From Winogradskyella wichelsiae (GTDB taxonomy: Bacteria; Bacteroidota; Bacteroidia; Flavobacteriales; Flavobacteriaceae): DNA of 64,000 nt. The translations under genes were made by a program, and so were the position numbers. Position 1 is the first letter of the stretch. Every line of letters starts with the position of its first letter. Of this stretch, positions 1 to 64,000 are shown piece after piece. The stretch spans positions 124,001-188,000 of the forward strand of contig NZ_JABFDJ010000006.1 in NCBI RefSeq assembly GCF_013403925.1, written 5' to 3'. The notes under the pieces were generated by a model. It was given only the letters and a program-made list of their open reading frames with translations. It made no database searches and was not told where the DNA came from.

Positions 1-1
1 C

Positions 2-1474
2 GACTATATTACATTAGGTTCTGCCATGTTAGATGGTAAAACGATGACCAATACTTTTGTAAATGTTCCTTTAAAAACCATGAACAGACATGGACTTATT
101 GCAGGAGCAACAGGTACCGGAAAAACAAAAACATTACAAGTTTTAGCAGAAAATCTTTCTGAAAAAGGTGTTCCTGTTTTGCTAATGGATATTAAAGGCG
201 ATTTAAGTGGACTAGCGAAACAAAGTCCTGGTCATACTAAAATAGATGAACGTCACGAACAAATTGGTTTACCTTTTGAACCCAAAGCATTTCCTGTAGA
301 AATGCTAACATTATCCGAACAAGATGGGGTACGTTTAAGAGCAACTATTAGTGAATTTGGTCCTGTTTTAATTTCTAGAATCTTAGACGTTACCGAAACA
401 CAAGCTGGCATAATCTCGGTTATTTTTAAATATTGTGACGATAATCATTTACCATTATTAGATCTTAAGGATTTTAAGAAAATTCTTCAATATGCAACTA
501 ATGAAGGGAAAGAAGAATTTCAGGAAACTTATGGTCGTATTTCAACAGCTTCGACAGGAGCAATTCTTAGAAAGCTCATTGAAATAGAACAACAAGGTGG
601 GGATTTATTCTTTGGAGAAAAATCTTTTGACACAGATGATTTATTACGAATTGATGACAATGGTCGTGGTTACATAAATATTCTTAGATTAACGGATATA
701 CAAGATAAGCCCAAGTTATTTTCGACATTTATGTTGAGTTTGTTAGCTGAAATTTACTCTACTTTCCCAGAGCAAGGTGATACTGGAAGACCAGAGTTAA
801 TTATCTTTATTGATGAAGCACATTTAATTTTCGATGAAGCATCAGGTGCCTTACTCAACCAGATTGAAAGTATGGTAAAACTGATCCGCAGTAAAGGTAT
901 TGGTTTATATTTTGTAACTCAAAACCCAACAGATGTCCCAGAAGAAGTTTTAGGACAATTGGGATTAAAAATTCAACATGCCTTAAGAGCATTTACAGCA
1001 AAAGACCGAAAAGCGATAAAACTAACTGCTCAAAATTATCCTGATTCTGAATATTATGATACTGCAGAAATGCTAACCTCATTAGGAATTGGTGAAGCTT
1101 TAGTATCTGCTTTAGATGAAAAAGGAAAACCAACACCATTGGCAGCAACCATGCTACGCGCACCAATGAGCCGAATGGATATTTTAACAGAAACAGAACT
1201 CAGCAGCTTAATATCGCAATCGCAACTCGCAAAAAAATATAATGAAGAGATTGATCGTGAAAGTGCTTACGAAATGTTGAATAAAAAAATTAAACAAGCT
1301 GAAGCCGAAGAATTAAAACAAAAAGCTAAAAAAGAAAAAGAAGATTTAAAACGCGCCGAAAGCAAAAGAACCACAAGAAGACAAAGCACACGTATGAATC
1401 CTTTAATAAAGGTTTTAACAAGTGCTACAGTTATCCGAGGAGTTCTAGGAATTTTAAGTAAAATGATTAAATAA
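2..1474 (+). CDS. HerA/DUF853-type P-loop ATPase, 5' end missing
   Basis: The reading frame is open to the window edge (Asp-Tyr-Ile before the first visible Met at 26), so this is a 3' fragment lacking probably only a few tens of residues. Counting from that Met, a Walker A motif GATGTGKT lies at residues 27-34 and a Walker B-like stretch LIIFIDEAH near 258-266. The C-terminus (about 400-482) is charged, with a Lys/Glu-rich coiled-coil-like segment and then a basic hydrophobic tail. These features fit the helicase HerA-like DUF853 family, cytoplasmic P-loop ATPases whose role is not well defined; DNA translocation is inferred from HerA/FtsK relatives. The next gene starts 17 bp downstream on the same strand. 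Confidence 0.85.
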   Translation, partial: DYITLGSAMLDGKTMTNTFVNVPLKTMNRHGLIAGATGTGKTKTLQVLAENLSEKGVPVLLMDIKGDLSGLAKQSPGHTKIDERHEQIGLPFEPKAFPVEMLTLSEQDGVRLRATISEFGPVLISRILDVTETQAGIISVIFKYCDDNHLPLLDLKDFKKILQYATNEGKEEFQETYGRISTASTGAILRKLIEIEQQGGDLFFGEKSFDTDDLLRIDDNGRGYINILRLTDIQDKPKLFSTFMLSLLAEIYSTFPEQGDTGRPELIIFIDEAHLIFDEASGALLNQIESMVKLIRSKGIGLYFVTQNPTDVPEEVLGQLGLKIQHALRAFTAKDRKAIKLTAQNYPDSEYYDTAEMLTSLGIGEALVSALDEKGKPTPLAATMLRAPMSRMDILTETELSSLISQSQLAKKYNEEIDRESAYEMLNKKIKQAEAEELKQKAKKEKEDLKRAESKRTTRRQSTRMNPLIKVLTSATVIRGVLGILSKMIK

Positions 1475-1491
1475 ATATAGTAAAACAAAAC

Positions 1492-2046
1492 ATGAACAAA
1501 ACCTTTTTAGCAGCACTTACTGGTGCGCTTATAATTACAAGTTGTACAACAGATAAACCAAATCCTTTTTTAATTAAAAAAAATAATATTGGATTATTAA
1601 ACGATTCAACTCAAGTTAAAGAATTAGATGCTATTTTCAATAATGATTCTGTTGTCCGCTATATTGCAGGAGATGAGTTTTCAGGCTCAGCAAATATCAT
1701 TGAAGTTTTTGAAAAAGGAGGAAAAAAATTATTAGATATTTCACCTAGAAAACCCTTAGATTCAACTTCTGTTATCTCAACAGTTCGTATTATAGATGAG
1801 CGATTCAAAACCGATAAAAACATTACCGCTTTAAGTACCTTTAAAGATCTTAAGGATAATTATAAAATATCTAAAATCAACATTCTAATTAACTCTATTG
1901 TTATTACCGTAGATGAAATCAATGCTTCTTTTACAATAGACAAAAAAGAATTACCCGCTAGTATGCGTTTTAATATGGGATTAACCATAGACCCAATACA
2001 GATTCCTGGAAAAGCTAAAATTAAGTTTTTTATGATCCACTGGTAG
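1492..2046 (+). CDS. Hypothetical lipoprotein, 184 aa
   Basis: I do not recognise the family. The N-terminus is a lipoprotein signal peptide: a short basic start (MNK), a hydrophobic core and a lipobox ending ITSC at residue 18, so the protein should be acylated and membrane-anchored. The mature part is about 165 residues with alternating hydrophobic/polar patterns suggesting a beta-rich fold, and no catalytic motif is visible. It starts 17 bp after the HerA-like gene and lies 23 bp before the cupin gene, so co-transcription is likely. An overlapping opposite-strand frame is less plausible because it lacks such a signal. Confidence 0.75.
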   Translation: MNKTFLAALTGALIITSCTTDKPNPFLIKKNNIGLLNDSTQVKELDAIFNNDSVVRYIAGDEFSGSANIIEVFEKGGKKLLDISPRKPLDSTSVISTVRIIDERFKTDKNITALSTFKDLKDNYKISKINILINSIVITVDEINASFTIDKKELPASMRFNMGLTIDPIQIPGKAKIKFFMIHW

Positions 2047-2069
2047 CCCAAAAAAGATTAATTGACACA

Positions 2070-2441
2070 ATGAAAAAGTACCAAATACAAAACTCGCCCT
2101 TTGTTGTTCCAACAAACGATGGTAAAATAATAAAAGAACACTTCGGAAATGCTACTGATGGTAACTCTAAAATTAGTGTTGCACACATGGTTGCACCTGC
2201 TGGTTGGTCAGAACCTTTTCAGACACCAGAATTTGAAGAGTATACATTTATCATAAAAGGCAAAAAACAATTTATAATTGAAGGTGAAACTATCATTTTA
2301 GAAGCCGGACAATCCATCAAAGTAGAAAAAAACACTAGGCTTCAATATTCAAATCCATTTACAGAACCTTGCGAATACTTAGCGATTTGTTTACCAGCAT
2401 TTTCAATTGAAGCCGTTAAAAGAGAAGAAGAGTATATATGA
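2070..2441 (+). CDS. Cupin-domain protein, 123 aa
   Basis: This is a small single-domain protein with a cupin-2 pattern. A glutamate-rich first strand (EFEEYTFIIKG, about residues 53-63) is followed by IEGETIILEAGQSI (about 71-84), the usual conserved G and P/G turns of a beta barrel. The canonical metal-binding histidines are not obvious, since the position is EEYTF rather than HxH, so metal dependence is doubtful. No signal peptide is visible, so it is probably cytoplasmic. Its TGA stop overlaps the ATG of the next gene (ATGA at 2438-2441), which implies translational coupling with the hydrolase. Substrate unknown. Confidence 0.8.
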   Translation: MKKYQIQNSPFVVPTNDGKIIKEHFGNATDGNSKISVAHMVAPAGWSEPFQTPEFEEYTFIIKGKKQFIIEGETIILEAGQSIKVEKNTRLQYSNPFTEPCEYLAICLPAFSIEAVKREEEYI

Positions 2442-3265
2442 GTAGTTTTATTGTTAAATCTATAGGTAGAGCGCTTAATGCAACAAGTATAATCTCTTCA
2501 AAATTTGCTTCAAAAAGAGCGCTTAACCTATTTGCATCCCCTAGGAAAGGGCGTTATAACGAAGACCAAAAGCAAATTATTAACTCTGCTTTTTTCGAAG
2601 AAACCAGTTATAAAAACATGGAAATTGCAACTTACCGTTGGGTAGGAAAAGGCAAAACGGTTTTATTAGCTCATGGTTGGGAAAGTAATACATCGCGATG
2701 GAATTACATTCTAAAAGATCTAAAAGCACAAGACTATAATATTATAGCTTTAGATGCACCAGCTCACGGAAGATCAGACGGAAAACAATTTAATGCTATT
2801 CTATATTCTGAATTTATCGCTGCCGTTGCTAAGAAATTTCAACCTGATGTCTTAATAGGTCATTCTGTTGGTGGTATGGCTAGTGTTTTTTGCTTACACG
2901 GTAACAAATTACCATCTATAAAGAAATTAGTTTTACTCGGAGCACCAGCACATTTTACAGGTGTTTTTGATCGCTATAAAAGTATGATGGGCTATAACAA
3001 AAGAATTTCAAAAGGATTAGATTCTATTATTTTAGATCATTTTAACCAACCTGTATCTTATTTTTCAACAGCTAATTTTACCGAATCTATTGAAGTTAAA
3101 GGCTTGGTTATTCATGATAAGAAAGACAGAATAATTCCTTACGAAGACGGACAGTTAATTGCAAATCGCTATAAAAATTCAGAATTTATTACCACTTCTG
3201 GTTTTGGACACGGATTAAAAGACACCTCTTTAACACCAAAAATCATTGACTTCATTAATGATTAA
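2438..3265 (+). CDS. Alpha/beta hydrolase, 275 aa
   Basis: This is an alpha/beta-hydrolase fold protein. The nucleophile elbow is GHSVGG with Ser at residue 143; an oxyanion-type HGW motif occurs at about residue 80 (LLAHGWES), and DAPAHGRSDG follows the next strand. The likely catalytic Asp is in VIHDKKDRIIP and the His in GFGHGLKD near the C-terminus, so the triad is complete. The length is normal for the family. The substrate (ester, thioester or other) cannot be deduced. The start overlaps the upstream cupin stop by 4 bp, suggesting the two proteins act together. Confidence 0.88.
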   Translation: MSSFIVKSIGRALNATSIISSKFASKRALNLFASPRKGRYNEDQKQIINSAFFEETSYKNMEIATYRWVGKGKTVLLAHGWESNTSRWNYILKDLKAQDYNIIALDAPAHGRSDGKQFNAILYSEFIAAVAKKFQPDVLIGHSVGGMASVFCLHGNKLPSIKKLVLLGAPAHFTGVFDRYKSMMGYNKRISKGLDSIILDHFNQPVSYFSTANFTESIEVKGLVIHDKKDRIIPYEDGQLIANRYKNSEFITTSGFGHGLKDTSLTPKIIDFIND

Positions 3266-3274
3266 TCTTTATTG

Positions 3275-3282
3275 TACTTTTG
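3275..3282 (+). promoter_or_regulatory. Promoter -7 box TACTTTTG for the pseudouridine synthase gene
   Basis: The octamer matches the Bacteroidota -7 consensus TAnnTTTG exactly and ends 4 bp before the ATG at 3287. No TTG is seen at 17-20 bp upstream, so the -33 element is weak or absent. The spacing would place the transcript start at or next to the start codon, giving a leaderless mRNA. Confidence 0.55.
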
Positions 3283-3286
3283 CAGC

Positions 3287-4054
3287 ATGTCACAAGAATT
3301 AAAACGCCTTAACAAATACCTCAGCGAAGCCGGATATTGCTCTCGTAGAGCCGCAGATCGATTAATAGATGCGGGCCGTGTAACAATTAACGATGTTGTA
3401 CCAGAAATGGGAACAAAAGTGAGCTCTGAAGATATCGTAAAAGTCGATGGAGAAATTATAGGCGAACGTCAACAAGACTTTGTTTACTTAGCATTTAACA
3501 AACCTGTCGGTATTGTTTGTACCACAGATACACGTGTTGAAAAAGACAACATCATTGATTATATCAATTACCCAAAACGTATTTTCCCTATAGGTCGATT
3601 AGACAAACCAAGTGAGGGATTAATATTACTTACAGATGATGGCGATATCGTTAATAAGATTTTAAGAGCTAGCAATAATCACGAGAAAGAGTACATTGTT
3701 ACTGTTGATCAACAGATTTCTCAAACCTTTATTGAGCGTATGTCTGGTGGAATCTATATTGAAGACTTAGATAAGCGTACTAAAAAATGTAAGGTTAAGA
3801 AAATTGATAAATTTAAGTTTAGTATTATTTTAACTCAAGGTTTAAACCGCCAGATACGTAGAATGTGTGAGTACTTAAATTATGAAGTACAAACTTTAAA
3901 GCGTGTGAGGATAATGAATGTAAAGCTTGATATATCTTCAGGTCAATATAGAGAATTAACGAAAGAAGAGTTTAAGGGCTTAACGGAATTGATTAGTGAC
4001 TCTGATAAAACATTTGAAGAAAGCCAAGAAACCATTAGAAAAAACGGACGTTAA
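3287..4054 (+). CDS. Pseudouridine synthase, RluF/RsuA-like, 255 aa
   Basis: This enzyme isomerises a uridine of ribosomal RNA to pseudouridine. An N-terminal S4 RNA-binding domain covers about residues 4-50 (LNKYLSEAGYCSRRAADRLI) and is followed by the RsuA/RluB/E/F catalytic domain with the signature GRLDKPSEGLILLTDDG, whose Asp is the expected nucleophile. GLNRQIRRMCEYL is a second family motif. An in-frame TTG at 3272 gives a longer frame, but the ATG at 3287 places the S4 domain at the usual distance, and a -7 box lies just ahead of it. The exact rRNA target (RluF-type 23S site) is an inference from the motif. Confidence 0.88.
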   Translation: MSQELKRLNKYLSEAGYCSRRAADRLIDAGRVTINDVVPEMGTKVSSEDIVKVDGEIIGERQQDFVYLAFNKPVGIVCTTDTRVEKDNIIDYINYPKRIFPIGRLDKPSEGLILLTDDGDIVNKILRASNNHEKEYIVTVDQQISQTFIERMSGGIYIEDLDKRTKKCKVKKIDKFKFSIILTQGLNRQIRRMCEYLNYEVQTLKRVRIMNVKLDISSGQYRELTKEEFKGLTELISDSDKTFEESQETIRKNGR

Positions 4055-4056
4055 TT

Positions 4057-4476
4057 ATGGCATTATCACCTTTTCACTTAGCTATCCCTGTAGATAATCT
4101 CTCTGTGTGCAGAAATTTTTATAGTAAAATTTTAAATTTTGAAGAAGGTCGAAGTAGTGATCATTGGGTTGATTATAACTTTTTTGGACATCAATTAGTG
4201 ATTCATTATAAAAAAAAGCAGACAGAAGATATTGCTACTAATTTAGTTGATGGAAAGGATGTTCCTGTGCCACATTTTGGTGTGGTTTTAGAATGGGCAA
4301 TTTTTCATGACTTTGCCGAGTTACTAAAATCAAAACATATTAAATTTATTATTGAACCATACCTTCGCTTTGAAGGACAAGTAGGCGAACAAGCCACTAT
4401 GTTTTTTAAAGATCCTTCAGGAAATGCTTTAGAATTTAAATCTTTTAAAGACAGTAGTCAACTTTTTGCGAAGTAG
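4057..4476 (+). CDS. VOC (glyoxalase/dioxygenase fold) protein, 139 aa
   Basis: This is a small vicinal-oxygen-chelate protein with the expected two beta-alpha-beta-beta-beta halves: FHLAIPVDNL at the N-terminus carries one potential metal His, HFGVVLEW sits in the middle, and FKDPSGNALEFKSF at the C-terminus supplies the usual terminal Glu. The family includes glyoxalases, ring-cleaving dioxygenases and antibiotic-binding proteins; nothing here fixes the reaction. It begins 2 bp after the pseudouridine synthase stop and is followed by a strong terminator, so it is the last gene of the transcript. Confidence 0.85.
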   Translation: MALSPFHLAIPVDNLSVCRNFYSKILNFEEGRSSDHWVDYNFFGHQLVIHYKKKQTEDIATNLVDGKDVPVPHFGVVLEWAIFHDFAELLKSKHIKFIIEPYLRFEGQVGEQATMFFKDPSGNALEFKSFKDSSQLFAK

Positions 4477-4504
4477 AAATCTTTTAAATTAAAATCTAAC
4501 ACAT

Positions 4505-4542
4505 AAAAAAAAGGGCAATAAATAAAATTATTGCCCTTTTTT
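4505..4542. terminator. Bidirectional terminator between the VOC gene and folD
   Basis: GGGCAATAA (4513-4521) pairs perfectly with TTATTGCCC (4528-4536). It is flanked by an A run and a T run, so either strand gives a hairpin followed by a U tract. It lies between convergent genes. Confidence 0.9.
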
Positions 4543-4557
4543 AATATTAACTAATTT

Positions 4558-5439
4558 TTAGTTATTATTTCTATGTTGGTCTCTAGCAATTAACGTATTC
4601 TTTAACAGCATAGCAATAGTCATTGGTCCTACCCCACCAGGAACTGGTGTTATAAAACTTGCTTTTTTACTTACTGTTTCAAAATCTACGTCACCCGTGA
4701 TATAGTAACCTTTCTCAGAATCATCAGGAACTCGTGTGATTCCTACATCAATAATTACAGCGTCATCTTTAACCATTTCTGCTTTTAAGAATTTAGGAAT
4801 TCCTAATGCTGAAATAATAATATCTGCTTGAGATGTAATTTGTGTAATATTTTTAGTGTGACTGTGTGTTAGTGTCACTGTAGAGTTTCCTGGAAAACCT
4901 TTTCTTCCCATTAAGATACTCATAGGACGGCCAACAATGTGAGAACGACCGATAACAACCGTATGCTTCCCTTTAGTCTCAACACCATAACGATCTAATA
5001 ACTCTAAGATTCCAAATGGAGTTGCAGGAATAAACGTTGACATATCCAAAGACATTTTTCCAAAGTTCATTGGGTGAAATCCATCGACATCTTTATTAGG
5101 ATCTACCGCCATTAATACTTTCTGCGTATTAATTTGAGGAGGTAATGGTAACTGAATAATGAAACCATCAATATCATCGTTAGCATTTAATTCTGCTATC
5201 TTGTCTAATAATTCTATTTCGCTAGTTGTGTTTGATAATCTTACCATGGTAGACTCAAATCCAACACGCTCACACGCTCTAACTTTACTACCAACGTAAG
5301 TTAAACTCGCCCCATCATTACCAACTATAACAGCTGCTAAATGCGGCACTTTTTCACCATTAGCCTTCATCTTATCGACCTCAGCTTTGATTTCGTTTTT
5401 AATATCGTTACTTACTTTTTTACCGTCTAAAATTGTCAT
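4558..5439 (-). CDS. folD: Methylene-THF dehydrogenase / cyclohydrolase FolD
   Basis: This bifunctional cytosolic enzyme converts 5,10-methylene-THF to 10-formyl-THF through NADP-dependent oxidation and hydrolysis, feeding purine and fMet synthesis. The protein is 293 aa, the normal length. It has the YVGSK motif with the catalytic Lys at residue 52, the substrate-binding segment DVDGFHP, the nucleotide-binding motif VVIGRSHIVGRP, and the C-terminal TPVPGGVGPMTIAMLL. It lies 114 bp downstream of ffh on the same strand and may be read with it. Confidence 0.97.
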   Translation of the reverse strand: MTILDGKKVSNDIKNEIKAEVDKMKANGEKVPHLAAVIVGNDGASLTYVGSKVRACERVGFESTMVRLSNTTSEIELLDKIAELNANDDIDGFIIQLPLPPQINTQKVLMAVDPNKDVDGFHPMNFGKMSLDMSTFIPATPFGILELLDRYGVETKGKHTVVIGRSHIVGRPMSILMGRKGFPGNSTVTLTHSHTKNITQITSQADIIISALGIPKFLKAEMVKDDAVIIDVGITRVPDDSEKGYYITGDVDFETVSKKASFITPVPGGVGPMTIAMLLKNTLIARDQHRNNN

Positions 5440-5553
5440 GCTTTTGGTTATTGTTTTCTTGCAAAAGCGCTATTGCGCAAAAAATTACTGGTTTATAAAT
5501 TATAATATTTTAAAATCTACTGAAGCCTGTTTTAAAGATAAATACTTTAAACT

Positions 5554-6885
5554 CTACTTAGGCATATTTTGCATCATCTGCATCATACGTTTTCCACCTC
5601 CGCCTTGCATCATCTTCATCATTTTACTCATCTGAGTAAATTGCTTCAAAAGCTGGTTTACTTCTTGAACAGAAGTTCCTGAACCTTTACCAATTCTCTT
5701 TTTACGACTTGCATTTATCACTGCAGGATTAGCACGTTCTTCTGGTGTCATAGAATGAATAATGGCTTCAATTCCTTTAAAAGCATCATCATCGATATCG
5801 ATATCTTTCATCATTTTTCCTGCTCCAGGAATCATGCCTACTAAATCCTTCATGTTACCCATTTTCTTGATCTGCTGAATTTGTTTTAAGAAATCATCAA
5901 ACCCAAACTGGTTTTTAGCAATCTTCTTTTGAAGTTTTCTTGCTTCCTCTTCGTCAAACTGCTCTTGTGCACGTTCAACTAAAGAAACAACATCTCCCAT
6001 TCCTAAAATACGATCTGCCATACGTGAAGGATAGAAAACATCAATTGCTTCCATCTTTTCACCTGTACCTATAAATTTAATTGGCTTGTTTACGACAGAC
6101 TTAATAGAAATTGCAGCACCACCACGTGTATCACCATCTAATTTGGTAAGAATAACACCGTCAAAATTTAAGATATCATTGAAGGCTTTTGCTGTATTAA
6201 CAGCATCTTGCCCTGTCATAGAATCCACAACAAATAATGTTTCTTGTGGCTTAATTGCTTTATGAATGTTTGAGATTTCAGTCATCATGGCTTCATCTAC
6301 AGCTAAACGACCTGCGGTATCAATAATTACCACGTTATGTCCGTTTGCTTTAGCATGAGCAATACCTGCCTGCGAAATAGCTACAGGATCTGTATTTCCT
6401 CTATCACTAAAAACCTCAACACCTATTTGATCTCCTACAACATGTAATTGATCTATTGCAGCCGGACGATAAACATCACAAGCTACCAATAAAGGTTTCT
6501 TAGTTTTTTTGTTTTTTAAGTAATTGGCAAGTTTACCAGAAAAAGTAGTTTTACCAGATCCTTGAAGACCTGACATTAGAATTACACTCGGGTTACCAGA
6601 AAGATTAAGTCCTTCTGCATCACCACCCATTAATTCAGTTAACTCATCTTTAACGAGTTTCACCATTAATTGGCCTGGTTGTAACGTAGTCAATACATCT
6701 TGACCAAGTGCTTTTTCTTTTACACGAACGGTAAATTCTTTAGCAATTTTAAAGTTAACATCGGCATCTAAAAGCGCTCTTCTTACTTCTTTAAGTGTCT
6801 CAGCAACATTAACTTCTGTAATGCTTCCATGACCTTTTAATACGTGTAACGCTTTATCTAACTTATCACTTAAATTATTGAACAT
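5554..6885 (-). CDS. ffh: Signal recognition particle protein Ffh
   Basis: This is the SRP54 GTPase that binds signal sequences of nascent membrane proteins and, with 4.5S RNA and FtsY, delivers ribosomes to SecYEG. The 443-aa protein has the N domain (1-90), the G domain with GLQGSGKTT (P loop), DTAGR (G3) and TKLDGD (G4), and a methionine-rich M domain at the C-terminus containing KKRIGKGSG and several MMKMM-type stretches. The length is normal. The ffs RNA gene is not recognised in this window. Confidence 0.97.
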   Translation of the reverse strand: MFNNLSDKLDKALHVLKGHGSITEVNVAETLKEVRRALLDADVNFKIAKEFTVRVKEKALGQDVLTTLQPGQLMVKLVKDELTELMGGDAEGLNLSGNPSVILMSGLQGSGKTTFSGKLANYLKNKKTKKPLLVACDVYRPAAIDQLHVVGDQIGVEVFSDRGNTDPVAISQAGIAHAKANGHNVVIIDTAGRLAVDEAMMTEISNIHKAIKPQETLFVVDSMTGQDAVNTAKAFNDILNFDGVILTKLDGDTRGGAAISIKSVVNKPIKFIGTGEKMEAIDVFYPSRMADRILGMGDVVSLVERAQEQFDEEEARKLQKKIAKNQFGFDDFLKQIQQIKKMGNMKDLVGMIPGAGKMMKDIDIDDDAFKGIEAIIHSMTPEERANPAVINASRKKRIGKGSGTSVQEVNQLLKQFTQMSKMMKMMQGGGGKRMMQMMQNMPK

Positions 6886-6944
6886 GTTTCTAGTATTCTA
6901 TTTTCAGTCTGCGGATTAGCAGTCTGTGTTATTTTAATAAGTTG

Positions 6945-6952
6945 CAAATTTA
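6945..6952 (-). promoter_or_regulatory. Candidate -7 box upstream of ffh
   Basis: On the minus strand this reads TAAATTTG, an exact TAnnTTTG match, 59 bp upstream of the ffh start. No TTG is present at the expected -33 spacing, so support is moderate. Confidence 0.4.
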
Positions 6953-7069
6953 AGAATTTATGAGGGAATTATGAATGTGTTTAAGAAAATGATTTTAATC
7001 TAAGCGTGAAAGACTAAAAATCGTTAAAATAGTTTTCCGAAAGAATCATTATTTTCTTTACATTTAAAT

Positions 7070-7105
7070 AAAAAAAAGAGCTGCTCATGGCAGGCAGCCC
7101 CTTTT
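7070..7105 (-). terminator. Terminator of the repeat lipoprotein gene
   Basis: On the minus strand, GGGGCTGC and GCAGCTCT pair (with G-U wobbles that exist only in minus-strand RNA) around a 9-nt loop and are followed by a long U run. It lies about 30 bp after the stop at 7136. Confidence 0.85.
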
Positions 7106-7135
7106 CCTAATCAACTTAACTTAATCATTTTTCTT

Positions 7136-8782
7136 TTAATCACAGGTGCGATCTAGCACTATTTCGAGATTACTGTCTGTAAGATCATGAAGCACAAACT
7201 GATTTGCCGTACACTCTACAATTAGCCAACTTCCGTTTATAGCTTCAATGTTTAGTGCAGCTACATTTGAAAACGTTACAACAACACCTTCATTTGTTTG
7301 AGATAGTGACCAACCAGCATCTATTATATTATTAGCACCATAAACAACCATAATTCCTGAATCTTGTTCAAAATCGAGATTATAACTGGCTAAATTATCA
7401 CTTCCATTATAGTTGGTAATATTCCATAAGCATGAGGTCAATGCTCCTTCTACGTCTTCTATAGTGCAACTCCCCGCATTACAATCTTCTGCAATTAATG
7501 TTACCTCGAAGATTTCATATTCATCATTTATGGCTTCAATTCTTATATATACTTGACTGACTAAAGTTTCAAACGCTTCTGTATTTTCTATAGCATTAGT
7601 GTTATTTTCTGCATCTATTAGTGTTTCATGAAAAGAAGAAAAATAAGGAACAATGCAATCTACTAGTCCAATGGTATTAGCACTTAAATTATAAATAGGA
7701 ATGTTATTAGAACCGTTACAAGTTGTAATTTCATAATTATCGAAACAACTAAATGGATTGTTTAAATTGCAATCTTGTTCTAAAGTGAATTCAAAATCAG
7801 CTCTACTAATTTCTAATCGACCATCCTCACATTCTACAATAAGCCAATCTCCTTCTAATGTTTCTTGAAATGCTGTTAATTCGGATAAGGTTAAAACAAC
7901 ACCATTTTCGGTTGTAGATAAACCCCAACTTCCACCAATTGCAGATGCTGCCACTCCTTCAGAAATTTGTAGTTGCCCATCAGAATTAAAAATCATCCAA
8001 TCATTTTCAAAGTTTACAGAGCCATCAGTAAGAGTCCAAGCACACTCCATTAAATCTATCAAAACATCATCTTCAACACAGTTATCATTTTCAACTTCAC
8101 AAAACTGCTCTGCGGCCTCTATGGCATCACTTAATTCTTCATTGTTATTGACCTCTATAGTTTCGCCATTAGCATATTCTAAATTAATAGGATAATATAA
8201 ACTTACTATTAATGTATTATTTTCTTCTTCTAAATCATTTAAAAAGTTATGCAATGCTTCGTCATTATTAACAACGACTGCCTCAATTAGACTAAATTCT
8301 GAATCAAAAACAGAAAAAGACAATGGATAAATAAAATCCACACATTCAATATATTCATATTGATTATCAGAACATTCATTTATTAACTCTAGAAGTTGAT
8401 CTTCATTTTCAATTAGAATCTCACTGTAATCTATAAAAATGACAGTCACGGGATATACAAGATCTATATTTTCTTCATTGACCGTAAAATCCCCATGTAA
8501 TTGCTCTAACTGTTCTAAGTCAATTTCGCTTTCTATAACTATAGTTGAACCATCTACAATAACCGTGACTGGCAATTCTATAGTAAAGCAACTTGTTCCA
8601 TCTAAGATATCATCTACAGTGCTAAAATTCGCAGCCATATTGCTCATCAGATTTGATAAAGCAGAATCTGGAACTATCGTTTCTTGCTCGGAAGAATTTT
8701 CAACTTCGTGAATCTCATCTTGACAAGATGTAAGACAAAAAAGGGCAAAAAAGAAGTAAAGTAGGATTCTATTAAAATTCAA
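7136..8782 (-). CDS. Acidic repeat-containing surface-type lipoprotein, 548 aa
   Basis: I do not recognise a named family. The signal peptide ends in a lipobox LTSC (Cys at about residue 20) and is followed by QDEIHE; acidic residues just after the lipidated Cys resemble the surface-export signal described for flavobacterial lipoproteins. Residues about 65-235 hold four divergent copies of a unit of about 45 residues: a YPVTV/YPLSF/YPINL strand, a DG/NG turn, then a NEExL helix often ending in Cys. Two longer copies of another unit follow (C-W-x-[IL]-T ... GxSWGLS/DAGWSLS ... GVVLTLS/GVVVTFS ... WLIVEC), around 247-335 and 455-548. The protein is very acidic. It is divergent from the ECF sigma/FecR/TonB-receptor genes, so it may be the surface partner or a target of that system; this is inference. 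Confidence 0.8.
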   Translation of the reverse strand: MNFNRILLYFFFALFCLTSCQDEIHEVENSSEQETIVPDSALSNLMSNMAANFSTVDDILDGTSCFTIELPVTVIVDGSTIVIESEIDLEQLEQLHGDFTVNEENIDLVYPVTVIFIDYSEILIENEDQLLELINECSDNQYEYIECVDFIYPLSFSVFDSEFSLIEAVVVNNDEALHNFLNDLEEENNTLIVSLYYPINLEYANGETIEVNNNEELSDAIEAAEQFCEVENDNCVEDDVLIDLMECAWTLTDGSVNFENDWMIFNSDGQLQISEGVAASAIGGSWGLSTTENGVVLTLSELTAFQETLEGDWLIVECEDGRLEISRADFEFTLEQDCNLNNPFSCFDNYEITTCNGSNNIPIYNLSANTIGLVDCIVPYFSSFHETLIDAENNTNAIENTEAFETLVSQVYIRIEAINDEYEIFEVTLIAEDCNAGSCTIEDVEGALTSCLWNITNYNGSDNLASYNLDFEQDSGIMVVYGANNIIDAGWSLSQTNEGVVVTFSNVAALNIEAINGSWLIVECTANQFVLHDLTDSNLEIVLDRTCD

Positions 8783-8797
8783 TTGTTTAAGATTTGG

Positions 8798-8820
8798 GTT
8801 ATATCTTTTTATTATATAAC
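8798..8820. promoter_or_regulatory. Inverted repeat in the divergent promoter region
   Basis: GTTATAT (8798-8804) and ATATAAC (8814-8820) form a perfect 7-bp inverted repeat with a 9-bp spacer, between the lipoprotein start and the sigma factor start. It could be an operator or part of a promoter, but it is AT-only at most positions, so chance is possible. Confidence 0.3.
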
Positions 8821-8892
8821 AAGTTACGAAAAAAATCTCCTACTATAATAATTAAAAATTTTATTTCTAATTTGTAAGCCCTATAAAAACCC

Positions 8893-9408
8893 ATGAGTCA
8901 ACCTTTACATGATAACATTTGCGAATCGCAATTATTTGAGCGTTTGTATAAAAAGTACGCTAAAAACTTGCACGATTTTTTGTATTACAAATTTGGAGCG
9001 CACTTAAACCCGCAAGACAAAGTACAAGAGGCGTTTATTAAACTTTGGCAAAACTGTGGTAAAGTTGCACCGCCTAAAGCGAAGAGTTTTTTATTTACAA
9101 CAGCAAATAATTTAATGCTTAATGCTGTAGCGCACCAAAAGGTTATTTTAAAATACAATGAAAAACCACAAAGAAGAAACACCAATGAAACCCCTCTGTT
9201 TATTTTAGAGGAAAAAGAATATCATATTAAGTTACAAAAAGCTATTGGCAATTTAACCGAAGCACAACGTGTTGCTTTTTTAATGAATAGAGTTGAAGGT
9301 AAACGTTTTAAAGAAATTGCAACACTCTTAGATATTTCTGTAAAAGGTGTTGAAAAACGCATATACGGTGCTTTAAAAAAATTACGAGAGGAAATTGATG
9401 AACTTTAA
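8893..9408 (+). CDS. ECF RNA polymerase sigma factor, FecI-like
   Basis: This 171-aa sigma factor has two conserved parts: region 2 (about residues 15-80, YAKNLHDFLYYKFG ... DKVQEAFIKLW) and region 4 (about 110-165, EAQRVAFLMNRVEGKRFKEIATLLDISVKGVEKRI), a helix-turn-helix for the -35 element. No region 3 is present, as expected for ECF factors. The FecR-like gene lies 96 bp downstream and a TonB receptor follows, the standard Bacteroidota cell-surface signalling arrangement in which the receptor and FecR release this sigma factor to activate the uptake genes. Confidence 0.93.
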   Translation: MSQPLHDNICESQLFERLYKKYAKNLHDFLYYKFGAHLNPQDKVQEAFIKLWQNCGKVAPPKAKSFLFTTANNLMLNAVAHQKVILKYNEKPQRRNTNETPLFILEEKEYHIKLQKAIGNLTEAQRVAFLMNRVEGKRFKEIATLLDISVKGVEKRIYGALKKLREEIDEL

Positions 9409-9460
9409 AGAGTAGGAGTTTTAAAACTTAAACTGTTATATAGTTGAAAACATATTTTAA

Positions 9461-9483
9461 AACGATTCTGTTTTGTAATCGTT
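9461..9483 (+). promoter_or_regulatory. Small hairpin between the sigma factor and fecR genes
   Basis: AACGAT (9461-9466) and ATCGTT (9478-9483) pair around an 11-nt loop, 21 bp before the FecR start. It lacks a U tract and is unlikely to be a full terminator. It may be part of an ECF-dependent promoter or an attenuator. Confidence 0.3.
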
Positions 9484-9504
9484 CTTAATGCTATTGAAAA
9501 ACAA

Positions 9505-10401
9505 ATGAATAGAGAAGAGCTCATAAAAAAATGGCTAGACCATAACCTCAATATTGAAGAGCAACATGCTTTTGAAAAGTTAGAGGATTACTCTCAATTG
9601 CTAAAAATAGATTCTACTTTAAAAAACTTTAGAGCACCAGACTTCACTACTGAAAAGTCTTATAAAACCTTACAACCTTTACTAAAATCTAAGACAACTA
9701 AAACAAATACTTGGCATAAATCTTTCTTTAAAATTGCTGCTATTTTTATGATAGGGTTTAGTTTCTATTATTATACTACAACTTTAGATACAGAAATTCA
9801 TACAAAAATTGCAGAGCAGTCTACCATTCAATTACCTGACGCCTCACGTGTAAATCTAAATGCAAATTCTACCGTAACATTTAATAAAAGTAATTGGGAT
9901 AAAACTAGAGCTGTTCAGCTAAAAGGGGAAGCTTTTTTTAAAGTTGCTAAGGGTCAAAAATTTGATGTTATCACTGATGATGGTATTGTTAGTGTTTTAG
10001 GAACACAGTTTAATGTTAAACAACGTGGATCTTACTTTGAAGTTACATGCTTTGAAGGGCTTGTTTCTGTTGCTCATAATGGCAAAACGGTAAAACTAAA
10101 ACCTGGAAATAGTTTTAAGGTTATAGACGGAAAACAAATTGCAGATATTAAAGAAACTGCTATACAACCGCATTGGCTTAAAGGAGAAAGCAATTTTGAA
10201 AGTGTCCCTCTTAAACATGTCATTGCAGAACTAGAAAATCAGTATAACGAAAGTATTACAACAGAAAATATTGATACATCTCGCTTGTTCACCGGAAGTT
10301 TTACTCATAATAATTTAGATTTAGCATTGAAATCTGTTACAATACCTTTAAATTTAAGCTATAGTAAATCAGGAAAATCTATTTTATTAAAGCGTGAATA
10401 A
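9505..10401 (+). CDS. FecR-family anti-sigma factor, 298 aa
   Basis: This is an inner-membrane regulator of the adjacent ECF sigma factor. A cytoplasmic N-terminal part (about 1-72) is followed by one transmembrane helix (about 74-93, FFKIAAIFMIGFSFYYY), the periplasmic FecR domain (about 100-195, with LPDASRVNLNANS and GEAFFKVAKGQKFDV) and a C-terminal DUF4974-type domain (about 225-298), which has the STN-like fold. The length is typical. The last bases overlap the start of the TonB receptor gene, implying coupled synthesis of sensor and receptor. Confidence 0.93.
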   Translation: MNREELIKKWLDHNLNIEEQHAFEKLEDYSQLLKIDSTLKNFRAPDFTTEKSYKTLQPLLKSKTTKTNTWHKSFFKIAAIFMIGFSFYYYTTTLDTEIHTKIAEQSTIQLPDASRVNLNANSTVTFNKSNWDKTRAVQLKGEAFFKVAKGQKFDVITDDGIVSVLGTQFNVKQRGSYFEVTCFEGLVSVAHNGKTVKLKPGNSFKVIDGKQIADIKETAIQPHWLKGESNFESVPLKHVIAELENQYNESITTENIDTSRLFTGSFTHNNLDLALKSVTIPLNLSYSKSGKSILLKRE

Positions 10402-12709
10402 AAAATTAAAGCTTTTAGGTTTTTTATTTTTAATGTTTTCTATGTGTAACTTAACTTATGGTCAAGTACAACAGGAAGAAAAAGCACTTGTTCAAATTCT
10501 TCTAGAATTAGAAAAAAAACACCATATTAAATTTTCTTTTGAAACTAAACTTATTGAAGGTATTTCAATTCTTCCATTAGCTTCAAACCTATCTTTAGAA
10601 GAAACAATAAATCAACTAAACCTAGTTACTAAACTAAACTTCAAAACATTAAGCAATCGATTTATTGCTATATCTACTAAGAATAAGTTAAGTAATCCAA
10701 ACAGCATTCAACAACTTAATGAAGTTATCATTTCTAATTATTTAACCAAAGGAATATCTAAGATTAACAACGGAACAATAAAAGCAACCCCCAAAGCTTT
10801 TGATATTTTACCTGGACTTATAGAACCCGATGTTTTACAAATAGTTCAAAGTTTACCTGGTATAATCAGTGTTGATGAACGCGTATCTAATATCAATGTT
10901 AGAGGCGGCACAAATGATCAGAATCTAATTATATACGAAGGCATAAGAATGTATCAATCTGGTCATTTTTTTGGATTAATATCCGCTTTTAATCCTTACC
11001 TAGCGGAAGATATTACAATTTCTAAAAACGGAACTAGTGCTAGGTTTGGTAACGCAGTATCGAGCACAATAGCCATTAAAAACAGAGATCAATTAGATCA
11101 GAAAAATAGTGTTAGTATTGGCGGAAACCTATTAAGTATTGATGGGTTTGCGAAAGTTGCTTTAACTGAAAAAACAGAAATTCAAGTATCTGCAAGACGC
11201 TCTTACACCGATGTATTGGTTACAGAAACTTACGACGCTTATTTTAATCGCATTTTTAGAGACTCAGAGTTAAACGAATCTAACACAACCAACACCCAAT
11301 TAGCCTTAGACGAACGTTTTATTTTTTATGACTTTAATGCTAAGTTTTTATATGATATTAATGATACTTCTAAGTTTCGATTAAATTTATTAACGATATC
11401 TAACCATTTAGATTACAACCAAGCTTTTATAACATCTGAACACACTTTACAAGAAACTAGAAGTGAATTAAACCAAGAGAGCCAAGGAGCTAGTGCTAAT
11501 TATTATAAGCTAGTAAATAGTAATCTTAAATTATCTACTCAAGTCTATTATTCACATTATGATTTAGATGCTACAAATAAAAACACATCCAATAACACCA
11601 CTTTACAACAAGAAAATAAAGTTGAAGATTTTGGTTTACGATTAGACATAACTAAAACCGTTAACGATGATCTTAACTTTAATGGCGGTTACCAATTTAA
11701 TGATGTCAGCGTTACGTATTCTGAAGATGTTACGAATCCTAATTACACAAGTCTAAATAAAGAAATTGTTAGAACACATTCTCTTTTTGGCGAGATTGAA
11801 TGGTACTCTCCAACTCAACACACACATATTAGATTAGGTTCTAGAATTAACTATTTTAGCAAATTATCTGATTTTTTAATTGAACCTCGGTTTTCTATAA
11901 ATCATAAATTTCTAGATTATTTTAGACTTGAGGTTTTAGGTGAACTAAAAAGTCAATCTATTACGCAAATCATTGACTTACAACAAGATTTTTTCGGTAT
12001 TGAAAAACGCCGATGGCAACTTGCAAACGGAAATGATGTTCCTCTAATTACTAGCGAACAACTTTCATTAGGCTTGAGCTATAGTCAAAACAATCTATTA
12101 ATTTCTTTGGAAGGCTACTATAAAAGTGTAAATGATATTACCGCAAAAAGTCAAGGCTTTCAAAATCAATTTCAATTTACTAATGACATTGGTAATTACT
12201 CCGTAAAAGGTTTAGACTTCCTTATTAATAAGCGTTTCAATGAGTTTAGCACATGGCTGGGTTATACCTGGAGTAAAAACGATTATACTTTTAGCACCCT
12301 TAATGCCAACGAATCTTTCCCAAACACCCTAGATATAAGACATGTTGCAAATGCTTCAATCACTTATAATATTGATCATTTAAAAATAGGACTAGGCCTT
12401 AATTGGCATTCAGGAAGACCTTATACTTCTGTATCAGATATCCAAGATAGCAGCAATTCGAACATCGCATACAACTCACCAAATAATGCTCGCTTAAACG
12501 ATTACTTTAGAACTGATATTTCAGCTATTTATGATTTTTTAATTTCTGAAGGTATTGATGCTGAATTAGGTGCTTCTGTTTGGAATCTCTTTAATCAATC
12601 GAATACTATAAATCGTTATTACAGCAAAAATTCAGATGGAGAAGTTAAAGAGGTTAACAATCAATCTTTACAATTGACACCAAATCTTAGCTTTAGAATC
12701 AATTTTTAA
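10394..12709 (+). CDS. TonB-dependent receptor with N-terminal STN signalling domain
   Basis: This 771-aa outer-membrane transporter starts at GTG, 8 bp inside the fecR gene. It has a signal peptide (about 1-23), an STN domain (about 28-96) of the type that contacts FecR in FecA-like receptors, a plug (about 110-230, including IVQSLPGIISVDERVSNINVRG) and a long beta-barrel ending in a C-terminal Phe (LSFRINF). No carboxypeptidase-like domain is evident between STN and plug, and no SusD follows, so it resembles a FecA-type transducer more than a SusC. The ligand is unknown; iron complexes or small peptides are the usual options. Confidence 0.9.
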   Translation: MNKKLKLLGFLFLMFSMCNLTYGQVQQEEKALVQILLELEKKHHIKFSFETKLIEGISILPLASNLSLEETINQLNLVTKLNFKTLSNRFIAISTKNKLSNPNSIQQLNEVIISNYLTKGISKINNGTIKATPKAFDILPGLIEPDVLQIVQSLPGIISVDERVSNINVRGGTNDQNLIIYEGIRMYQSGHFFGLISAFNPYLAEDITISKNGTSARFGNAVSSTIAIKNRDQLDQKNSVSIGGNLLSIDGFAKVALTEKTEIQVSARRSYTDVLVTETYDAYFNRIFRDSELNESNTTNTQLALDERFIFYDFNAKFLYDINDTSKFRLNLLTISNHLDYNQAFITSEHTLQETRSELNQESQGASANYYKLVNSNLKLSTQVYYSHYDLDATNKNTSNNTTLQQENKVEDFGLRLDITKTVNDDLNFNGGYQFNDVSVTYSEDVTNPNYTSLNKEIVRTHSLFGEIEWYSPTQHTHIRLGSRINYFSKLSDFLIEPRFSINHKFLDYFRLEVLGELKSQSITQIIDLQQDFFGIEKRRWQLANGNDVPLITSEQLSLGLSYSQNNLLISLEGYYKSVNDITAKSQGFQNQFQFTNDIGNYSVKGLDFLINKRFNEFSTWLGYTWSKNDYTFSTLNANESFPNTLDIRHVANASITYNIDHLKIGLGLNWHSGRPYTSVSDIQDSSNSNIAYNSPNNARLNDYFRTDISAIYDFLISEGIDAELGASVWNLFNQSNTINRYYSKNSDGEVKEVNNQSLQLTPNLSFRINF

Positions 12710-12770
12710 TATTAGATATTATTACGTTGCCCCATGTTTATTTAAACTTAATTAAAAACCTTAAACAACA

Positions 12771-12797
12771 AAACGTCCACCGATAAGGCAGACGTTT
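12771..12797 (-). terminator. Probable argS terminator
   Basis: Minus-strand RNA forms an 11-bp stem, AAACGUCUGCC with GGUGGACGUUU, around a UUAUC loop. Two of the pairs are G-U and become mismatches in plus-strand RNA, so the minus-strand gene argS is favoured. The following U tract (UUUUGUUGUUU) is imperfect. Confidence 0.6.
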
Positions 12798-12844
12798 AAA
12801 ATAAGTTAGTGTATACAACAAACAGTTATCTTAATTCCAAGAAC

Positions 12845-14623
12845 CTACATACGTTCTGGAACTGCGATACCTAAAAGACTTAATGCATTCTTTATCGTTT
12901 GACTCACTGTTTTAGATAAATCAACTCTAAACCTTTTTTCTTCATCCGTATCAGCACCAAGAATAGATACATTTTGATAGAATGAATTAAATCCTTTAAC
13001 CAACTCGTAAGTATAATTAGCAATTAATGCAGGACTGTGTTGTTCTGCCGCATTTTGTATTATCTCAGGAAATTGTTCTAATTGTTTTATCAATTCCTTT
13101 TCTTTTTCATGAAAAGAGATATCAGGCACATTTGATGATACATTAACACCAATATTCGCTTTTCTTAGTATCGATTGAATTCTTGCATAAGTATATTGAA
13201 TAAAAGGCCCTGTATTCCCTTGAAAATCGATAGATTCTTTAGGGTCGAATAAAATCCTTTTCTTAGGGTCTACTTTTAGAATGTAATATTTTAAAGCTCC
13301 TAAACCAATTGTTTTATAAAGCTCGTTTTTTTCAGCTTCATCGTATTCTTCAAGCTTCCCTAATTCCTTAGAAATTTCTTCAGCCGTATCAGCCATTTCC
13401 TCTATTAAATCATCAGCATCTACAACAGTTCCTTCTCTACTTTTCATTTTTCCACTTGGTAAATCTACCATACCATAACTTAAGTGGAATAGATTTTTTG
13501 CCCAATCAAAACCTAATTTTTTCAAAATTAAGAACAATACTTTAAAATGATAATCTTGCTCATTTCCTACCGTATAAACCATACCACCAACATCTGGGTA
13601 ATCTTTAATACGTTGAATTGCTGTACCAATATCTTGAGTCATGTAAACAGCTGTACCGTCTGCACGAAGTACAATCTTACGGTCTAAACCATCTGCCGTT
13701 AAATCGCACCATACAGAACCATCTGCATCTTGCTCAAAAACACCTGTTGATAAACCTTCTGCAACAAATTCTTTCCCTAACAAATAGGTATTACTTTCGT
13801 AGTAATAAGTATCAAAATCAACACCTATATTTTTGTAAGTCACATCAAAACCATCATAAACCCATTGGTTCATTTTATTCCAAAGTGCCACAACACCTTC
13901 ATCACCAGCTTCCCATTTAATCAACATTTCTTGAGCTTCCAGTAACAAAGGTGCGTTTTTCTTAGCTTCTTCTTCTGATTGACCTTGAGTCATTAATTCT
14001 GAAATTTCAACTTTATATTCTTGGTCGAACTTCACATAATAATTCCCAACTAACTTATCACCTTTTAAATCTTGAGTTGGTGTTTCACCCTTTCCAAATT
14101 TTTGGTAAGCTAGCATACTTTTACAAATATGAATTCCTCTATCGTTGATGATTTGCGTTTTATAAACTTTCTTTCCTGAAGCCTTTAAAATTTCGGCAAC
14201 ACTATATCCTAAAAGCACATTTCTAACATGTCCTAGGTGCAAAGGTTTATTAGTGTTTGGCGAAGAATATTCAACCATTACTGCGTTATCACCCTTCTGA
14301 TCTTCAAAACCGTATTTAGCGTCATCTTTTATGGATTGAAAGAAACGAAAGTAATAATTATCACTTATTTCAATATTTAAAAACCCTTTTACAACATTAA
14401 ATCCTTTTACAAAATCTACATTATCTAGCAGGTATTGACCAACTTGTTCGCCTATAACAACAGGATTTCCTTTAACCACGCGTAACATCGGAAATACAAC
14501 AACTGTGACATCACCTGCAAATTCTTTGCGTGTTGCTTGAAATTCTACTGATTGTAATTCCGATTGAAACAACGCCTTAATCGCTGCTTTTACATGTAAT
14601 TCTAAAGTCTCTTGAAGCTTCAT
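12845..14623 (-). CDS. argS: Arginyl-tRNA synthetase
   Basis: This class I aminoacyl-tRNA synthetase charges tRNA-Arg. The 592-aa protein has the N-terminal Add-1 domain (1-90), the HIGH-type motif in SSPNTNKPLHLGHVRN (about residues 120-135), and the C-terminal DALR anticodon-binding domain (about 470-592, ending SLLGIAVPERM). As in many ArgRS the KMSKS position is degenerate, here MKSREG. It is a single gene, convergent with the TonB receptor gene, with its own -7 box and terminator. Confidence 0.97.
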   Translation of the reverse strand: MKLQETLELHVKAAIKALFQSELQSVEFQATRKEFAGDVTVVVFPMLRVVKGNPVVIGEQVGQYLLDNVDFVKGFNVVKGFLNIEISDNYYFRFFQSIKDDAKYGFEDQKGDNAVMVEYSSPNTNKPLHLGHVRNVLLGYSVAEILKASGKKVYKTQIINDRGIHICKSMLAYQKFGKGETPTQDLKGDKLVGNYYVKFDQEYKVEISELMTQGQSEEEAKKNAPLLLEAQEMLIKWEAGDEGVVALWNKMNQWVYDGFDVTYKNIGVDFDTYYYESNTYLLGKEFVAEGLSTGVFEQDADGSVWCDLTADGLDRKIVLRADGTAVYMTQDIGTAIQRIKDYPDVGGMVYTVGNEQDYHFKVLFLILKKLGFDWAKNLFHLSYGMVDLPSGKMKSREGTVVDADDLIEEMADTAEEISKELGKLEEYDEAEKNELYKTIGLGALKYYILKVDPKKRILFDPKESIDFQGNTGPFIQYTYARIQSILRKANIGVNVSSNVPDISFHEKEKELIKQLEQFPEIIQNAAEQHSPALIANYTYELVKGFNSFYQNVSILGADTDEEKRFRVDLSKTVSQTIKNALSLLGIAVPERM

Positions 14624-14657
14624 ATTTTGCTGTATTTTTGGTGTTTTAAAACGTGGG

Positions 14658-14665
14658 CAAAGATA
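14658..14665 (-). promoter_or_regulatory. Promoter -7 box of argS
   Basis: The minus strand reads TATCTTTG, an exact TAnnTTTG match, 34 bp upstream of the argS ATG. The -33 element is not recognisable. Confidence 0.5.
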
Positions 14666-15181
14666 GAAGTTTTATTGTTTTATAGAACCTCATCATAAAC
14701 ATAATTATTCAGCTTATAAAACTCATAGCCAAGGCATACACTTTAGTTAACTTGAAATTGAATATTATTGAGTAATTCAATTAAAAAGTAGTTAAATTAT
14801 TACCTTTACATAGACACATTGCAATTGCTCTTTTCAAAAACTTAAAAATAGACTTAAACACAGCAATAATTTACTGTTACAATTTCATTTTCAAACCTCA
14901 AAACAGAATAACGAATAAATTTAACTACACAATATAAACATTAAAACACCTCGCTTAACAAAACCATAACAAACTGAAAATCAATAAACAACTTAAAAAG
15001 TGTATTTCATCGATAAAACAGCATTACTACTGCTAAATTTACCTTTCACCGATAAGTCCGTTTTTTTTTAAATTCATTTAGTCATTTAATCTAATTTTTT
15101 TGCTTTAAATCCTAATAATTAGCATATTCACTTTCATAATAGCACTTTTGACTTGCTATTAATTTATGTCCCAAAACATTA

Positions 15182-15301
15182 ATGAAGCTTAATAATCAAA
15201 CATTAACAATATTGTTATTGTTTTGTGTTAACTTAATTTTTTGTCCTTCCATAAAAGTTGATAAAACCAAAACAGCGCAATTAAGTTTAACGCTACTTTA
15301 A
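15182..15301 (+). CDS. Possible 39-aa secreted or membrane peptide
   Basis: This frame runs from an ATG to a TAA placed one base before the ATG of the histidine kinase gene at 15303. It encodes a short polar start (MKLNNQ), a hydrophobic stretch LTILLLFCVNLIFC (residues 8-21) ending like a lipobox, and a basic/polar tail (PSIKVDKTKTAQLSLTLL). The layout suggests a signal peptide or a small lipopeptide co-transcribed and translationally coupled with the kinase. AT-rich DNA often gives short hydrophobic frames by chance, so this is tentative. Confidence 0.35.
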   Translation: MKLNNQTLTILLLFCVNLIFCPSIKVDKTKTAQLSLTLL

Positions 15302-15302
15302 G

Positions 15303-17339
15303 ATGAAACAGTTATTTACATTAGCTGTTTGTCTTCTGTCGTTTGCTGTTTTTTCTCAAAATGAAAAAATAGATAAACTAACGGTGCAATTAGCATACTT
15401 AAATGCAGACTCTACAAAAGTAAAGCTATCTCTTGCGCTTATAGATGAACTTTATGCTCATAAAGATTATAGCATGGCTCTACTCTATGCTAACGAAACT
15501 TCTAAACTTTCTGAAGACCTTAACTATACTAAAGGACAGGCTGAAAGCTGCTACTATAAAGCTTTAATTTTTACAGAACGTAACGACTATTATAACGCCT
15601 TAGATTGTTATAATAAATCCAGAAATTTCTATTTAAAAATAAGAGATACACTTGGTATTGCAAGAGTAAGTAATAGCATTGGGCTTATTGAAATAAGAAG
15701 AGGAAACTACACTTTAGGGTTGCAAAATTCATTATCGGCAATAGACATTTTTGAAGAAAAATATTTACAAGATGAGCTAAGTTCTGCTTATAATAACCTT
15801 GCTGAAGCTTACCATAAAACAAATCAAATTGATAAGTCAATAGAATTTAACTTTAAGGCCTTAGAAGTTAGACAGCTTATAAATGATAGTAATGGCATCA
15901 TACAATCAACTAAAAATATAGCAGAGCTTTATTCTTTTTTAAAGGAACACCGTAAATCTATTGAATACTACGAAAAAGCACTAGAACTACTAGATTCTAA
16001 AACAGATCAAGACTTAAGAGGAGAAATCCTTCCTAAATTAGGTAGTGAATATTTACGTTTTAATGAATATGATAAAGCTTTACATTACTTATCGGAGGGC
16101 TTAAAATACAACAGAGAAAACCAGAATAACCAAGGCCTTTTAAGAACACTTAATGCATTTGGTAATTTAAGTCTTAAACAGAAAAAAATAAAATTAGCAG
16201 AAAGCCAATTAAATGAAGCTTACACTATTGCTAATAATATAGATAATAAAACAGAGCTTTTAAAAAATTATAAATTACACATTGAGCTAGATTCTACACT
16301 TGGATATTTTCAAAGAGCCTTCTATTGGCAAAACAGATTTTACAAATTAAGGGATTCTCTTAATAAGGCAGATGAACCTGTATTTCCAAAAAACATAGAA
16401 CACTTAAACTTAATTGAAGATCAATCAGAAAACAAGTTATTAGACAAGCCAAAACAGTTAACTTTTGGATATAGCCCTTACCCCTTGTATGTAGCGATAG
16501 TTATAATAATTCTATTAGTCCTATTATTAATCTTTAGCTATTTAAAGACCAAATCTCACTACGCCGAGTTAAAACAACAAAAAATTGAATTAGCTGAAGA
16601 GAAAGTAAAAACAGAAGCTATACTTGAGCACACTCATCATTTAGAAGAAGTAAACCAGGTTAAAGACAAACTATTCTCTATTGTTTCTCACGATTTAAAA
16701 GATTCAATCTCTTCAATTAAAGCTTTTTTAGATTTATTAAATGAAGATAGCATTACTAAAGAAGAGTTCTTCGAATTAATTCCTGAATTAAGTGAAAATG
16801 CAAATAATGCATCATCATTACTATATAATTTATTGAACTGGTCTAAATCTCAAATGCAAAATTTAGAACCTAAGCCTGAATTATTTAACATTCAAGAAGT
16901 GTTTCAAATCAAAATGGCATTGGTAGAACAAAAAATTGAAGACAAACAGATTATTTTAATTGATGAATCTCAACGCGATTTCATTTATGCTGATAAAAGT
17001 ATGGTGGAAATTGTAATCCAGAATTTAATTACAAACGCTGTTAAATTTAGTAAGAAAGGTGATGTAATTACAATTTCTAATCAAGATGTTAATGGTAGAT
17101 CTTTAATTTCAATAGAAGACACAGGTGTTGGTATCCCAAAAGAAAACATAAACAAACTTTTTGCTGCACATAAAAACTTTACAACCACAGGTACTCAAAA
17201 TGAGAAGGGAACTGGTCTAGGTTTAACTATAGCAAAAGATTTAGTTGAATTAAACAACGGTAAAATCTGGGTTGAAAGCACAGTGAATGTTGGCAGTAAG
17301 TTCTTTATTGAACTTCCTAAAGCTGAATCTAGAGCTTAA
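15303..17339 (+). CDS. TPR-containing sensor histidine kinase, 678 aa
   Basis: This membrane sensor has a signal peptide (1-18), about six tetratricopeptide repeats across residues 30-350 (for example SSAYNNLAEAYHKTNQIDKSIEF) predicted to face the periplasm, one transmembrane helix (about 393-415), a coiled coil, then the kinase core. The H-box FSIVSHDLKDSI has the phospho-accepting His at 463. The N-box is QNLITNAVKFS, and the G boxes are DTGVGIP and GTGLGLTIAKDLV, so the kinase is complete. No receiver domain is fused and no response regulator gene is adjacent, so its partner lies elsewhere. Its signal is unknown; TPR kinases in Bacteroidota usually sense protein or envelope cues. Confidence 0.93.
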   Translation: MKQLFTLAVCLLSFAVFSQNEKIDKLTVQLAYLNADSTKVKLSLALIDELYAHKDYSMALLYANETSKLSEDLNYTKGQAESCYYKALIFTERNDYYNALDCYNKSRNFYLKIRDTLGIARVSNSIGLIEIRRGNYTLGLQNSLSAIDIFEEKYLQDELSSAYNNLAEAYHKTNQIDKSIEFNFKALEVRQLINDSNGIIQSTKNIAELYSFLKEHRKSIEYYEKALELLDSKTDQDLRGEILPKLGSEYLRFNEYDKALHYLSEGLKYNRENQNNQGLLRTLNAFGNLSLKQKKIKLAESQLNEAYTIANNIDNKTELLKNYKLHIELDSTLGYFQRAFYWQNRFYKLRDSLNKADEPVFPKNIEHLNLIEDQSENKLLDKPKQLTFGYSPYPLYVAIVIIILLVLLLIFSYLKTKSHYAELKQQKIELAEEKVKTEAILEHTHHLEEVNQVKDKLFSIVSHDLKDSISSIKAFLDLLNEDSITKEEFFELIPELSENANNASSLLYNLLNWSKSQMQNLEPKPELFNIQEVFQIKMALVEQKIEDKQIILIDESQRDFIYADKSMVEIVIQNLITNAVKFSKKGDVITISNQDVNGRSLISIEDTGVGIPKENINKLFAAHKNFTTTGTQNEKGTGLGLTIAKDLVELNNGKIWVESTVNVGSKFFIELPKAESRA

Positions 17340-17375
17340 AACCAACTAACACTGATAATCAGAATAGAAACTAAA

Positions 17376-18308
17376 TTAACTTTTAGGAAGAAATACTTCA
17401 GCCATCATACAACGGGCACTTCCACCACCACATGTTTCAATGGTCTCTAATGAACTTGAAATAATAGCACAAAACTTTTCAATATTGTTTATTTGAGATT
17501 TAGTTAAACTATTATGAGCTGCTTCGCTCATTACTAAGAAACGTTTATCATTTTCACCTTGTAACTGCAACATGTTTCCAGCAAAACTATGCATCTGAGC
17601 CTCTGTGATAGAAATAATTTCTTTTCCATCTTGCCTTAAATGTTTCACAACACCTTTACGCTCTTTTTTATCATCAATACTATCTAAACAGATCACAGCA
17701 AATTTTTCTGCGATACACATCATAACATTGGTATGGTAGATTGGTAATCTTTTATCTTCAACAGATTGATAAGCCGTAAAAATCACGGGGCTATATTCAA
17801 AATCTTCACAAAACTCTATAAATAACTCTTCATCAGCTCTTGGAGATAGTGCACAATAAGCTTTTCTATTTACTCGGTCTAATATAACACTACCCGTACC
17901 TTCTAAGAAAAACCCTTCGTGTTCTGCTGAAGTATAATCAACTACGTTTTCTATTAAAAACCCTTCTTCTTCAAGCCTAATAAAAACTTCATCTCTACGC
18001 TCTCGTCTTCTGTTCTCAGCAAACATTGGATATTTTGCTACATCACCATTACTATGAAAACTCACCCAATTATTAGGGAAAATAGAATCTGGCGTGTCAT
18101 TGGTTTTATCATCTTCTTCTACAATGACATTAATACCTACTGCTCTTAATTTTTCTACAAAAGCGTCAAATTCATTTTGCGCTTTGGCATTAATTTCAGC
18201 ATTTTTTAAATCTAATTCTTCTTGAAAATAATTATTAATAGCTGTTTGCTCATTCATCCTAAAGTTGATAGGACGAATCATTAATATAGTGTTAGTCGTT
18301 TGTTGCAT
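17376..18308 (-). CDS. ctlX: Guanidino-modifying hydrolase, CtlX-like (citrulline hydrolase)
   Basis: This 310-aa member of the amidinotransferase/arginine deiminase superfamily is most like flavobacterial CtlX, proposed to hydrolyse citrulline to ornithine. Visible motifs are MIRPINFRMN at the start, SIFPNNWVSFH, EGTGSVILDR, HTNVMMCI with the catalytic-type His, and the C-terminal GGGSARCMMAEVF with the nucleophilic Cys. A longer frame begins at 18338, but that Met falls on the -7 box at 18336-18343, so the Met at 18308 (MQQTTN) is preferred. It is convergent with the histidine kinase gene, 36 bp away, with no clear terminator between. Function by family only. Confidence 0.8.
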   Translation of the reverse strand: MQQTTNTILMIRPINFRMNEQTAINNYFQEELDLKNAEINAKAQNEFDAFVEKLRAVGINVIVEEDDKTNDTPDSIFPNNWVSFHSNGDVAKYPMFAENRRRERRDEVFIRLEEEGFLIENVVDYTSAEHEGFFLEGTGSVILDRVNRKAYCALSPRADEELFIEFCEDFEYSPVIFTAYQSVEDKRLPIYHTNVMMCIAEKFAVICLDSIDDKKERKGVVKHLRQDGKEIISITEAQMHSFAGNMLQLQGENDKRFLVMSEAAHNSLTKSQINNIEKFCAIISSSLETIETCGGGSARCMMAEVFLPKS

Positions 18309-18335
18309 TAAAAATATAGAGTGTAAAATTAAATG

Positions 18336-18343
18336 CAAAGTTA
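18336..18343 (-). promoter_or_regulatory. Promoter -7 box of the CtlX-like gene
   Basis: The minus strand reads TAACTTTG, an exact consensus match, 27 bp before the chosen start codon. It overlaps the first codon of the longer frame and so helps to fix the start. Confidence 0.5.
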
Positions 18344-18675
18344 TAATTTTTTATATAGAAATAACGTTAAAATCAATCCTGTTATCCTCATGAATATCAA
18401 ACGATTTTACGCTTAGAAAACATTTATGTTTATTATAGTAAGGTCACTATTTATAACAACTACAAAAGATTTATCAAAAACGTATTTATGGTCTTTTCAT
18501 TGATAGGTAATAAAACTGAACCACTCGTTATTATACTAAAAATAAGGATAACTTATTGCTTGTAACTAAATCTCTTAAAGAACCACCCTAACTATAATAT
18601 TATTTTTAAGTATTGTTGCTCGTATATGTTTTCATGTTAATTATTATAAGTAAATTGTAGGTCAAATTCTACATA
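18344..18675. other. AT-rich divergent gap upstream of the M14 peptidase gene
   Basis: These 332 bp separate divergent genes. I see no gene. A short inverted repeat TGTAG/CTACA lies just before the peptidase ATG (18657-18673), and no consensus -7 box facing right is convincing. Confidence 0.4.
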
Positions 18676-20433
18676 ATGAAAAAATTATTACTACTAACCT
18701 TATTATTAGTTGCTTGTAACGAAAAAACGGATAAACCAGTTGAACCTGAAACTCAACCTAAACCAGATTTCACTACCGTTTTTGAAATAAGTGAAGGATT
18801 AGAAACAGCAACTTACAATGAAACTATAGCTTATTATGAAGCATTAGCTAATACATATTCAGAAATTTCAACGCAAGAAATTGGTAAAACAGACGCAGGT
18901 AAACCTTTACATATTGTTACATTAAACATGAAGGGTTCTGGTGCAGATTTTGAAACCCTAAAAAAAAATAATAGAATTATTTTAATCAACAACGGTATTC
19001 ACCCAGGGGAATCTGACGGAATTGATGCTACCATGATGCTTTTTAGAGATATCGCTGAAGGTAAAGTTGAAGCACCAAAAAATACAATTGTAGTAACTAT
19101 TCCTATTTATAATATAGGTGGAAGTTTAAATAGAAATTCTACGAGTAGAACCAACCAAAATGGACCAGAAGAATATGGTTTTAGAGGCAATGCTCGTAAT
19201 TACGATTTAAATCGTGATTTTATAAAATCGGACACTGAAAACGCAAAAACATTTGCTCAAATTTTTCATTTAGTACAACCTGATATTTTTATAGATAACC
19301 ACGTTAGTAATGGTGCAGATTATCAATATACATTAACCCATTTATTTACACAGCATAATAAATTAGGTGGTACGCTTGGTGACTTTATTCACACGGAAAT
19401 AATGCCAACATTAGAACAAAAACTAGAAACTAAATCTTGGGACATTACACCATATGTCAATGTTTTTAACCGCACACCAGATTCAGGATTTTCACAGTTT
19501 TTAGATACACCTCGTTATTCTACGGGTTACACTACTTTATTTAACACGCTTGGTATGATGGTAGAAACTCACATGCTTAAACCTTATAAACAACGTGTAG
19601 AAGGCACTTATGAAGTTATAAAAAGCATGATTGAAATCACTGAAGAACAAGGTGAGAAAATAACGAAACTCAGAAAGCAACAAGCTAAATTATGGACTGC
19701 TGGTAACCATTACCCTTTAGCCTGGGAAGTTGACACCACCAAATCATCAACAAGAGATTTTAAAGGTTATGAAGGCGAAATGATTCCGAGTGAACTTACC
19801 GGAGCCACACGTTTAAAATATGACAGAGCTAAGCCTTTTACTAAAGAAATTAATTATCAAGATTATTTTAAAGCTACAGATTCTGTTACCATTCCTAAAG
19901 CCTATATCATTCCACAAGGATGGCATAACGTCATTGATTTATTAAAATTAAATAATGTGGCCTTCACTCAATTTGAAAACGATACAACTCTCACCGTTGA
20001 ATCTTATAAAATAGGAAATTATGAAACCCGAAAATCACCTTACGAGGGGCACTACGCTCATTACAATACAGAAGTAACAACGTCTAGCAAAAAAATAACA
20101 TTTAGAAAAGGTGATTATTTGATTTCTACAAATCAAAAGGCAATACGTTATTTAATTGAAACATTAGAACCAACGCCTATAGATTCTTTTTTTAACTGGA
20201 ATTTCTTCGACACCATTCTACAACAAAAAGAAGGTTTTTCACCTTATGTTTGGGAAGATAAAGCTGAAGAACTTTTAAAAGGAGATAAAAAACTTCAAAT
20301 GGAATTTAACGTAAAAATCAGTTACGATGATGAATTTGCAAATAGTTGGTATGCACAATTAGATTGGTTACATAAACAAAGCAAACATTATGAGAAGGCT
20401 CATTTACAATACCCTGTTTATCGCGTAAAATAA
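18676..20433 (+). CDS. M14-family zinc metallopeptidase, lipoprotein, 585 aa
   Basis: The lipoprotein signal ends LVAC at about residue 14, so the enzyme is probably anchored in the envelope facing the periplasm or surface. The carboxypeptidase-type catalytic domain (about 40-330) has the zinc motif NNGIHPGESDG (His and Glu ligands), the substrate residues ARNYDLNRDF, and DNHVSNGADYQYT carrying the second His ligand. The catalytic Glu is probably in MMVETHMLKPY. The remaining 250 residues form an additional domain found in long Bacteroidota M14 proteins. It should cleave C-terminal residues from peptides. A small lipoprotein gene lies 55 bp downstream, then the amidoligase trio. Confidence 0.87.
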   Translation: MKKLLLLTLLLVACNEKTDKPVEPETQPKPDFTTVFEISEGLETATYNETIAYYEALANTYSEISTQEIGKTDAGKPLHIVTLNMKGSGADFETLKKNNRIILINNGIHPGESDGIDATMMLFRDIAEGKVEAPKNTIVVTIPIYNIGGSLNRNSTSRTNQNGPEEYGFRGNARNYDLNRDFIKSDTENAKTFAQIFHLVQPDIFIDNHVSNGADYQYTLTHLFTQHNKLGGTLGDFIHTEIMPTLEQKLETKSWDITPYVNVFNRTPDSGFSQFLDTPRYSTGYTTLFNTLGMMVETHMLKPYKQRVEGTYEVIKSMIEITEEQGEKITKLRKQQAKLWTAGNHYPLAWEVDTTKSSTRDFKGYEGEMIPSELTGATRLKYDRAKPFTKEINYQDYFKATDSVTIPKAYIIPQGWHNVIDLLKLNNVAFTQFENDTTLTVESYKIGNYETRKSPYEGHYAHYNTEVTTSSKKITFRKGDYLISTNQKAIRYLIETLEPTPIDSFFNWNFFDTILQQKEGFSPYVWEDKAEELLKGDKKLQMEFNVKISYDDEFANSWYAQLDWLHKQSKHYEKAHLQYPVYRVK

Positions 20434-20488
20434 TCCTTGCGTAATAATAATATATTTAACTTTCTGAATTACAATAAATAATTATATC

Positions 20489-20935
20489 ATGAAAAATAAA
20501 ATTTTTAGTCTATTGTTTTTGGTTCTAATAGTTAGTTGTGCATTAGAATCTAAATTTGGGTTACCAAATGACGAAGAAATTAATACAGAATTAATAGGAA
20601 CTTGGCTTGATATAAAAGCAAACGAAATGCTTATGATTAAAAAAAATAACGAAATGAGTTATAAACTGATTCCTAATGACAGTACAGAGATCATTTCTTA
20701 TTCTAAAAAAATTAAAGGGTTTAATGTTTTAAACATCGTTACAAATGACAACGGAGTTAAAACAAATTCCTTCTTTGGTTTTGAACTTAGAAATGACACA
20801 TTAGAATTCTCTGAAGTAAATAAAGACCTAAAAGAAACTGATTTTAATTCTCAAGCTGAATTAATTAAATTTTTCAATGAAAATATTGATAAAAAAGGAT
20901 TCTTTATTAATCATACAATAGTAATTAGAGAGTAA
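20489..20935 (+). CDS. Hypothetical small lipoprotein, 148 aa
   Basis: The family is not recognised. The signal peptide ends in a lipobox IVSC at about residue 17. The mature part has a short pattern common in small Bacteroidota lipoproteins, beginning ELIGTWLDI and followed by alternating strands (YKLIPNDSTEIISYS, LNIVTNDNGVKT), suggesting a lipocalin-like beta barrel; that is an inference from pattern only. It follows the M14 peptidase gene by 55 bp on the same strand. Confidence 0.7.
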   Translation: MKNKIFSLLFLVLIVSCALESKFGLPNDEEINTELIGTWLDIKANEMLMIKKNNEMSYKLIPNDSTEIISYSKKIKGFNVLNIVTNDNGVKTNSFFGFELRNDTLEFSEVNKDLKETDFNSQAELIKFFNENIDKKGFFINHTIVIRE

Positions 20936-21070
20936 AAAACGATATATAGAACTAATTTAAGACCTTATTTTCAACACATTAAAATCTGAAAAATGTTTTT
21001 AAACGAATGTAAAAGCAATTAAAAAATAATATACATTTACTTAAAATTATAATAGCGTAATGCACTCTAA

Positions 21071-22516
21071 ATGAATAAATATATTGTTGTAAATCAACCT
21101 GAAAAATGGAACTTTTCAATTGATAATATAACTGTAATTTCTGCTCAAGATTATCTTACAAATCCTAAGTATTCTTTATTAAAAAATGCACGTATTTTTA
21201 ATTTGTGCAAAGATTACTCGTATCAATCTAAGGGGTATTACGTATCACTTTTGGCAGAAGCCAGAGGTCACTTACCAATTCCAACTACAAAAAACATTGT
21301 AGATCTTAAAGCTTTAAAATTAGTAAGAATAGTCTCTGATGAATTTGATGATGTTATTCAACAAAGTTTAAAGAACATTAAATCGCAAGATTTTACGCTA
21401 AGTATTTATTTTGGACAAAATGTAGCTCAGAAATACAAAAACTTAAGTGCTTTGTTTTATAAGCATTTTCAAGTTCCGTTTTTACGTGTTAATTTTAACC
21501 ATACAACAAAATGGAACATTCAGGGTATTAAAGCGATTTCAGAATCTGAAATTCCAGAAGAACACAAACCTAGCGTTCGCGAATTTGCTAATCAGTATTT
21601 TTCTAAGAAAAGATATGACACTGCTAAAGTTGCCAATCATGATTTTGACTTGGCTATTTTAGTTAACCCCAATGATCCGGCTCCACCAAGTAATCCTAAA
21701 GCCTTAAAAAAGTTTATAGAAATTGCTGAAAAGATGAATATCTATGCAGAGATTATTGAACCCAAAGATTTATCGAGACTCTCTTCTTTTGATGCATTAT
21801 TTTTAAGACAAAGCACGGAGGTGAATAATGAAGCCTACACTTTTGCCAGAAAAGCACAACAAGAAGGCATAGCGATCATAGATTATCCAAATGCCATTTT
21901 AAAATGCTGCAACAAAGTATATATGGCAGAAGCCATGAACAATGCTAACATTAGTACACCAAAAACAGTCATTGTACACAGTAATAATCGGAATTCTGTT
22001 TTAGAACAAACAGGATTACCTTGTGTGTTAAAAGCACCAGATTCTACTTTTTCGTTTGGCGTTAAAAAAGCACAAACACAAGAAGAGTATGATATTCTAG
22101 TAACAGAAATGCTTAAGGAATCTGATTTAATAATTGCCCAAGAGTTTTGTCCTTCAGATTATGATTGGCGTATTGGTATTATAGATAATAAACCTTTTTT
22201 TGCTTGTAAATATTATATGGCAAAAGGCCATTGGCAAATTTACAATTGGAAAGCAACCAATAAAAACGAACAAGATGGTGATGCTGATTGTTTAGCAATT
22301 GAAGATGTGCCAAAAAACGTTATTGATATCGCACTAAAATCTGCTAAATTAATGGGACTTGGACTCTATGGTGTTGACATAAAAGTTGTAGATGGCAAAT
22401 TAATGGTTATTGAAATTAACGACAATCCTAATATTGATTTTGGTGTAGAGGATGCGCATTATGGAGATGTCGTTTACAAAAAGATTCTTACTGCACTTAA
22501 AAAACGACTAGAGTAA
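21071..22516 (+). CDS. RimK-like ATP-grasp amidoligase with RLAN domain, 481 aa
   Basis: This cytoplasmic ligase should join a carboxylate to an amino group with ATP. The N-terminal half (about 1-200) fits the RLAN domain that precedes certain RimK-like ATP-grasp enzymes (YQSKGYYVSLLAEARGH). The ATP-grasp part (about 205-481) shows PNDPAPPSNPKALKKF, the lid LPCVLKAPDSTFSFGVKKA, and the Mg-binding end MVIEINDNPNIDFG. Three bases separate its stop from the next gene, a GCS2 ligase. The substrate is unknown; family members add glutamate or similar amino acids to proteins or small molecules. Confidence 0.88.
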   Translation: MNKYIVVNQPEKWNFSIDNITVISAQDYLTNPKYSLLKNARIFNLCKDYSYQSKGYYVSLLAEARGHLPIPTTKNIVDLKALKLVRIVSDEFDDVIQQSLKNIKSQDFTLSIYFGQNVAQKYKNLSALFYKHFQVPFLRVNFNHTTKWNIQGIKAISESEIPEEHKPSVREFANQYFSKKRYDTAKVANHDFDLAILVNPNDPAPPSNPKALKKFIEIAEKMNIYAEIIEPKDLSRLSSFDALFLRQSTEVNNEAYTFARKAQQEGIAIIDYPNAILKCCNKVYMAEAMNNANISTPKTVIVHSNNRNSVLEQTGLPCVLKAPDSTFSFGVKKAQTQEEYDILVTEMLKESDLIIAQEFCPSDYDWRIGIIDNKPFFACKYYMAKGHWQIYNWKATNKNEQDGDADCLAIEDVPKNVIDIALKSAKLMGLGLYGVDIKVVDGKLMVIEINDNPNIDFGVEDAHYGDVVYKKILTALKKRLE

Positions 22517-22519
22517 ATA

Positions 22520-23746
22520 ATGATTAAAAAATATCACTTATTCGAAGTTTATGGAATTGAACTCGAATATATGTTAGTTAACAATAAAACATTTAAAGTT
22601 GCGCCTCAAGTTGATGAACTACTCACCTTAAAAGCTGGTAAAATAGAAGCAGATATTGATAACGGAGCTATTGCTTGGAGTAACGAATTGGTTGCGCATG
22701 TCATTGAACTAAAAACTAATGGACCAGCAAAAAATACAGATGATTTATCCGACAAATTCCATGCTAACATTTTAGAAATTGATACACTTTTACAGCCATT
22801 AGATTTACAGCTTCTGGGCTCTGCATCTCACCCTCTGATGAATCCAAACACAGATACACAACTTTGGAAACACAGTTATAGTAAAGTTTATGCACTTTAC
22901 AATACTATTTTCAATTGCAAAGGTCACGGTTGGAGTAATGTGCAAAGCACACATATTAATCTACCATTTTATGATGACAAGGAATTTGAAAAACTACATG
23001 CAGCAATTAGAATCATCTTACCTATTTTACCAGGATTATCTGCGAGTTCACCAATTTTAGAAGGAAAAATAACAGAATTTAAAGACACAAGATTAGAGTT
23101 TTATAAAACGAATCAAAAAGAAATCCCTGAATTAACGGGTTTGGTAATTCCGGAACGGACATTTTCAAAATTAGATTATTATGCTACAATTTTAGAACCT
23201 ATAAAACGCGCCATTCAACCTTATGATAAAGACAAAATTTTAGATCAACATTTTCTAAATTCTCGTGGTGCTATTGCTCGTTTTGACAGAAATGCAATTG
23301 AAATACGTTTGCTAGATATTCAAGAATGTCCCAAAGCAGATATTGCTATTTGTGCATTAATTATTGAAGTTTTAAAAGCGTTAGTCAATAAAGAATTTGG
23401 CACTGTGAAAGATCAAAAATCATGGACTAAAGAAGACTTATTTCCTATTTTGAATGACTCTATAAAACACGCCGAAAATTCTAAAATTAAAAATAAAGAC
23501 TATTTAAAATTATTCGGAATAAAAGAGTCTTCAAGTGTTAGTGAACTTTGGAAACACTTATACCAATCTGTAAAACCAAAATTGCACCAATCTCATTATA
23601 CTGCAGTTGAATTAATTTTGAAAGAAGGCACTTTGGCTACAAGAATACTCAAAGCAGTTGGTACTGAAAATAATGACACTCATATTATTTCAGTTTACAG
23701 ACAGCTTCAAAAATGTCTACAAGCTAATGAATTATTTCAACCTTGA
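22520..23746 (+). CDS. GCS2-family glutamate-cysteine ligase-like enzyme, 408 aa
   Basis: This member of the glutamate-cysteine ligase type 2 (YbdK-like) superfamily activates a carboxylate with ATP to form a gamma-glutamyl-type amide. The GCS2 start motif is FEVYGIELEYML with metal-binding Glu residues (9-20), followed by STHINLPF, LPGLSASSP and RFDRNAIEIRLLDIQEC. The length is near the family norm. It sits between the RimK-like ligase (3 bp gap) and the amidohydrolase, whose TTG start overlaps its TGA stop. Glutathione synthesis is not implied, because no GshB follows and the RimK/FGase pairing points to another product. Confidence 0.88.
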   Translation: MIKKYHLFEVYGIELEYMLVNNKTFKVAPQVDELLTLKAGKIEADIDNGAIAWSNELVAHVIELKTNGPAKNTDDLSDKFHANILEIDTLLQPLDLQLLGSASHPLMNPNTDTQLWKHSYSKVYALYNTIFNCKGHGWSNVQSTHINLPFYDDKEFEKLHAAIRIILPILPGLSASSPILEGKITEFKDTRLEFYKTNQKEIPELTGLVIPERTFSKLDYYATILEPIKRAIQPYDKDKILDQHFLNSRGAIARFDRNAIEIRLLDIQECPKADIAICALIIEVLKALVNKEFGTVKDQKSWTKEDLFPILNDSIKHAENSKIKNKDYLKLFGIKESSSVSELWKHLYQSVKPKLHQSHYTAVELILKEGTLATRILKAVGTENNDTHIISVYRQLQKCLQANELFQP

Positions 23747-24426
23747 AACTCGTTTTAACTTGTGAGCATGGCGGAAACGAAATTCCTACGACTTACAAAA
23801 AGCACTTTAAAAATAAAGTTATTTTAAAAACTCATCGCGCTTTAGATTTGGGTGCTTTAGATCTATTTCAAACTTTAAAACCGTTATCTGACGCTTCTTA
23901 TTTCAGCACAACATCACGTTTATTAATAGAACTAAATCGTTCATTACATCATAAAAACTTATTTTCTGAGTACATAAAAGACCTCACTAAAATTGAGAAA
24001 ACAAAAATTATAAATATTCATTATTTACCGTACAGAACATCTGTAGAAGATAATATTAGAAGCTTTATTAAAAAGGGTGATTCAGTACTTCATTTATCTA
24101 TTCATAGTTTTACACCTTCTTTAAATGGAGAAAATAGAAACTGTGATATTGGCTTATTGTATAATTCTTCTAACAAACAAGAAAAACAGTTGTGCAAACA
24201 ATTAAAGTTAGAACTTTTAAAACAAGACCCGAACTTAAACGTAAGATTCAACTATCCGTATTTAGGAAAAGCTGATGGGTTTACAACCTATTTAAGAAAA
24301 CAATTTTCAGTACATTATTTAGGAATTGAAATTGAAGTGAATCAGAAATTTACAAAAGACAACCTATTTGATTCTGGTATAAAAACAAAACTATTTAATG
24401 CTGTTTCGATATTAAATTCTAAATAA
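23743..24426 (+). CDS. N-formylglutamate amidohydrolase-like enzyme, 227 aa
   Basis: This protein belongs to the N-formylglutamate amidohydrolase (FGase/HutG-like) family. The N-terminal strand LVLTCEHGGNEIP carries the conserved metal His, HLSIHSFTPSLNG the second His, and LGIEIEVNQ a C-terminal Glu. No histidine-utilisation genes are nearby, so the substrate is probably the product of the two upstream ligases, an inference. The start is TTG at 23743, overlapping the preceding TGA; there is no internal Met anywhere in the frame, so no alternative ATG exists. A terminator follows about 100 bp downstream. Confidence 0.85.
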   Translation: MKLVLTCEHGGNEIPTTYKKHFKNKVILKTHRALDLGALDLFQTLKPLSDASYFSTTSRLLIELNRSLHHKNLFSEYIKDLTKIEKTKIINIHYLPYRTSVEDNIRSFIKKGDSVLHLSIHSFTPSLNGENRNCDIGLLYNSSNKQEKQLCKQLKLELLKQDPNLNVRFNYPYLGKADGFTTYLRKQFSVHYLGIEIEVNQKFTKDNLFDSGIKTKLFNAVSILNSK

Positions 24427-24523
24427 GATTTCTACACTGCATTAGGCAGCAGTCCGTTAATGTGAATGATTTTAGTAGAAGAAAAGGTCTATTAAGAAGT
24501 ACTGTTAATTTAAGCCTAAATTT

Positions 24524-24573
24524 AAAAAAGCGTTTTCAAAATTACAAGTACATAATTTTGAAAACGTTTTTTA
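24524..24573. terminator. Bidirectional terminator after the amidoligase cluster
   Basis: A long inverted repeat joins AAAAAAGCGTTTTCAAAATT on the left and AATTTTGAAAACGTTTTTT on the right, with one bulged G and about a 10-nt loop. It is flanked by A and T runs and serves the plus-strand cluster and the minus-strand NUDIX gene. Confidence 0.85.
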
Positions 24574-24592
24574 GCTACACAATAAAACTGTT

Positions 24593-25174
24593 TTAAACCA
24601 ATATCCTAATATTTGCATAACTATTCTCTAAAGCTTTTTGAGATGCTTTATCATCTAACCACTCTACTTTAGTAATACCCTCTTTTTCTTGAGGAAACAA
24701 TTGACCATTAAAACTTGTTTTCATTTCAAACCAATGCGTAATTTTTATTCTAAGTTTACCATGACGTTTAAAAATATGATAAGTCGTCGGTATTGCTTTC
24801 ACAATTTTTAGACCCTCAACACCTGTTTCTTCTTCAACTTCTCTAATCGCTGTTTCTTCAATAGTTTCATTGCGTTCAGCTTTTCCTTTTGGCAAATCCC
24901 ATTTATCATTTCTATAAATAAAGAGAATTTCACCTTTATCGTTATAAACTTTACCTCCACCAGCAACAACATTCGGTAATAGCTTCAAAAACTTTTTAAG
25001 TAACTTATCCTCATTCTTATGTATTAAATGCACGGCCTTTAAATCCGTATTATTTAAAGTCTTTATGACTTTACCAATATTCACGGATTTTAAAAGAAAA
25101 GATTTAAAGTCAGTTTCCTTAGTATTCTCAGTAGTTAAAATTATAGGTTTATCACCTACATATATAGTGTACAT
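24593..25174 (-). CDS. NUDIX hydrolase, 193 aa
   Basis: This is a pyrophosphohydrolase. The Nudix box has the form GX5EX7REVEEETG starting at about residue 116 (GKAERNE through EEETGVEG), with all catalytic Glu residues present. The first 60-80 residues form an extra N-terminal domain and the box lies in the second half, preceded by NDKWDLPKGKA. Substrate unknown; the family includes ADP-ribose, nucleotide and capped-RNA hydrolases. It is divergent from pyrE with a 119-bp gap, an arrangement I recall from other Flavobacteriaceae. Confidence 0.92.
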   Translation of the reverse strand: MYTIYVGDKPIILTTENTKETDFKSFLLKSVNIGKVIKTLNNTDLKAVHLIHKNEDKLLKKFLKLLPNVVAGGGKVYNDKGEILFIYRNDKWDLPKGKAERNETIEETAIREVEEETGVEGLKIVKAIPTTYHIFKRHGKLRIKITHWFEMKTSFNGQLFPQEKEGITKVEWLDDKASQKALENSYANIRILV

Positions 25175-25281
25175 CGTTTCGGTTGTTTCAACATTCTATA
25201 TGTAAAAATATTATTTTTTTCGAGAAAGTATTTGAAATGAAAATTTAATTAATTTAAAATTTCTTAAGATTTAAAAATCAT

Positions 25282-25289
25282 TATTTTTG
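25282..25289 (+). promoter_or_regulatory. Promoter -7 box of pyrE
   Basis: TATTTTTG matches TAnnTTTG exactly and ends 4 bp before the pyrE ATG, which would place transcription start at the start codon (leaderless mRNA). No -33 TTG is seen. Confidence 0.5.
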
Positions 25290-25293
25290 TAAT

Positions 25294-25938
25294 ATGATTT
25301 TTAACAAAGACACCGCCAAAAAAACAGCCGAAGTTTTACTGCAAATTAATGCTATAAAATTACAACCCGAAGATCCTTTTACTTGGGCTTCTGGCTGGAA
25401 ATCTCCAATTTATTGTGATAATAGAATTGTATTATCATTTCCGCTTGTAAGAAATTACATTAGAGAAACAATTGCTAAAAATATTGAAACGCTTTACGGT
25501 AAACCAGATGTAATTGCTGGTGTCGCCACTGGTGCAATAGGAATTGGAGCTTTAGTTGCAGAATATTTAAATCTGCCTTTTGTATATGTTAGACCAGAAG
25601 CAAAAAAGCATGGTCGTCAAAACCAAATTGAAGGTTATATTGAAAAAGGACAAACTGTTGTTGTTGTTGAAGATTTAATCAGCACCGGAATGAGCAGTCT
25701 TAATGCTGTTACGGCTTTAAATGAAGCCGAAGTTAAGGTAAAAGGCATGGTTGCCATTTTTTCTTACGGATTTGATATTGCTAAGAAGAATTTTGAAGAA
25801 GCCAATGTAGAATTACACACCCTTGGTAATTATGAAAATTTATTAGAACAAGCTTTAGACAATGACTATATAACAAAAGATCAGCAAGACATTTTAGCAA
25901 AATGGAATGCAAATCCAAGTGAGTGGAACGCTAATTGA
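25294..25938 (+). CDS. pyrE: Orotate phosphoribosyltransferase
   Basis: This enzyme makes orotidine 5'-phosphate from orotate and PRPP in pyrimidine synthesis. It has 214 aa, the usual length. The start ends with WASGWKSPIYCDNR, the flexible loop is RPEAKKHGRQNQIEG, and the PRPP-binding motif VVVVEDLISTGMSSLNAV carries the conserved Glu-Asp pair. Translation starts almost on the promoter box, so expression appears to use a leaderless transcript. carA, which feeds the same pathway, is in the window at 36253 but not linked to pyrE. Confidence 0.97.
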   Translation: MIFNKDTAKKTAEVLLQINAIKLQPEDPFTWASGWKSPIYCDNRIVLSFPLVRNYIRETIAKNIETLYGKPDVIAGVATGAIGIGALVAEYLNLPFVYVRPEAKKHGRQNQIEGYIEKGQTVVVVEDLISTGMSSLNAVTALNEAEVKVKGMVAIFSYGFDIAKKNFEEANVELHTLGNYENLLEQALDNDYITKDQQDILAKWNANPSEWNAN

Positions 25939-26040
25939 TATATAAAAGTACAAGTGTTAGGTGGTGCAGTTAATAAAAGAATATTTTATTAAAACGTCTG
26001 CCATTAACTTAGCAAAACAACAACTTAACAATAAAAAAAG

Positions 26041-26436
26041 ATGAAATTAGAATCTCCAAAAGTAACTTTAGATAAATCAGCTGAATCTACCTTTAATTTT
26101 TTATCTGATGTTAAAAATTTTGAAAGCTTAATGCCTGAAAACATAAGTAAATTTGAAGTTTTGGACAACGATAAATTTCTTTTCGCATTAAAAGGAATGC
26201 CAGAAATTGTATTGAAGAAAAAAGAAGCAATCCCTAATAGTAAGATTGTTTTAGGTGCAGCAGGCGGAAAATTAGATTTTTCTTTAATCGCAGATATTAC
26301 AGAAATTGAACCTAACAAAACGGAGGTGAAATTAAATTTTGAAGGTGAATTTAATGCCATGATGGGTATGATGATTAAAGGCCCTATCAGTAAATTTATT
26401 GAGACTTTGGTTACCAATATGAAAACTGAAATCTAA
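26041..26436 (+). CDS. SRPBCC-family protein, 131 aa
   Basis: This is a START/SRPBCC-fold small protein with a hydrophobic ligand cavity. The beginning (LDKSAESTFNFLSDVKNFESLMP) and the C-terminal helix (MMGMMIKGPISKFIETLV) are typical of the CoxG/polyketide-cyclase-like group. A long frame on the opposite strand covers the same bases but gives low-complexity protein without motifs, so the plus strand is chosen. The ligand is unknown. It sits between pyrE and convergent birA, and the 102-bp gap to pyrE leaves its promoter undefined. Confidence 0.82.
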   Translation: MKLESPKVTLDKSAESTFNFLSDVKNFESLMPENISKFEVLDNDKFLFALKGMPEIVLKKKEAIPNSKIVLGAAGGKLDFSLIADITEIEPNKTEVKLNFEGEFNAMMGMMIKGPISKFIETLVTNMKTEI

Positions 26437-26460
26437 AAATTTATAATTCCAAGTTTGGAT

Positions 26461-27195
26461 TTAATAGAGCAGTTTTATTTCCTTTAAATCAAAGGATCTA
26501 ATAATGTCATCTTCAGTCCAAACTTGTAATTGTCCATTTTCTGTTACTCCTTGTATTATTCCTGCAAAGCGTCGATTGTCACTTACTGTTAAAAATGTAG
26601 ATGGCTTATCTTTTCTAAATAACTCACCTTCATATGCGGTCTTAATTTCATAAAACCGCTTAGATTCTAAGATTTTAAAATAAAATTGCAGCTGTTTTAA
26701 TACCTCTGCAAGCACTTCATCTTTATTATAAAGAACTCCCGTAAGCAAGCTCATGGAGGAAGCTTGAGGCAAATTATCAAAAAATTTTTGATTTACATTA
26801 AGTCCAAATCCAATTATAGAACCTTGAAGTTGATTATTTTTTATGACATTTTCAATTAAAACTCCACATATCTTCTTGTCCGCTGACAAAATGTCGTTAG
26901 GCCATTTAACATGCAATCTAGGTATTTTTAAGATACTCAAAGCTCTAATAATTGCTAACGCCACAGTCATACTTATATAAAACTGATCGGTAACATTAAA
27001 ACCTGGCAATCTTTTAAACACACTAACAGTAAGGTTTTTTCCGCCTTCCACCTTCCATTTTGCGCCCATTTGACCCTTACCTTTAGTCTGCGAATCTGCA
27101 ACCACAACACTGTAATCTTTAGGTAGAGATACCGTTGCCAAATCTTTTAGATAGGTATTTGTAGACTCAATGGCATTAAGTTTGATTATGTACAT
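26461..27195 (-). CDS. birA: Biotin-[acetyl-CoA-carboxylase] ligase
   Basis: This biotin protein ligase attaches biotin to the carboxyl carrier protein. The 244-aa protein has the biotinyl-AMP motif TKGKGQMGAKWK, corresponding to GRGRxGR, and HVKWPNDIL, plus a small C-terminal SH3-like domain. It lacks the N-terminal helix-turn-helix of E. coli BirA, so it is a ligase only and not a repressor. The short leader ahead of its ATG contains an exact -7 box. Confidence 0.95.
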   Translation of the reverse strand: MYIIKLNAIESTNTYLKDLATVSLPKDYSVVVADSQTKGKGQMGAKWKVEGGKNLTVSVFKRLPGFNVTDQFYISMTVALAIIRALSILKIPRLHVKWPNDILSADKKICGVLIENVIKNNQLQGSIIGFGLNVNQKFFDNLPQASSMSLLTGVLYNKDEVLAEVLKQLQFYFKILESKRFYEIKTAYEGELFRKDKPSTFLTVSDNRRFAGIIQGVTENGQLQVWTEDDIIRSFDLKEIKLLY

Positions 27196-27203
27196 TTACT
27201 AGG

Positions 27204-27211
27204 CAAATTTA
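27204..27211 (-). promoter_or_regulatory. Promoter -7 box of birA
   Basis: The minus strand reads TAAATTTG, an exact match, 8 bp upstream of the birA ATG. It is divergent from and only 50 bp away from the rsfS box. Confidence 0.5.
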
Positions 27212-27261
27212 TTTTATAGTTTTCTTATGACATTATGCGCCTACAAGAACGAAAAATATAA

Positions 27262-27269
27262 TAACTTTG
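27262..27269 (+). promoter_or_regulatory. Promoter -7 box of the rsfS-ftsH transcript
   Basis: TAACTTTG is an exact TAnnTTTG match, 20 bp before the rsfS ATG. No TTG is found at 17-19 bp upstream. Confidence 0.5.
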
Positions 27270-27289
27270 CACAAAATTAATACAAATTA

Positions 27290-27661
27290 ATGACTAAAGA
27301 TAAAATCCCTACAGACCAACTCATTACAACAATCATCGGAGGCATCGAGGAAGTAAAAGGAAAAGAGATAACAATATTAGATTTACGAGAAATAGAAAAT
27401 ACTGTTTGTGATTATTTTATTGTTTGTGAAGGTTCTTCAAACACACAAGTAAACGCCATTGTCAGTTCTGTTCAAAAACAAGTTAGTAAAGCATTAAAAG
27501 ATAAGCCTTGGCATGTTGAGGGTACAGAAAATGCTGAATGGGTTTTAATGGATTATGTTAATGTTGTGGTACATGTGTTTCAAAAACATATTAGAGAATA
27601 TTACAATATTGAAGAGCTTTGGGGAGATGCTAAAATCACTAAAATTGAAACAAGTTACTAA
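27290..27661 (+). CDS. rsfS: Ribosome silencing factor RsfS
   Basis: This protein binds ribosomal protein uL14 on the 50S subunit and blocks subunit joining when nutrients are scarce. The 123-aa protein shows the Oligomerisation/Iojap domain with EITILDLREIENTVCDYFIVCEG, WHVEGTENAEWVLMDYVNVVVHVF and a C-terminal REYYNIEELWGDA. It precedes ftsH by 19 bp, a linkage I know from Flavobacteriaceae. Its target uL14 is encoded here at 46423-46791. Confidence 0.95.
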   Translation: MTKDKIPTDQLITTIIGGIEEVKGKEITILDLREIENTVCDYFIVCEGSSNTQVNAIVSSVQKQVSKALKDKPWHVEGTENAEWVLMDYVNVVVHVFQKHIREYYNIEELWGDAKITKIETSY

Positions 27662-27680
27662 ATAAACACACACGCTTAGA

Positions 27681-29624
27681 ATGGCAAAAGACAATAAAAA
27701 CTTAAACAAAAAACCGAAATTAAATCCTTATTGGATCTACGGAATCATTATAGCTGTATTTATATCATTTCAGATTTTTTCTGGAGGATTTGGTGAATCT
27801 ACAGGCACACAAACAACTCCTGCACAATTCTTGGATTATTTAAATCAAGGGCAAGTAGACAAAATAGAAATTGTAAATAAGAGAGAAGCTCGTGTATTCT
27901 TAACTAAAGAAGCTAAAGAGCAAGCACCTCACAAAAAAACAAATTCTAATTCAATATTTCCTTCTGCAACTCCTTCACCAAACTATAAGTTTGAATTTGG
28001 GGATCTTCAGAATTTTGAAAAAGAAGTTAATCAAGTTATTAAAGATAATAACCTGAGTACAGAATTGGTATATGAAACAGAACATAATGTATGGGGAGAT
28101 TTCCTTTTAACATTATTACCATTTGTATTAATTATTGGTGTTTGGATTTTTATTATGCGTCGTATGTCTGGTGGCGGAGGCGGAGGAGCTGGTGGTCAGC
28201 TTTTCAATATTGGAAAATCTAAAGCTAAACTTTTTGATGAAAAAATTGATATAAAAACATCTTTCAAAGATGTTGCAGGTCTAGAAGGAGCTAAAGAAGA
28301 AGTACAAGAAATTGTAGATTTCTTAAAATTCCCAGAAAAGTATACCGCTTTAGGTGGTAAAATACCGAAAGGTGCATTATTAGTAGGACCTCCAGGAACA
28401 GGAAAAACATTATTAGCAAAAGCTGTTGCAGGTGAAGCTAAAGTTCCTTTTTTCTCTTTATCTGGTTCAGATTTCGTAGAAATGTTTGTTGGTGTAGGTG
28501 CATCTCGTGTTAGAGATCTATTTAAACAAGCTAAAGAGAAATCTCCTTCAATTATATTTATTGATGAGATTGATGCTATTGGTAGAGCAAGAGGAAAAAA
28601 TAACATGTCTGGCTCTAACGATGAACGTGAAAACACATTAAACCAACTCTTAACAGAAATGGATGGGTTTGGTACTAACACAAACGTTATTGTGTTAGCT
28701 GCAACAAACAGAGCTGATGTATTAGATAGTGCATTAATGAGAGCTGGTCGTTTTGACCGTCAGATTTATGTAGATCTTCCAGATGTTAGAGAACGTAAAG
28801 AGATTTTTGAAGTGCATTTACGTCCACTTAAAAAAGAAGAAACTTTAGATATCGATTTCTTAGCAAAACAAACTCCAGGTTTTTCTGGTGCAGATATTGC
28901 TAATGTTTGTAACGAAGCGGCTTTAATTGCAGCTAGAAAAGGTAAAAAATCAGTAAATAAACAAGATTTCTTAGATGCTGTTGATAGAATTATTGGTGGT
29001 TTAGAAAAGAAAAATAAAATTATTACCCCGGCAGAAAAAAGAGCTGTTGCTTTTCACGAAGCTGGTCATGCCACAGTGAGTTGGATGTTAGAGCATGCTG
29101 CTCCTTTAGTTAAAGTAACTATTGTACCAAGAGGACGTTCTTTAGGTGCTGCATGGTATTTACCAGAAGAACGCTTAATTGTACACCCAGAACAAATGCT
29201 AGACGAAATGTGTGCTGCATTAGGTGGTAGAGCTGCAGAAAAAGTGATTTTTGATAAAATTTCTACAGGTGCCTTAAGTGACTTAGAAAAAGTAACTAAG
29301 CAAGCACGAGCTATGGTGACTGTTTACGGACTTAGCGATAAAGTTGGTAACTTAACGTATTATGATTCTTCTGGACAATCTGAATATGGTTTTACAAAAC
29401 CATACAGTGAAAAAACAGCAGAACTTATTGATCAAGAAATATCTGATATTATTGAAAAACAATATCAACGTGCTATACATCTATTAGAAAACAACAAGGA
29501 TAAATTAACCGAATTAGCAGAAGTGCTTTTAGATAAAGAAGTTATATTTAAAGATAACCTTGAGAAGATATTTGGTAAGCGCGCTTTTGAAACTCCTATA
29601 TTAAATAGTGAAGAAGAAGCGTAG
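27681..29624 (+). CDS. ftsH: ATP-dependent zinc metalloprotease FtsH
   Basis: This membrane-anchored AAA+ protease degrades membrane and short-lived soluble proteins. The 647-aa protein has two transmembrane helices (about 16-36 and 139-160) flanking a periplasmic segment, a glycine-rich linker, Walker A GPPGTGKT at 236-243, Walker B IIFIDEIDAIGR, and the zinc motif HEAGH at 459-463, followed by the third metal-ligand region. All catalytic parts are present. A strong terminator follows. In many bacteria FtsH controls lipid enzymes, and it lies next to a phospholipid operon here. Confidence 0.98.
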   Translation: MAKDNKNLNKKPKLNPYWIYGIIIAVFISFQIFSGGFGESTGTQTTPAQFLDYLNQGQVDKIEIVNKREARVFLTKEAKEQAPHKKTNSNSIFPSATPSPNYKFEFGDLQNFEKEVNQVIKDNNLSTELVYETEHNVWGDFLLTLLPFVLIIGVWIFIMRRMSGGGGGGAGGQLFNIGKSKAKLFDEKIDIKTSFKDVAGLEGAKEEVQEIVDFLKFPEKYTALGGKIPKGALLVGPPGTGKTLLAKAVAGEAKVPFFSLSGSDFVEMFVGVGASRVRDLFKQAKEKSPSIIFIDEIDAIGRARGKNNMSGSNDERENTLNQLLTEMDGFGTNTNVIVLAATNRADVLDSALMRAGRFDRQIYVDLPDVRERKEIFEVHLRPLKKEETLDIDFLAKQTPGFSGADIANVCNEAALIAARKGKKSVNKQDFLDAVDRIIGGLEKKNKIITPAEKRAVAFHEAGHATVSWMLEHAAPLVKVTIVPRGRSLGAAWYLPEERLIVHPEQMLDEMCAALGGRAAEKVIFDKISTGALSDLEKVTKQARAMVTVYGLSDKVGNLTYYDSSGQSEYGFTKPYSEKTAELIDQEISDIIEKQYQRAIHLLENNKDKLTELAEVLLDKEVIFKDNLEKIFGKRAFETPILNSEEEA

Positions 29625-29647
29625 ACCTTCATAGCCTACAATCATAT

Positions 29648-29687
29648 AAAAAACTTAAATTAACCCTGTGTTAGTTTAAGTTTTTTT
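29648..29687 (+). terminator. Terminator of rsfS-ftsH
   Basis: AAAAAACTTAAATTAAC (29648-29664) pairs with GTTAGTTTAAGTTTTTT (29670-29686) as a 17-bp stem with one G-U pair and a 5-nt loop; the T run completes it. The wobble is valid on the plus strand. Confidence 0.88.
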
Positions 29688-29731
29688 ATATTTGAAAATA
29701 ACACCATACAAGGATAAATAGCAATTATTGA

Positions 29732-30343
29732 ATGAGCATATTTAGTAAATTCTTCGGAAGAAAATCTGAAAAAACTGAAGAAAACATACCAAATCATGAG
29801 CGAGGCAAGTACATGCCTGAAATGAAGCTACCTGTAGATGAACGTTTTACTATTAACTTTAAGGCTAATGGTGGAAAGTTTTTATATTGTGAAAATATTG
29901 AAGAAGTGCAACAAAGCTTTAATGCCATTTTAGACGAAAACAACTGGCATGATGATAAAGTTTTCTTGATTGATGAGCGCTTATCAGAATTATTTAAAGA
30001 TTTTAATTTAAATTCTACTAAAAAACTATCAGAAAGCGCGTATTTTTTATCTACTTGCGAATATTTAATTTCTGACGATGGCTCTTTATTAATTTCTTCA
30101 AATCAAATTGCTGAAAAAAAATTAATTGAATTACCAGACAATTTTATAATTTATGCTACTACTAGCCAATTTGTGGAAACAATAGGCGAAGGATTAAACG
30201 GAATTATAAAAGCAAAAAGCAAACAAAAAATACCAACCAATATTACTACAATCAAGCATTTTAAAACAGCAGACGATAAAGACTTCTTATCTTATGGAAG
30301 TAGTTCGAAAAATTTATATCTACTCTTACTAGAAGATCTATAA
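29732..30343 (+). CDS. LUD-domain protein (LutC/YkgG-like), 203 aa
   Basis: This is a small cytoplasmic protein of the LUD family, whose better-known members (LutC) act in lactate oxidation. The N-terminus is basic (FSKFFGRKSEKTEE), and the core has YFLSTCEYLISDDGSLLISSNQIAEKKL and IIYATTSQFVETIGEGLNGI, the typical LUD strands. No LutA/LutB genes are nearby. Instead the stop overlaps the cdsA start (TAATG at 30341-30345), so here it is the first gene of the phospholipid operon. Its function in that context is unknown. Confidence 0.85.
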   Translation: MSIFSKFFGRKSEKTEENIPNHERGKYMPEMKLPVDERFTINFKANGGKFLYCENIEEVQQSFNAILDENNWHDDKVFLIDERLSELFKDFNLNSTKKLSESAYFLSTCEYLISDDGSLLISSNQIAEKKLIELPDNFIIYATTSQFVETIGEGLNGIIKAKSKQKIPTNITTIKHFKTADDKDFLSYGSSSKNLYLLLLEDL

Positions 30344-31164
30344 TGAAAGAGTTAGCAACAAGAGCCTTGTCTGGCGCTATATACGTAGCACTACTCATTG
30401 GTTCACTTTATTCTCAAGCCGCAACGGTAGCTCTAATTGGAGTCTTTGGATTTATCTGTCTAACAGAATTTAGTCGTCTTATTAATCTTAAGTCTATTGC
30501 GCAATATCTTATTTTTGCTGTCATTTATATTGGCTTTTGGTACATTAGCATCTATAATTCAACGAACTTAATTGCTAATGAAGCAATTAAAATATTACTC
30601 ATTATAACCATATTTGTAAATCTTATTTTAATTAAAGATTTATTTACATCAAAAAAAATTCCCCTTTTCGAATCTAAGAGACATATTGTAACTGCTTTTT
30701 ACTTAACAAGTGGTTTTGTTTTTATGTTACTCATTGCTAATTATCAAAATAAATTCACACCTCTAATGCTTTTAGGTGGTTTTGTGCTTATTTGGGTAAA
30801 TGACAGTGCTGCCTATTTAGTTGGTAAGAATTTTGGAAAACAAAAACTATTCCCAAGTATTTCACCTAAAAAGACCGTAGAGGGTTTTCTAGGTGGGTTA
30901 TTTTTCGCTTGTATTTCTAGTTATTTTATCGCAAGCTATACAAATACCTTAGGTTTTACTTCTTGGTTAATTTTGGCCATTATTGTAAGTGTTTTTGGTA
31001 CATTTGGCGACTTAATAGAATCTAAATTTAAACGCCAGGCTGGTGTAAAAGACAGCGGTGTAATAATGCCAGGACACGGTGGACTATTAGATCGTCTAGA
31101 TAGTATTATCTTTGCAGTACCATTTATATATTTATTCTTAAGAATTTTAAAGTATGTTTCATAA
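30343..31164 (+). CDS. cdsA: Phosphatidate cytidylyltransferase CdsA
   Basis: This inner-membrane enzyme makes CDP-diacylglycerol from phosphatidate and CTP, the branch point for phospholipids. The 273-aa protein has about eight hydrophobic segments and the C-terminal family signature GVIMPGHGGLLDRLDS with the metal-binding Asp residues, preceded by FGDLIESKFKRQAGVKD. It overlaps both neighbours (1 bp with the LUD gene and 11 bp with psd), a sign of coupled translation. Confidence 0.97.
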   Translation: MKELATRALSGAIYVALLIGSLYSQAATVALIGVFGFICLTEFSRLINLKSIAQYLIFAVIYIGFWYISIYNSTNLIANEAIKILLIITIFVNLILIKDLFTSKKIPLFESKRHIVTAFYLTSGFVFMLLIANYQNKFTPLMLLGGFVLIWVNDSAAYLVGKNFGKQKLFPSISPKKTVEGFLGGLFFACISSYFIASYTNTLGFTSWLILAIIVSVFGTFGDLIESKFKRQAGVKDSGVIMPGHGGLLDRLDSIIFAVPFIYLFLRILKYVS

Positions 31165-31807
31165 AGAAGGTCATAAAATTATATTTATAACATTAGTTAT
31201 CGTTGTAGGTTCATTTTTTTTAATAGATGCGTTTATAGCTGTAGAATGGCTTAGAAAGAGCCTGATGCTCCTTGTTTTAGGTTTCTTTGTACTCATTCTT
31301 CAATTTTTCAGAAACCCTAAAAGAAGTACAAATCCTGATGAAAAACAGGCCGTATCACCGGTTGACGGTAAAGTTGTTGTAATTGAAGAAGTGCAGGAAA
31401 ACGAATTTTTTAAAGACAAACGTATTCAGGTATCTGTTTTTATGTCTCCTGTTAATGTCCATGTAACACGCTTCCCTATTTCTGGAAATGTAACTTATAG
31501 TAAATATCATCCAGGGAAATATTTAGTTGCTTGGCACCCCAAAGCAAGTGAAGAAAATGAGCGTACTACTGTAGTTGTAGAAAATAAACATTTTGGTAAA
31601 ATACTATATAGACAAATTGCTGGTGCTTTAGCCAAACGTATTGTTAATTATGCCAAAGTTGATATGCAAGCTAAGCAAGGTGGTGATTCTGGTTTTATTA
31701 AATTTGGATCGCGAGTTGATTTATTCTTACCTTTGGATGCTAAAATAAAAGTTGAACTTAATCAGAAAGTTCGTGGTGGTGAAAGTATCATTGCAGAAAT
31801 AAAATAA
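31154..31807 (+). CDS. psd: Phosphatidylserine decarboxylase family protein
   Basis: This enzyme converts phosphatidylserine to phosphatidylethanolamine with a pyruvoyl cofactor made by self-cleavage. The 217-aa protein is the short form: two N-terminal hydrophobic helices (about 9-25 and 33-50), the catalytic core with VSPVDGKVVVIEE and SVFMSPVNVHVTRFP, and the cleavage site in FIKFGSRVD, where Gly-Ser would split into beta and alpha chains. It starts 11 bp inside cdsA, and its TAA overlaps the ATG of the ACBP gene. Confidence 0.95.
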   Translation: MFHKEGHKIIFITLVIVVGSFFLIDAFIAVEWLRKSLMLLVLGFFVLILQFFRNPKRSTNPDEKQAVSPVDGKVVVIEEVQENEFFKDKRIQVSVFMSPVNVHVTRFPISGNVTYSKYHPGKYLVAWHPKASEENERTTVVVENKHFGKILYRQIAGALAKRIVNYAKVDMQAKQGGDSGFIKFGSRVDLFLPLDAKIKVELNQKVRGGESIIAEIK

Positions 31808-32073
31808 TGATTTCTAAAGAATTAGACATAAAATTTAAAGACGCTGTGGATCTAGTCAATGATCATACAGAACCTTTTCCTGCCGATTTTTTATTACGCC
31901 TCTACGCCTATTATAAAAAAGCTACTCGCAATTATGATACGCCAAGTAGTCGTAAACCTATAATTAATGCTTTTAAGGCTAATGCTTTATTTCAAGTAAA
32001 AAACATTAGCCGTGATGAAGCTAAGGAAGAATATATAAATCTTGTTACAAATTATTTCTTATATAGAAAGTAA
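31807..32073 (+). CDS. Acyl-CoA-binding protein, 88 aa
   Basis: This small four-helix cytosolic protein binds long-chain acyl-CoA. The signature is LLRLYAYYKKATRNYD with SSRKPIINAFKANALFQVKNISRDEAKEEYINLV, matching the ACBP fold; a Lys and Tyr of the binding site are present in YYKKAT and KEEYI. ACBP is widespread in eukaryotes and scattered in bacteria. Its place as the last gene of an overlapping phospholipid operon suggests supply of acyl groups to phosphatidate synthesis. Its stop lies one base from the stop of the opposite gene. Confidence 0.88.
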   Translation: MISKELDIKFKDAVDLVNDHTEPFPADFLLRLYAYYKKATRNYDTPSSRKPIINAFKANALFQVKNISRDEAKEEYINLVTNYFLYRK

Positions 32074-32074
32074 C

Positions 32075-32986
32075 TTAATCTCTAATTAACGGCATTGTTG
32101 AACAACGTAATAAGCCCTCTTGCTTTGCTATTTCAGCATAAGCGACTTCTTCAACAGTAAAACCATTTTCACGCAACCAAGTATTTAATCTTATAAAGTT
32201 CTTTTCTGAAATTATTACATCTTCAGAAATTGAAAATATATTACTGTTCATATTAAACATTTCCTCTTTAGTTATTTCAAAAACATTCTCTTTTCCAAAG
32301 AAATTTAATAACCATTCATATTCTCTTTCAATTAAGAAACCGTTTTTATGAAGTATCGCTTTATCTTTTCCTATGGGTTGAAAACAACAATCTAAATGAA
32401 GTGCATTTTCTTTCGGATCAGTATTAGATTTACGAAGTTCAAATGACTTTACTATTTTGTCTGGAAATAACTCTTGAATGGCAATAACAGCATCCATATT
32501 AGTCCTTGCAGTAATGTAATCTGAATAATCCTCACCAGAATATGTTCCTATAAATATATAATCGTTATAAGGCATTACATCGCCTCCTTCTACATGACAT
32601 TCTTCTGGAAGAACTATGATATTATCCTTCCCTATTAAATCTAATACATGTTGAATAGCCTCGTATTCTCTTTCACGGTCTGGTAGAATATTGGCTTCAA
32701 TTAATTTGTCTTCAATAACAAATGCAATGTCTCTTGAAAAAATTTGATTATAATTAGAAATTACTTTTGGTCTATATACTGTTACATCATATTTTTTTAA
32801 GATCGCTTCTACAGCATCTATTTCTTGCACCATATCCGCTTCTGTTGGGTAAGTCCCTGCCTTTATATGCTGAATAGATTTAGGATCGTAAGCGTCTTCT
32901 AATGACGGAACTTTACCTACACTTTCTGCAGTTCCTAAAATCACTGATCTAAGACGAGAACTCTCGTTTTGTATGTTTAATTTCAT
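32075..32986 (-). CDS. Dimethylargininase/arginine deiminase-family hydrolase, 303 aa
   Basis: This guanidino-modifying superfamily hydrolase has early FSRDIAFVIEDKLIEANI, EECHVEGGDVMPYNDYIFIGTYS, HLDCCFQPIGKDKAI with the catalytic His, and a C-terminal nucleophile Cys in LLRCSTMPLIRD. These fit the DDAH-type enzymes that hydrolyse arginine or methylated arginine to citrulline plus an amine, but the substrate cannot be fixed. A second superfamily member (CtlX-like) is at 17376-18308. It is read in the same direction as gltA, 142 bp downstream, with a terminator between, so it is probably separate. Confidence 0.85.
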   Translation of the reverse strand: MKLNIQNESSRLRSVILGTAESVGKVPSLEDAYDPKSIQHIKAGTYPTEADMVQEIDAVEAILKKYDVTVYRPKVISNYNQIFSRDIAFVIEDKLIEANILPDREREYEAIQHVLDLIGKDNIIVLPEECHVEGGDVMPYNDYIFIGTYSGEDYSDYITARTNMDAVIAIQELFPDKIVKSFELRKSNTDPKENALHLDCCFQPIGKDKAILHKNGFLIEREYEWLLNFFGKENVFEITKEEMFNMNSNIFSISEDVIISEKNFIRLNTWLRENGFTVEEVAYAEIAKQEGLLRCSTMPLIRD

Positions 32987-33079
32987 ATGAATATCTTTTT
33001 AATCTATGACTCCTTTATTGTGCTTAATTATAATAGAAGTCTCAATTAGTTTTTACTTTTTGATAAAGTCAAAAATAGA

Positions 33080-33108
33080 AAAAGCTTCATAATAAATATG
33101 AAGCTTTT
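33080..33108 (-). terminator. Terminator of gltA
   Basis: AAAAGCTTCAT (33080-33090) and ATGAAGCTTTT (33098-33108) form a perfect 11-bp stem with a 7-nt loop, directly after the gltA stop on the minus strand. The trailing U run is short. Confidence 0.75.
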
Positions 33109-33128
33109 AAAAAATGTTATGTAAAATG

Positions 33129-34415
33129 TTATCTATTTTCTACTGGTACAAACGGTCTGTATGTTTCACCTGTATATAATTGTCTTGGGCGACCAATAGG
33201 TTCTTGATTTCTTCTCATTTCTTTCCATTGCGCTATCCAACCTGGTAAACGACCTAATGCAAACATTACTGTAAACATCTCTACAGGAATTCCCATAGCT
33301 CTGTAAATAATACCAGAATAGAAATCAACATTCGGATATAATTTTCTGTCAACAAAATAAGGATCTTCTAAAGCTTCTTTTTCTAATCCTTTAGCAATTT
33401 CTAAAATAGGATCTTCAATTCCTAAATCTGCTAATAACTCATCTGCAGCAACTTTAATAATCTTAGCTCTTGGGTCAAAGTTTTTATAAACACGATGACC
33501 GAATCCCATAAGACGGAAAGGATCATTTTTATCCTTAGCCTTAGCCATATATTTTTTAGTATCACCACCATCTGCTTGAATAGCTTCTAACATTTCTAAT
33601 ACAGCTTGGTTAGCACCTCCATGTAGAGGTCCCCAAAGTGCAGATATACCAGATGCAAGAGAAACAAAAAGTCCTGCATGAGAAGAACCAGTTATTCTTA
33701 CTGTAGATGTAGAACAGTTTTGCTCATGATCTGCATGTAAAATTAAAAGTTTATCTAATGCATTAACTAATATAGGATTTTGATTATAATGCCCGTTTGG
33801 ACTCTTAAACATCATCTTTAAAATATTCTCTACATACCCTAAATCATCATCACCATATTCTAATGGTAAACCTTGTTTTTTACGCATAGTCCAAGACACT
33901 ATTACAGGAAACTTACCTAAAATAGTAACAATAGAATTATACATCGCTTCTTCTGAAGCAACATCTACTGAAGATGGGTAAAACGCAGTTAGTGCGCTTG
34001 TTAGTGAAGACAAAACACCCATTGGATGAGCCGACTTAGGAAAAGCATCTAAAATCTTTTTAAGATCATCATCTACTACAGAGTGAGACTTAATATCTTC
34101 ATGAAATTGATCTAATTTTTTCTTATTTGGTAATTCTCCGAAAATAAGTAAGTATATTACTTCTAAGAAACTAGCTTTTTCGGCCAGTTCTTCAATAGAG
34201 TAACCTCTATATCTTAAGATACCTTTTTCTCCATCTAAAAAAGTAATAGCACTTTCACAACTACCAGTGTTTTTGAAACCTGGATCAATAGTGATAACTC
34301 CATTTGTGGCAGTTCTTAAACTTTTGATATCTATAGCAACTTCCTTTTCTGATCCTATTACTATAGGGAATTCGTACTTTTCACCATTAATTTCTAATGT
34401 AGCTTTATCTGACAT
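33129..34415 (-). CDS. gltA: Citrate synthase
   Basis: This enzyme condenses oxaloacetate and acetyl-CoA at the entry to the citric acid cycle. The 428-aa protein is of the Gram-negative hexameric type, with a 40-residue beta-rich N-terminal part. Catalytic motifs are visible: LHADHEQNCSTSTVR, GPLHGGANQAVLEML, GFGHRVYKNFDPRA and the C-terminal PVEMFTVMFALGRLPGW. No truncation is seen. Confidence 0.97.
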   Translation of the reverse strand: MSDKATLEINGEKYEFPIVIGSEKEVAIDIKSLRTATNGVITIDPGFKNTGSCESAITFLDGEKGILRYRGYSIEELAEKASFLEVIYLLIFGELPNKKKLDQFHEDIKSHSVVDDDLKKILDAFPKSAHPMGVLSSLTSALTAFYPSSVDVASEEAMYNSIVTILGKFPVIVSWTMRKKQGLPLEYGDDDLGYVENILKMMFKSPNGHYNQNPILVNALDKLLILHADHEQNCSTSTVRITGSSHAGLFVSLASGISALWGPLHGGANQAVLEMLEAIQADGGDTKKYMAKAKDKNDPFRLMGFGHRVYKNFDPRAKIIKVAADELLADLGIEDPILEIAKGLEKEALEDPYFVDRKLYPNVDFYSGIIYRAMGIPVEMFTVMFALGRLPGWIAQWKEMRRNQEPIGRPRQLYTGETYRPFVPVENR

Positions 34416-34733
34416 ATTTTCTTTTCGGATTTTAATAAATTATAAGGAATGTAAATTTACGAAATATCAAACGATTTAGAAAGCACATTTATAATGGTTT
34501 TAACAATTTCTATGAATACTTTAAAATCATTAAAATGTTTTTAGCATAAATAGAAATAAATAGTAGTTAATTTGAATAAAAATAGACTCTTAGGTTGTTA
34601 ATCTTAATGCTTCTCTCAATAACCAAAATAATTTAAACACTTAAAAAATATATTCTACAATACTCCATCTGTATCATAAAAAAACCATCTAAAATTTCTT
34701 TTAGATGGTTTAATATTATTAGAAGCTTAAAAT
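34416..34733. other. AT-rich gap between gltA and eno
   Basis: These 318 bp are intergenic on the minus-strand run. They contain the eno terminator at the right end and a near -7 match (TAAATTTA on the minus strand, about 34455-34462) upstream of gltA. No gene or other structure is seen. Confidence 0.4.
34682..34711 (-). terminator. Terminator of eno
   Basis: AAACCATCTAAAA (34682-34694) pairs perfectly with TTTTAGATGGTTT (34699-34711) around a 4-nt loop, just after the eno stop on the minus strand, with a following U-rich tail. Confidence 0.88.
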
Positions 34734-36044
<1,311 letters not shown>

Positions 36045-36129
36045 TTAACTTTTATTAAATATGTAAGATGTGAGTTTTCAGTCTAATAAATCATTCTAAA
36101 GAACGTCAATAACACCTTATTGATAGTAA

Positions 36130-36137
36130 CAAATTTA
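36130..36137 (-). promoter_or_regulatory. Candidate -7 box of eno
   Basis: The minus strand reads TAAATTTG, an exact match, 100 bp upstream of the eno ATG. The expected -33 TTG is not at standard spacing. Confidence 0.4.
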
Positions 36138-36210
36138 CGAAAATCTATGACTCTAAACTTGACAAAAATCATATTTATGATTAAAGTTTACGATATTGTT
36201 TTCGTAACTA

Positions 36211-36248
36211 AAAAAACGCAATGAAATTTAAATTTCATTGCGTTTTTT
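36211..36248 (-). terminator. Terminator of carA
   Basis: This is a perfect palindrome of 38 bp, AAAAAACGCAATGAAATTT joined directly to its complement, ending in a T run on either strand. It lies immediately after the carA stop. Confidence 0.88.
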
Positions 36249-36252
36249 ATAT

Positions 36253-37356
36253 TTACAATTTTTTGAGATTCTCAATAAACTGATCAAACAGATATAAAGA
36301 GTCATTTGGTCCAGGACTTGCTTCTGGATGGTATTGAACTGAGAAACAATTTTTATCTTTTAGCTTGATTCCTGCCACCGTATCATCGTTTAAATGAACG
36401 TGGGTGATTTCTACATTGGTGTTAGCTTCAGTTTCTTCACGATTAACAGCAAATCCATGATTTTGAGATGTTATTTCACCTTTTCCTGTAATTAGATTTT
36501 TAACAGGATGATTTATACCTCTATGGCCGTTGTGCATCTTATAGGTTGAAATTCCGTTTGCTAAAGCAATCACTTGATGTCCTAAACAAATACCAAATAA
36601 TGGTTTATTCTTAGCAATTATTTCTTTGGCTAAGTTAATGGCATCTATTAAAGGTTCCGGATCACCAGGACCATTAGATAAGAAATAACCATCTGGATTA
36701 AATGCTTCTAACTCTTCAAACTTCGAATTATAAGGAAATACTTTAATATAAGCATCACGCTTAGCTAAGTTTCTAAGAATGTTCTTTTTAATTCCAATAT
36801 CTAAGGCTGCAATTTTATAAGTCGCATTTTCATCACCTACAAAATATGGCTCTTTAGTTGAAACCTTAGATGCTAGTTCTAACCCAACCATAGAAGGAAT
36901 TTCAGATAGTTGCTTTTTGAGATCTTCTATATTGTCTACTTCCGTAGAAATAACCGCATTCATTGCACCATTATCTCTAATATAACTCACTAAAGCACGT
37001 GTATCTACATCAGAGATGGCTAATGTATTATTTTTCTCAAAAAATTCTTCTAAAGATGCGTCACCTGCTGGTCGTGAATAATTAAAACTAAAATTTTTAC
37101 AAATTAATCCTGCAATTTTAATAGCATCCGATTCTACTTCATCTTCTTTGGTGCCATAATTACCAATATGAGCATTGGTGGTTACCATTAATTGACCGTA
37201 ATAAGACGGATCTGTAAAAATTTCTTGATAACCTGTGGTACCTGTATTAAAACATACTTCACCAAAAGCAGATCCTTCTTTTCCTATAGACTTACCATGA
37301 AAGATTGTTCCATCGGCTAATAAGATGATCGCTTTTTTTCTTTGTTTATACTTCAT
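36253..37356 (-). CDS. carA: Carbamoyl-phosphate synthase small subunit
   Basis: This subunit supplies ammonia from glutamine to CarB for carbamoyl phosphate, used for pyrimidines and arginine. The 367-aa protein has the CPSase small-chain N-terminal domain (about 8-140) and the class I glutamine amidotransferase domain, with the nucleophile Cys in FGICLGHQVIALA and the His/Glu in SVQYHPEASPGP. carB is not adjacent. The gene lies in the same direction as the ribosomal cluster, 262 bp beyond rplQ, and has its own terminator. Confidence 0.97.
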   Translation of the reverse strand: MKYKQRKKAIILLADGTIFHGKSIGKEGSAFGEVCFNTGTTGYQEIFTDPSYYGQLMVTTNAHIGNYGTKEDEVESDAIKIAGLICKNFSFNYSRPAGDASLEEFFEKNNTLAISDVDTRALVSYIRDNGAMNAVISTEVDNIEDLKKQLSEIPSMVGLELASKVSTKEPYFVGDENATYKIAALDIGIKKNILRNLAKRDAYIKVFPYNSKFEELEAFNPDGYFLSNGPGDPEPLIDAINLAKEIIAKNKPLFGICLGHQVIALANGISTYKMHNGHRGINHPVKNLITGKGEITSQNHGFAVNREETEANTNVEITHVHLNDDTVAGIKLKDKNCFSVQYHPEASPGPNDSLYLFDQFIENLKKL

Positions 37357-37560
37357 GACTTAAATGTGAGTTATTAAGCTGTTTTGTTATTTTATTAATT
37401 GTAAACACTAGAGTACTTTTAATACGCCTTATAATTTTTAAATCGTTAAATATTGATTAATTTATTCCTATTACGAGCTAAGAGCCTGTTGTTAAACATT
37501 GATTTATCTTAAAACTAAACCAACATATATATTATCAATAATAACTTTTACAAAAATCCA

Positions 37561-37600
37561 AAAAAAAAGGATAAACTGAAACAGTTTATCCTTTATATTT
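37561..37600 (-). terminator. Terminator of the ribosomal protein cluster
   Basis: AAAGGATAAACT (37566-37577) pairs with AGTTTATCCTTT (37583-37594), 12 bp, with a run of eight T residues following on the minus strand. It ends the rpsL-to-rplQ block. Confidence 0.88.
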
Positions 37601-37618
37601 TTAAATGCTTATTAACAT

Positions 37619-38092
37619 TTATTCTTCTTCGTTTGAAGTGTTAACTTCAGTAGCTGGTGCTTCAGTAGCTTTGTTACCACCTCTTCTACTTCTACGAGTT
37701 GTTTTCTTTGGTGCTTTATCAGCATTATAGATTTCGTTGTAATCAACTAATTCTATCATTGCCATATCAGCATTATCACCTAATCTGTTTCCTAATTTGA
37801 TGATACGTGTATAACCACCTGGACGATCACCAATTTTTGGTGCTACATCTCTAAACAATTCTGCAACTGCATCAGTTTGTCTTAGCTTAGCCATTACAAT
37901 ACGTCTGTTATGTGTAGTATCTGTCTTAGATTTTGTAATCATAGGCTCTACAAACTGCTTTAAAGCTTTCGCTTTAGCAACGGTAGTATTAATACGCTTG
38001 TGCTCTATTAAAGAACAAGCCATATTTGCTAACATTGACTTTCTATGTGCTGTTTGTCTACCTAAGTGGTTGAATTTTTTTCCGTGTCTCAT
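37619..38092 (-). CDS. rplQ: 50S ribosomal protein bL17
   Basis: This large-subunit protein lies near the tunnel exit. The first about 115 residues are the standard bL17 core ([36 protein letters not shown]-like). The protein is 157 aa because it carries a C-terminal tail of about 35 residues that is first basic ([13 protein letters not shown]) and then acidic (ending EEE), common in Bacteroidota. It is the last gene of the cluster. Confidence 0.97.
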
Positions 38093-38205
38093 GACTTTAG
38101 TGTTATCATCTTGCTACCAAACTCTTTATTGAGGAGCAAAATATGATTAATAATAATTTTATTTATTAGAATTGGATTCCTGCTTTCACAAGAATCCTAA
38201 TCTAT

Positions 38206-39198
38206 TTAATCCTTATCTAATTTATATTTGCTTAAATCCATTCCGAAGTTTAACCCTTTTACATTTACTAGTTCTTCTAGTTCAGTTAAAGACTTCTTAC
38301 CGAAGTTTCTGAATTTCATTAAATCATTTTTATTGAATGATACTAAGTCACCTAATGTATCAACTTCTGCAGCTTTTAAACAATTAAGAGCACGTACAGA
38401 AAGATCCATATCAACTAATTTAGTTTTCAATAGTTGTCTCATGTGAAGTGATTCTTCATCATAAGTTTCAGTCTGTGCAATTTCATCAGCTTCTAAAGTG
38501 ATACGCTCATCAGAGAATAACATGAAGTGGTGAATTAATATTTTTGCTGCTTCTGTTAAAGCGTCTTTAGGATTAATAGATCCATCAGTTCTAATTTCAA
38601 AAACTAATTTTTCGTAATCCGTTTTTTGCTCAACACGGAAGTTTTCAATAGCATATTTTACGTTCTGGATTGGTGTAAAAATTGAATCAATAAAAACAGT
38701 TCCTATTGCTGCTGAAGATTTCTTATTCTCTTCTGCAGGAACGTAACCTCTTCCTTTTTCAATAGTCAATTCCATATTGATATTTACTTTAGGGTCTAAG
38801 TTACAGATTACTAAATCTGTATTTAAAACTTGGAAACCCGAAATAAACTTCTGAAAATCACCAGCCGTAATTTGATTTTGTCCTGATATAGAAATTGTAA
38901 CAGTTTCGTTATCAACTTCTTCAATTTGACGCTTAAAGTTAACTTGCTTTAAGTTCAAAATCATTTCAGTAACATCCTCAACTACTCCAGAAATTGTAGA
39001 AAACTCATGATCTACACCTTCTATTTTTATTGACGTAATAGCAAAACCTTCTAATGAAGATAATAAAACTCTTCTTAAAGCATTACCAACAGTTAATCCA
39101 TATCCTGGCTCTAAAGGTCTGAACTCGAATTTACCTTCGAAATCAGTAGAATTAATCATGATTACTTTATCAGGCTTCTGAAAATTTAATATTGCCAT
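38206..39198 (-). CDS. rpoA: RNA polymerase alpha subunit
   Basis: The alpha dimer scaffolds RNA polymerase assembly and its C-terminal domain contacts promoters and activators. The 330-aa protein has the N-terminal domain (about 1-235, with [20 protein letters not shown]) and the C-terminal domain (about 260-330, with [16 protein letters not shown] and [15 protein letters not shown]). The 113-bp gap to rplQ contains a GGATTC/GAATCC inverted repeat. It probably shares the internal promoter ahead of rpsD. Confidence 0.98.
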
Positions 39199-39292
39199 AT
39201 ATTCTTCGTTTTAATTGTTATTTGGTTGCGCGATTTATAAGTTTGAAGAAGTCCTATAAAACCTTTGGCCAAATACCAATGTGATTAGATTA

Positions 39293-39898
39293 TTATTTAG
39301 AGTAAAGCTCAACGATTAACTGCTCGTTGATTTGTTCTGGAATTTGGATTCTTGCCGGTACTGCAACATAAGTTCCATTCATTGTATTTGTGTTCCATGT
39401 AATCCATTCAAAAACTTCACTAGAATTAGATAATGAATTTTGAATAGCCTCCAAAGATTTAGACTTTTCTCTTACAGCAACAACATCACCAGCTTTTAAT
39501 TGGTAAGAAGGTATGTTTACTTTTTCACCGTTAACGGTAATATGTCTGTGAGAAACTAATTGCCTAGCACCACTTCTAGAAGGAGAAATTCCCATTCTGT
39601 AAACAACGTTATCTAAACGAGATTCACATAATTGAAGTAATACTTCACCTGTAATTCCTTTAGCAGAAGTTGCTCTTTTAAACATGTTTCTGAATTGCTT
39701 TTCTAAAATACCGTAAGTATATTTAGCTTTTTGCTTTTCCATTAACTGAACAGAATATTCAGATTTTTTACCACGACGACGTGTGTTACCATGTTGTCCA
39801 GGTGGATAATTTCTTTTTTCGAAAGCTTTATCGTCTCCGAATATAGCTTGTCCAAATTTACGAGCTATTTTAGTTTTAGGACCAGTATATCTTGCCAT
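39293..39898 (-). CDS. rpsD: 30S ribosomal protein uS4
   Basis: This primary 16S rRNA-binding protein nucleates 30S assembly. The 201-aa protein begins [16 protein letters not shown] and contains the S4 RNA-binding domain (about 93-155, with [14 protein letters not shown] and [14 protein letters not shown]). It follows a 216-bp gap after rpsK that holds a terminator-like hairpin, a consensus promoter and a folded leader. In E. coli uS4 represses its own alpha operon, so autogenous control is plausible. Confidence 0.98.
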
Positions 39899-39919
39899 TT
39901 TAATTTGTTTTTTAAGAGT

Positions 39920-39959
39920 GATTAATGAATTAAGGTCTTAATCTTATCCTTCATTAATC
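39920..39959 (-). promoter_or_regulatory. Folded 5' leader of rpsD
   Basis: GATTAATGAA (39920-39929) and TTCATTAATC (39950-39959) form a perfect 10-bp stem, with a second small palindrome (TTAAGGTCTTAA) inside the loop. It lies about 20 bp upstream of the rpsD start and downstream of the predicted transcript start, a suitable place for uS4 autoregulation. Confidence 0.5.
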
Positions 39960-39999
39960 GTTGACCTCTTATTAATACTTGTTATAATTTTTCAGTTTG

Positions 40000-40028
40000 C
40001 AAATTTACACAAAATAAACTAATATCAA
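40000..40028 (-). promoter_or_regulatory. Internal promoter for rpsD-rpoA-rplQ
   Basis: On the minus strand TTG (40026-40028) is followed after 18 bp by TAAATTTG (40000-40007), matching the Bacteroidota -33/-7 consensus in both elements and spacing. It begins within the terminator-like hairpin and lies about 100 bp before rpsD. Confidence 0.65.
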
Positions 40029-40053
40029 CACATATATGGATGATATTAGTTTA
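40015..40053 (-). terminator. Hairpin after rpsK, possible terminator overlapping the rpsD promoter
   Basis: TAAACTAATATCA (40015-40027) and TGATATTAGTTTA (40041-40053) form a perfect 13-bp stem with a 13-nt loop. On the minus strand it is followed by TTTTG, a short U tract. It probably attenuates readthrough from the upstream genes. Confidence 0.6.
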
Positions 40054-40114
40054 TAAGGTAATTTAAGTAAGTATTCTAACTATAATAAGTTAGACATCTA
40101 AATAAAAATTTAGA

Positions 40115-40498
40115 TTAAACTCTACGTCTTTTTGGTGGACGACAACCGTTATGAGGAAGTGGAGTTACATCAATAATTTCTGAAACTTCAATACCAGCAT
40201 TATGTATAGATCTGATAGCAGATTCTCTACCATTACCTGGCCCTTTAACGTATGCCTTTACTTTCTTTAATCCAGCTTCTTTAGCAACTCCTGCCGCATC
40301 TTCTGCAGCTAATTGAGCAGCATAAGGTGTGTTCTTTTTAGAACCTCTAAATCCCATTTTACCAGCTGATGACCAAGAAATAACGTCACCTTTTTTATTT
40401 GTTAAAGAAATAATGATGTTGTTAAATGAAGCAGTGATATGAGCTTCACCAATTGCATCAACTATGACTTTACGTTTTTTTGTACTTGCTTTTGCCAT
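40115..40498 (-). CDS. rpsK: 30S ribosomal protein uS11
   Basis: This platform protein of the small subunit contacts the mRNA exit region. The 127-aa protein has [24 protein letters not shown] and a C-terminal ITPLPHNGC-like end ([18 protein letters not shown]). A 100-bp gap with inverted repeats separates it from rpsM, and a terminator-like hairpin follows it. Confidence 0.98.
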
Positions 40499-40524
40499 TA
40501 TATTTTTAGCTTTTAGTATTAGTT

Positions 40525-40596
40525 AATAGTCGCTAGAATCCTAAACCGTCAAATTTCAAACAGATTCTTTCCAACGTCTAAAGACTAAAGACTATT
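40525..40596 (-). promoter_or_regulatory. Inverted repeats in the rpsM-rpsK gap
   Basis: An outer pair AATAGTC (40525-40531)/GACTATT (40590-40596) encloses an inner pair AGAATC (40535-40540)/GATTCT (40563-40568), with a tandem AGTCTTT repeat on the minus strand. They could fold into a nested leader ahead of rpsK. The support is moderate because the stems are short. Confidence 0.35.
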
Positions 40597-40598
40597 GA

Positions 40599-40973
40599 TT
40601 ACTTAGTTACTTTCTTTTTATTAGCAACTGTTTTACGTCTTCCTTTTCTTGTACGTGAGTTATTCTTAGTACGTTGTCCTCTTAATGGAAGACCAACTCT
40701 ATGACGAATACCTCTGTAACATCCAATATCCATTAATCGCTTAATGTTCATTTGTGTTTCAGAACGTAATTCACCTTCAATTTTAAAAGTTCCAACAGAT
40801 TCACGGATTGCTCCAATTTCATCGTCAGTCCAATCTTGAACTTTAGTGTTTTCGTCAACTTTAGCTGCTGCTAAAATTTCTTTTGATCTACTTCTACCTA
40901 CTCCGTAGATATAAGTTAAAGAGATAACTCCTCTTTTCTGTTTTGGTATGTCTACACCTGCAATTCTTGCCAT
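40599..40973 (-). CDS. rpsM: 30S ribosomal protein uS13
   Basis: This head protein of the 30S subunit contacts the P-site tRNA and the 50S subunit. The 124-aa protein has [26 protein letters not shown]-type start sequence and a basic C-terminus ([27 protein letters not shown]). The gene starts 2 bp after the rpmJ stop, so the two are coupled. Confidence 0.98.
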
Positions 40974-40975
40974 AA

Positions 40976-41092
40976 TTACCCTTGTCTTTGTTTGAATCTA
41001 GGATTCTTTTTGTTAATGACGTAAAGTCTACCTTTTCTGCGCACTAACTTACAGTCTGCGCTTCTTTTCTTTACTGATGCTCTTACTTTCAT
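40976..41092 (-). CDS. rpmJ: 50S ribosomal protein bL36, zinc-free form
   Basis: This 38-aa protein is too short for a standard frame list. Reading the minus strand gives [19 protein letters not shown] followed by [19 protein letters not shown], the full bL36 pattern. Only one Cys is present, so the usual Cys-Cys-Cys-His zinc site is lost and this is a C-minus form. It sits 4 bp after infA and 2 bp before rpsM. Confidence 0.95.
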
Positions 41093-41096
41093 CGTA

Positions 41097-41312
41097 TTAG
41101 TATCTATAGGTTATTCGAGCCTTAGTTAAATCGTAAGGACTCATTTCTAATTTCACCTTATCTCCTGGTAACAACTTAATGTAATGCATACGCATTTTAC
41201 CAGAGATATGTGCGGTCACTATATGACCATTTTCTAATTCAACACGAAACATAGCATTAGATAATGCTTCTATAATTGTCCCGTCTTGTTCTATTGCTGC
41301 TTGTTTTGCCAT
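41097..41312 (-). CDS. infA: Translation initiation factor IF-1
   Basis: IF-1 occupies the 30S A site during initiation. The 71-aa OB-fold protein has the typical sequence [21 protein letters not shown] and [33 protein letters not shown]. Placed between secY and rpmJ as usual; no methionine aminopeptidase or adenylate kinase gene intervenes. Confidence 0.98.
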
Positions 41313-41321
41313 AATTATATC

Positions 41322-42686
41322 TTATTGCGCAACCGCTTTTCTATTTTTACCTGTTTTCATCAATCCATCATAATGCTTATTTAATAAATAAGAATTAATC
41401 TGTTGCATTGTATCAATTGCTACACCAACCATAATTAATAGTGATGTACCACCAAAGAATAATGCCCATCCTTGTTGTACCTTCATTAAGGATACAATAA
41501 ATGCTGGAAAAACAGCGACTAAAGCTAAAAATATAGAACCTGGTAATGTAATTTGTGACATTACTTTGTCTAAATACTCAGAGGTTTCTGACCCCGGACG
41601 AATACCTGGAATAAACCCACCGCTTCGTTTTAAATCATCAGCCATTTTATTAGTTGGTACCGTAATTGCTGTATAGAAATATGTAAATACTATAATCAAT
41701 AAAGCAAACATTAAATTATACCAAAAACCAAATATATCTGAGAAATTAGCTTGCATCCATACTCCTGAATCGGTATCTTTCAACCATGCTGATCCACCAA
41801 TTAAACTTGGTACAAACATAATAGCTTGTGCAAAGATAATAGGCATTACACCTGAAGCATTAAGCTTCAATGGTAAAAATTGACGCGATCCAAAAACATT
41901 TTTCTCGTAGCCACCAGTTGCAGTTCTTCTTGCGTACTGAACAGCTACTTTTCTAACTGCCATTACTAAGAAGATTGATCCTAGAATAATTAAGAACCAA
42001 ATAACTAGTTCTATTAATATCATCATGAATCCACCATTACCCCCTTCTAATCTAGAAGCAGCATTTTGTATAAATGACTGTGGTAACGTAGCGATAATAC
42101 CAACCATAATTAATAATGAGATACCATTACCAATACCTTTATCCGTAATTTTTTCACCCAACCACATTGCAAAAACACAACCAGTTACTAAAATAATTAC
42201 TGATGAGAAGTAAAAGATATTTTCACTAAAACCTGGTACTAACATAGCTCCCATTGATGAAGCACCTGATAATCCTGGTACGCTTGCTAAATAACCTGGT
42301 GCCTGTACCAGACAAATACCAATAGTTAACCAACGTGTTATTTGAGTGATTTTCTTTTGACCACTAGCACCTTCTTTCTGAAGCTTTTGTAAATAAGGAA
42401 TCGCAATACCCATTAACTGAACAACAATGGAAGCAGATATGTAAGGCATAATACCTAAAGCAAAAACAGATGCATTGGCAAAAGCCCCACCTGTAAATGC
42501 ATTTAACAATCCTAATATTCCACCATCAACACCAGCTTGTAAACCACCTAATGCATCGATATTAATACCAGGTAATACTACCTGTGCACCAAAACGATAA
42601 ACCAACAACAAACCTAAGGTTAGAATAATTCTATCCTTAAGTTCTGTGATTTTCCAAACGTTTTTTAATGTTTCTATTATTTTCAT
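41322..42686 (-). CDS. secY: Protein translocase subunit SecY
   Basis: This is the pore subunit of the SecYEG channel for protein export and membrane insertion. The 454-aa protein has ten predicted transmembrane helices, the family signatures VFALGIMPYISASIVVQLM and GIGNGISLLIMVGI, and PGIRPGSETSEYLDKVMSQI near helix 8. It follows rplO with a 10-bp gap, as in most bacteria. Confidence 0.98.
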   Translation of the reverse strand: MKIIETLKNVWKITELKDRIILTLGLLLVYRFGAQVVLPGINIDALGGLQAGVDGGILGLLNAFTGGAFANASVFALGIMPYISASIVVQLMGIAIPYLQKLQKEGASGQKKITQITRWLTIGICLVQAPGYLASVPGLSGASSMGAMLVPGFSENIFYFSSVIILVTGCVFAMWLGEKITDKGIGNGISLLIMVGIIATLPQSFIQNAASRLEGGNGGFMMILIELVIWFLIILGSIFLVMAVRKVAVQYARRTATGGYEKNVFGSRQFLPLKLNASGVMPIIFAQAIMFVPSLIGGSAWLKDTDSGVWMQANFSDIFGFWYNLMFALLIIVFTYFYTAITVPTNKMADDLKRSGGFIPGIRPGSETSEYLDKVMSQITLPGSIFLALVAVFPAFIVSLMKVQQGWALFFGGTSLLIMVGVAIDTMQQINSYLLNKHYDGLMKTGKNRKAVAQ

Positions 42687-42696
42687 CCTAAAAATC

Positions 42697-43149
42697 TTAT
42701 AAAGTTACAGCTTCACCACCAGCAGCTTCAATAGCCGCCTTTGCCGTAGCAGTAAATTTATGAGCAGTTACTGTTAATTTTGCTTTTAACTCACCTCTAC
42801 CTAAAATTTTTACTAGTTCATTCTTACCAGCTAAACCTAAAGATATTAATGTATCAAAATCAATACTACCTTCAATTTTCTTTTCATCTACTAACTTTTG
42901 TAGAGTATCTAAGTTTACACCTTGATGCTCAATACGGTTAATATTAGTGAAACCAAACTTAGGTACACGTCTTTGAATTGGCATTTGACCACCTTCAAAT
43001 CCTACTTTCTTAGAATAACCTGAACGAGACTTTGCTCCTTTGTGACCACGAGTAGCGGTACCACCTTTACCAGAACCTTGTCCACGTCCAATACGCTTTC
43101 CTTGATTTTTTACTGAACCTTCTGCAGGTTTTAAATTACTTAAATCCAT
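42697..43149 (-). CDS. rplO: 50S ribosomal protein uL15
   Basis: This is a large-subunit assembly protein. The 150-aa protein has the glycine-rich basic start [21 protein letters not shown] and the C-terminal [21 protein letters not shown]. It is 15 bp after rpmD and 10 bp before secY. Confidence 0.98.
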
Positions 43150-43164
43150 TCTTAAGTTATATTT

Positions 43165-43344
43165 TTAAGCTTCTTCTACAGAAACTAAATGTTCAACTTT
43201 CTTAACCATACCAAGGATGTTTGGTGTGGCGTCGTGCTCTACAACTTGTCCAATCTTTTTTAAACCTAAAGCTGCTAATGTAAGCTTTTGTCTTTTAGTA
43301 CGATTGATTGCACTTTTTACTTTCTTTACTTTAATCTTTGCCAT
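43165..43344 (-). CDS. rpmD: 50S ribosomal protein uL30
   Basis: This 59-aa protein is too short for a long frame list. The minus-strand translation begins MAKIKVKKVKSAINRTKRQK and contains LTLAALGLKKIGQVVEHDAT and PNILGMVKKVEHLVSVEEA, the complete uL30 fold. It lies 13 bp after rpsE and 15 bp before rplO, the usual spc position. Confidence 0.96.
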   Translation of the reverse strand: MAKIKVKKVKSAINRTKRQKLTLAALGLKKIGQVVEHDATPNILGMVKKVEHLVSVEEA

Positions 43345-43357
43345 CTTATCCTATCGA

Positions 43358-43882
43358 TTATCCGTTAAATACTTTTTCAAGTGAAATTCCACGCTCTTTA
43401 GCAACAGACTTAGCATCTCTTAATTGTAATAAAGCATCAAATGTTGCTTTTACCACGTTGTGAGGGTTAGATGATCCTTGAGACTTTGATAATACATCAT
43501 GTACACCAACTGCTTCAAGTACTATTCTTACCGCACCACCTGCAATAACTCCTGTACCAGGTGCAGCCGGGATTATGTTAACTCTAGCTCCACCATACTT
43601 ACCTTTTTGCTCATGTGGTATAGTTCCTTTAAGAATTGGAATTCTCACTAAATTTTTCTTAGCATCCTCAATAGCTTTTGCAATTGCAGTAGCTACATCT
43701 TTAGATTTACCTAAACCTTGACCTACAACATTTGTTTCGTCACCAACAACAACAATAGCAGAAAAACCAAATGCTCTACCACCTTTTGTTACTTTAGTTA
43801 CACGCTGCACGCCAACTAAGCGATCTTTTAATTCTAATCCGCTTGGTTTAACAAGCTCTGCGTTTTTATATTTTTGATACAT
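43358..43882 (-). CDS. rpsE: 30S ribosomal protein uS5
   Basis: This 30S protein takes part in decoding fidelity and mRNA entry. The 174-aa protein has the double-stranded-RNA-binding-like domain ([22 protein letters not shown]) and [21 protein letters not shown], with the SNPHN motif. It is 6 bp after rplR. Confidence 0.98.
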
Positions 43883-43888
43883 AATGTC

Positions 43889-44245
43889 TTAAAATTTAAG
43901 TCCTGCTTCTCTAGCACCTTCTGCTAATGATTTTACTCTACCGTGATATAAGTATCCACCTCTATCAAAAGAAATAGTTTCAACACCAGCTTTAATAGCT
44001 TTTTCGGCAACAGATTTACCTACTAATGTAGCTAATTCTGATTTACTTCCTTCAGACTTTGTAATGTCCTTGTCTCTTGAAGATGCAGCAGCTAAAGTTT
44101 TACCAGTTACATCATCTACGACTTGAGCATAAATTTCTTTATTACTTCTAAAAACAGCTAATCTTGGTCTAGTTTCAGTCCCAGATACTACCTTACGGAT
44201 TCTGCTTTTAATTCTTAATCTTCTTTCGTTCTTTGTCAATGCCAT
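43889..44245 (-). CDS. rplR: 50S ribosomal protein uL18
   Basis: This protein binds 5S rRNA in the central protuberance. The 118-aa protein has [21 protein letters not shown] and the end [20 protein letters not shown]. It is 10 bp after rplF and 6 bp before rpsE. Confidence 0.98.
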
Positions 44246-44255
44246 AACTTAATTA

Positions 44256-44798
44256 TTAAGCTGATTTACCTGCTTTTCTTCTGATTTCTTCACCTACAAA
44301 CTTGATACCTTTTCCTTTGTAAGGCTCAGGTCTTCTAAAGCCGCGAATCTTAGCTGCAACTTGACCTACCAATTGTTTGTCAAAAGACGTTAATTTAACT
44401 CTTGGATTTTTACCCTTTTCAGATATTGTCTCAATGATTACCTCTGGAGCAATGTCCAAAACAATATTATGAGAAAATCCAACGGCCAAATCTAACTTTT
44501 GTCCTTGATTTGATGCTCTATACCCTACACCAACTAATTCTAGTTCTTTGGTCCAGCCTTTAGAAACACCTTCTATCATATTAGCAATTAATGCTCTATA
44601 AAGACCATGTTTTGCTCTTAAATCTTTCTTATCAGAAGAACGCTCTAATGTAATAGTACCGTCTTCTAATTTTATTTCAATCTCCGAATACTCTTGAGTT
44701 AATTCACCTAATTTACCTTTAGCAGTAATTAAGTTATCTTTAATCTCAACTGTTACACCTTCAGGAACTGTTATTGGGTTTTTACCTATTCTTGACAT
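44256..44798 (-). CDS. rplF: 50S ribosomal protein uL6
   Basis: This large-subunit protein lies near the factor-binding site. The 180-aa protein has two repeated alpha/beta domains, the start SRIGKNPITVPEGV and the C-terminal signature RRPEPYKGKGIKFVGE. It is 12 bp after rpsH. Confidence 0.98.
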   Translation of the reverse strand: MSRIGKNPITVPEGVTVEIKDNLITAKGKLGELTQEYSEIEIKLEDGTITLERSSDKKDLRAKHGLYRALIANMIEGVSKGWTKELELVGVGYRASNQGQKLDLAVGFSHNIVLDIAPEVIIETISEKGKNPRVKLTSFDKQLVGQVAAKIRGFRRPEPYKGKGIKFVGEEIRRKAGKSA

Positions 44799-44810
44799 AA
44801 TTTCCTGTTT

Positions 44811-45209
44811 TTAGTATACGTAACATAAGACTTCACCACCTACATTTTCTCTCTGCGCTTGTTTCCCTGTCATCACTCCGTGAGACGTTGAAACAATTGC
44901 AATACCTAATCCGTTAAGGATTCTTGGCATTTCGTTAGATGAAGCATACTTACGTAAACCTGGTTTACTGATTCTTTGAATTTTTTTGATAACTGATTCT
45001 TTAGTTTCTTTACTGTACTTCAAAGCAATTTTGATTGTACCCTGTACTGAAGAATCGTCAAACTTATAACTTAAGATAAATCCTTGATCGAATAAAATCT
45101 TAGTTATTTCTTTTTTTAAATTAGATGCAGGAATCTCAACCACTCTGTGGTTTGCCTTAACTGCGTTTCTAACTCGCGTTAAATAATCCGCTATTGGATC
45201 TGTATTCAT
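44811..45209 (-). CDS. rpsH: 30S ribosomal protein uS8
   Basis: This primary 16S rRNA-binding protein is the classical repressor of the spc operon in E. coli. The 132-aa protein begins MNTDPIADYLTRVRNAVKANH and ends STSHGVMTGKQAQRENVGGEVLCYVY. A 62-bp gap separates it from rpsN, longer than its neighbours' gaps. Confidence 0.98.
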   Translation of the reverse strand: MNTDPIADYLTRVRNAVKANHRVVEIPASNLKKEITKILFDQGFILSYKFDDSSVQGTIKIALKYSKETKESVIKKIQRISKPGLRKYASSNEMPRILNGLGIAIVSTSHGVMTGKQAQRENVGGEVLCYVY

Positions 45210-45271
45210 ATGTATTAATTTGCGGTAGCGGTTTTCGACACTATTGCCAAACCTGAAACCAATTTATAATT

Positions 45272-45541
45272 TTACCAACTTGCCTTTCTTACACCTGGAA
45301 TTAAACCTTGGTTAGCCATTTCTCTAAACATTACACGAGAAATTCCAAATTGTCTCATATAACCTTTTGGTCTACCTGTAAGTTTACAACGGTTGTGCTG
45401 ACGTACTGGTGATGCATTTTTTGGTAACTTTTGTAATGCTTCGTAATCTCCAGCTTCTTTCAAAGCCTTTCTTTTCTCTGCATATTTAGCTACCGTTTTA
45501 GAACGCTTCACCTCACGGGCTTTCATTGATTCTTTAGCCAT
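45272..45541 (-). CDS. rpsN: 30S ribosomal protein uS14, zinc-free form
   Basis: This 30S head protein has 89 aa, the long C-minus type: only one Cys ([17 protein letters not shown]) and no zinc ribbon. The C-terminal end is [10 protein letters not shown]. It starts 3 bp after rplE, giving likely coupling. Confidence 0.98.
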
Positions 45542-45544
45542 AAT

Positions 45545-46096
45545 TTAGTTCTTTTTAAAAGGTAATCCTAATTCTGTTAATAATGACTTAGCTTCCTTAT
45601 CGGTTTCTGCTGAAGTCACAAATGTAATATCCATTCCTGAAATCTTATTAACTTTGTCAATATCTATTTCTGGAAATATGATTTGTTCTACTACACCTAA
45701 GTTATAGTTTCCACGTCCATCAAAACCAGTAGCTTTGATTCCGTTAAAATCTCTAACACGTGGTAAAGCTGAAGTCACCAAACGATCTAAGAATTCATAC
45801 ATCTGCTCTCCTCTTAACGTAACTTTTGCACCAATTGGCATCCCTTTACGCAATTTAAAAGAAGCAACATCCTTCTTAGACATTGTATGTATAGCTTTCT
45901 GTCCAGATATTTTTGTAAGCTCCTCTACTGCGTGATCGATTAATTTCTTATCCGCAACAGCAGCACCAACACCCTTAGATATTACTATCTTAGTAAGCTT
46001 AGGTACTTGCATTACATTTTTATATCCAAATTCTTCCGTAAGAGTTGGAACAACTTTGTCCTTATACTCTTGTTTTAATCTTGCAACGTAAGCCAT
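45545..46096 (-). CDS. rplE: 50S ribosomal protein uL5
   Basis: This central-protuberance protein binds 5S rRNA. The 183-aa protein has [20 protein letters not shown], the G-L-R-K-G-like region [16 protein letters not shown] and the C-terminal [19 protein letters not shown]. It is 2 bp after rplX and 3 bp before rpsN. Confidence 0.98.
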
Positions 46097-46098
46097 AA

Positions 46099-46410
46099 TT
46101 AAATTACTTCATTAGATTTTTTAGAAAATCTTACTTTATTATCACCATCCATCTTATAACCAACTCTAGTTGTTTCTCCCTTAGAAGTTAACAACGATAA
46201 GTTAGATATATGTAAAGATGCTTCTTTCTCTACAATACCACCTTGAGGATTTTGCGCACTTGGTTTAGTATGTTTCTTAACCATGTTCACACCTTCTACG
46301 ATGGCTTTGTTCTTATCTATTAATACTTTAAGTACTTTACCTTCTGATCCTTTATGATCACCAGCAATTACTTTTACTGTATCTCCTGATTTTATTTTAA
46401 GCTTTGTCAT
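46099..46410 (-). CDS. rplX: 50S ribosomal protein uL24
   Basis: This 50S assembly initiator has a KOW motif ([19 protein letters not shown]), residues 3-21. The frame opens at a TTG at 46422, but that codon directly abuts the rplN stop, and the ATG at 46410 gives the normal start [10 protein letters not shown], so I use 46410 (103 aa). Confidence 0.96.
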
Positions 46411-46422
46411 TTTATTTATCAA

Positions 46423-46791
46423 TTAAAGCACTTCTGGTGCCAATGATACAATTTTCATGAATTGTTTATCACGAAGTTCTCTAGCTACAGGACCGAAAAC
46501 ACGAGTTCCTCTCATTTCCCCTTGAGGATTTAAAAGTACACAAGCGTTATCATCAAATCTAATGTAAGATCCGTCAGGACGTCTTACCTCTTTAGCTGTA
46601 CGTACAACTACTGCAGTAGAGACAGCACCTTTCTTAATGCTACCATTAGGTGTAGCATCTTTAACAGCTACTACAATCTTATCTCCTACAGAAGCATACC
46701 TTCTTTTAGTCCCACCTAATACACGGATAGTTAAAACTTCCTTTGCACCAGTGTTATCAGCTACTTTTAATCTTGATTCTTGTTGTAACAT
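46423..46791 (-). CDS. rplN: 50S ribosomal protein uL14
   Basis: This protein sits at the subunit interface and is the binding target of RsfS (encoded at 27290). The 122-aa protein has [20 protein letters not shown] and the end [23 protein letters not shown]. It is 2 bp after rpsQ. Confidence 0.98.
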
Positions 46792-46793
46792 AA

Positions 46794-47051
46794 TTACTTC
46801 GCTCTTTCAATTATTTCTACTAATCTCCAACACTTAGATTTACTTAAAGGTCGTGTTTCCATGATCTTTACTGTATCTCCTTCGTTGCAGTCATTTGTCT
46901 CATCGTGTGCAACATATTTCTTTGTTTTTAACACGAATTTTCCATACATAGGGTGTTTTACCTTCTTAACTTCAGCAACAACAATAGATTTCTCCATTTT
47001 GTTACTCGTTACGATCCCTATACGTTCTTTTCTTAAGTTTCTTTTTTCCAT
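46794..47051 (-). CDS. rpsQ: 30S ribosomal protein uS17
   Basis: This primary 16S rRNA binder has an OB fold. The 85-aa protein has [21 protein letters not shown] and [16 protein letters not shown]. It is 17 bp after rpmC. The long frame on the opposite strand is a shadow. Confidence 0.98.
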
Positions 47052-47068
47052 CTTTCAGCAGAATACAA

Positions 47069-47260
47069 TTATTGTACGTCTCTTTTAGTTAGTTCTGTTG
47101 CCACTCTAGCTACTGTGCGACGCGCAACTCGTAACTGTATTGGATTATCTAAAGGTGATATAACATGTGCCATCTTAAGGTCTGTATAACTCTTTTTAGA
47201 TTCACTAAGTTTCTCTTGTAACTCAGCTGTTGAAAGCTGTTTAATGTCTGATTGCTTCAT
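47069..47260 (-). CDS. rpmC: 50S ribosomal protein uL29
   Basis: This is a two-helix protein at the tunnel exit, near the SRP docking site. It has 63 aa: KQSDIKQLSTAELQEKLSE, DLKMAHVISPLDNPIQLRVAR. It is 12 bp after rplP. Confidence 0.97.
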   Translation of the reverse strand: MKQSDIKQLSTAELQEKLSESKKSYTDLKMAHVISPLDNPIQLRVARRTVARVATELTKRDVQ

Positions 47261-47272
47261 AATATCTTTCTA

Positions 47273-47692
47273 TTAAGCTTCGTAATCTCTAGCTATGATA
47301 AACTTAGTTTTTACAGGAAGTTTCTGTGCTGCTAAACGAAGTGCTTCTTGAGCAGTTTCTAATGGCACACCACTTATTTCAAATAACATACGTCCTGGTT
47401 TTACAACTGCTGCCCAATATTCAACGGCACCTTTACCCTTACCCATACGTACTTCAAGAGGTTTCTTTGTAATAGGCTTGTCTGGAAAAATTTTAATCCA
47501 TAACGATCCTTCTCTTTTCATGTAACGTGTAGCGGCAATACGTGCTGCTTCTATTTGACGTGCAGTAATAAATGTTGAATCTAATGATTTAATACCGAAA
47601 GTACCATTTGATAACAAATGACCTCTTCCCGCATTTCCTTTCATACGTCCCTTTTGCTGCTTACGAAATTTTGTTCTTTTAGGCTGTAACAT
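47273..47692 (-). CDS. rplP: 50S ribosomal protein uL16
   Basis: This protein positions the A-site tRNA and is needed for peptidyl transfer. The 139-aa protein begins [19 protein letters not shown] and contains [21 protein letters not shown], the conserved basic loop. It is 20 bp after rpsC. Confidence 0.98.
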
Positions 47693-47712
47693 TTTGTCTT
47701 TTCTTTAAAAAA

Positions 47713-48429
47713 TTACTTTCTACGACGAGATTGGTTCTTATTTCCACCACGTCCACCTTTGCTCTTTTGTTTAGATAAGCCTACTAATGGAGAAAGTTCT
47801 CTTTTTCCATATACTTCACCTTTCATTATCCAAACTTTGATACCTAGTCTACCATAAGTAGTATGTGCTTCTACAAGAGCATAATCAATGTCAGCTCTAA
47901 AAGTAGATAAAGGAATACGTCCTTCTTTATAGTGTTCAGAACGTGCCATTTCAGCACCATTCAAACGACCACTAATCTGAATTTTAATTCCTTCAGCATT
48001 CATACGAATTGCAGCAGCGATAGCCATTTTTATTGCACGTCTGTATGAAATTCTACTTTCAATTTGACGAGCAACACTAGCAGCTACTAAATAAGCATCA
48101 AGCTCAGGTCTTTTAATTTCAAAGATGTTCAATTGAACTTCTTTGCCAGTAATTTTCTTAAGCTCTTCTTTCAACTTATCTACCTCTTGTCCACCTTTTC
48201 CGATAATAATACCAGGTCTAGCAGTAGTGATAGTAACGGTTACAAGTTTAAGCGTACGCTCAATAATTACTCTACTTACACTAGCTTTAGATAGACGAGC
48301 ATGAATATACTTTCTAATCTTATCGTCTTCGGCAAGTTTATCACCATAATCGTTTCCTCCGTACCAGTTAGATTCCCATCCTCTGATAATTCCTAAGCGA
48401 TTTCCGATTGGATTTGTCTTTTGTCCCAT
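47713..48429 (-). CDS. rpsC: 30S ribosomal protein uS3
   Basis: This mRNA-entry protein has a KH domain. The 238-aa protein has [21 protein letters not shown] and [20 protein letters not shown] (the KH GXXG loop). The C-terminal basic tail is longer than the core. It is 9 bp after rplV. Confidence 0.98.
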
Positions 48430-48438
48430 ATCTCTATC

Positions 48439-48846
48439 TTAGCTTTGTGTTTTATTTATTGAATCTATTACCACAGTTACGTGATTAGATCTCTTTCTAA
48501 TTCTATGTGCTCTACCTTGAGGTGCTGGACGCAATCTCTTTAACATAGAACCACCATCTACTCTAATTTCTTTGATAAACAATTTAGCCTCTTCTACATC
48601 AGCGTCTTCATTTTTAGCTTGCCAGTTTGCTATTGCAGACATAACAAGTTTCTCTAAACGACGAGATGCTTCTTTTTGACTAAATCTAAGAATCTGAAGA
48701 GCTTTCTCTGCCTTTTCACCTCTTACTAAATCCGCAACTAAGCGCATTTTTCTTGGTGATGTAGGACAGTTATTTAGCTTAGCAAAAGCAATCTGCTTTT
48801 TCTCGGCTTTAATAGCTTCCGCCATTTGTTTTTTACGACTTCCCAT
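48439..48846 (-). CDS. rplV: 50S ribosomal protein uL22
   Basis: This protein lines the exit tunnel with its beta hairpin. The 135-aa protein has an N-terminal extension of about 18 charged residues ([18 protein letters not shown]) common in Flavobacteriaceae, followed by the standard core ([20 protein letters not shown]) and the loop [17 protein letters not shown]. It is 5 bp after rpsS. Confidence 0.98.
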
Positions 48847-48851
48847 GATTC

Positions 48852-49130
48852 TTATTTTTTACCTTTATTCTTAGCACCTGCATGACCTCTAAAAGATCTT
48901 GTTGGTGAAAATTCTCCTAACTTATGTCCTACCATGTTTTCAGTAACAAATACTGGAACAAACTGACGACCGTTATGAACTGCTATAGTTTGTCCAACGA
49001 AATCCGGAGAAATCATTGATGCTCTAGACCAAGTTTTAATAACTGTCTTCTTATTTGAAGCTACATTTTCTGCAACTTTCTTTTCCAATTTATAGTGGAT
49101 ATAAGGTCCTTTTTTTAATGAACGTGCCAT
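48852..49130 (-). CDS. rpsS: 30S ribosomal protein uS19
   Basis: This head protein contacts uS13. It has 92 aa: [19 protein letters not shown], and the end [16 protein letters not shown]. It is 10 bp after rplB. Confidence 0.98.
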
Positions 49131-49140
49131 ACTATCTTAA

Positions 49141-49968
49141 TTATTTCTTTCTACGTTCTACAATATACTTATTACTCGCTTTAGTCTTAGAACGTGTTCT
49201 AAATCCTTTAGCAGGAATACCGTTTCTAGACCTTGGATGACCACCTGAAGATTTACCTTCACCACCACCCATTGGGTGATCGACTGGATTCATTACTACT
49301 GGTCTTACTCTTGGACGTCTACCTAACCATCTACTTCTACCCGCTTTACCAGATACTAGTAATTGATGATCAGAGTTAGATACAACACCAATAGTTGCCA
49401 TACATGTTACTAGAATCATTCTAGTTTCACCTGATGGTAACTTAACCGTTGCAAATTTATCTCCTCTAGCCATTAACTGAGCAAATGCACCAGCACTACG
49501 AGCCATTACAGCTCCTTGTCCTGGACGAAGTTCTATACAAGAAATAATTGTACCTAAAGGTATTTCACTTAATGGCATTGCATTTCCAATTTCAGGAGCA
49601 ATACCAGTTTCACCAGACACTATATTTTGACCTACTTGTAAACCATTTTGAGCGACAACATAACGTTTCTCACCATCTTGGTAATTTAATAAAGCAATAA
49701 AAGCTGTTCTGTTCGGATCGTATTCAATTGTTTTAACTTCCGCAGGAATCCCCGCTTTGTTACGTTTGAAATCGATAATACGATAACGTTTCTTATGACC
49801 TCCACCTACTTGGCGTATGGTCATTTTCCCTTGACTGTTTCTACCACCTGATCGTTTTTTCGGAGCAAGCAAGCTTTTCTCCGGCTTATCAGTAGTAATG
49901 GCGTCAAATCCATTAACTACTCTAAATCGCTGACCTGATGTGATCGGTTTTAATTTTCTTACTGACAT
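49141..49968 (-). CDS. rplB: 50S ribosomal protein uL2
   Basis: This large-subunit protein is essential for peptidyl transfer and subunit association. The 275-aa protein has the conserved [15 protein letters not shown] region with the key His near the C-terminus and [17 protein letters not shown]. It is 12 bp after rplW. Confidence 0.98.
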
Positions 49969-49980
49969 TAATGTCTAAAA

Positions 49981-50271
49981 TTACATGTTAATGTATAAAT
50001 CTATTACTTCACCTTCCGCCAGTTGTACAATTGCTTTTTTAACAGCATTTGTTTTACCATGTTGAACACCAGTTTTTGTAAACTTGGTCTTACGATCTGG
50101 ACGGACATTTATTGTACGAACTTTTTCAACAGAAACTCCATAAGCAGCTTCCACTGCTTTTTTGATCTCTACCTTGTTCGCCTTAGTGTTCACTTCAAAT
50201 GCATACGCATTAAACAACTCACTTTGCTTCGTTGCTTTTTCTGTGATTATCGGTTTTCTTAAGATACTCAT
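49981..50271 (-). CDS. rplW: 50S ribosomal protein uL23
   Basis: This tunnel-exit protein docks trigger factor and SRP. It has 96 aa: LRKPIITEKATKQSELFNAY and VRTINVRPDRKTKFTK. It is 5 bp after rplD. Confidence 0.98.
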   Translation of the reverse strand: MSILRKPIITEKATKQSELFNAYAFEVNTKANKVEIKKAVEAAYGVSVEKVRTINVRPDRKTKFTKTGVQHGKTNAVKKAIVQLAEGEVIDLYINM

Positions 50272-50276
50272 CTGTT

Positions 50277-50906
50277 CTATTTACTTAAATTCGTTTCAAT
50301 TCCTTCTAAAGCACCTTCAATTAGAATCACTTTATTAGCGTTCATAATCTTATAAGTACTTAATTCTGAAGCGGTTATAACTTCAGACCCTTTAAAATTG
50401 CGGGAAGACAAATATACATTATTATTTGACCCAGCCAACACAATTAAAGATTTTTTGTTCTCTACTTCTAAAGCCTTTAAAACATTAATAAAGTTTTTAG
50501 TTTTTGGAGATTCAAAACTGAAATCTTCTAACACTAAAATTGCTTTATCATTTGCCTTAATACTCAATGCAGATTTACGAGCTAATCGCTTAAGGTTTTT
50601 GTTTAATTTAAAACCATAATTTCTTGGTCTAGGACCAAACATACGACCACCACCTCTGAATACACCAGATTTGATACTACCTGCTCTTGCAGTACCAGTA
50701 CCTTTTTGTTTTTTAATCTTACGTGTACTACCAGTAATTTCTGCTCTTTCTTTAGCCTTATGCGTCCCCTGTCTTTGATTTGCTAAGTATTGCTTAACAT
50801 CTAAATAGACAGCGTGATTATTTGGCTCTATAGCGAACACTTCTTTAGAAAGCTCAGCTTTCCTTCCAGTGTCTTTTCCGTTTATATCTAAAACTGCTAT
50901 CTCCAT
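50277..50906 (-). CDS. rplD: 50S ribosomal protein uL4
   Basis: This tunnel protein is also the repressor of the S10 operon in E. coli. The 209-aa protein has the extended tunnel loop (KKQKGTGTARAGSIKSGVFRG, GRMFGPRPRNYGF). Its ATG overlaps the rplC stop by 1 bp (TAATG). If uL4 regulates this operon in Bacteroidota too, the hairpins ahead of rplC are the natural target; that is inference. Confidence 0.98.
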   Translation of the reverse strand: MEIAVLDINGKDTGRKAELSKEVFAIEPNNHAVYLDVKQYLANQRQGTHKAKERAEITGSTRKIKKQKGTGTARAGSIKSGVFRGGGRMFGPRPRNYGFKLNKNLKRLARKSALSIKANDKAILVLEDFSFESPKTKNFINVLKALEVENKKSLIVLAGSNNNVYLSSRNFKGSEVITASELSTYKIMNANKVILIEGALEGIETNLSK

Positions 50907-51523
50907 TACTTCTCAATGATTACATAAGAATTCTTGTGACCAGGAACACATCCTTTAACCACTAGTAAGTTCTTTTCTGGAACTACTTTGTAAATTCTTA
51001 AATTTTGAACTTTTACTGTTTCACCACCCATTCTTCCGGCCATCTTCATTCCCTTGAATACTCTCGCAGGATAAGAAGCTGCACCAATAGAACCTGGAGC
51101 TCTTAAACGGTTATGTTGACCATGCGTTGCTTGACCTACACCACCAAAACCATGACGTTTTACTACACCTTGAAAACCTTTACCTTTAGAAGTACCTGCA
51201 ACATCTACAAATTCTCCTTCAATAAATTGTTCTACTGTGATAGCATCACCTAATTTGTACTCCGAATCAAAACCTTTGAATTCAACAACTTTGCGTTTTA
51301 CAGAAGTACCCGCTTTTTTAGCATGACCTAAGTCTGCTTTAGTAGCGCTTTTTTCTGTCGCGTCATCGAAACCTAATTGAAGTGCAGAATAACCATCCAC
51401 TTCTTCAGTTCTGACTTGGGTAACGATACATGGTCCAGCTTCGATTACTGTACAAGGAATGTTCTTCCCATTTTCATCGAAAATGCTGGTCATACCGATT
51501 TTTTTTCCAATTAACCCAGACAT
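50906..51523 (-). CDS. rplC: 50S ribosomal protein uL3
   Basis: This large-subunit protein reaches into the peptidyl-transferase centre. The 205-aa protein has [19 protein letters not shown] and [20 protein letters not shown] with the usual Gln. A 153-bp gap separates it from rpsJ and folds into strong hairpins, unlike the near-zero gaps downstream. Confidence 0.98.
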
Positions 51524-51556
51524 AATTATTATTTATTTATTATTAATTTAAACTTT

Positions 51557-51623
51557 GTAATAACAACCTTGTTGCTATTACTATATAAAATTCAAGGCCG
51601 AAAATACGTTTCAGCCCTGAATT
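51557..51623 (-). promoter_or_regulatory. Two-hairpin RNA leader of rplC
   Basis: In minus-strand RNA, AAUUCAGGGCUGAAA (51623-51609) pairs with UUUCGGCCUUGAAUU (51603-51589) as a 15-bp stem with a CGUAU loop and two G-U pairs. After 7 nt a second stem, GUAAUAGCAAC/GUUGUUAUUAC (51581-51571 with 51567-51557, AAG loop), has 11 pairs including one G-U. All three imperfect pairs are wobbles only in the sense RNA (A-C in the opposite strand), which supports an RNA function. It ends 33 bp before the rplC ATG. Confidence 0.75.
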
Positions 51624-51676
51624 GTATTTATTACCGTTTTTCCTTCGCACGCAGCTTAGGACATGTTAGTGTCTTA

Positions 51677-51982
51677 TCACACTTTAATTTCAACTTCTAC
51701 TCCACTTGGCAATTCAAGTTTCATTAAAGCGTCTATTGTTTTAGAAGATGAAGAGTAAATATCTAATAATCTCTTATAAGAGCTTAATTGAAATTGTTCC
51801 CTAGACTTCTTATTAACGTGTGGTGAACGTAATACAGTGAATATTTTCTTGTGTGTTGGTAAAGGGATTGGCCCTGTTACTACTGCACCTGTACTTTTTA
51901 CTGTTTTTACAATCTTATCAGCAGACTTGTCTACTAAATTATGATCGTAAGATTTTAATTTTATTCTGATTTTTTGACTCAT
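51677..51982 (-). CDS. rpsJ: 30S ribosomal protein uS10
   Basis: This 30S head protein, also NusE in antitermination, has 101 aa: [52 protein letters not shown]. It follows fusA by 11 bp with no tuf gene between, the usual Bacteroidota order. A small AGTGT/ACACT hairpin overlaps its stop codon. Confidence 0.98.
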
Positions 51983-51993
51983 TTTCTTAAGAT

Positions 51994-54120
51994 TTACGAT
52001 TCAAGACCTTTAGCTGCTTTGATTACTTCTTCTGATACATTAGAAGGAGTTTCTGCATAGTGTGAAAATTCCATTGTTGATGTAGCTCTACCTGAAGATA
52101 ATGTTCTTAATGTAGTTACATAACCAAACATTTCTGATAATGGTACAGTAGCTTTTACAGTTTTTGCACCAGCTCTATCACCCATGCTAGTCATTTGACC
52201 TCTCCTTCTGTTTAAGTCACCTACAATATCACCCATGTTTTCTTCTGGTGTAATCACCTCAAGTTTCATGATAGGTTCCATTATAACCGCCTTAGCTGCT
52301 TTTGCCGAATTTTTAAATCCTAATTTAGCTGCTAATTCAAAAGATAGTTGATCTGAATCGACATCATGATAAGATCCATCTCTCAATGTGACTTTCATTG
52401 CATCTACCTCAAATCCTGCCAATGGACCATTTTGCATAGCCATTTTAAATCCTTTTTCGATAGAAGGTATAAATTCCTTAGGAACGTTACCACCTTTAAT
52501 TACAGATTCAAACTGAAGACCTACTACACCTTCATCTGCTGGTTCAATCGTAAATACGATATCAGCAAACTTACCACGACCACCAGATTGTTTCTTGTAA
52601 ACTTCTCTATGATCTGCAGATCTTGTAATAGCCTCTTTATATTCAACTTGTGGCTGACCTTGATTAACCTCAACTTTAAATTCTCTCTTTAAACGATCTA
52701 CAATTACATCTAAGTGTAATTCACCCATTCCAGAAATAATAGTCTGTCCTGAAGCTTCGTCTGAACGCACTGTAAATGTAGGATCTTCTTCAGCCAATTT
52801 AGCTAAGCCCATTCCTAATTTATCTACATCTGCTTTTGTCTTAGGCTCAACCGCAATACCAATTACTGGATCGGGAAAGTCCATAGACTCTAATACTAAA
52901 GGATGTTTCTCGTCTGTAAGTGTATCTCCTGTTTTGATAGATTTAAATCCAACAGCAGCTCCAATATCTCCAGCTTCAATATAATCAATTGCATTTTGCT
53001 TGTTAGCATGCATTTGATAAATACGAGAAATACGCTCTTTCTTACCTGAACGATTATTCAAAACGTAAGAACCTGCATCTAAACGACCAGAATAAGCTCT
53101 AAAGAATGCTAAACGCCCTACAAAAGGATCAGTAGCAATTTTAAATGCTAAAGCAGCAAACGGCTCCTTTACATCTGGCTTACGAAGCTCTTCTTTTTCA
53201 GTATCTGGATTCACACCAACAATACCATCCTTATCCATAGGAGAAGGTAAGTAACGACATACAGCATCTAATAAGAACTGTACACCCTTATTTTTAAAAG
53301 CAGAACCACAAATCATAGGAATGATTGCCATGTCCATAACAGCAGCTCTAAGTGCAGCATGCACTTCTTCTTCTGAAATAGAATCTTCATCTTCCATGAA
53401 CTTCTCTAATAAATTCTCATCGTAACCAGCAACTTCTTCAATAAGTAGTGCTCTATACTTTTTAGCCTCAGCTTTAAGATTTTCTGGAATTTCAATAACA
53501 TCAAAGGTAGCCCCTTGAGTTTCATCATGCCAAACAATCGCTCTGTTCTTAACTAAATCTATAATTCCTTTAAAATCTTCTTCGTCACCAATGTTTAAAA
53601 CGATTGGCACCGCGTTAGATTTTAACATATCTTTTACTTGTTGACAAACACTTAAAAAGTCTGATCCTTGACGGTCCATTTTATTAACGAAACCAATACG
53701 AGGCACTTTATAGTTATCTGCAAGTCTCCAATTAGTTTCAGATTGTGGCTCAACACCATCAACTGCACTAAACAAGAAAACTAAACCATCAAGCACACGT
53801 AATGAACGGTTTACTTCAACAGTAAAATCTACGTGACCTGGTGTGTCAATAATATTAAAATGGTAGCTCTGTGCTTCAGGAGTTGGTTGTGCATTTTCCT
53901 TTGGAAAAACCCACTCACATGTAGTAGCTGCAGAAGTAATTGTAATACCTCTTTCTTGCTCTTGCTCCATCCAGTCCATAGTTGCAGCACCATCATGTAC
54001 TTCACCTATTTTATGTGAAACACCTGTATAATAAAGAACACGTTCTGTAGTTGTAGTTTTTCCAGCATCAATGTGAGCTGCAATTCCTATATTTCTTGTA
54101 AGTCTTAAATCTCTTGCCAT
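51994..54120 (-). CDS. fusA: Elongation factor G
   Basis: This GTPase drives ribosomal translocation and recycling. The 708-aa protein has [13 protein letters not shown] (G1), DTPGHVDF (G3) and NKMDR (G4), then domains II-V in order, ending with the domain IV/V region. It follows rpsG by 3 bp. Confidence 0.98.
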
Positions 54121-54123
54121 TTC

Positions 54124-54600
54124 TTAAAATCTAAAGTGTGAGAAAGCCTTATTTGCTTCTGCCATTTTATGAGTATCAGTCCTTTTCTTAACTGCTGCTC
54201 CTTCTTCTTTAGCTGCTGCTAAAACTTCTGCCGCTAAACGTTGCGCCATAGATTTTTCGTTTCTCTTACGCGAAAAGCTAATTAGCCATTTCATTGCAGT
54301 TGAAACCTTACGGTCTGGACGAATCTGCATTGGAATCTGAAATGTAGCACCACCAACACGACGACTACGTACTTCTACGTGAGGCATTACGTTAGATAAA
54401 GCTTCTTTCCAAATCTCTAAAGCTGTTTTTTCGTCATCATTCTTTTTCTCTTCAACAATATCAATTGCATCATAGAATACTTTAAAAGCGATAGACTTCT
54501 TACCATCCCACATCATCATGTTAACAAAACGTGTTACTAACTGATCATTAAATCTTGGATCTGGTAAAAGCGGTCTCTTTTTTGCTGCTCTTTTTCTCAT
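54124..54600 (-). CDS. rpsG: 30S ribosomal protein uS7
   Basis: This primary binder of the 16S 3' domain nucleates the head. The 158-aa protein has [38 protein letters not shown] and a C-terminal [15 protein letters not shown]. It lies 22 bp after rpsL. Confidence 0.98.
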
Positions 54601-54622
54601 GTCTTCTTCTTAAAGTTTTAAA

Positions 54623-54997
54623 TTACTTCTTAGGGCGTTTTGCACCATACTTAGATCTACGTTGCGTTCTTCCCGATACACCTGCTGTATCTAAAGCACC
54701 ACGAACGATGTGATATCTAACTCCTGGTAAATCTTTTACCCTTCCACCTCTAACCAATACTATCGAGTGCTCTTGTAAATTGTGACCTTCTCCACCAATG
54801 TATGCATTTACTTCGTTTCCGTTTGTTAAACGAACCCTTGCTACCTTACGCATTGCTGAGTTAGGTTTTTTAGGTGTCGTTGTATAAACACGAGTACATA
54901 CACCACGTCTTTGAGGACACGAATCTAAAGCAGCCGATTTACTCTTCTTGGTTATTTTGGCTCTTCCTTTTCGTACTAATTGTGAAATTGTTGGCAT
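54623..54997 (-). CDS. rpsL: 30S ribosomal protein uS12
   Basis: This decoding-centre protein has 124 aa: [20 protein letters not shown] and [13 protein letters not shown], the two loops where streptomycin-resistance changes occur elsewhere, both with the ordinary lysines. It is the first gene of the long ribosomal transcript, with a clear promoter about 45 bp upstream. Confidence 0.98.
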
Positions 54998-55022
54998 ATA
55001 TTTCTATATAAAATTTATTAAT

Positions 55023-55036
55023 CCTCACTTTTGAGG
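55023..55036 (-). promoter_or_regulatory. Small hairpin in the rpsL leader
   Basis: CCTCA and TGAGG pair around a 4-nt loop just downstream of the predicted rpsL transcript start. It is short, and its function is unknown. Confidence 0.35.
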
Positions 55037-55040
55037 GCTG

Positions 55041-55070
55041 CAAAGGTACAAATTAATATCTATAATTCAA
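55041..55070 (-). promoter_or_regulatory. Promoter of the rpsL ribosomal transcript
   Basis: The minus strand has TTG (55068-55070), a 19-bp spacer, then TACCTTTG (55041-55048), matching the Bacteroidota -33 and -7 elements in sequence and spacing. The -7 box lies 43 bp before the rpsL ATG. Confidence 0.72.
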
Positions 55071-55173
55071 ATAGTTGTGTATTAATTTTTTGAATAAGTA
55101 GAGAAATTTATTTCAACCTTATATAATATCAGCTATTTTTACGTTGAGACAATAGTAATTCTATTAAATATCG

Positions 55174-56865
55174 ATGCCAGTAATTAAACAAGTTATTTCT
55201 GTTTTTATAATCTTATTGATTTATTCAAATCAAAGTTATACTCAATCACTTGGATTAAAAATACAGGCTGAGAGTATTGAAAATACTAGAATTATTGATT
55301 CTATCGATTACACCAAAATTTTTGACAATTTTATTAAGCTTCAAACGGAGCTTACTAATTTACAATTAAAACTTTCTAGAATTGGATACATAGATTCTAA
55401 CATAGAACAGATTACAAAACCTAATGATACTCTTTTTTTAGCCTCTCTATTTTTAGGAAAAAAAACAACCACAATTAGAGTTTACTACGATTCTAGTTTT
55501 GACCCTGAGTTTTTAAATTTAATTTCCCACACAGCAGGTAAGTCTTATTTTGAATTGGATATAGAAGATTTAGAAAGTTCATTAAACACTTTAAATTCTA
55601 AAATAGCTGAACAGGGTGATCCGTTTTCTACTTTACAACTTACGGATTTATTAAAATTTAATTCAAATATAATTTCTACAAAATTAAAAATTGTAACAAA
55701 TCAAAAAAGGCGTATTGATAAAATAATCATTAAAGGTTATGAAAAATTCCCAAAATCTTATGTTAAGCGCTTCCTTAAGTTAAAAACAGGAAAATCATTT
55801 AACTTAAATGCTATAAAAGATAAAATAGAACTGTTAAACAATATTCAATTTGCAAATAAGATAAAAGATCCCGAAGTGCTTTTTACCAAAGACTCAACTA
55901 CACTATATATATATATTGAAAAAACGAAAACTAACAATTTTGACGGCTTCTTAGGCTTTGGAACTAATGAAGATACTAATGAGATAGAATTTGATGGTTA
56001 TTTAGACCTACGTCTTATAAATAATCTTAACTACGGTGAGACAATTAATCTATTTTACAAAAGTGATGAGATTGATCAGCAAACTTTTAAAGTCGATGCT
56101 GACCTTCCTTATTTATTTTCTTCACCTATTGGTTTACAAGTTGGGCTTAATCTTTTCAAAAAAGATTCAACCTTCTTAAATGCTAGTCAATATGCTAAAA
56201 TAAATTATCTCCTTAATGCAGAGCAAAAAATAGGCATTGGTATAACGTCAACTAAATCGACAAACTTATTAGAAGATGACACTACAACTTTAAATGATTA
56301 TACTACAAATTATTTTACAATTAGCTATAATTATTCGAAACTACAATCTTACGACCCTCTATTCCCTGTGAATTTCTATTTAGATTTTTCATCTGGGTTC
56401 GGAGACAGAACAAACGATTTTGGTGCTCAGAAACAAATGATGTTCAACATTGAAAGCTTCAAAATATTTAGTCTTAATAATAAGAATAGTATTTTTACAA
56501 AAATAAGTGGAGCTATTCTAACTTCTGATGATTACTTAGATAATGAATTGTTCCGTTTTGGTGGTATAAACTCCATTAGAGGTTTTGAAGAAAATAGTTT
56601 AGTTGCAAACTTGTATGGAGTTTTAAACACAGAATACCGCTACCGATTAAGTAATAGCCTCTATGTCCATTCTGTTATTGATGCTGCTTATTTTGAAAAC
56701 CAACTTACAAATAGCAAAGAGAAACTTTTTGGATTTGGATTTGGATTAGGTTTATTAACCAATGCTGGTTTATTCCGCCTAAACTACTCTAGTGGTAAAA
56801 CTGAAAGTAGACAATTTAAATTATCGGATTCTAAAGTTCACATTAGCTTGACAGCTACTTTTTAA
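55174..56865 (+). CDS. Omp85/BamA-like outer-membrane protein, 563 aa
   Basis: The signal peptide covers about 1-23. A POTRA-like domain follows (about 175-255, with IDKIIIKGYEKFPKSYVKRF and IELLNNIQF). The C-terminal half is a predicted beta-barrel: GFLGFGTNEDTNEIEFDGYLDL, FRFGGINSIRGFEENSL, and a last strand ending in aromatic Phe (HISLTATF), the Omp85 insertion signal. The first 150 residues may hold further POTRA-like repeats. It is much shorter than the true BamA, so it is probably an accessory translocation or insertion protein of the surface-antigen family; the cargo is unknown. The next gene starts 14 bp downstream. Confidence 0.85.
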   Translation: MPVIKQVISVFIILLIYSNQSYTQSLGLKIQAESIENTRIIDSIDYTKIFDNFIKLQTELTNLQLKLSRIGYIDSNIEQITKPNDTLFLASLFLGKKTTTIRVYYDSSFDPEFLNLISHTAGKSYFELDIEDLESSLNTLNSKIAEQGDPFSTLQLTDLLKFNSNIISTKLKIVTNQKRRIDKIIIKGYEKFPKSYVKRFLKLKTGKSFNLNAIKDKIELLNNIQFANKIKDPEVLFTKDSTTLYIYIEKTKTNNFDGFLGFGTNEDTNEIEFDGYLDLRLINNLNYGETINLFYKSDEIDQQTFKVDADLPYLFSSPIGLQVGLNLFKKDSTFLNASQYAKINYLLNAEQKIGIGITSTKSTNLLEDDTTTLNDYTTNYFTISYNYSKLQSYDPLFPVNFYLDFSSGFGDRTNDFGAQKQMMFNIESFKIFSLNNKNSIFTKISGAILTSDDYLDNELFRFGGINSIRGFEENSLVANLYGVLNTEYRYRLSNSLYVHSVIDAAYFENQLTNSKEKLFGFGFGLGLLTNAGLFRLNYSSGKTESRQFKLSDSKVHISLTATF

Positions 56866-56879
56866 AAAAAAATTAAAAT

Positions 56880-58511
56880 ATGATTACGAAATCACTCTTC
56901 ATTCTTTTAATAACTATAAATTTCACTTACTCACAAAACACTATAGGTACCACCCACATAACTAATCAAGTATCTGAAGGTTTTACTTTATTCTCTGCCT
57001 TTACTGAAACTTATCTCATTAATAATTGCGGTGAGGTTATAAATCAATGGTCTAGTAATTTTCCACCTGGAAATGCGGTTTACCTGTTAGACGACGGAAG
57101 TATTTTAAGAGCTGGTAGAACTGCAACCCAAGATATTATATTTGGAGGACAAGGAGGCGTTATTGAAATCTATGATTGGTATGGTAACTTAACTTGGCAA
57201 TATTTCTATGATACACCATTAATGAGACAACATCATGATGTCTTCCCTATGCCAAATGGTAATATTCTTATTCTCGCAGTAATGAAAGTATCTAATGCAG
57301 AAGCCATTCAGTTTGGAAGAAATCCTACATTATTAACTGATAATGAACTTTATAGTGAACAGATTATAGAAATAACACCTATCGGAACAAATAGTGCTAA
57401 TATAGTATGGCAATGGAATATTATGGATCATATTGTTCAAGATTTTGATGCCACCAAAGACAACTTTGGGAATGTTAGTTTAAGCCCTGAAAAATTAGAT
57501 ATCAATTTCTTAAATGGCGGCAATGGTAGTGCCAATTGGCTTCACTTTAATTCAATTTATTTCAATTCCGTTTTAGATCAAATTGTAATAAGCTCTAGAA
57601 GCCTAAGTGAAATTTACATTATAGATCACTCTACAACAACAGCACAAGCTGCAAGCAATACAGGTGGTACTTATAGCAAAGGTGGGGATTTATTATATCG
57701 TTGGGGCAATCCACAAGCATATAAACAAGGAAATGAGTCAGACAGAAAACTTTATGGACAACATTCGCCATACGTTATAGAGGAGGGCTTAGCCGACGAA
57801 AACAAAATAATGTTGTTTAATAATGGGCGTGATCGAGGAGAACAATTTTCCGAAATCAATATTCTAAATCCAGAAACTGAAAGCCCAGGAGTGTACTCTT
57901 ATCAAACCAACACACCTTACAGCCCTTCCCAAGCAGATTATACATATGGTAATCCAACAGGTACTGATATATTTTTTTCTGGCATATTAAGTAGTGCCCA
58001 ACGTTTACCCAATGGCAACACTCTAATTTGTGAAGGTAGCAGTGGACGATTTTTTGAAATAACTAAAAGTGAAGATATTGTTTGGGAATATATTAACCCT
58101 ATAAATACATCGAATGGAAATATCATTTCACAAGGTGTTAGTTCATCAACTTTTTCTAACGTGAGTTTTAGAGCTCATAAATACGATATTAATTATGAAG
58201 CTTTTTCAAATAAAGATTTAACACCAAGTAGTCCAATTGAATTGAATCCTAATGTAGCAGCATGTCAAAACCTGAGTACTTCAAAATATAATCTAGAGTT
58301 GATTAAATTACATCCTAACCCTACACGTGGTAAAATCACAATAACCTCTAATTCAGTTATTAATAAAGTAGAAATTTACAATATATTTGGTCAAAAGATA
58401 AATACCACATCTTCAGAAAACATAGATTTATCAGATAATATTAATGGCGTCTATTTTCTAAAAATTCATATAGGACATATAGTCCTTCTTAAAAAAGTAA
58501 TAAAGAATTAA
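56880..58511 (+). CDS. T9SS-exported arylsulfotransferase-like protein, 543 aa
   Basis: The signal peptide (1-18) and a C-terminal type A sorting domain (about 470-543: LIKLHPNPTRGKITI and VYFLKIHIGHIVLLKKVIK) mark export through the type IX secretion system to the cell surface. The central part resembles aryl-sulfate sulfotransferase (ArsST) beta-propellers: MRQHHDVFPMPNGNILIL with paired His, RWGNPQAYKQGN, and GQHSPYVIEEG, with repeated NGN/NG turns typical of propeller blades. The reaction is therefore only a family inference. It is just 14 bp after the Omp85-like gene. Confidence 0.75.
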   Translation: MITKSLFILLITINFTYSQNTIGTTHITNQVSEGFTLFSAFTETYLINNCGEVINQWSSNFPPGNAVYLLDDGSILRAGRTATQDIIFGGQGGVIEIYDWYGNLTWQYFYDTPLMRQHHDVFPMPNGNILILAVMKVSNAEAIQFGRNPTLLTDNELYSEQIIEITPIGTNSANIVWQWNIMDHIVQDFDATKDNFGNVSLSPEKLDINFLNGGNGSANWLHFNSIYFNSVLDQIVISSRSLSEIYIIDHSTTTAQAASNTGGTYSKGGDLLYRWGNPQAYKQGNESDRKLYGQHSPYVIEEGLADENKIMLFNNGRDRGEQFSEINILNPETESPGVYSYQTNTPYSPSQADYTYGNPTGTDIFFSGILSSAQRLPNGNTLICEGSSGRFFEITKSEDIVWEYINPINTSNGNIISQGVSSSTFSNVSFRAHKYDINYEAFSNKDLTPSSPIELNPNVAACQNLSTSKYNLELIKLHPNPTRGKITITSNSVINKVEIYNIFGQKINTTSSENIDLSDNINGVYFLKIHIGHIVLLKKVIKN

Positions 58512-58864
58512 CACCACGTAATCCTATATTATTTTACAACCATAGAAGCCATTATTACACTGATTAACTCTACAGGTTAGATCTATCTATTTAATCATTC
58601 AATAAATTATATTGAAATAGACAACTTCATATAATAAAGCAATCCTTCCTTCTTTGTAAAATAAACGCTTAATTACAGCCATCACTAATTCAATTATAAG
58701 CTTTTTTTTATTAAATCTTTATTATTACTTTAACAATTATTTATAGTATATCAATTAGCTACACCCCTTTATCTATCGGGAAAACACCCTCAATCATAAT
58801 TCAATATTTATGCAATAAAAATCAACATAAACCAACAATAAATCAAACATTTAACATAATCATA
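58512..58864. other. AT-rich gap before the SusC gene
   Basis: About 350 bp with no gene. The sequence is repetitive in A and T but holds no clear tandem repeat, tRNA or terminator. The SusC promoter lies at its right end. Confidence 0.4.
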
Positions 58865-58895
58865 TTGTTTTCTTAACTTTTTTTTTATACTTTTC
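58865..58895 (+). promoter_or_regulatory. Candidate promoter of the susCD pair
   Basis: TTG (58865-58867) is followed after 20 bp by TACTTTTC (58888-58895), matching the -7 consensus in seven of eight positions. It is 28 bp upstream of the SusC ATG. Slightly long spacing and the mismatch lower confidence. Confidence 0.4.
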
Positions 58896-58923
58896 ACGTA
58901 TTACTAACTCAAAAAACAAAAAC

Positions 58924-61900
58924 ATGAAAACAAAGTTTAGTAGAATTCTCACGCTACTACTAGCGTTTATTGTGCAATTAACTTTTGCGCAAGAAAGGAC
59001 AGTTTCAGGTGTGGTAACAGATCCCTCTGGCCTACCTCTTCCAGGAGTAAACATTGTAGTAAAAGGAACAAACAATGGAACTCAATCAGATTTTGATGGC
59101 AAATACTCCATCTCGGTCAATACAGGTGACATTCTTTCTTTTAGTTACGTAGGACTCAAACCTGAAGAAATTACAGTTGGAACATCCGATCAAATTAACG
59201 CAACACTCACCGAAGACACCGCTGCATTAGACGAAGTTGTTATTACCGCTCTAGGTATTAAACGGGAAAAGAAAAGCCTAGGTTATGCGACTCAAGAAGT
59301 TGACGGAGATGAAGTCTCCAAGGTTAAAAGTTCTAATTTTGTCAACTCCCTTTCCGGTAAAGTTGCAGGTTTAGATATTAAATCCTCAGGAACACTTGGT
59401 GGGTCTACCAATGTAGTAATAAGAGGAAGCAACTCTATTTCAGGTAATAACCAAGCTCTTTTTGTAATAGATGGAGTACCTATTAGCAATCAAAATACAA
59501 ATACAAGCGCTCAAACACTAGGTCAAGGTGGTTATGATTACGGTAATGCATCATCTGACATTAACCCTGATGATATTGAAACTATAAACGTTTTAAAAGG
59601 TGCAGCAGCAACAGCACTTTACGGATCTAGAGGTATGCATGGTGCAGTCATTATCACTACTAAAAAAGGTAAGACTAAAAACGGTATTGGCATAACAATA
59701 AGCTCAAGCCTTATGATTGGTACAGCTGATAGCGAAACATTACCCAAATATCAAAAAAAATATGGAGCTGGCTATGGAGCTTATTATGGAACATCTGAAG
59801 ATCAGTATTTTAATGATTTTGAAGATATCACTGGTGATGGAAATCCAGATATCACCGTACCTTTTACAGAAGATGCCTCTTACGGAGCTGCATTTGACCC
59901 AAGTTTACTAGTCTATCAATGGAATTCAATTTACCCACAGCTAGACGGATATCGTGAAGCAACACCATGGGTGGCTGGACAAAATGATCCTAATTATGTT
60001 TGGGGATCCTCTGGAACTTATGTAAATTCTATAGGACTAGATGGTTCTGATGAATCAAGTTCTTTTAGATTAGGCTACACTAATATGATGCAAGAAGGTA
60101 ATTTACCCAATAGTGAGATTAAAAGAAATTCGATAAATTTTAATGGTTCTCACAAATTCACAGATAAACTTACTGCATCTACGTCTTTTACATACACTAA
60201 GACGAGCGGAAAAGGTCGTTATGGTACAGGTTATGATTCTAACAACGTTATGCAACAATTTAGACAATGGTGGCAAACAAATGTAGATCTTGAAGCTCAA
60301 AAGAATGCCTATCTAAGTACTGGGGACAATATCACTTGGAATACAAGATCAGGAACAGACACAGCACCTATTTACTCTGACAATCCATATTGGACATTTT
60401 ATGAAAACTACGAAACAGATTCTAGAAATAGATATTTTGGTAATGTAATGTTAGATTATAAAATTAATGATTGGGTTAGTGTTATGGGAAGATTTTCTTA
60501 CGATACTTATACCGAGTTTCAAGAAGAACGTACTAACGTAGGTAGTGCTAATGTAGCTCAATATTCAAGGTTTAATAATCAAGTTGCTGAATACAATTAT
60601 GATTTCTTTTTGAATTTTAATAAAGACTTAAACGAAAAACTTAACCTAGATGGAAATATAGGTTTTAACTTAAGAAGACAAACATGGGAGTCTATGAGAG
60701 CTGTAACCAATGGTGGGCTTGGTATTCCTGGACTTTATTCTTTATCTAACTCTACAAATCCTATCGAAGCCCCTACAGAATATGATGCGACTAAAATGGT
60801 TGACGGTGCTTTTGTAAGAGCCAGTCTAGGTTATGATAACTTTGGTTTTATTGAAGCGACTTATAGAAGAGATCGCTCATCTGCATTACCTCAGGAGAAC
60901 AACACATTTGGTTATTATTCAGTTTCAGGAAGTTTTATATTTTCAGAATTCATAGACAGCAACTGGATTACATTTGGTAAATTAAGAGCTAATTATGCTG
61001 AAGTAGGTGATGATACTGGACCATATAGAGTATATAATACTTATAATATTTCCGCACCCTTTGATGGTTCGGGTATAGCATCAAACCCTTCTTCTTTAAA
61101 TAATTTAGAATTAAAACCACAACGTCAAAATTCATATGAGTTTGGTATCGAAATGTCATTTCTAAATAAAAGAGCAGGATTCGATTTCGCTTATTACAAC
61201 ACAACTACAGAAGATCAAATTGTAAATGTTCCTTACTCAGGATCTACAGGATACGCTTCTCGTTGGTTAAATGCAGGAACTATTGAAAATAAAGGTTTAG
61301 AAGTTCAGCTTTATGGCACACCAATTAAAACAGAAGATTTCCAATGGAACTTAATGGTTAATTGGTCTAAGAACGAGAACAAAGTAATAAAATTACTTGA
61401 AGGTATTGAAAACTTACAGCTAGCAGATTTACAAGGTGGTGTATCAATAAATGCAACACCAGGTGAAGCATACGGAACAATCAGAGGAACAAATTTCGTC
61501 TATCAAGATGGGCAAAAAGTTGTTGGAACTGATGGCTACTATTTAACAAGTGACACTTCTAATGAAGTTATTGGAAATGTAAATCCTGACTGGAAAGCAG
61601 GTATAAGCAACACCGTGTCTTACAAAAATCTAAGCTTAAGTTTCTTAATTGATATCCAAAAAGGTGGAGATATTTTCTCATTAGACACATGGTATGGTTA
61701 TGCAACTGGTTTATATGATTTCACAGCAGGAACAAATGATTTAGGAAACCCCGTAAGAAATCCTGTGACTTCAGGTGCTGATAGTGGAGGTGTAATTTTA
61801 TCTGGTGTACAAGCTGATGGAACACCTAACAACGTAAGAGCAGATGCTACAACATACTCAAACCCTTGGGGATATGCTCAAACACCAAATGCTGAACATG

Positions 61901-62151
61901 TATATGATGCTTCATTTGTAAAACTAAGAGAAATGAGTTTAACTTATAGCTTGAGTCCAAAAACATTAGAATCATTGCCATTTACAAATGCATCATTCTC
62001 AATTATAGGTCGAAACTTGTGGATTATTCATAAAAACCTCCCATACTCTGATCCAGAGGCAGGTTTAAGCTCAGGAAATATCCAAGGATATCAATCTGGA
62101 GCATATCCTTCAATCAGAGAAATAGGTGCTAGTTTAAAGTTACAATTTTAA
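58924..62151 (+). CDS. SusC/RagA-family TonB-linked outer-membrane transporter
   Basis: This 1075-aa transporter has a signal peptide (1-22), a carboxypeptidase-regulatory-like domain (about 26-105, with VTDPSGLPLPGVNIVVKGTNNGTQ), the SusC-specific motif ALDEVVITALGIKREKKSLGYA (about 100-121), the plug (about 125-240, VKSSNFVNSLSGKVAGL, LKGAAATALYGSRG) and the 22-strand barrel ending LKLQF. SusC proteins import oligomers with a SusD lid, whose gene follows after 10 bp. No glycoside hydrolase or peptidase accompanies it, so the substrate is not defined. Confidence 0.97.
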   Translation: MKTKFSRILTLLLAFIVQLTFAQERTVSGVVTDPSGLPLPGVNIVVKGTNNGTQSDFDGKYSISVNTGDILSFSYVGLKPEEITVGTSDQINATLTEDTAALDEVVITALGIKREKKSLGYATQEVDGDEVSKVKSSNFVNSLSGKVAGLDIKSSGTLGGSTNVVIRGSNSISGNNQALFVIDGVPISNQNTNTSAQTLGQGGYDYGNASSDINPDDIETINVLKGAAATALYGSRGMHGAVIITTKKGKTKNGIGITISSSLMIGTADSETLPKYQKKYGAGYGAYYGTSEDQYFNDFEDITGDGNPDITVPFTEDASYGAAFDPSLLVYQWNSIYPQLDGYREATPWVAGQNDPNYVWGSSGTYVNSIGLDGSDESSSFRLGYTNMMQEGNLPNSEIKRNSINFNGSHKFTDKLTASTSFTYTKTSGKGRYGTGYDSNNVMQQFRQWWQTNVDLEAQKNAYLSTGDNITWNTRSGTDTAPIYSDNPYWTFYENYETDSRNRYFGNVMLDYKINDWVSVMGRFSYDTYTEFQEERTNVGSANVAQYSRFNNQVAEYNYDFFLNFNKDLNEKLNLDGNIGFNLRRQTWESMRAVTNGGLGIPGLYSLSNSTNPIEAPTEYDATKMVDGAFVRASLGYDNFGFIEATYRRDRSSALPQENNTFGYYSVSGSFIFSEFIDSNWITFGKLRANYAEVGDDTGPYRVYNTYNISAPFDGSGIASNPSSLNNLELKPQRQNSYEFGIEMSFLNKRAGFDFAYYNTTTEDQIVNVPYSGSTGYASRWLNAGTIENKGLEVQLYGTPIKTEDFQWNLMVNWSKNENKVIKLLEGIENLQLADLQGGVSINATPGEAYGTIRGTNFVYQDGQKVVGTDGYYLTSDTSNEVIGNVNPDWKAGISNTVSYKNLSLSFLIDIQKGGDIFSLDTWYGYATGLYDFTAGTNDLGNPVRNPVTSGADSGGVILSGVQADGTPNNVRADATTYSNPWGYAQTPNAEHVYDASFVKLREMSLTYSLSPKTLESLPFTNASFSIIGRNLWIIHKNLPYSDPEAGLSSGNIQGYQSGAYPSIREIGASLKLQF

Positions 62152-62161
62152 AAAATCAATT

Positions 62162-63604
62162 ATGAGAAAAATACTAATTCCAATATTAAGCTTCACACTT
62201 ATATTTTCTTGTATGAGTGATGAGCAATATGATGATCTAAATCAAGATCCCAAAAACCCAACTCAAGTCACCGCGGACGTATTATTCACCTCCGCTACAA
62301 AAAGCTTGTTTGATCAAATGTCTAGTACTAATGTAAACAACAACGTATTTAAATTGTTTGCACAATACTTTACACAAACAACCTATATTGATGAATCTAA
62401 CTACGACTTAAATGGAAGAACGATAACCGATTCTCATTGGTCTGAAATGTATAGTAATGTGCTATTTGATCTTAAAGACTCAAGTGAAAAAGTAATGGCA
62501 GATGCCGCTTTAACTGAGAATGAAAAATCAGGTCGCTTAGCTCAAATAGAAGTCTTATCTGTTTATACTTGGCAACAGCTCGTAGATACTTTTGGAGATA
62601 TTCCTTATACACAAGCTTTAGATATCGCACAATATCCTTTACCTGAATATGATGATGCAGAAACCGTTATTTATCCAGATTTAATCACACGAATTGATGC
62701 TATTTTAGCTAATTTCGATTCTGGAGAAGGTTTTGACAGTACTGGTGATAGAGTTTACGAAGGAGACATGGACGCATGGAAGAAATTTGCAAACTCCTTA
62801 AAACTAAGAATAGGGATACGCTTATCTGATAAAAATCCTGTTCTTTCTAGAGCTGCTGTAGAATCTGCAGTATCTGATGGAGTATTTACATCTAACGCAG
62901 ATAATGCATTACTAAACTACCTTAGTGCAACACCAAATACAAACCCATTATGGGTAGATTTAGTAGAGTCAGGACGTCAAGATTTTGTGGCTGCAAATAC
63001 TATCGTTGATATTATGAATGGCCTAGATGACCCAAGAAGATCATTATACTTTAGAGAGAATTTAGGATTAGACACTTTTGTTGGTGGAGAATATGGTGAT
63101 TCTAATAGTTACACCACAAATTCTCAACTCGGTGATCTACTGCATGAAGCTAGTTTTGCTGGCGTATTAATGGATTATTCTGAAGTCTCTTTTTATTTAG
63201 CTGAGGCTGCAGAACGCTCATATAATGTCGGTGGCACTGCTGACGAATTTTATAATAATGGTATAACTGCCTCAATAGAATATTGGGGAGGAACTCCAAG
63301 TGACGTAACAAGCTACTTAGCAGCTTCAGATGTAGATTATGCGACTGCAACTGGTACATGGAGAGAGAAAATTGGAACTCAATTTTGGTTAGCTATGTAT
63401 AACAGAGGTTTTGAAGGTTGGACTGTATGGAGAAAATTTGACTATCCAATCTTAAATATTGCTGCTGACTCTGAAGATCCAGTACCTCTTAGGTATACTT
63501 ACCCTGTTGATGAACAGAACTTAAATAGCGCAAATTGGGATGCTGCATCTACAAGTATAGGTGGCGATGCACAGTCTACTAAACTATTTTGGGATACCAT
63601 GTAA
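62162..63604 (+). CDS. SusD/RagB-family nutrient-binding lipoprotein, 480 aa
   Basis: This surface lipoprotein forms the lid of the SusC transporter. The signal ends IFSC (Cys at about 17), followed by MSDEQYDD, acidic residues that suggest surface export. The body looks like the SusD-like_2 group: VTADVLFTSATKSLFDQM, YTWQQLVDTFGDIPYTQALD and KFANSLKLRIGIRLSD, the TPR-like helices that face SusC. A clear terminator follows, so susC-susD make the operon. Confidence 0.94.
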   Translation: MRKILIPILSFTLIFSCMSDEQYDDLNQDPKNPTQVTADVLFTSATKSLFDQMSSTNVNNNVFKLFAQYFTQTTYIDESNYDLNGRTITDSHWSEMYSNVLFDLKDSSEKVMADAALTENEKSGRLAQIEVLSVYTWQQLVDTFGDIPYTQALDIAQYPLPEYDDAETVIYPDLITRIDAILANFDSGEGFDSTGDRVYEGDMDAWKKFANSLKLRIGIRLSDKNPVLSRAAVESAVSDGVFTSNADNALLNYLSATPNTNPLWVDLVESGRQDFVAANTIVDIMNGLDDPRRSLYFRENLGLDTFVGGEYGDSNSYTTNSQLGDLLHEASFAGVLMDYSEVSFYLAEAAERSYNVGGTADEFYNNGITASIEYWGGTPSDVTSYLAASDVDYATATGTWREKIGTQFWLAMYNRGFEGWTVWRKFDYPILNIAADSEDPVPLRYTYPVDEQNLNSANWDAASTSIGGDAQSTKLFWDTM

Positions 63605-63622
63605 TATAGTTTTAAAATAATT

Positions 63623-63655
63623 AAAAGCCTCATGATTTTCTTATGAGGCTTTTTT
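63623..63655 (+). terminator. Terminator of the SusC/SusD operon
   Basis: AAAAGCCTCAT (63623-63633) pairs with ATGAGGCTTTT (63642-63652) around an 8-nt loop and runs into seven or more T residues. Confidence 0.9.
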
Positions 63656-63657
63656 TA

Positions 63658-63665
63658 TACCTTTA
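63658..63665 (+). promoter_or_regulatory. Near-consensus -7 box of rlmB
   Basis: TACCTTTA matches TAnnTTTG at seven of eight positions and ends 4 bp before the ATG, the same spacing as pyrE and the pseudouridine synthase gene. It directly follows the SusCD terminator. Confidence 0.4.
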
Positions 63666-63669
63666 CCGC

Positions 63670-64000
63670 ATGAAGAACGAAACTACAATTTTTGGAATTA
63701 GAGCAATTATAGAAGCCATTAAGTCTGGCGAAACTATAGATAAGGTATTTATGCAGAAAGGCCTTCATGGTGAATTATTTCAAGGATTAGAACTTGCCAT
63801 CCGCACGGAAGGTATTAATTCTTCATATGTGCCTGTTGAAAAACTTAACCGCTTAACTAAAGGAAATCATCAAGGTGCAGTTGCTCAGATATCTCCTATT
63901 GAGTTTCATGATTTAGATGAATTGGTGGTAAATGTTCTTGAATCTGGTAAAACACCGTTATTTTTATTACTCGATCAATTGAGTGATGTTAGAAACTTTG
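63670..64000 (+). CDS. rlmB: 23S rRNA 2'-O-methyltransferase RlmB (TrmH family), 3' end missing
   Basis: The gene runs off the window end; 110 codons are visible. The start MKNETTIFGIRAIIEAIKSG is the RlmB substrate-binding domain, followed by NRLTKGNHQGAVAQISPIEF, the conserved GNHQG motif, and the beginning of the SPOUT methyltransferase domain (LFLLLDQLSDVRNF). The family methylates a guanosine ribose in the 23S peptidyl-transferase region. The ATG at 63670 lies 4 bp after the -7 box. Confidence 0.88.
   Translation, partial: MKNETTIFGIRAIIEAIKSGETIDKVFMQKGLHGELFQGLELAIRTEGINSSYVPVEKLNRLTKGNHQGAVAQISPIEFHDLDELVVNVLESGKTPLFLLLDQLSDVRNF

Follow-up and report, generated by a model that had tools for sequence, protein, structure and literature searches.

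A stretch of 64,000 nucleotides from Winogradskyella wichelsiae (the window) carries three adjacent genes for two carboxylate-amine ligases and an amidohydrolase, raising the question of whether they belong together and what they might make. The RLAN-type amidoligase cluster has long been noted, but as far as we found in the literature searched it has never been assigned, and no product of the trio was found there. The reading that we favor, at somewhat below even odds (roughly 45%), is that the trio is a self-contained operon of patchy distribution that makes a small capped peptide metabolite of the glutamyl type.

Layout of the trio and its leader

All three genes lie on the forward strand. 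The first encodes a 481-aa RLAN-RimK ATP-grasp ligase (21071..22516), recognized from its open reading frame, Pfam matches, and retained residues. It is followed after 3 bp (22517-22519) by the gene for a GCS2 carboxylate-amine ligase (22520..23746, 408 aa; PF04107, E 7.9e-27), whose TGA stop overlaps the TTG start of the FGase-type amidohydrolase gene (23743..24426, 227 aa; PF05013, E 1.9e-17) in a TTGA at 23743..23746. The open reading frames thus confirm the layout in the preliminary description, that of three open, tightly spaced genes with a 3-bp gap and a TTG/TGA overlap, and the Pfam calls, all above curated cut-offs, bear out its claim of two ATP-dependent ligases and an amidohydrolase, which form one unit.

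Searching with the RimK protein found 173 loci, the best 80 of which are named here. RimK and GCS2 are present in all of these best 80, and FGase, in the order RimK-GCS2-FGase, in 77; two of the exceptions (L035 and L067) end at contig ends, and L017 is without FGase within its 21 kb. The GCS2 match is shortened in L051 and cut by the contig end in L035. Intra-operon gaps across loci are mostly 1-3 bp or overlaps, and 62 of 75 loci have NTGA, with any base but C as N, at the GCS2 stop. RimK and GCS2 distances correlate with r 0.89 (75 loci), and with 0.86 in the 32 loci that also hold PyrE, compared to 0.67 for RimK versus PyrE in the same 32. In these PyrE loci, FGase distances follow those of RimK with r 0.64, no better than PyrE (0.73), which was counted against the favored reading. 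RLAN-RimK, GCS2, and FGase are a real genetic unit.

The sequence upstream of the trio holds a conserved, promoter-like leader, consisting in the window of a TGTAAAA element (21008..21014) and a TAnnTTTR element, TACATTTA (21032..21039), both on the forward strand. Of 80 sequences (the window and 79 loci), 51 have TGTAAAW or TGTGAAT at -70..-50, and TGTAAAW occurs in 8/953 control ORFs. TAnnTTTR, which we take to resemble the Bacteroidetes -7 element, is found at -48..-26 in 69 of the same 80 sequences versus 149/953 control ORFs. The leader is kept despite varied flanks: the 80 loci show 38 combinations of flank labels, where a contig end or an unclustered gene also counts as a label, and the most frequent neighbor after the trio genes themselves occurs in 38/80. 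We count this in favor of a capped peptide product.

Upstream of the trio, the M14-type protein encoded at 18676-20433 (named by eye, with no Pfam match) was rejected as a component, since a close match occurs in 37/37 genomes of the genus, with or without the trio; this gene is the site, not a component. The ORF at 20489-20935, also with no Pfam match, was set aside as well, being present in one of the 80 named loci (L003). The Legionella 'plasmid 27' was rejected as a sign of plasmid carriage, because it carries dapF, fur, and bamE and is probably a mislabeled piece of chromosome.

Family membership and textbook roles

The first ligase comprises an RLAN domain (21143..21580, forward strand, approximately residues 25-170; PF14401, E 1.9e-48, the single match in the genome) fused to a RimK-like ATP-grasp domain (21914..22438, forward strand, approximately residues 282-456; PF08443, E 9.2e-9, aligned to RimK 7qyr), and is therefore an RLAN-type ATP-grasp ligase. 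RimK ATP-grasp residues are retained, with five of seven positions (R246, K321, R367, D436, and E448) invariant in 16/16 diverse rows, window included, and N450 identical in 15. According to the Pseudomonas RimK report (PMC10092738), R64, R189, N262, and K141 hold the polyglutamate chain or the nucleotide; these map to R246, R367, N450, and K321, and their retention was counted for a capped peptide, while the place of RimK R8, matched by eye, is taken by N, D, or Q. Counted against such a peptide, E358, the equivalent of the ADP-contacting E178, is kept in just 12/16 rows. The protein does not fall within RimK proper, scoring 34 bits against a cut-off of 331 for the S6 glutamate ligase equivalog, and RimK's N-terminal domain PF18030 (Rimk_N) is absent from its Pfam matches. 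Neither is it an NAGGN synthetase, having no GNAT domain by Pfam, and TIGR03103, the model for that enzyme, is not among the NCBIfam matches listed (25 of 29).

The second ligase belongs to the GCS2 family by its PF04107 match and its motif residues, G12, E14, E16, H145, R191, E261, R263, and D266 being invariant in 10/10 rows; which of these are catalytic is our assumption. The FGase, which matches the structure 2odf (E 1.3e-10), is placed in its family by PF05013 and by C7, E8, H9, H31, R59, N65, R66, H121, and E196, invariant in 9/9 rows. With motif residues retained in the alignments, the loss of catalytic residues that the preliminary description named as evidence against an amidoligase pathway was not seen. 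The closest solved relative of GCS2 is YbdK (1r8g, E 4.9e-4), and gamma-glutamyl chemistry, suggested by its family, is putative. Its remoteness from all characterized members (its highest score is 59.5 bits, where the cut-off is 371) was counted against a capped peptide.

It is conceivable that the trio serves textbook metabolism, with GCS2 supplying gamma-glutamylcysteine for a glutathione-like thiol, together with RLAN-RimK or a GshB-like ligase, or with FGase acting as the HutG of histidine degradation. The preliminary description held that these roles do not fit and that histidine-utilization and glutathione genes are absent. The latter claim does not survive at the level of the genome, where probing with one family each revealed a urocanase (C22) and a GshB-like protein with both glutathione-synthetase domains (C57), both away from the trio; moreover, the trio FGase is the sole PF05013 match in the genome. 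However, GCS2 reaches 40.6 bits where the cyanobacterial glutamate-cysteine ligase model requires 249, and 55.9 where the YbdK-type model requires 176, and so belongs to neither by NCBIfam equivalog or subfamily cut-off. FGase has no NCBIfam match, that of HutG included, and the genes adjoining the trio are not hut genes. No further hut gene was recognized by eye among ORFs of at least 150 aa in the 18 kb around the urocanase, the GshB-like gene sits with MATCAP and AstE-type genes, and most congeners lack the trio (see below). Standard glutathione or histidine metabolism is thus improbable, and the claimed misfit of the textbook roles probably holds, tempered by the presence of hut- and gsh-type genes in the genome.

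Distribution and partners in relatives

Within the genus, 12 of 37 genomes (this one included) carry RLAN and GCS2 together with an adjacent FGase, and RLAN and this GCS2 are both missing from the other 25, a pattern with a chance of 1 in 1.9e9 if the genes were independent and relatedness is ignored. In one genome (G317) the GCS2 match is split in two pieces. An empty site was present in 11/11 trio-negative genomes fetched. Among 295 genomes of the class, strong RLAN matches occur in 17 and this GCS2 in 17, with both in 13 (p 3e-16, relatedness ignored). The RLAN count started from 19 matching genomes, 18 above cut-off. G118 (below cut-off) and G049 (25.1 bits versus 25, with one internal stop) were dropped, the stretch in each being without an RLAN-RimK match. 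The co-occurrence check proposed in the preliminary description therefore gave a non-random distribution, 12/12 versus 0/25 in the genus. GCS2 without an RLAN match was found in four genomes (G123, G154, G211, and G238); a LamG-like gene, named by eye, follows GCS2 in three of these stretches, and the GIELE motif is altered in one. We read these as probable relics. Of the 13 genomes of the class that have both RLAN and GCS2, 5 lack FGase, which was counted against a capped peptide.

In the class, 11 of the 13 operons that combine RLAN and GCS2 have a C39-type cysteine peptidase gene upstream, and in other families most operons hold one; operons without FGase and operons without C39 both exist. 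Within the genus, a single 234-aa C39 query, which a distant C39 could escape, had no match in 25/25 genomes searched (its own included). GNAT domains are fused to RLAN-RimK in L113, L118, and L119 and to the upstream C39-type gene in L123 and L126, none of these five stretches having GCS2, and a GNAT profile found no match in 12 class loci with GCS2, the Legionella trio, or the 80 named loci. GNAT and GCS2 partners thus occur largely separately. The separation is not strict, as 11/80 loci have a GNAT-nitrilase fusion immediately upstream of the trio, and 14/80 have it within the stretch; its GNAT part is diverged, missed by the profile but seen by Pfam. The separation is also based on few lineages, since the GNAT-RLAN-RimK fusions, three in number, form one clade. 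Both points were counted against the favored reading. Strong GNAT-nitrilase matches occur in 10/12 trio-positive versus 8/25 trio-negative congeners (Fisher p 0.005), and the fusion was rejected as a component, being associated with the trio without being required. The copy in this genome is located elsewhere, beside a deoxyhypusine-synthase-like gene (Pfam) and genes that by eye look agmatinase- and decarboxylase-like.

These partners bear on whether the substrate is a protein. In L168, a virus-borne relative without RLAN is flanked by terminase and portal genes, and together with the C39 of relatives it suits protein modification, which we count against a metabolite. RLAN might recognize a protein whose C-terminus RLAN-RimK extends as RimK does S6, GCS2 might add a gamma-glutamyl group to a side chain or a terminus, and FGase might remove the tags, joined elsewhere by C39, as in the RimK/RimB writer/eraser pair. 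Retention of the chain-binding R246 and R367, and a further two ATP-grasp ligases that neighbor AstE-type hydrolases in the same genome, are consistent with such tagging. Against it stand the missing PF18030 match and the low S6-ligase score, as well as the lack of a candidate target gene common to most loci, the commonest non-trio neighbor occurring in 38/80; the absence of the trio from 25/37 congeners also means that the target must do without the tag. On balance we consider tagging possible but doubtful. ATP-grasp with C39 is also a RiPP-like pairing, and the ligases and the peptidase could act on a ribosomal precursor peptide. Such tailoring is very improbable: when ORFs of 15-120 codons lying up to 700 bp from the trio are grouped, the eight largest groups listed hold at most 20 loci each and look to us like alternate frames of flanking genes, the gaps inside the operon are tight, and the query found no C39 in this genome.

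A proposed pathway and known systems

Returning to a small capped peptide, RLAN-RimK would activate a carboxylate with ATP and join it to an amino acid, forming a peptide bond by chemistry as in RimK, with the RLAN domain picking the acceptor. GCS2 would activate the gamma-carboxylate of glutamate and add a gamma-glutamyl cap to an amine, standing where the GNAT acetyl cap does in sister systems, and FGase would hydrolyze an N-acyl or gamma-glutamyl amide in trimming, editing, or recycling. What we infer here is that glutamate is the substrate, that it forms a cap, that the product is a free metabolite, and which way FGase works. Given C39 in most other-family relatives and the GNAT-fused ligase cousins, the trio is not the whole system, which makes the likely pathway a different one from that in the preliminary description.

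A more far-reaching version, which we regard as unlikely, is that GCS2 took over the capping step from GNAT in an ancient ATP-grasp peptide system, turning acetylated into gamma-glutamyl-capped peptides, a new metabolite class found in roughly one in three members of a marine genus, on a cassette with its own promoter that moved between lineages. It was rated lower because GNAT-nitrilase adjoins the trio in 11/80 loci. If true, it would yield a new peptide metabolite and hint at how ligase systems swap ATP-made and acyl-CoA-made caps. Congeners that carry the trio and congeners in which the corresponding site is empty provide natural pairs for comparative metabolomics, making the cluster directly testable.

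Comparative genomics by Iyer et al. in 2009 reportedly described RLAN RimK-like ATP-grasp systems with GNAT, C39/DUF3335, GCS2, or FGase. The trio shares with these the RLAN-RimK core and the GCS2 and FGase partners, and relatives have C39 and GNAT, but the operon itself has neither C39 nor a GNAT domain. GCS2 resembles the YbdK/GCL carboxylate-amine ligases in family and motifs, yet falls far below their family-specific cut-offs. FGase shares PF05013 and conserved E-H and HSFTP motifs with the N-formylglutamate amidohydrolases Atu2144 (2odf) and HutG, but is without an NCBIfam match and is tied to ligases, not hut genes. Ngg is a fusion of GNAT and ATP-grasp. NAGGN synthesis is a precedent for the favored reading. 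There, Ngg is responsible both for the N-acetylation of one glutamine and for the peptide bond, and the operon includes a glutamyl aminopeptidase (PMC8070244); capping, ligation, and a peptidase gene are thus similarly combined in one operon, whereas the trio has no GNAT, with GCS2 presumably in the capping place, and no asparagine synthase. Finally, the trio shares with RimK/RimB polyglutamylation of S6 (PMC10092738, PMC12239564) the ATP-grasp family and several substrate-holding residues, but carries RLAN in place of the RimK N-terminal domain, and GCS2 and FGase in place of RimB.

The trio as a unit and its leader

The preliminary description had correctly placed all three open reading frames, encoding an RLAN-RimK ATP-grasp ligase (21071-22516, + strand), a GCS2 ligase (22520-23746, +) and an FGase (23743-24426, +), and the 3-bp gap and TTGA overlap between them were likewise seen. 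The domain assignments are secure; none of the listed NCBIfam matches (25 of 29 listed for RimK, 7 for GCS2 and none for FGase) attains its curated cut-off. RLAN and FGase each give a single match in the 3.9-Mb genome, and the RimK of the window matches that of locus L003 at 100%.

When named genomes were searched with RimK, 173 relatives were found, and since the best 80 were kept as named loci, these are close kin. In 77 of the 80, RimK, GCS2 and FGase occur in the same order and on the same strand, the exceptions being two contig ends and L017 from Brumimicrobium, where FGase was not found within its 21 kb. RimK-GCS2 spacing is 1-3 bp at 61 of 78 loci, and NTGA holds the GCS2 stop at 62 of 75. 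The immediate flanks form 38 label combinations, and the commonest non-trio neighbours within the stretches are an M14-type gene (38/80; 18676-20433 in the window), a Nudix gene (33/80) and pyrE (33/80). Co-occurrence of the three genes, as would be expected of the single pathway first proposed, held across 37 genomes of the genus: 12 carry RLAN, and the same 12 carry both GCS2 and an adjoining FGase. By hand count, other FGase matches, mostly frames of 276-307 aa, occur in 18/25 trio-negative and 3/12 trio-positive genomes. The M14-type gene, Nudix gene and pyrE stand in unchanged order with no trio between them in the 11 trio-negative genomes fetched, of 25.

Upstream of the RimK start, the sequence is similar among loci whose flanks differ. 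In a set of 80 leaders (the window plus 79 loci), TAnnTTTR was present at -48..-26 in 69, compared to 149 of 953 control ORFs, and TGTAAAW or TGTGAAT at -70..-50 in 51, with TGTAAAW in 8/953 controls; TAnnTTTR and TGTAAAW were both present in 48/80 leaders vs 1/953 controls, although the loci are related and these counts are not independent. The cassette seems to carry its own promoter.

Partners in the wider family

Among 295 genomes of the class, strong RLAN matches (after two weak ones were dropped) and this GCS2 were each found in 17, and both in 13, of which 11 have an upstream C39-type peptidase and 8 an FGase. The four RLAN genomes without GCS2 comprise L106, where FGase is the sole partner of RLAN-RimK, and three GNAT-RLAN-RimK fusions (L113, L118 and L119, recognized by a GNAT profile and, for L113, by Pfam). 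With this profile, GNAT was detected neither in the class loci that contain GCS2, nor in the stretch from Legionella, nor in any of the 80 named loci. The separation of GNAT and GCS2 is not strict, however, because a GNAT-nitrilase, whose GNAT part the profile misses, immediately precedes the trio at 11 of these 80 loci. Five records were fetched from a plasmid collection: a GNAT-C39 gene is upstream in those of Azospirillum and Tistrella, the P. aeruginosa record has neither part, the Aeromonas record has a GNAT-like frame only, on the opposite strand, and that of Legionella adelaidensis bears the trio. A paper on papain-like peptidases describes DUF3335 proteins as frequently fused to GNAT domains (PMC10318531).

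Several side observations concern these loci. Although called a plasmid, the Legionella adelaidensis record (NZ_LR134436.1) contains the genes dapF, fur and bamE and resembles a contig of chromosomal origin. In L107, a class-II glutamine amidotransferase-like gene (5306-6181) shares 4 bp with the C39 gene of the four-gene operon and may be a fifth partner. GCS2 stands without RLAN-RimK in L158 (7109-8374) and L157 (6817-8211), beside a gene that is LamG-like by eye; both are apparent relics, and the GIELE motif is altered in one. The ortholog of the GNAT-nitrilase fusion in the W. wichelsiae genome is on contig C11, beside a deoxyhypusine-synthase-like gene and genes judged by eye to be agmatinase- and decarboxylase-like (L145:5677-10594 for the group).

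A tree built from 38 RimK parts, out of 102 gathered, with several long branches flagged, places the three GNAT fusions in one clade (support 100/98) and the trio of this genome together with those of named loci, 17 in all, in another (100/100); no C39 gene was found near the trios of the latter. Brumimicrobium, of another family, grouped with Winogradskyella (100/100), which suggests transfer, or may reflect contamination of its assembly. Distances of RimK correlate with those of GCS2 at 0.89 (75 loci), with FGase looser (0.67 vs RimK, 0.71 vs GCS2).

Active sites and a proposed capping model

Every motif residue chosen, with catalytic roles that we presume for all three enzymes, is identical in 10 GCS2 and 9 FGase rows, so the loss of catalytic residues raised earlier was not seen. 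In 16 diverse RimK rows, R246, K321, R367, D436 and E448 are invariant, while N450 is conserved in 15 rows and E358 in 12. Ligase chemistry follows from family membership.

R246, R367, N450 and K321 align to R64, R189, N262 and K141 of the RimK structure 7qyr, residues that bind polyglutamate or nucleotide in that crystal structure (PMC10092738). For R8 of RimK there is no equivalent: in an alignment by eye, its place is taken by N, D or Q. Because the contact residues are kept and R8 is not, the chemistry looks retained and the acceptor site partly different, which fits selection of another acceptor by RLAN.

As the best explanation, RLAN-RimK would make a peptide bond, GCS2 would add a gamma-glutamyl cap and FGase would trim or recycle. 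That GNAT and GCS2 each mostly stand in for the other points to a shared role in capping the RLAN-RimK product at its amine end, and since FGase is absent from 5 of the 13 class genomes with RLAN and GCS2, editing or recycling is more likely for it than an obligatory step. The main rival, protein tagging, is strengthened by a viral contig (L168:7977-8912) in which an RLAN-less ligase relative lies between genes for the terminase large subunit and the portal protein; L167 has a match of equal length and score. On four further viral contigs (L169, L170, L171 and L174, at ~6.6-8.9 kb), a GNAT frame immediately precedes and overlaps a RimK-like frame that lacks RLAN, giving a two-gene pair of GNAT and ligase, and on another (L173:7998-9158) an RLAN-RimK protein without the second part of RLAN neighbours helicase, DHH and DnaC-like genes.

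The W. wichelsiae genome also encodes a urocanase, around which no further hut gene was recognized. Contig C57 (L164:524-4367) carries consecutive genes for a MATCAP-type peptidase, a GshB-like ATP-grasp ligase and an AstE-type hydrolase, an operon for which we know of no function, and a RimK with a Rimk_N domain adjoins an AstE-type gene. With the trio, this makes three ATP-grasp ligases, each with a hydrolase neighbour, and such pairing may be a recurring theme.

RLAN-RimK pairings with such genes were reportedly listed by Iyer et al. in 2009. Within the open PubMed Central literature, no paper found brings together ATP-grasp, GCS2 and N-formylglutamate amidohydrolase, nor does any, in the parts accessible, name a product of the trio. 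For the capping model, the nearest worked-out precedent is NAGGN synthesis (PMC8070244).
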